A stretch of 18,163 nt of DNA from Desulfuromusa sp. (GTDB lineage: Bacteria; Desulfobacterota; Desulfuromonadia; Desulfuromonadales; Geopsychrobacteraceae). Location of the stretch: NCBI GenBank assembly GCA_029934095.1, contig JAOZMV010000007.1, positions 1 to 18,163 on the forward strand, written 5' to 3'. A program made the translations under genes and the position numbers. This document shows, piece by piece, positions 1 through 18,163 of the stretch (position 1 is its first letter; the number at the start of each line of letters is the position of its first letter). The notes beneath the pieces were generated by a model that was not told the origin of the DNA, did no database searches, and saw only the letters and a program-made list of their open reading frames with translations.

Positions 1-109
1 GGATCGATTTCACTTCCGTTCCGGTCAAAGCAATCCCGGCCTCAAAGGTCTCATCAATAAAATAATCGTGATAAGCCTTTTTATTGGTCGCTATAATTTT
101 GATTCCCAT
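1..109 (-). CDS. smpB: SsrA-binding protein SmpB, N-terminal part (cut by window edge)
   Basis: SmpB binds tmRNA (SsrA) and brings it to stalled ribosomes for trans-translation in the cytoplasm. Only the first 36 codons are inside the window; the gene runs off the left edge. The reverse-strand translation begins [17 protein letters not shown], continues through [13 protein letters not shown] and ends TEVKSI. This is the typical SmpB start: the N/K-rich opening, the 'A+HDY' stretch and the GTEVKS segment of the first beta strands. The ATG start is preceded by a modest purine-rich site and a good promoter about 20 bp upstream. The gene probably has its own transcript, because an inverted repeat separates it from the amidohydrolase gene upstream. 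The ssrA gene is not visible in this window. Confidence 0.93.
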
Positions 110-130
110 ATTTCTTACCAACTCAATATA

Positions 131-160
131 ATTCTAAGGTACTCTAAGCTAAGACGTTAA
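131..160 (-). promoter_or_regulatory. Predicted sigma70-type promoter of smpB
   Basis: On the minus strand a TTAACG -35 element (155-160) and a TAGAAT -10 element (131-136) are separated by 18 bp. The smpB ATG lies about 20 bp downstream, so the leader would be very short. This is a match by eye to the consensus only. Confidence 0.5.
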
Positions 161-175
161 AAAAACACATTTTTT

Positions 176-277
176 GCCGCTGATAAAATCTGATAAGGTC
201 TGATGTGAAGACCAAAAATAATAGCTCAGAGATTAAAGACCTTGATCTATCAGGTTTGATCAGATTTCATCTGCGGC
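176..277. repeat. Inverted pair of period-10 'GCCGC(T/A)GAT..' repeat arms between smpB and the amidohydrolase gene
   Basis: The left arm (176-194) and the reverse complement of the right arm (259-277) match at 17 of 19 bases. Each arm starts with GCCGC and continues as about three units of 10 bp in the style TGATNAAATC, so the arms are internally repetitive as well as inverted. The whole element would fold as a long hairpin with a 64-nt spacer. It sits 16 bp after the stop codon of the amidohydrolase gene and upstream of the smpB promoter, so it may end the pan operon transcript. I recall similar GCCGCAGAT-type intergenic repeats from deltaproteobacterial genomes, but I cannot confirm this here. 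Confidence 0.6.
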
Positions 278-292
278 TAAGATGGTTTTGAC

Positions 293-1555
293 TCAAGGGG
301 CTTGTGATTCCCCACGATGATACACCTGAACAATATCATCAGTACAGTAAGACGAAACAAAATAATCAAAAATTTCAGTTATGGCAACTGTTGTTTTTGG
401 TCGTAAAACCTGAAAACTGGCGGACTTACCAATCTCCAGAGAACCGATACTATTCTCCAGACCCAAGGCTTCGGCACCGCCCAGTGTCGCCATAGAAAAG
501 AGAGTCGGGGCATCAAGTTCACCATTGAACCAGTGGTGAGCAAAGGCCATCTCATCCCAAATGGAAAGGCTGTCACAACTGGCCAAACTGTCGGTCCCGA
601 GGGCTAACTTCACCCCGGCCCGATGGAGTTTTTCAGCTGGCGCTTTACCAACATTGAGGGTGGCATTAGAACGGGGACACAGGACCAGCCACATCTTTTT
701 ATCAGCTAAACGTTCGATTTCAGCAGGGTTCAATTGAACCCCATGCGCTAAAAGGTTTTCCGGGAACAAACCGCCCAGCTGTTCAATATACTCAACCGGC
801 CGCAATCCAGAAGCTTGCGGGATATAATTTTCCCAACCAATCTGTGGATATAACTGGCTGCCAAGACGACCGCCACCCTGCTCTACAAATTCCACTTCGT
901 CAACCGATTCGGCCAAATGGGTGGTACAGCGTATTTTCTGCTGCCGACAATAACGATAAATCCACTGCAGATAATCTTTACTGATGGAATATGGGGAGTG
1001 AGGAGAGATTCCCAACTCAACCGAACCGACAGCTTCATCTTTAAGTGCCAGAGTTAGACCATCTCGCAGCCGACAGATGACAGCCGGGTCCTGCCCCAGA
1101 GTTTCGAGAAACAGAGAACCGACCAATAGACAATCTTGATAGAGTTGGCGCGACCCATGGTGAGCAAGTATGTCACCCACGGCTCCGGTTCCGGCAGCAA
1201 GAGATTTGGCGATCCCATGGCGAAGTGAAAGCTGATACTGTTCTGCACCCAGATTTCGTTTGACCTTGATCAGATGCAATATCCAGCTGACAAAATTTTC
1301 AAGCTGTGCGGCGGCATCGACAGTTTCAGCCCATTGGGGGAAATCGGTCAATTCAAGATGGGTATGGGCGTTAACCAGCAACGGCACCAGAAGTGCATCA
1401 TGAAAATCAACAATTTCAGCTTCGGGGTTATTGCGCGTCACCTCTTTGAGAGTTCCAACTGCAGCAATTCGCCCGGCAACAACCAACAACGCCCCACCCT
1501 CTACAGGTGGAGCGTTACCTGAAACCAGATATTTTGCGGTATAGATACAATTCAA
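293..1555 (-). CDS. Amidohydrolase family protein (cytosine deaminase / SsnA-like, COG0402 type), possible aminofutalosine deaminase
   Basis: A 420-aa metal-dependent hydrolase of the amidohydrolase superfamily, probably a deaminase of an aminated ring. Visible motifs are HTHLEL (H64, H66, metal), SPHSPYS at 184-190, HLAES at 213-217, AHG with H271, the PRSNATL stretch near 294-300 and GTDS with D322 (metal/catalytic). The N- and C-terminal parts form the small beta-sandwich typical of the family. The start codon is TTG, 18 nt after the panP stop; no ATG is available between the in-frame TAA and this point, and the upstream GAG at 1568-1570 is a weak ribosome site. It is the last gene of panB-panC-panP-amidohydrolase. 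The substrate cannot be read from the sequence: the family covers guanine, cytosine, methylthioadenosine and 6-amino-6-deoxyfutalosine deaminases. The last (menaquinone synthesis) would suit an anaerobic respirer but is only a guess. Confidence 0.85.
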   Translation of the reverse strand: MNCIYTAKYLVSGNAPPVEGGALLVVAGRIAAVGTLKEVTRNNPEAEIVDFHDALLVPLLVNAHTHLELTDFPQWAETVDAAAQLENFVSWILHLIKVKRNLGAEQYQLSLRHGIAKSLAAGTGAVGDILAHHGSRQLYQDCLLVGSLFLETLGQDPAVICRLRDGLTLALKDEAVGSVELGISPHSPYSISKDYLQWIYRYCRQQKIRCTTHLAESVDEVEFVEQGGGRLGSQLYPQIGWENYIPQASGLRPVEYIEQLGGLFPENLLAHGVQLNPAEIERLADKKMWLVLCPRSNATLNVGKAPAEKLHRAGVKLALGTDSLASCDSLSIWDEMAFAHHWFNGELDAPTLFSMATLGGAEALGLENSIGSLEIGKSASFQVLRPKTTVAITEIFDYFVSSYCTDDIVQVYHRGESQAP

Positions 1556-1573
1556 AACAGTGACAATCTCATT

Positions 1574-3202
1574 TTATGCAACAATCTGCTTAATCTCTTT
1601 AATAAAATCCTGCACCTCTGTCTCTTTGACAATAGCACATTGCTCTTCAAGAACTGCAGCTAAAATCTCTTCGGTCGTCAGTGGATTTGCCAGCACGGCC
1701 CGAAAAACTGAAATCTGTTCGCCATGATAGTGGGCTGAACGCAACCGCGTCCGCGAGACAAAGGTTTTACCCGCCTCACGTTGCCGTTTTTGAACTTCCT
1801 GAGTGATTAAATCCAGCAACTGATTCACCTGCGGCAATTGTTGCTGATCCAGTTGTCCCATTTTTTCCTGTAACCAAGCGGGATTATAGCGATAGGTGAG
1901 AATATTCAGCTCGGGTGCCGTAATCAATTCAAAATTGGAATGGGCATTGATCAAGCTGGCAAATTGCCGACCCTTTTCAATCCCAAGATCGATCAGCAGT
2001 TCATACCCTTTACGCCCGATAATTGACAAACCGGCATGAACCAGCATCGCCATGCCGGGACGTGAACCTTCCAGAGTGTGGCTGCCCAGATCTTTAGAAC
2101 CATGACGTAGAATATAATTGGCGTGATGTTCAATTGCCGAGAGAGCACACGAATCTTTAAATAGCACCATCCCTGCACCCATCGGCACATAGAGCTGCTT
2201 ATGGGCATCGATGGTCACTGAATCGGCCCGTTCAATCCCCTTAAGTAGATGAGAATGAGTTTTTGAGAACAGTGTCGGGCCACCCCAGGCGGCATCAACG
2301 TGAAAATGGCAACCAATTTCTGCGGCAAAGTCGGCAAGATCTTCAAGAGGATCGATATGCCCGGTTTCGGTCGTTCCAGCAATTCCGACCAGCGCCAATG
2401 GACGAATATTCTGCTGCTGTAACTTTAAATAGGCTGACTTGAGCGCGCGCATATCGATACGACTATCAGCATCGGTATCGACCAGAACCAGATTATCCCT
2501 GCCGATCCCCAGCAGATCGACCGCCTTCCCGAGTGAATAATGGGCCCTGCGCGAAACCAGAACCGCCAGACCGTTGCAATCAAGATGCTGCAGCGCCTTG
2601 AATAAACCTTCTCTGGCAATCCCGTCAAAAGTATCGTCCGGTCCACAAAGCTGGTTTCTGGCAACCCAGAGAGCGGTTGTATTGGCGATCGTCCCACCGG
2701 AACAGAATGCCCCTAAAGCATGTTGACTGTCATGAATCCACTGGGCGTAAAAACTGTCGTCCTGATTGTAAATCAGATGGTGCAACATCGCCAGCACCTG
2801 ACGCTCCATCGGGGTGAACGCTTTCGATGTTTCAACTTTGACCAGATTCTGATTCAGCGCCGTCATGATTCTGGATAACGGCAACATAAAATAAGGGAGG
2901 GCCGAAGTCATATGGCCAATAAATCCCGGAGCCGCAGTATGGACCGATTGAGCAACCAGTTTTTGTTTTACAAAATCGGCATAGGCCGAGACAAATGAGG
3001 GTTCTTCAGGGATTTTTGAGGCAGAAAAATCATTTTCGATATCTTCGAGACTACGCTCCAGGGCAAAAATATGTTTCTGTAAAAAATCAGCAACATTTTC
3101 ACTGATGGCCTGATCAACGGCACCCAGGGTTGAATCGGGCGCCTCTGGAACGGTAAAAATTCGGTACAGATTCTGTAGATTGGCAAGAGCTGTTTCAGTC
3201 AT
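1574..3202 (-). CDS. panP: Pyridoxal-phosphate-dependent aspartate 1-decarboxylase PanP
   Basis: A 542-aa group II PLP decarboxylase, related to glutamate/tyrosine decarboxylases, that makes beta-alanine from L-aspartate for pantothenate synthesis. PLP motifs are in order: SGGTIAN at 168-174 (phosphate), HVDAAWGG at 301-308 with D303 for the pyridine nitrogen, and DAHKQLYVP with Schiff-base lysine K335. The long N-terminal region (1-140) and the length fit the PanP family, known to replace pyruvoyl PanD in some Vibrio and related bacteria. Placement directly after panC, with an 8-nt overlap (ATGACTGA), strongly supports aspartate rather than glutamate or aromatic amino acids as substrate and implies translational coupling. 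No panD is visible in the window. A general glutamate/aromatic decarboxylase is the alternative, judged unlikely from context. Confidence 0.9.
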   Translation of the reverse strand: MTETALANLQNLYRIFTVPEAPDSTLGAVDQAISENVADFLQKHIFALERSLEDIENDFSASKIPEEPSFVSAYADFVKQKLVAQSVHTAAPGFIGHMTSALPYFMLPLSRIMTALNQNLVKVETSKAFTPMERQVLAMLHHLIYNQDDSFYAQWIHDSQHALGAFCSGGTIANTTALWVARNQLCGPDDTFDGIAREGLFKALQHLDCNGLAVLVSRRAHYSLGKAVDLLGIGRDNLVLVDTDADSRIDMRALKSAYLKLQQQNIRPLALVGIAGTTETGHIDPLEDLADFAAEIGCHFHVDAAWGGPTLFSKTHSHLLKGIERADSVTIDAHKQLYVPMGAGMVLFKDSCALSAIEHHANYILRHGSKDLGSHTLEGSRPGMAMLVHAGLSIIGRKGYELLIDLGIEKGRQFASLINAHSNFELITAPELNILTYRYNPAWLQEKMGQLDQQQLPQVNQLLDLITQEVQKRQREAGKTFVSRTRLRSAHYHGEQISVFRAVLANPLTTEEILAAVLEEQCAIVKETEVQDFIKEIKQIVA

Positions 3203-4064
3203 TATTGGTGATCTCGCAAAAAGTCACAAGATGGCTATTATCAATCAATCGGGTCTTGCCGATAAAAACTGCCAATAATAGAACTGAATCAGCATCAACA
3301 CGGATCTGATCTTCCAGAGTCAACTGATGGCAGATCTGGACATAATCGATACGAGCATCGGGCTGTTGAGCGATATTTTTTTTCAATTGAGCAATAATAG
3401 CGGCACAATCGAGCTCCCCTGCGCCCACCAACTCTTTTGCCGTTGCCAGAGACTGGGACAAAACCAATGCCTGCTTGCGTTGATCCTGAGTCAGATAGAC
3501 ATTACGTGAACTCATTGCCAGGCCATCTGCCTCACGGAAAATCGGCAAGCCAAGAATTTCAACCGGCAGATTCATGTCGAGCGTCATCCGTTTGATAACC
3601 GCCAGTTGCTGAAAATCCTTATTGCCAAAGATGGCAACCTGCGGCTGAATAATATTGAATAATTTACTGACAACCGTACAAATACCCCGAAAATGACCGG
3701 GGCGACTGCTCCCACAGAGAGGTTCGCTGATCCCCTCAACGTTGACATAGGTTGCATACCCCGGTGGATATATATCTTTTGCATCAGGTGCAAAAATGAT
3801 ATCGACATCGGCTTGCTGAGCTAGCTGGCTATCTTGTTCCAAATCACGGGGGTAAACATCCAAATCCTCCCCCGGGCCAAACTGAGTTGGATTGACAAAA
3901 ATAGAGAGCACCAACAGATCACCTCGCCGGCGCCCCTCCTCGAGTAGCGACAGATGCCCCTGGTGGAGAAATCCCATGGTTGGAACAAAGCTGATTGTTT
4001 GTCCCGCAGTACGTGCAGAAACAGCTCTCTGCTGCATCTCAGTGACCGACTTAATAATATCCAT
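3195..4064 (-). CDS. panC: Pantothenate synthetase (pantoate--beta-alanine ligase)
   Basis: PanC joins pantoate and beta-alanine with ATP, via a pantoyl-adenylate, to make pantothenate in the cytoplasm. The 289-aa length is normal. Visible family motifs are VPTMGFLHQGH at 27-37, with the ATP-binding histidines H34 and H37; FVNPTQFGPGED at 56-67 (substrate binding); FGNKDFQQL at 146-154; and MSSRN at 184-188 (KMSKS-like loop). The GNKD motif has Asn where the E. coli enzyme has Glu (GEKD); I do not expect loss of activity. The ATG start lies 7 nt after the panB stop and the 3' end overlaps panP by 8 nt, so panB, panC and panP are almost certainly one transcript. Confidence 0.97.
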   Translation of the reverse strand: MDIIKSVTEMQQRAVSARTAGQTISFVPTMGFLHQGHLSLLEEGRRRGDLLVLSIFVNPTQFGPGEDLDVYPRDLEQDSQLAQQADVDIIFAPDAKDIYPPGYATYVNVEGISEPLCGSSRPGHFRGICTVVSKLFNIIQPQVAIFGNKDFQQLAVIKRMTLDMNLPVEILGLPIFREADGLAMSSRNVYLTQDQRKQALVLSQSLATAKELVGAGELDCAAIIAQLKKNIAQQPDARIDYVQICHQLTLEDQIRVDADSVLLLAVFIGKTRLIDNSHLVTFCEITNND

Positions 4065-4070
4065 AGTGAG

Positions 4071-4874
4071 CTACTTGAACGAATGTTCTGAAGTTGGAAA
4101 ATCGCCGTTTTTGACTTCTTTGATGTATTGCTCGATTCCCTCGGAAATTGTCGTGGAGATATCGGCATAGCGTTTGACAAATTTGGGTGAGTACTTATCG
4201 CAGAGACCGAGAATATCGTGAATGACCAGCACCTGACCATCACAATCAGAACCGGCACCGATTCCGATGGTTGGGATAGAAACAGATTCTGTCACCAATT
4301 TTGCCAGATCGCGTGGGATTCCCTCCAGCACCATGGCAAAGGCACCCGCCTCTTCAACGGCTTTAGCGTCAGCAAGAATCTTTCTGGCCTGTTCTTCCTC
4401 ACGCCCCTGCACCCGGAATCCCCCCATCCGGTGGATTGATTGGGGAGTGAGACCGATATGTCCGACAACCGGGATATCGATATCAACAATGGCACGAATC
4501 GTTGCAGCCATGTGTTCGCCACCCTCCAACTTAACCGCCTGCGCGCCACCCTCTTTAATCAAACGACCGGCATTCAGTCGCGCATCTCGTACATCGACCT
4601 GATAGGACATGAATGGCATATCGGTGACAATGAGTGCCTGTTGACTTCCCCGCACCACTGCTCTGGTATGGTAGAGCATCTCCTCCAGAGTCACCGGCAG
4701 AGTATTGTCATAGCCGGAAAAAACTGAACCAACCGAATCACCAACCAGAATAATATCAATGCCGACGTTATCCATGAGTTGAGCAAAAGGATAGTCGTAA
4801 GCAGTCAGAACAGTTATTTTTTCCTGTCCCTCTTTCATCAAACCGATATCAAGAATTGTCTTCCGCTGTTTCAC
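4071..4874 (-). CDS. panB: 3-methyl-2-oxobutanoate hydroxymethyltransferase (ketopantoate hydroxymethyltransferase)
   Basis: PanB transfers a hydroxymethyl group from 5,10-methylene-THF to 2-oxoisovalerate, giving ketopantoate, the first committed step to pantothenate and CoA. The 267-aa protein has the TIM-barrel motifs TAYDYP at 24-29, VGDSVG at 44-49 (metal ligand D46), TDMPF at 84-88 (metal ligand D85), KLEGG at 115-119 (metal-side E117) and the catalytic E184 in LEGIP. The start is GTG: a GAGG ribosome site (4882-4885) sits 7 nt before it and the protein opens MKQRKTILDIG, which suits the family. It is the first gene of the panB-panC-panP-amidohydrolase operon. It is preceded by a structured leader with a pan-like hairpin and a terminator-like hairpin, suggesting feedback control by transcript attenuation. 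Confidence 0.97.
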   Translation of the reverse strand: MKQRKTILDIGLMKEGQEKITVLTAYDYPFAQLMDNVGIDIILVGDSVGSVFSGYDNTLPVTLEEMLYHTRAVVRGSQQALIVTDMPFMSYQVDVRDARLNAGRLIKEGGAQAVKLEGGEHMAATIRAIVDIDIPVVGHIGLTPQSIHRMGGFRVQGREEEQARKILADAKAVEEAGAFAMVLEGIPRDLAKLVTESVSIPTIGIGAGSDCDGQVLVIHDILGLCDKYSPKFVKRYADISTTISEGIEQYIKEVKNGDFPTSEHSFK

Positions 4875-4923
4875 AGTTTTGCCTCGCTAGCAGTCTGTTG
4901 AGTGACCATAGAATGTTCGCCTG

Positions 4924-4959
4924 AAACAGAAAATGCCCATCGTCGCAACGAAAGGCACT
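4924..4959 (-). terminator. Terminator-like hairpin in the panB leader
   Basis: On the minus strand AGUGCCUUUCGU (4959-4948) pairs with ACGAUGGGCAUU (4943-4932) around the loop UGCG. There is one U-U mismatch and there are two G-U pairs. The stem runs into UUUU and then CUGUUU (4933-4924). It ends about 40 nt before the panB ribosome site. It could stop transcription before panB, or end a small leader RNA. Confidence 0.6.
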
Positions 4960-4996
4960 AACAGAGCAAAGTCGCTCTGCTTAAAAAAACAACCTT

Positions 4997-5022
4997 CCGT
5001 CCCGGTCTACAGATCCAGGCGG
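4997..5022 (-). ncRNA. pan RNA motif-like hairpin with two bulged adenosines
   Basis: The minus-strand RNA pairs CCG (5022-5020) with CGG (4999-4997), CCUGG (5019-5015) with CCGGG (5005-5001) and UC (5013-5012) with GA (5007-5006), closed by a UGUA loop. A5014 is bulged on the 5' side and A5000 on the 3' side. That gives ten pairs with one G-U. The published pan motif is a stem with two conserved bulged A residues, found in leaders of pantothenate operons in Firmicutes, Chloroflexi and deltaproteobacteria. Shape, bulges and location upstream of panB all agree. The match is from memory of the motif, not from a covariance search. Confidence 0.65.
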
Positions 5023-5101
5023 TATGTGTTCAATTCAGAATGACAACCTCACGACTCCAGTACCTGTCCCGGGTCAGCTATCATATTTTGAAATCGCACC
5101 G

Positions 5102-5130
5102 GATATAACACAGTTACTATTTTGTGTCCA
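5102..5130 (-). promoter_or_regulatory. Predicted sigma70 promoter of the pan operon
   Basis: Minus strand: TGGACA (-35, 5125-5130), a 17-bp spacer, and TATATC (-10, 5102-5107) preceded by TG in the extended -10 position. Transcription would start near 5095, which places all leader hairpins inside the transcript. Confidence 0.55.
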
Positions 5131-5180
5131 TCCCGAAACATTCACAAATTATGGTTCTCTTTTCAAGCTTAATTGACAAC

Positions 5181-5209
5181 AAAAAATGGGGCGGAAGTTA
5201 TCCGCCCCA
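5181..5209 (-). terminator. Rho-independent terminator of the glutamate dehydrogenase gene
   Basis: A perfect 9-bp stem, TGGGGCGGA (minus strand 5209-5201) against TCCGCCCCA (5195-5187), with loop TAACT, is followed by six T (5186-5181). It lies 21 nt past the stop codon of the glutamate dehydrogenase gene and just upstream of the pan operon promoter. Confidence 0.9.
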
Positions 5210-5230
5210 AATCGTTTAAAATACTGATAT

Positions 5231-8200
5231 TTATGCAGTCAACAGACTTTCCAGAGAGCGCAACAGTACCGTGAACGGATGAAAATTTCGCGGCACTTCA
5301 CTGAACAAAGCTTGCCGTAAGTTTTCAAAGGTTCTCATCTTTTGTCTTCTCTGAGAGAAATATCTCTTTGGCTTGTCTGCTGTTTCTAACGCCACCTGCT
5401 GCACAATTTTTATATTGACAGCATGGAGCGAATTAATCAGAGATTCCCGCGCACGGCGATCCCAGCTATCCAGCACTGCTACCTTCTCCAGCAACTCATA
5501 GATAGCTGCACTCTCTATTTTTTCTTCGACCAGAACTTTGATCTGCGCAAGTTGCTTCAGATTCTGCCCTGATGATTCAACCATACAGATCAAAGGCAAG
5601 AAGTCGTCCATATAATCGAGGACAGCATACCGGGAGGCAATCTCCGGGCTCAAGCCCTCATCCTGTAGCTGCAACTGTAATTGTTCACACTCTCGCCAGG
5701 AATTGGCCGGAAGAACTTGCGGTAAAAATCCTGCATACTGTTTTAGTTGATGGCTGATCCGCTCCAATTCCTGCTCAGAAGACGGAATAGCCATATTATT
5801 GACTAAAGCAGAAGAGCAGAAGAAACTCAGTAAATTTTCAAGCTTGAGTAACAGTTTATATTGCTGATCTGCAGAAATTTTATTATCCAGGGCAAAGACT
5901 GCCTGGCGAAGTTCATGCCCATCAAGAATATTATCAAAAATCAGATAAGTATTTGCAACATCAGCCTGAGGAGAACCGGTCATCCGACTGACGGTCTGCA
6001 GGAAAGCGCTCCCCGCCTGATCAATCACTCGATTGGTCAATATAGTTGCAGAAATTTCTTTGGCCAGGGGATGCCGTGTTAAGGAATCACGGTAGCGATC
6101 AATTGCCTGCTGCGGGAAATAATCGAACAGCAACTGCGAGACAACATTATTCGCCGGCAATTCAGAATCAAGCAGAGATTTAAACAGGAACATTTTGCTA
6201 TAAGCCAGCAGAACAGAGAGTTCCGGACGCAGCAAACGGTTCGGCTGTCGCGTAGAAACCTCTTTGCGACTGGGTAAAAATTCTCCACGTCGATCAAGCA
6301 ACCCAGATCGACCTAACCGATCCATTAATTCAAGATGGGGCTCTACATCTTCGCCACAACGGATTTCATCCAGAGAAAGGGAGAGGGTCTGGGTATAGTT
6401 GTTAGCAAGGACATCGAGACAGACAGTCTCCTCCATCTCGTCCAGAAAAGCATAACCCTCTTTAAGGTCTTTAACATGCCCTTCCTGACGCAACAGACGC
6501 AATAAAATTTTCAGGTTAACTTCGTGATCAGAACAGTCAACACCAGCGGAGTTATCAATGGCATCGCTATTAATATGACCACCATGCAGAGCAAATTCAG
6601 CCCGCCCAAGCTGGGTCAATCCAAGGTTTCCACCCTCACCAACAACTTTGGCACGCAGTTCCTTGCCGTCAATGCGAACCGCATCGTTAGCACGATCACC
6701 GACATCATCATTACTCTGCGTTGAAGATTTGACATAAGTACCGATACCACCATTCCAAAGCAGATCAACCTGAGCAGTCAACAGCAATTTGATCAAACCG
6801 GGAACATCAATACTCCCCTGACGAATCCCAAGCCATGCAGCGACCTGAGGAGATATGGGGATTTCTTTCAACTGACGGGAGAACACCCCACCACCCTCAG
6901 AAATCAACTCGGTATTGTAATCTTCCCAACTGGAACGGGGCAGCTCAAACATCCGCGCTCTCTCCTGATGGGAACTTTCCGGATCGGGATCTGGATCAAG
7001 GAAGATATGGCGGTGATCAAATGCCGCCAAAAGCCTGGTTTTCTTTGACAGCAACATACCATTTCCAAACACATCACCACTCATGTCACCAATACCAACA
7101 ACAGTGAAAGGTTCTGTTTGAATATCGTGCCCCAGTTCCCGGAATGACCGTTTAACACTTTCCCAGGCTCCACGGGCGGTAATCCCGAGCTCCTTATGAT
7201 CATAACCATGCGAACCGCCACTGGCAAAAGCATCACCTAACCAGAAGTCATAAGATTCACTGACAGCATTGGCAGTATCAGGCAAATGGGCCGTCCCTTT
7301 ATCGGCAGCGACAACCAGATAGGGGTCAAGGTCATCATAGGTAATAATTCCTTCAGGCTGGACAATTTCATCACCAACCCGGTTATCGGTCAGATCAAGC
7401 AAACCACGCATCAAAGTCTGATAAGCCTCGATAACAATTGCACCCATCCTGTCCCGATCAGGACTGCTCTGCTTGGTAATAAAACCACCTTTTGAGCCCT
7501 CAGGAACAATCACCGCATTCTTAGTCATCTGTGCCTTGACCAACCCGAGTATTTCGGTTCTGAAATCATCCGGTCGATCCGACCAGCGAATACCGCCACG
7601 GGCAACTTTGCCGCCACGCAGATGCAGACCTTCCATTTTTGCTGAATGAACGTAGACCTCATAAAGGGGTCGCGGAGCCGGCATATCGATAACACCAAGC
7701 GCGTTGATTTTAAAAGAGAAGAAATAATCGTCCTGCTGATATCGGAGAAAGAAATTGGTCCTGATGGTTGAGTCAATCAGGTTAAATAAAGAGCGTAAGA
7801 TTTTATCTTCGTTGGGATCACTGACGACCTCAAGAGCCGTGACCAGTTCCTGTCGAATTGGTGATAAAACTTCAAGCTCACGTGTCATTGGATCGGCTAA
7901 TTCAGTCGATGGTTTAAAGCGACCCTCAAAATAACGATAAAGGAGATGGGCAACCTTGGCGTTATTGATCAACGCATCAGCAACACTTTTCTTGGTAAAG
8001 GGGCAGCCTAATTGGAAATAATAACTGCGGTAGCCGCGAAACACGTCGATTTCACGCCAGGAGAGACCCGTCAGTGGCTGCAAACGATGCAAGTAATCAT
8101 TTTCCACATCACCATTCTTCATCGCCAGAAGAGTATCCAGCAACAGCTGCTTGATCTGCTTGAATGGCAGACTGTTAGCACCACCGGGCTTAATAGCAAA

Positions 8201-9997
8201 ACTTTTGATAAAAATCTGCTCTGAACCAACTTTAAGATCTGAATCAATTTCGTGCAGCACACAAAGGTCCAGATTCTGCAAAAACGGCATCAGATCGTTC
8301 AGATAACTGCGACTATAGCTGTAGTATTGCAATCTGTAGTAATCATCATCTTCGTGAAATGGGCCCCAGAGATCAAAAGAATCCTTCTTGTCAGCCAACA
8401 GTTTTTCAATATTTAGTAAATCACGCACGGCAAAACGTGGATGTGTCCTGGATCGATAATCTTTATTAAATGCTTTACTGTAGCGCTCCCAGATTGCAAA
8501 AGAGTCGTCAACAACATTTTTCTCAAGTAATGCCCGAAATTTTAATTTCCAGGGCATGGTAATACGGGTTAAGCCCTGCTCCAGTTGAATCAGGTCGATC
8601 TTAATCTCTTTTTCTTGTAGTTGAATATTGACATGTAAACTCAGATAATCAGAAGCCATGTGGATCAGATGAGACTCAACAGAAACTGCTTTGAAATAAC
8701 GCCTTAGATAAATCTCCATCCGCTCAATATGTTCCGGCAGGTAATACTCATTCGGCATAATCAGCATCAGAGTGAGCGCCGCTTCTGCAGCACTTGGAGC
8801 AACAACAACTTTAATACCTGCCTGCCGGTGCATCTGGGTAAAAGAACGCAACATCCGCCGCAATTCAATATCGCCCATCAGAAACAATTCAACTTTAGGA
8901 AAGCTATTAATAATCTGTCTTGTTTTAAGGTAGTTATGACAGTCACGGGGGATTTTCAGCTGTTTTTGTGCCAGTTCAATCCGTTGTCGCAAAGGGGGAA
9001 TTGAAAAAGTGTTTTCGTCGATACTTTTTTGGGTATAAAAACCCCAGAAGCAATGTTCACGATAACGACCATCCGCCAACTCCTCTCGCAAACCAATATA
9101 AGTCAAACGCTCAAAACGGTGCAGCGGACAACGCAGTTCGGTTTTTTCAAGGTCAACACTTTTCCCATGCCCCAGAAGTGGAAAAACCTTTTCGGGAGTT
9201 AAAGAAACGGGCTGTGCATCCTTATAAAACGGACGATCGTAGAACTGCTTTAAACCCAGAGACTCAGATGTTTCCTCTAAGAATCCAGTTATATCTTCCC
9301 CTTTGGAGTATAAATAACTGCGGGTTGCAACCGGTATATAATTTTCCTGCTGTAACCAGTCATACAGATCCTGATATTGGCTAAAATCATTAATCTCGCC
9401 AAGCTCAGCTATCTTCTTTAACATCGCCGGGCGATCCTGATAGATCGTCACGGCAGAGGAAATAATTGTGGTAATTGCCTGCTCTAAATCACCGACACTA
9501 CGGGCCGGGAAACGTTCCAGCTCCATCCAGACAAATGATTCCTGGGGCAGAGCGCTGACCCCCTCTTCAACCTGTTGCAACAGATCATTTTCACGCGAAA
9601 TGGATAGAATCGGATGACAAATTACTCGAAAATGGAGTGAGCGGCGATGCAGATATTCCTGCAGTGAGAAAAAAATATGATTTGCGTCGGGAGCATTGGT
9701 AAAAAGATAATAGTGGCCGGGTTTTTCCTGTGCCTTCAATTCCACCTTGATTTCAGCAACACTGCGTCGGGAAAGGAACTCACTGACTTGAAGTAGATTT
9801 CCCGCAAGATCAGGAAGAGTAAGTTGGGACAAGAAGTTTTCCGGAATTTCCTGGCGCAAAATATTTGCCAGATTCAGACAAGCTGGCAAACCCGCTGTCT
9901 GACCCTGACGGATCAACTCCTGTTCGATTGTTTCACGTTGAAAAAGCTGATCTCGTTCTGCTGACGTTCGACCACCACGGGCCACTGTCACTTTCAT
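5231..9997 (-). CDS. Large NAD-specific glutamate dehydrogenase (about 180 kDa class)
   Basis: Oxidative deamination of glutamate to 2-oxoglutarate and ammonium with NAD+, mainly a catabolic cytoplasmic enzyme. The protein has 1588 aa, the usual size (about 1600) of the bacterial L-GDH180 class. The N-terminal ~700 residues are regulatory, with ACT-like character. The catalytic core holds KMEGLHLRGGKVARGG from 787, RGGIRWSDR at 800-808, the lysine-rich KAQMTKNAV at 821-829, GIGDMSGDVFGNGM at 968-981 and the nucleotide-binding EGGNLGLTQ near 1120. A helical C-terminal region follows. The ATG has a strong ribosome site (AGGGAG, 10004-10009, 6-nt spacing). It has its own promoter and terminator, so it is a single-gene unit. 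The reading frame is unbroken over 4.7 kb. Homologues are often named gdhB or gdh2. Confidence 0.97.
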   Translation of the reverse strand: MKVTVARGGRTSAERDQLFQRETIEQELIRQGQTAGLPACLNLANILRQEIPENFLSQLTLPDLAGNLLQVSEFLSRRSVAEIKVELKAQEKPGHYYLFTNAPDANHIFFSLQEYLHRRSLHFRVICHPILSISRENDLLQQVEEGVSALPQESFVWMELERFPARSVGDLEQAITTIISSAVTIYQDRPAMLKKIAELGEINDFSQYQDLYDWLQQENYIPVATRSYLYSKGEDITGFLEETSESLGLKQFYDRPFYKDAQPVSLTPEKVFPLLGHGKSVDLEKTELRCPLHRFERLTYIGLREELADGRYREHCFWGFYTQKSIDENTFSIPPLRQRIELAQKQLKIPRDCHNYLKTRQIINSFPKVELFLMGDIELRRMLRSFTQMHRQAGIKVVVAPSAAEAALTLMLIMPNEYYLPEHIERMEIYLRRYFKAVSVESHLIHMASDYLSLHVNIQLQEKEIKIDLIQLEQGLTRITMPWKLKFRALLEKNVVDDSFAIWERYSKAFNKDYRSRTHPRFAVRDLLNIEKLLADKKDSFDLWGPFHEDDDYYRLQYYSYSRSYLNDLMPFLQNLDLCVLHEIDSDLKVGSEQIFIKSFAIKPGGANSLPFKQIKQLLLDTLLAMKNGDVENDYLHRLQPLTGLSWREIDVFRGYRSYYFQLGCPFTKKSVADALINNAKVAHLLYRYFEGRFKPSTELADPMTRELEVLSPIRQELVTALEVVSDPNEDKILRSLFNLIDSTIRTNFFLRYQQDDYFFSFKINALGVIDMPAPRPLYEVYVHSAKMEGLHLRGGKVARGGIRWSDRPDDFRTEILGLVKAQMTKNAVIVPEGSKGGFITKQSSPDRDRMGAIVIEAYQTLMRGLLDLTDNRVGDEIVQPEGIITYDDLDPYLVVAADKGTAHLPDTANAVSESYDFWLGDAFASGGSHGYDHKELGITARGAWESVKRSFRELGHDIQTEPFTVVGIGDMSGDVFGNGMLLSKKTRLLAAFDHRHIFLDPDPDPESSHQERARMFELPRSSWEDYNTELISEGGGVFSRQLKEIPISPQVAAWLGIRQGSIDVPGLIKLLLTAQVDLLWNGGIGTYVKSSTQSNDDVGDRANDAVRIDGKELRAKVVGEGGNLGLTQLGRAEFALHGGHINSDAIDNSAGVDCSDHEVNLKILLRLLRQEGHVKDLKEGYAFLDEMEETVCLDVLANNYTQTLSLSLDEIRCGEDVEPHLELMDRLGRSGLLDRRGEFLPSRKEVSTRQPNRLLRPELSVLLAYSKMFLFKSLLDSELPANNVVSQLLFDYFPQQAIDRYRDSLTRHPLAKEISATILTNRVIDQAGSAFLQTVSRMTGSPQADVANTYLIFDNILDGHELRQAVFALDNKISADQQYKLLLKLENLLSFFCSSALVNNMAIPSSEQELERISHQLKQYAGFLPQVLPANSWRECEQLQLQLQDEGLSPEIASRYAVLDYMDDFLPLICMVESSGQNLKQLAQIKVLVEEKIESAAIYELLEKVAVLDSWDRRARESLINSLHAVNIKIVQQVALETADKPKRYFSQRRQKMRTFENLRQALFSEVPRNFHPFTVLLRSLESLLTA

Positions 9998-10046
9998 GTT
10001 GATCTCCCTGATTCATCAAAAAAGGGGAATATTTTCATGCCCAACC

Positions 10047-10064
10047 AGAGATGGAATTATCTCT
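10047..10064 (-). promoter_or_regulatory. Perfect inverted repeat just after the predicted glutamate dehydrogenase transcription start
   Basis: AGAGAT and ATCTCT flank a 6-nt spacer, about 8-25 nt after the expected start site. It could be an operator or a 5' mRNA hairpin. It is short, so chance is possible. Confidence 0.35.
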
Positions 10065-10078
10065 AGCAGCACCGCCAA

Positions 10079-10107
10079 AGAATAAACCACGAATTGAGAG
10101 TTTTCAA
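10079..10107 (-). promoter_or_regulatory. Predicted sigma70 promoter of the glutamate dehydrogenase gene
   Basis: Minus strand: TTGAAA (10102-10107), a 17-bp spacer, and TATTCT (10079-10084). The leader to the ATG would be about 75 nt. It lies in the 132-bp gap after rsmA, where no terminator for the rsmA transcript was seen. Confidence 0.55.
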
Positions 10108-10129
10108 GCTTGTTCGGTCGATTTTTAAT

Positions 10130-10918
10130 TTATTTTTTAAAAAAAGATTTGGTGAGATCAGAGAAATTTTGCAGCGAAAGAGTCTCGCCACGACAACCCG
10201 GTGAAATACCTGCCTGTTGCAGTGAAAAATCGATATTCTCAGCGGTAAAACCGCTGGCCAGAAGACTATTGCGTAAGGTTTTCCGCCGTTGGGTAAAAGC
10301 CCCTTTGACAACTTTTTTAAAGAGAACTTCATCGACCGGGTCAACCCGGGGTTGTTGCAGTTTTTGAAACTGGAGAACGATCGAATCAACCTTAGGTGGC
10401 GGTGAAAATGCACCCGGCTTGACCCGGGTGACTGTTTTAATTTCAAACCAGAGCTGACAGAGAACCGAAAGAATCCCATAATCCTTACCACCGGGAGCGG
10501 CAACCAGTCGCTCTCCCACTTCACGTTGAAACATCAACACCAGCTGCTGAAACAGGTCACGATGCTCAATCAGGCGAAAAACAACCTGGCTGGAGATATT
10601 ATAAGGAAGATTTGCAACTAACGTATAGGGTGGCTGAAGAAGGAAATCACGCCAGGGGAGTTTAAGAACATCACCGGCATGTACGGTTAAACGTAAATCG
10701 TTCCGTGCCTCTAATCGCGCAATGAGATCGCGATCGATCTCCATCACCTGGACATGGGCAGATCGTGTTAACAGCTCATCCGTCAGCACTCCCAGACCTG
10801 GGCCAATCTCAACCACTTGTTGCTGCGGATCAAGTTGGGCAGCGGTTATGATTTTATCGATAACGGTTCGATCATGCAGAAAGTGCTGCCCAAAACGTTT
10901 TTTAGCTCGGTGGCTCAT
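10130..10918 (-). CDS. rsmA: 16S rRNA (adenine1518-N6/adenine1519-N6)-dimethyltransferase
   Basis: RsmA (KsgA) dimethylates two adjacent adenines in the 3' end loop of 16S rRNA during late 30S assembly, using S-adenosylmethionine. The 262-aa length is standard. Motifs are KKRFGQHFL at 6-14, EIGPGLG at 37-43 (SAM motif I), MEID at 59-62, GDVL at 82-85 and the catalytic NLPYNIS at 103-109. A C-terminal helical domain contains the VKGAFTQRRKTLRN stretch. The ATG follows the DUF2062 stop by only 3 nt, so it is translated from the same message as tsaD and DUF2062. Loss of this enzyme gives kasugamycin resistance in known bacteria. The C-terminus ends in a run of lysines (KSFFKK). Confidence 0.97.
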   Translation of the reverse strand: MSHRAKKRFGQHFLHDRTVIDKIITAAQLDPQQQVVEIGPGLGVLTDELLTRSAHVQVMEIDRDLIARLEARNDLRLTVHAGDVLKLPWRDFLLQPPYTLVANLPYNISSQVVFRLIEHRDLFQQLVLMFQREVGERLVAAPGGKDYGILSVLCQLWFEIKTVTRVKPGAFSPPPKVDSIVLQFQKLQQPRVDPVDEVLFKKVVKGAFTQRRKTLRNSLLASGFTAENIDFSLQQAGISPGCRGETLSLQNFSDLTKSFFKK

Positions 10919-10921
10919 AAT

Positions 10922-11407
10922 TTATTCATCTGGGAAATTACGTCTGCGCGGCCAACGCGGTATACGCCATTGCCGCAAACTGGGAGTTAGACGGACAGTC
11001 ACCGAATAGCCTATAATTGCAAATGGGATTCCTAGAACCAGACTGCCAAGCAGCAGTGGCATGCCAACCTGTGCTCCTAGCGACCAATTCAAATCACAAT
11101 GGAATTGGTCTACACCAAGTGGTGGCAAACCCAGCAGTAATCGACCTATTTTATACTCTAAACTGTAAATTAACGGTGCGGTCAGGGGGTTGGTGATCCA
11201 GACCCCAACAAATGTGGCAATTTTATTTTGACGGAACAAAAAAGCAAAAAAGATGGCCAGCAAGGTCTGCATCCCAAAAGTGGGGGTAAATCCTATAAAT
11301 AAACCGAGCGCCATACCACGACCAACAGCATCGGGTTCTGATCGCAACCGCGCCAGCTGAATTAGATTCAATTTAAACTGTCTGAAAAAACCCCAGCGAC
11401 GCCACAT
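10922..11407 (-). CDS. DUF2062 domain-containing membrane protein
   Basis: A 161-aa protein of unknown function. The family hallmarks are visible: RGMALGLFIGFTPTFGMQ at 30-47 and WITNPLTAPLIYSLEYKIG at 70-88. Hydrophobic stretches at about 32-57, 62-82 and 111-138 suggest two or three membrane segments. Both ends are basic and probably cytoplasmic (a WRRWGFFRQFK start and a RIPRWPRRRN tail), the tail becoming acidic at the last residues. It sits between tsaD (8-nt gap) and rsmA (3-nt gap), so it is co-transcribed with two RNA-modification genes. The context does not by itself give a role. DUF2062 proteins elsewhere are small inner-membrane proteins, some fused to glycosyltransferases; no such fusion is present. 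Confidence 0.9.
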   Translation of the reverse strand: MWRRWGFFRQFKLNLIQLARLRSEPDAVGRGMALGLFIGFTPTFGMQTLLAIFFAFLFRQNKIATFVGVWITNPLTAPLIYSLEYKIGRLLLGLPPLGVDQFHCDLNWSLGAQVGMPLLLGSLVLGIPFAIIGYSVTVRLTPSLRQWRIPRWPRRRNFPDE

Positions 11408-11415
11408 AAAATACT

Positions 11416-12438
11416 CTACTTATAATCACAGCGAACCTGTTCCAACGGCCAGTTGGAAACAGCGTTCAAATCGAGACCGGATGAAAGACCATGAGATAAA
11501 TAATAATCACCGGCAACAGCTAACATGGCACCATTATCGGCACAAAGAATCGGTGTGGGGAAAAACACATCGATGCCAGTTGAAACCGTCAATTCAGCAA
11601 ACTTTTTTCGCAATCCAGAATTACAGGCGACACCACCGGCAACAACAATGCGATCTAAATTTTCTGCTTCTGCGGCACGCAAAGTTTTTTGCGTAATAAC
11701 ATCAACAGCCGCAGTTTGGAAAGCACAAGCAATCTGGCTGATTCTGAGGTCATCGGCAGGCTCTTCGAGACGGTGCAGATAATTCAGAACCGCTGTTTTC
11801 ATCCCTGAAAAGCTGAAGTCAAAGTTGTTTTTTTTCAGCATTGGTCGGGGAAAAATAATCCCGCCATCATCACCAGCAGCAGCCAGTTTATCGATAATCG
11901 GCCCACCCGGATAACCAAGGCCCAACATTTTAGCAACCTTGTCAAAAGCCTCTCCTGCCGCATCATCAACGGTCCGTCCAAGCAATTGATAACGACCAAT
12001 CCCGTCGACTCGATAGAGGTGGGTATGACCTCCCGAAACAGCCACTCCCAGAAACGGGTATTCAACCCTTTCTTCAAGTTGAATCGCCTGAATATGTCCC
12101 TCTATGTGATGAACACCCAGCAATGGAATATTCAGTGCGTAGGCATACGCCTTGGCAAACGACACACCAACCAGTAAAGCGCCAACCAAACCCGGTCCAC
12201 GCGTCACCACAATTCCTTCCAGATCTTCCTGTTTAACCCCGGCTGTACTGAGGGCCTCTTCAACCAGGGGATTAATCACTTCAAGATGACGTCGGGATGC
12301 CAGTTCTGGCACAACGCCACCATAGACAGCGTGTAAATCCACTTGTGAAGCAATAATATTTGACAACACCTGCCGGCCATCACGAACAACGGCAGCGGCA
12401 GTTTCATCACAGGAACTTTCAAGGGCAAGTAACAACAT
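11416..12438 (-). CDS. tsaD: tRNA N6-adenosine threonylcarbamoyltransferase TsaD
   Basis: TsaD transfers threonylcarbamoyl from the adenylate intermediate to A37 of ANN-reading tRNAs (t6A), working in a complex with TsaB and TsaE. The 340-aa ASKHA-fold protein opens with LALESSCDET at 4-13. It carries VPELASRRH at 43-51, the metal-binding HHIEGH at 110-115 (H111, H115), SGGHTH at 135-140, GGPIIDK near 178 and GGVACN close to the C-terminal third (nucleotide and metal sites). The ATG start gives the classic N-terminus, although the ribosome site before it is weak. It is the first gene of tsaD-DUF2062-rsmA. tsaB and tsaE are not in this window. Confidence 0.97.
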   Translation of the reverse strand: MLLLALESSCDETAAAVVRDGRQVLSNIIASQVDLHAVYGGVVPELASRRHLEVINPLVEEALSTAGVKQEDLEGIVVTRGPGLVGALLVGVSFAKAYAYALNIPLLGVHHIEGHIQAIQLEERVEYPFLGVAVSGGHTHLYRVDGIGRYQLLGRTVDDAAGEAFDKVAKMLGLGYPGGPIIDKLAAAGDDGGIIFPRPMLKKNNFDFSFSGMKTAVLNYLHRLEEPADDLRISQIACAFQTAAVDVITQKTLRAAEAENLDRIVVAGGVACNSGLRKKFAELTVSTGIDVFFPTPILCADNGAMLAVAGDYYLSHGLSSGLDLNAVSNWPLEQVRCDYK

Positions 12439-12477
12439 AAAAATTCAACACATAAAGTTAAAGAGTAGATACTTCAT

Positions 12478-12507
12478 ACTGAATCAAAAGTAACTGAATC
12501 AAAAGTA
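12478..12507. repeat. 15-bp tandem duplication upstream of tsaD
   Basis: ACTGAATCAAAAGTA occurs twice in a row (12478-12492 and 12493-12507) and five more bases of the unit follow. On the minus strand this gives two TTGATT -35-like elements 15 bp apart, about 50-65 bp before the tsaD start. It may be a duplicated promoter element or simple slippage. Confidence 0.7.
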
Positions 12508-12510
12508 ACT

Positions 12511-12636
12511 GATGGCTAAGCAAAAATTTCGTCCGCCAAGGCGGAGTAGTTTTTCAGGGGTGAAGACATACATAAGTATGTCAAAGTCATGAAAAACTGC
12601 TGCAACACCGGAGGGCGGACTTTTTGTGACGCCATC
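12511..12636. repeat. 126-bp imperfect palindrome between phoH and tsaD (REP/MITE-like element)
   Basis: The left half and the reverse complement of the right half share GATGGC, CAAAAA, GTCCGCC, AG(T/C)AGTTTTTCA and GACATAC in the same order, with short gaps. The centre is a perfect GACATAC-ATAA-GTATGTC hairpin (12565-12582). The right edge supplies the phoH stop codon (TGA, 12637-12635) and the left edge abuts the 15-bp tandem repeat. It carries no gene. As RNA on the minus strand it would form a long branched hairpin after phoH and could attenuate read-through into tsaD. Similar palindromes ending in GTCCGCC...TTTTTG are, to my recollection, repeated in deltaproteobacterial chromosomes. Confidence 0.75.
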
Positions 12637-13951
12637 AAAGAAGATTGGCGGCCAGTTCGGCTAATAAAGAGCGTTCACCTTTTGTCAGCGTGGTATGGGC
12701 CGTTATCTCCTGACCTTTCAACCTCTCAACTGAAAAGGACAAACCATTACTGGCAGAATCAACATAGGGATTATCAATCTGATAGGGGTCGCCGGTAAGA
12801 ACAATTTTGGTCCCCTCTCCGGCCCGCGTGATGATCGTTTTAATTTCATGCGGGGTCAGATTTTGGGCTTCGTCAACAATCAGATACTGTTTTGGTATTG
12901 AGCGGCCACGAATATAGGTGAGCGGCTCAATCTCCATCAATCCAAGATCGATCAGTTCCCGATAGCCACGTTTCCGGTTTCCACCTTCATCAAAAGAAGA
13001 TAATAACAATTCGACATTATCAAAAATAGGTTGCATCCAGGGAGCTAATTTATCCTCAATATCTCCCGGCAGAAAACCAAGATCACGCCCCATTGGATAA
13101 ACCGGGCGGGAAACAAGTAACCGATTATAAGCACTTTCATCGGCGGTTTTCACCAAACCAGCAGCGATAGCTAAAAGTGTTTTTCCGGTTCCAGCCTTAC
13201 CGACCAATGAAACCAGTTGAACAGCATCATTCAACAGTAAATCAAGAGCAAACTGCTGTTCACGATTGCGTGGGTAGATCCCCCAGACCCCCTCTTTTGG
13301 AACTTTAATTAAACCGACAACCTCCTTCATAGTCGCATCATAACGTCCGAGTGCCGTATGGGAAGGATTGGTTTCATCAATCAAGGTCAACCCCTGATTG
13401 GCAAAAAAATCACCATCGATTGACAGTGAACCCTGAGCATAAAACTGATCAACCTGATCCTTGGACAAAAGCAATTCACCAGTGCCGGTATAGAGTTCTT
13501 CAATCGGCACCTTGTCACTCTCAAAATCTTCAGCACAGAGACCAATTGTATCGGCTTTAATCCGCAGGTTGATATCTTTGGTGACAAAAAAAACGGTCCC
13601 TTGCGGTAAATTCTCCTGCAGGTCCTGAGCGACTGCCAGAATTCGGTTGTCACCACGATCATTGCGCAGTTCCGGAGGTAATTTCTGTAGGAATTCCTGC
13701 TTATAAATTGCCACCTTGAGAATGCCACCATTTTCCAGTGGAACCCCTTCAATCAGCTTGGCCTGCGAACGAAACCCATCAATCATACGTGAAATCTGGC
13801 GGGCATTCCGCCCGGTCTCGCTCTGATCCTTTTTAAAGTTATCAATCTCTTCAATCACTGTTAGTGGCAATATCACCGTATTATCGGAAAATTTAAATAT
13901 TGCCTGGGGATCATGCAACAACACATTTGTGTCAAGTATGTAATTTTTCAT
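12635..13951 (-). CDS. PIN-PhoH ATPase (PhoH-like protein with N-terminal PIN nuclease domain)
   Basis: A 438-aa two-domain protein, likely an ATP-driven RNA-processing enzyme of the PhoH2/YlaK type. Residues 1-140 form a PIN ribonuclease domain: LDTNVLLHD at 6-14 with D7, VIEEIDNFK at 32-40, DRGDNRI at 98-104 and TKDINLR at 124-130 supply the acidic metal ligands. Residues 215-438 form the PhoH P-loop ATPase with GKAGTGKT at 251-258 (Walker A), LIVDEAQN at 357-364 (Walker B) and TGDPYQID at 386-393. The frame is open to a TTG at 13996, but the ATG at 13951 fits the PIN start (MKNYILDTN) and has an AGAGG upstream at 10-nt spacing, so I use it. It lies 41 nt after the cysteine desulfurase stop. 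Its 3' end touches the 126-bp palindrome. Confidence 0.93.
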   Translation of the reverse strand: MKNYILDTNVLLHDPQAIFKFSDNTVILPLTVIEEIDNFKKDQSETGRNARQISRMIDGFRSQAKLIEGVPLENGGILKVAIYKQEFLQKLPPELRNDRGDNRILAVAQDLQENLPQGTVFFVTKDINLRIKADTIGLCAEDFESDKVPIEELYTGTGELLLSKDQVDQFYAQGSLSIDGDFFANQGLTLIDETNPSHTALGRYDATMKEVVGLIKVPKEGVWGIYPRNREQQFALDLLLNDAVQLVSLVGKAGTGKTLLAIAAGLVKTADESAYNRLLVSRPVYPMGRDLGFLPGDIEDKLAPWMQPIFDNVELLLSSFDEGGNRKRGYRELIDLGLMEIEPLTYIRGRSIPKQYLIVDEAQNLTPHEIKTIITRAGEGTKIVLTGDPYQIDNPYVDSASNGLSFSVERLKGQEITAHTTLTKGERSLLAELAANLL

Positions 13952-13992
13952 CAACTGCTGGCCTCTATCTCTATTGTTCATAAACAGGCTGG

Positions 13993-15162
13993 TCAATTCT
14001 TCCGTTTCTTATCACTGATTTTCTGAATAGCTTGTAGAAAATGGTCAATTTCTACTTCAGAGGTAAAATATCCAGGACTGACACGTACAGTTCCGGTTGG
14101 ATAGGTTCCAATAGTCCGGTGCGCATCAGGGGCACAGTGTAAACCAACCCGCACCGCAATCTGCTCCTCCTGATCAAGAAGAAAAGCAACCTCGGCGGGA
14201 TCATAGTTCTCCAGATTAAAAGAAATCGATCCAAGTCGCAGCATAACATTATCAGAACCATAAATCTTGACTCTTTCCAGCTTCTGTAATCCGGTCAGAA
14301 TCTTCCCTATTAACTGAGTTTCCCTGTTATGGATCTGCTCAATACCAATCTGCAGCAAAAACTGAAGGGCTGCGTGCAACCCCGCCAATCCCGGCAGGTT
14401 AAGAGTTCCAGACTCGAACCGTTCCGGCATATTTGCGGGTTGCAGATCTGAACTTGAATTTGTTCCAGTACCTCCGTAAATGAGCGGTGTCAGTTCAATC
14501 CCATCCTTTATATAAAGAAACCCGGTTCCCTGCGGACCCAGTAATCCCTTATGTCCTGGCGCTGCAAAAAAATCTACAGCTAAAGCCTGCAAATCGATCG
14601 GCAGCAGACCCGCACTTTGCGCACCGTCAAGCATAAACAGAATATTATGTTCCCTGCACCAGTCACCCAAACCTGCAATCGGCTGAAGGGTGCCAATCAC
14701 ATTGGAGCAGTGATTCACCACCAACAACCGGGTCGGTTTACACAAGCAAGCCGCTTGCAGTGCTGCAGTTTCAACAATTCCGGCCTTTGGGTCCACCTTA
14801 ACTTTGACAACCTCGACACCACGGCTCTGTAACTCACTCAAAGGGCGGTTAACTGCATTGTGTTCAATCATTGTCGTCACAACCCGGTCACCGGAACGCA
14901 ACAGACCCAATAACGCCTGATTGATTGCAGAGGTCGCATTCGGGGTGAAAATAAAGCGTTCAGAGTTGCTCACATTGAATAATTCAGCGAGCGCTTCACG
15001 AGTTTCAAAAATTAAACGATTTGCACTCATAGCCAGAGGATAATTGCCCCGTCCGGAACTCCCGCCATTGCGCAAAGCAGTTGTTACTGCCAGGTAGACG
15101 GATTCCGGTTTGGGATGACTGGTAGCAGCATTGTCGAGATATATCGGTTTTTTCATGGGCAT
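13993..15162 (-). CDS. Cysteine desulfurase family protein (class V aminotransferase fold)
   Basis: A 389-aa PLP enzyme expected to move sulfur from cysteine, through an enzyme persulfide, to Fe-S, selenium or thiocofactor synthesis. Visible features are YLDNAATS at 8-15, NATSAINQ at 75-82, IEHNAVNRP at 99-107, LDGAQSAG at 178-185 (D179 for the PLP ring), GHKGLLGPQG at 203-212 with lysine K205, RFESGTLN at 248-255 and VGLHCAPDAHRTIGT at 339-353 with the likely sulfur-carrying C343. The short loop before this cysteine and the overall pattern fit the SufS/CsdA-like 'cysteine desulfurase family' (TIGR01977 type) rather than IscS. No scaffold gene (iscU, sufBCD) is adjacent, so its partner is unknown. 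The frame is open to a TTG at 15204, but the ATG at 15162 has GGA 7 nt upstream and gives the usual N-terminus. Confidence 0.9.
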   Translation of the reverse strand: MPMKKPIYLDNAATSHPKPESVYLAVTTALRNGGSSGRGNYPLAMSANRLIFETREALAELFNVSNSERFIFTPNATSAINQALLGLLRSGDRVVTTMIEHNAVNRPLSELQSRGVEVVKVKVDPKAGIVETAALQAACLCKPTRLLVVNHCSNVIGTLQPIAGLGDWCREHNILFMLDGAQSAGLLPIDLQALAVDFFAAPGHKGLLGPQGTGFLYIKDGIELTPLIYGGTGTNSSSDLQPANMPERFESGTLNLPGLAGLHAALQFLLQIGIEQIHNRETQLIGKILTGLQKLERVKIYGSDNVMLRLGSISFNLENYDPAEVAFLLDQEEQIAVRVGLHCAPDAHRTIGTYPTGTVRVSPGYFTSEVEIDHFLQAIQKISDKKRKN

Positions 15163-15269
15163 GATAACGTCCAGCTTCTTCTGAGGATGTGGCAGAATAC
15201 TCAATATTCTGATTTACGACAAGCAGAACTCCAACAAATTAAAATGAGCCATAAATGAGTTTTAAAATT

Positions 15270-15299
15270 CCTTTTTCACCCGGCAGTACCTTTTTCACC
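15270..15299. repeat. 11-bp direct repeat in the divergent promoter region
   Basis: CCTTTTTCACC occurs at 15270-15280 and 15289-15299, a 19-bp period with an 8-bp spacer. It could be a regulator site for the minus-strand cysteine desulfurase-phoH unit. The regulator is unknown. Confidence 0.5.
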
Positions 15300-15336
15300 T
15301 CACTTTTCATTAAATAACTATATTATATTTTTCAAC

Positions 15337-15367
15337 TTGACAGACACTAGATGTAGTGGTCTATATT
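15337..15367 (+). promoter_or_regulatory. Predicted nrdJ promoter
   Basis: A consensus TTGACA (15337-15342) is followed by TATATT (15362-15367), with a 19-bp spacer that is longer than ideal. The first NrdR-like box fills the spacer and the second covers the expected start region. The leader to nrdJ is about 110 nt. Confidence 0.5.
15344..15359 (+). promoter_or_regulatory. NrdR box 1 (candidate)
   Basis: ACACTAGATGTAGTGG matches the NrdR consensus ACACWATATATWGTGT at 13 of 16 positions and is itself a near-palindrome. It lies between the -35 and -10 elements of the ribonucleotide reductase gene, the usual target of the NrdR repressor. Confidence 0.75.
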
Positions 15368-15375
15368 CACCACCC

Positions 15376-15391
15376 ACACAATATAGCGCAA
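15376..15391 (+). promoter_or_regulatory. NrdR box 2 (candidate)
   Basis: ACACAATATAGCGCAA matches the NrdR consensus at 11 of 16 positions, best in its left half. Its centre is 32 bp from that of box 1, three helical turns, which is the spacing seen for paired NrdR boxes. Confidence 0.65.
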
Positions 15392-15483
15392 ATAAAATAA
15401 ATATTATTTCTATTTCCAGAGCTGATTTCCTATCTTTTGTTTGAAATTATGTAGTTAGGAATAGGTGACGAGAGGATCCGCAA

Positions 15484-17712
15484 ATGTCCAAGGCAAAAGC
15501 AGTTAAATCATTAAAATTATCAAAAAATGCAATGACCGTACTGGCAAAGCGCTACTTGAAGCGTGATAGCCAAGGCAACACCCTCGAAACGCCGGAAGAA
15601 ATGTTTCACCGGGTTGCCCAGACTATCGATTCTAGTGAACCAACTGCTGGCAAAAAAGGGGGGAATTTCGAGCAACAATATTATCAAATGATGACCGATC
15701 TCAATTTCTTACCCAACTCACCAACCCTGATGAATGCAGGACGTGAACTGGGTCAGCTTTCAGCCTGCTTTGTCCTTCCTGTTGGTGACTCGATGGAGAG
15801 TATTTTTGAGGCAATCAAGAACACCGCATTGATCCACAAGAGTGGTGGTGGCACCGGTTTCTCTTTTTCCCGCATCCGCCCTGCCAACGATGAAGTCTGT
15901 TCAACCAGTGGCGTCTCTTCAGGTCCGATCTCCTTCATGCGGGTTTTTGATGCGGCAACTGAAACCATCAAACAGGGCGGCACCCGACGTGGTGCCAATA
16001 TGGGAATTCTGCGCGTCGACCATCCCGATATTATGGATTTCATTATGGCCAAACGGGATCTGACCATTCTGACTAACTTTAATATCTCCGTCGGTGTCAC
16101 TGAGGCCTTCATGGATGCCGTTGAAAAGGGACATGATTACGACATTGTCAATCCCCGGGATGGGCAGATCGTAAAACAGCTTAATGCCACCAAAGTTTTT
16201 ACCAAGATTATCGATATGGCATGGGCTAACGGTGAGCCGGGAATCGTCTTCCTTGATCGTCTTAACCGCGACAATCCTACCCCCCATATCGGTGAGTACG
16301 AGAGCACCAATCCCTGTGGAGAACAACCATTACTCCCCTACGAATCATGCAACCTTGGCTCAATCAACCTGGCCAACATGGTGGACGATGGGGACGTTGT
16401 CTGGGACAAACTGGAGAAGACAGTGAAACTCTCGACCCGGTTTCTCGATAATGTTATCGAAGCAAATAAATACCCACTACCTGAAATTGATGAAATGACC
16501 AAAGCCAACCGTAAAATTGGTCTTGGGGTCATGGGCTGGGCAGATATGCTCATCATGCTGGAAATCCCCTACAATAGTCAGGATGCTATTGACCTGGGGG
16601 AAAAGGTGATGCGTTTTGTCAACGAGAAATCACATGAAGAATCGATCCTGCTGGCCAAAGAACGCGGTGCTTTCCCCAACTTCAAAGGAAGCTTCTACGA
16701 CAAACCGGGGGGAAGCCAGATCCGTAATTCCACCTGCACAACGATTGCTCCAACAGGAACAATTTCAATTATCGCCAACTGTTCCAGCGGTGTCGAGCCC
16801 CTGTTCGCAGTTTCGTATATCCGCCAGGTTCTCGATAACAATAAACTGATTGAAGTCCATCCGTTGTTTGAAAGCATTGCCAAACGGCGGGGATTTTACA
16901 CAGAAGAGTTGATGCAGGAAATTGCAGAAAAAGGGACCGTCCAGAATATCGATGCGGTGCCGGCAGATATACGCAGAATCTTTGTCACCTCACACGATAT
17001 TACCCCGAAAGATCATGTTCTGATGCAGGCCGCATTTCAGAAGCATACTGATAATGCCGTTTCAAAAACGGTTAACTTCTGTAGCGATGCAACCCGTGAG
17101 GATGTTGCTACAGTCTACCGACTGGCCTATAAAGAGGGGTGTAAAGGTGTCACCATCTACCGTGATGGGTCACGTGACCAGCAGGTTCTTTCTGTGGGCG
17201 GCAAAGCAGATGACGAGAGAAAAACCGAGACTAATTTGCCGATGGAAAGTAAAAAACCGACCCGCAAACGGGAACGTCCACGCGCACTGACCGGTTCAAC
17301 CTACCAGATGGAAACCGGTTGCGGTCCTCTCTATATCACCATCAATGAAGATGAAAACGGCCTTTTTGAACTTTTCACCACCATGGGAAAAGCTGGTGGC
17401 TGCGCTGCGTCGCAATGTGAAGCGATCGGTCGTCTGGTCTCTTTAGCCTGGCGTAGCGGTGGCCAGGCCAGACAGACGGTAAAACAACTTATCGGGATCA
17501 CCTGTCACAAACCAGCTGGTTTTGGTAAAAACAAAATAACATCCTGTGCTGATGCTGTAGCCAAGGCGATCGAGCTACATATGCTTAACGATGAGGAGGA
17601 TCCTACCCAGTTCACCAATAACGGCGGTGCCTGCCCCGACTGTGGTGGTCCGGTGGAGCATGAGGGTGGTTGCTGTGTTTGTCATGCCTGTGGCTATTCA
17701 GAGTGCGCATAG
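15484..17712 (+). CDS. nrdJ: Class II (adenosylcobalamin-dependent) ribonucleotide reductase
   Basis: Reduces ribonucleotides to deoxyribonucleotides using a thiyl radical made from coenzyme B12, with or without oxygen. The 742-aa protein has no N-terminal ATP-cone. The 10-strand barrel shows SACFVLPVGDS at 93-103 (redox C95), SGGGTGFSFSR at 120-130, NPCGEQPLLPYESCNLGSINL at 277-296 (radical C279, catalytic E281, redox partner C289) and STCTTIAPTGTIS at 416-428. A TSCPD domain follows at about 602-705. The tail carries seven cysteines in CPDC, GGCCVCHAC and SEC patterns (717-741), probably zinc-binding and/or the dithiol that re-reduces the active site. A ribosome site (AGAGG, 15471-15475) lies 8 nt before ATG. 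NrdR-like boxes upstream indicate dNTP-responsive repression. Confidence 0.97.
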   Translation: MSKAKAVKSLKLSKNAMTVLAKRYLKRDSQGNTLETPEEMFHRVAQTIDSSEPTAGKKGGNFEQQYYQMMTDLNFLPNSPTLMNAGRELGQLSACFVLPVGDSMESIFEAIKNTALIHKSGGGTGFSFSRIRPANDEVCSTSGVSSGPISFMRVFDAATETIKQGGTRRGANMGILRVDHPDIMDFIMAKRDLTILTNFNISVGVTEAFMDAVEKGHDYDIVNPRDGQIVKQLNATKVFTKIIDMAWANGEPGIVFLDRLNRDNPTPHIGEYESTNPCGEQPLLPYESCNLGSINLANMVDDGDVVWDKLEKTVKLSTRFLDNVIEANKYPLPEIDEMTKANRKIGLGVMGWADMLIMLEIPYNSQDAIDLGEKVMRFVNEKSHEESILLAKERGAFPNFKGSFYDKPGGSQIRNSTCTTIAPTGTISIIANCSSGVEPLFAVSYIRQVLDNNKLIEVHPLFESIAKRRGFYTEELMQEIAEKGTVQNIDAVPADIRRIFVTSHDITPKDHVLMQAAFQKHTDNAVSKTVNFCSDATREDVATVYRLAYKEGCKGVTIYRDGSRDQQVLSVGGKADDERKTETNLPMESKKPTRKRERPRALTGSTYQMETGCGPLYITINEDENGLFELFTTMGKAGGCAASQCEAIGRLVSLAWRSGGQARQTVKQLIGITCHKPAGFGKNKITSCADAVAKAIELHMLNDEEDPTQFTNNGGACPDCGGPVEHEGGCCVCHACGYSECA

Positions 17713-17716
17713 ATAA

Positions 17717-17974
17717 ATGACCGGGGAAGAGTGGGAAGCAATCTGCCTTGGTTGTGGTGCTTGCTGCTTTGAGAAAAAAATTGATGACCAGGGGATCGTC
17801 CAGACCACCGCGATCCCCTGCCGTTTTCTCGACATTCATGACCGATCGTGCCGTATTTACCCACAGCGACTGCAGGCCGAAGAGGACTGTATTAAACTCA
17901 CCCAGGAGAACATATCCAATCTCAGCTGGTTACCAGCCAACTGTGCGTATCGCAAGTTAGAGAAAATGACGTAG
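17717..17974 (+). CDS. Small YkgJ/YcgN-type cysteine cluster protein (CxxCGxCC)
   Basis: An 85-aa soluble protein with a CLGCGACC cluster (C10, C13, C16, C17) and further cysteines at 35, 45, 58 and 76. These sit in the contexts PCRFLD, CRIYPQR, EEDCIKL and WLPANCAYR. This ordered pattern is that of the YkgJ/UPF0260 (YcgN) family, thought to bind zinc or an Fe-S cluster; the function is not established. At 85 aa it is shorter than E. coli YcgN (about 150) but keeps the core from the first cluster to WLP-x-x-CAYR. The ATG begins 4 nt after the nrdJ stop, so it is co-transcribed and perhaps translationally coupled with nrdJ, hinting at a role in metal or thiol chemistry near the reductase. It shares the downstream terminator. 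Confidence 0.88.
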   Translation: MTGEEWEAICLGCGACCFEKKIDDQGIVQTTAIPCRFLDIHDRSCRIYPQRLQAEEDCIKLTQENISNLSWLPANCAYRKLEKMT

Positions 17975-18033
17975 TTTTTATTAAAATGCTGGACAAATTA
18001 CCAATAAAGATTATCATGTATTTTTTGCAATCT

Positions 18034-18074
18034 GCCTCGAATCTCACCCCCCTCCGAGATTCGAGGCTTTTTTT
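18034..18074 (+). terminator. Rho-independent terminator of nrdJ and the cysteine-cluster gene
   Basis: A perfect 12-bp stem, GCCTCGAATCTC (18034-18045) with GAGATTCGAGGC (18056-18067), and a 10-nt C-rich loop are followed by seven T. It lies about 60 nt past the cysteine-cluster stop codon. The 89 bp after it show no gene or clear site. Confidence 0.95.
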
Positions 18075-18163
18075 ATCAATCTCCGCAGCCAAATTTTCAT
18101 TTGCCCTATACCACTTAAATCACTTACCCTGCCATAGTGTCCCGTTTGGTTAATCCTATCCTT

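Follow-up and report, generated by a model that had tools for sequence, protein, structure and literature searches.

The leader of the pantothenate operon of a Desulfuromusa sp. contains a tandem pan RNA that very probably controls panB-panC-panP by transcription attenuation, with one strand exchanging between the second pan hairpin (P2) and the 5' arm of a downstream terminator, and with binding to P2 leading to termination. Comparison of leaders from relatives identifies P2, the downstream terminator, and the P2 3' strand plus its tail, as a complement of the terminator 5' arm, as conserved. From these parts, P2 is most likely an anti-antiterminator whose binding causes termination, and the binder of the leader RNA, whatever it is, can probably act as an off switch for the making of vitamin B5. 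The leader is an ordinary member of a known orphan family, and its output mechanism is well supported and testable. What is new relative to the description of the pan family is the expression platform, the exchange between antiterminator and terminator.

The panB leader and its operon

The window is the whole stretch of DNA analyzed, 18,163 nt of contig JAOZMV010000007.1 (assembly GCA_029934095.1) of a Desulfuromusa sp. in the order Desulfuromonadales, phylum Desulfobacterota. On its minus strand, positions 5130-4870 form the panB leader, comprising a predicted promoter, hairpins P1, P2, and P3, a terminator that runs into U-rich sequence, a probable ribosome site (GCGAGG, 4887-4882), and the panB GTG at 4874. 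The operon downstream, on the same strand, consists of panB (4874-4071, 267 aa, GTG start; TIGR00222, 360.6 bits), panC (4064-3195, 289 aa; TIGR00018, 331.6 bits), and panP, which encodes a pyridoxal-dependent aspartate 1-decarboxylase (3202-1574, 542 aa; TIGR03799, 890.7 bits). The panP gene occupies the place of panD in other operons, and no panD match was found in the window's genome assembly, which is 79% complete. PanP scored above its cut-off in 26 of 37 genomes searched. The upstream neighbor, a 1588-aa reading frame (9997-5231, minus strand), has no NCBIfam match at 0.001; from its size and sequence, it presumably resembles a large NAD-glutamate dehydrogenase. A terminator-like site at 5209-5187 closes this gene. 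It is the only site that a simple consensus scan of 4800-5300 reported; the scan misses the leader terminator because the U tract of the latter is interrupted in the window.

The predicted promoter (5130-5102, minus strand) has a -35 element TGGACA (5130-5125), a spacer of 17 nt, and a -10 element TATATC with an upstream TG (5107-5102). The predicted transcription start is at about 5095, in agreement with the leader start at 5095 given by the sequence-only reading that preceded this analysis. A sigma-70 consensus scan called no promoter in the leader. Of the order's 46 leaders, 36 have the pattern NNGAC(A)-N14-20-T(A/G)..TATA 5' of P2, against 1.2 expected after base shuffling, and 24 have TGTGNTATA, against 0.1 expected. 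Between the promoter and P1, several relatives (for example, L004, L016, and L020) have by eye a stretch resembling AACGCUUUUU, which is degenerate in the window and is retained in L223 and L225, both of which lack pan and the terminator. In L209, L215, L216, and L219, the pan hairpin appears by eye to follow, or to overlap the end of, an upstream coding region.

Structure and conservation of the pan hairpins

The Rfam pan model (RF01749) matches 5075-4993 on the minus strand (cmscan) with 36.1 bits (E 1e-4), over model positions 1-92 of 92. This is 0.1 bit below the gathering score of 36.2, and nothing is listed at that threshold. Among ten same-genus relatives with a pan match, four reach the gathering score (36.2 to 43.5) and six lie at 30.7 to 35.5. 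It is the sole RF01749 match at E ≤0.001 in the window's 1.78 Mb assembly (E 9.6e-5). The element is of the tandem form: P1 (5075-5053) has three pairs, a bulged A, and four pairs, and P2 (5022-4997) has ten pairs (3+5+2) with single bulged A5014 and A5000 on opposite strands. The sequence-only reading had described the second hairpin exactly so, with ten pairs and two opposing bulged adenosines at 4997-5022, and had called it pan-motif-like, which the match over the full model supports; the first hairpin of the tandem, at 5075-5053, was overlooked. A covariance-model match and compensatory changes in the stem, the joint lack of which that reading held would count against it, were both found.

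A fixed MAFFT alignment was made of 66 leaders, hand-chosen from 100 of the window's phylum. The bulged A5014 and A5000 (A9 and A23 of the first row of the alignment) are invariant in 66 of 66 sequences. P2 is paired in 99.4% of cells, with 0 of 500 shuffles as high, and four of its pairs have changes on both sides, a number reached in 4 of 500 shuffles. By these comparisons, P2 is conserved far beyond chance. Inspection by eye indicates that P1 in the window's order is without a clean second bulge. A rule-based search gave a P1 candidate in 156 of 216 leaders, some of them plainly wrong, and hence no count of tandem elements is given. A single-hairpin form of pan, with a promoter directly before P2, seemed likely by eye but was dropped, as a scan found it in 8 of 216 leaders vs. 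5.6 in shuffles and as Rfam matched several of the loci (L192, L199, L201, L208, and L214) over the entire tandem model. The idea that P2 and the adjoining U run form a terminator by themselves was also rejected, the U run not being conserved by eye.

Distribution among relatives

A pan match at E ≤1 is present in 46 of 60 genomes, the window's own included, and 15 of the 60 have a match above the curated score. The placement in a panB leader claimed by the sequence-only reading recurs in the order, where panB is next to pan in 45 of 46 loci; in the remaining one (L025), the contig ends within an apparent panB. All 46 loci were inspected, and matches as low as 27 bits are also in the expected place. 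At E ≤0.05, 137 of 194 genomes of the class and 50 of 198 of the phylum have a match, with some genomes in both sets. Pan has no match in 14 genomes; five of them have no PanB match either, and three of the five are 84-88% complete. Of the nine with PanB and no pan match, seven have by eye neither pan nor terminator. In L222, the contig starts inside the leader and the terminator is visible. In L220, P2 is decayed (no Rfam match at E ≤1), and the tail and terminator are still readable. Apparent loss of pan goes together with loss of the terminator or of PanB.

Additional leaders were obtained with a looser pattern, from which the letters of the window's own group were excluded; an initial pattern scan of genome contigs with the Rfam consensus letters had given no match. 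The looser scan yielded at least 119 stretches, and 75 of the 80 whose titles were listed are Bacillota by name. Among 219 loci, the downstream gene was identified as panB in 203 and as panC in six further loci; in L197, L199, L208, L212, L213, and L214 of the phylum set, pan lies directly before panC, not panB. Three loci without panB (L075, L079, and L085) were removed as chance matches, leaving 216, and five in which no terminator was detected (L080, L081, L118, L141, and L147) were excluded from later tests. Of the 211 leaders that remained, the window's phylum contributed 100 and the Bacillota scan 111; L053, a locus among those retained, bears the title Chryseobacterium. L081, from a record titled Nitrospirae bacterium, has a pan-like P2 upstream of a panB match. 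Bacillus subtilis, included as a control genome, carries pan above the cut-off.

An intrinsic terminator between P2 and panB

A hairpin scan places an intrinsic terminator at 4958-4933 (minus strand, -11.8 kcal/mol), directly followed by TTTCTGTTTC (U-rich stretch, 4932-4924). Folding predicts a further hairpin, P3 (4981-4960), between the switch strand described below and the terminator; by eye its sequence is not conserved in relatives. Both the second hairpin and the terminator-like hairpin of the sequence-only reading are thus present at these positions. The window's interrupted U tract has no run longer than 4; of the order's 46 leaders, 25 have a longest run of at least six, 10 of five, and 11 of four.

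Of the 216 leaders, 211 have a U tract preceded by a hairpin. As a control, 80 leaders were compared with shuffled versions of themselves: a hairpin at least as stable as -8 kcal/mol is present in 76 of the real and 9 of the shuffled sequences, and a hairpin of any stability in 80 and 43. On the fixed alignment, the four outer pairs of the terminator are 98.5% paired, with 0 of 500 shuffles as high; both-sided changes occur in one of the four pairs, no more than in shuffles (364/500). Read by eye, the leaders of relatives consist of pan, the tail, a variable part, and then a hairpin that starts mostly with GCCUUUCG or GCCUUCCG and has U at its end. In L060, L065, and L118 (Alkalihalobacillus/Pseudalkalibacillus), the terminator region is longer, with a partly conserved insert around GUGUUGCGG and CCCCUGUC; Rfam at gathering scores matched nothing besides pan in these three loci.

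Pairing of the switch strand with the terminator arm

The switch strand, ACGGAAGGU (5000-4992, minus strand), comprises the bulged A, the lower 3' strand of P2, and the conserved AAGG tail of RF01749. It can form nine pairs (-11.6 kcal/mol) with the terminator 5' arm, GCCUUUCGU (4956-4948), which by pairing and alignment would be the second strand of an antiterminator. Taken together, the window's P2 3' strand and tail, ACGGAAGG, are complementary to the start of the terminator hairpin. Bacillota have the same plan in other letters, CAGAGGGAU against AUCCUUCUG. P2, the predicted antiterminator, and the terminator are mutually exclusive. Exclusive structures that tie a sensor to expression, as found here, are a mark of riboswitches and are common also to protein-bound attenuators.

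Across the 211 leaders, the ten-nt switch strand pairs with the terminator 5' half at a mean of -10.7 kcal/mol, compared with -6.0 for shuffled strands, -6.0 for shuffled arms, -3.3 for the terminator 3' half, and -7.8 and -8.0 kcal/mol for switch strands borrowed from the other group. When the tested segment is slid along the leader, pairing is strongest for the switch strand itself (-10.7) and lies between -1.7 and -4.4 for segments that begin 12 to 60 nt further upstream. In 202 of 211 leaders, no part of the leader pairs better with the switch strand than the terminator 5' half does, and in 142 of 211 the strand is within the best 5% of its own shuffles. Pairing of -7 kcal/mol or better is reached in 202 of 211 leaders, and also in 31% of shuffled-arm trials. 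The nine weaker leaders include some in which the terminator call looks wrong (for example, L036, L065, and L096), and L026, L172, and L174, where the switch pairing is poor. An earlier version of this test, with the arm and without the loop, gave group means of -9.25 and -9.67 kcal/mol and placed the best site within the arm for 169 of 211 leaders. Since it missed partners that reach into the loop, the pairing was remeasured with arm and loop.

When switch strands were permuted among leaders, 0 of 1000 permutations paired as well for all leaders (166 distinct), and likewise 0 of 1000 for the window's phylum alone (85 distinct). Within Bacillota alone, where the strand hardly varies, 52 of 1000 did so, which is not significant. 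All of these tests are inflated by the relatedness of the sequences. The letters of the P2 5' strand vary along with those of the switch strand (CCG, CUG, UGG, and UCG). Most of the window's phylum has CGG in the switch strand with CCG in P2. Bacillota have CAG with CUG in P2 and GUC or -UC, in switch-strand order, as terminator partners, and L199 and L214 have CCAGAA with UGG in P2 and GGUCUU in the terminator. The tail, which is in no other helix, also changes with its partner, to CGGACGG with CCUGCC in L166 and L211 and to CGGCAGU with CCGUCA in L188; however, L186 has the CGGACGG strand without the matching G and is a counterexample to L166 and L211.

On the fixed alignment, the antiterminator is 93.3% paired vs. 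40-68% in slid versions, and 58 of 500 shuffles reach 93.3%. Both-sided changes are seen in two pairs, in one sequence each. Covariation of the antiterminator on this alignment is weak, and what the alignment offers in its support is the high pairing. The argument for the antiterminator lies in the cross-group and permutation results, which come from related sequences. When the two groups were aligned together with MAFFT (201 of 211 leaders), the alignment slipped between them (75.5% paired vs. 83.5% when slid by +1), and it is not used as evidence. Left out of it were L005, L036, L060, L065, L086, L096, and L101 for doubtful terminator calls, L133 and L140, in which P2 is at the locus end, and L153 by the author's choice.

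Leaders were also folded from P2 on, without P1. Before the terminator 3' arm is included, 158 of 209 leaders are predicted to form the antiterminator with a probability above 0.5, and the window with 0.97. At full length, the predicted structure is the terminator with P2 intact; the antiterminator then exceeds 0.5 in 9 of 209 and is 0.00 in the window. Attenuators usually follow this kinetic order, with an antiterminator first and a terminator at full length. The terminator-off alternative, which the sequence-only reading had proposed to look for by folding, exists by pairing and folding.

Proposed mechanism and alternative explanations

During transcription, the switch strand could be released from the lower stem of P2 to form the antiterminator with the terminator 5' arm, which would keep the operon on. 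If P2 is bound and held, the switch strand would be locked and the terminator would form, ending transcription about 50 nt before panB and turning the operon off. P1 may be a second binding site. Because the switch strand is part of P2, holding P2 favors termination, and product feedback is therefore the natural reading. What is sensed, directly or via an RNA-binding protein, would be an adequate supply of pantothenate, CoA, or an intermediate. In the window's genome and 20 relatives, pantothenate kinase is of the Baf family (type III, CoaX) in 21 of 21 and of the panK_bact family (CoaA) in 0 of 21. CoaX is not known to be feedback-inhibited by CoA. With CoaX insensitive, control of the pathway would have to act earlier, at the genes. 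The proposed antiterminator explains why the AAGG tail is conserved outside the hairpin; the antiterminator/terminator pair provides a concrete read-out, terminated vs. read-through RNA, and predicts the direction of the switch. The mechanism is testable in Bacillus subtilis, a pan carrier.

Two readings of what binds the leader share this attenuation mechanism and differ in the binder. P1 and P2 may be sites for a putative RNA-binding protein, probably a dimer, that when loaded with a pathway metabolite would hold P2 locked and bring about termination; the chances that this is correct are about evenly balanced. The hairpins are simple, short, and mostly in tandem, and the anti-antiterminator logic is that of PyrR leaders. 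On the other hand, pan spans Bacillota and the window's phylum, so that the protein would need to be shared between them, and we know of no candidate pan-binding protein. A dimeric protein was suggested by Weinberg et al. 2010 (PMC2864571), where the switch status of the motif is marked "?". The pan hairpins may instead bind pantothenate, phosphopantothenate, CoA, or a relative directly, with P2 then driving termination, as a true riboswitch; we regard this as possible and rather doubtful. The expression platform resembles that of many metabolite riboswitches, the P2 sequence is almost invariant, the downstream genes identified are panB or panC, and the kinase distribution implies that supply would need control at the gene level. 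However, at 26 nt the hairpin would be very small for an aptamer. The pan motif is listed in two transcriptome papers. In the open-access literature since its description in 2010, judged by title and start of abstract and among the matches listed, no pan ligand, protein, or terminator mechanism was found; text searches of PMC11487621 and PMC7266159 gave no match. As the search covered open-access papers, the terminator may have been noted before. According to a passage in Breaker 2022, CoA is among the cofactors for which no riboswitch is known. That pan is this missing riboswitch, for CoA or its precursor pantothenate, with direct binding by the tandem hairpins shutting off B5 synthesis in the window's phylum and Bacillota alike, is a tentative idea that we consider unlikely.

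The attenuation mechanism itself has been weighed against two other explanations. The terminator might merely limit expression, as a fixed attenuator, with a purine-rich tail and a pyrimidine-rich arm pairing by composition. The weak covariation of the antiterminator and the frequency with which shuffled arms reach -7 kcal/mol are in keeping with this, but shuffling strands or arms costs about 4.7 kcal/mol on average, all of 1000 permutations of strands among leaders give a weaker mean pairing, and the pairing is kept in both groups with different letters, which together make chance complementarity improbable. Control of translation, with P2 or a short frame governing initiation, is more improbable still. 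A 12-codon frame (4909-4871, minus strand) does overlap the panB GTG in the window, but among the 45 leaders scanned it is common only to L009 and is absent from the other 43, so it was rejected as a conserved element; an ATG frame of at least 8 codons stopping at the panB start occurs in 6 of the 45. P2, the switch strand, and the terminator are, moreover, all upstream of the ribosome site.

Comparison with known systems

The leader resembles the published pan motif (RF01749; Weinberg et al. 2010, PMC2864571) in its tandem hairpins, its conserved bulged A, and its position before panB, panC, and an aspartate decarboxylase gene. Passages of that paper on pan mention no terminator or antiterminator. 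The decarboxylase here is PanP rather than PanD, and the P1 of this order differs from the published form in the second bulge, which by eye is not clean. As in terminator-controlling metabolite riboswitches, for example those for purines, the 3' strand of the sensor stem would be shared with the antiterminator; the pan sensor, unlike those, is a small bulged hairpin and has no known ligand. A short bulged hairpin adjoining a terminator is also found in the LicT/SacY ribonucleic antiterminators, but there the bound hairpin is the antiterminator, whereas an anti-antiterminator is proposed for pan. In the PyrR binding-loop attenuators of pyr operons, the regulated hairpin is likewise an anti-antiterminator whose binding leads to termination. 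The binder there is a protein, and the pan site differs in overlapping the predicted antiterminator through its 3' strand and tail.
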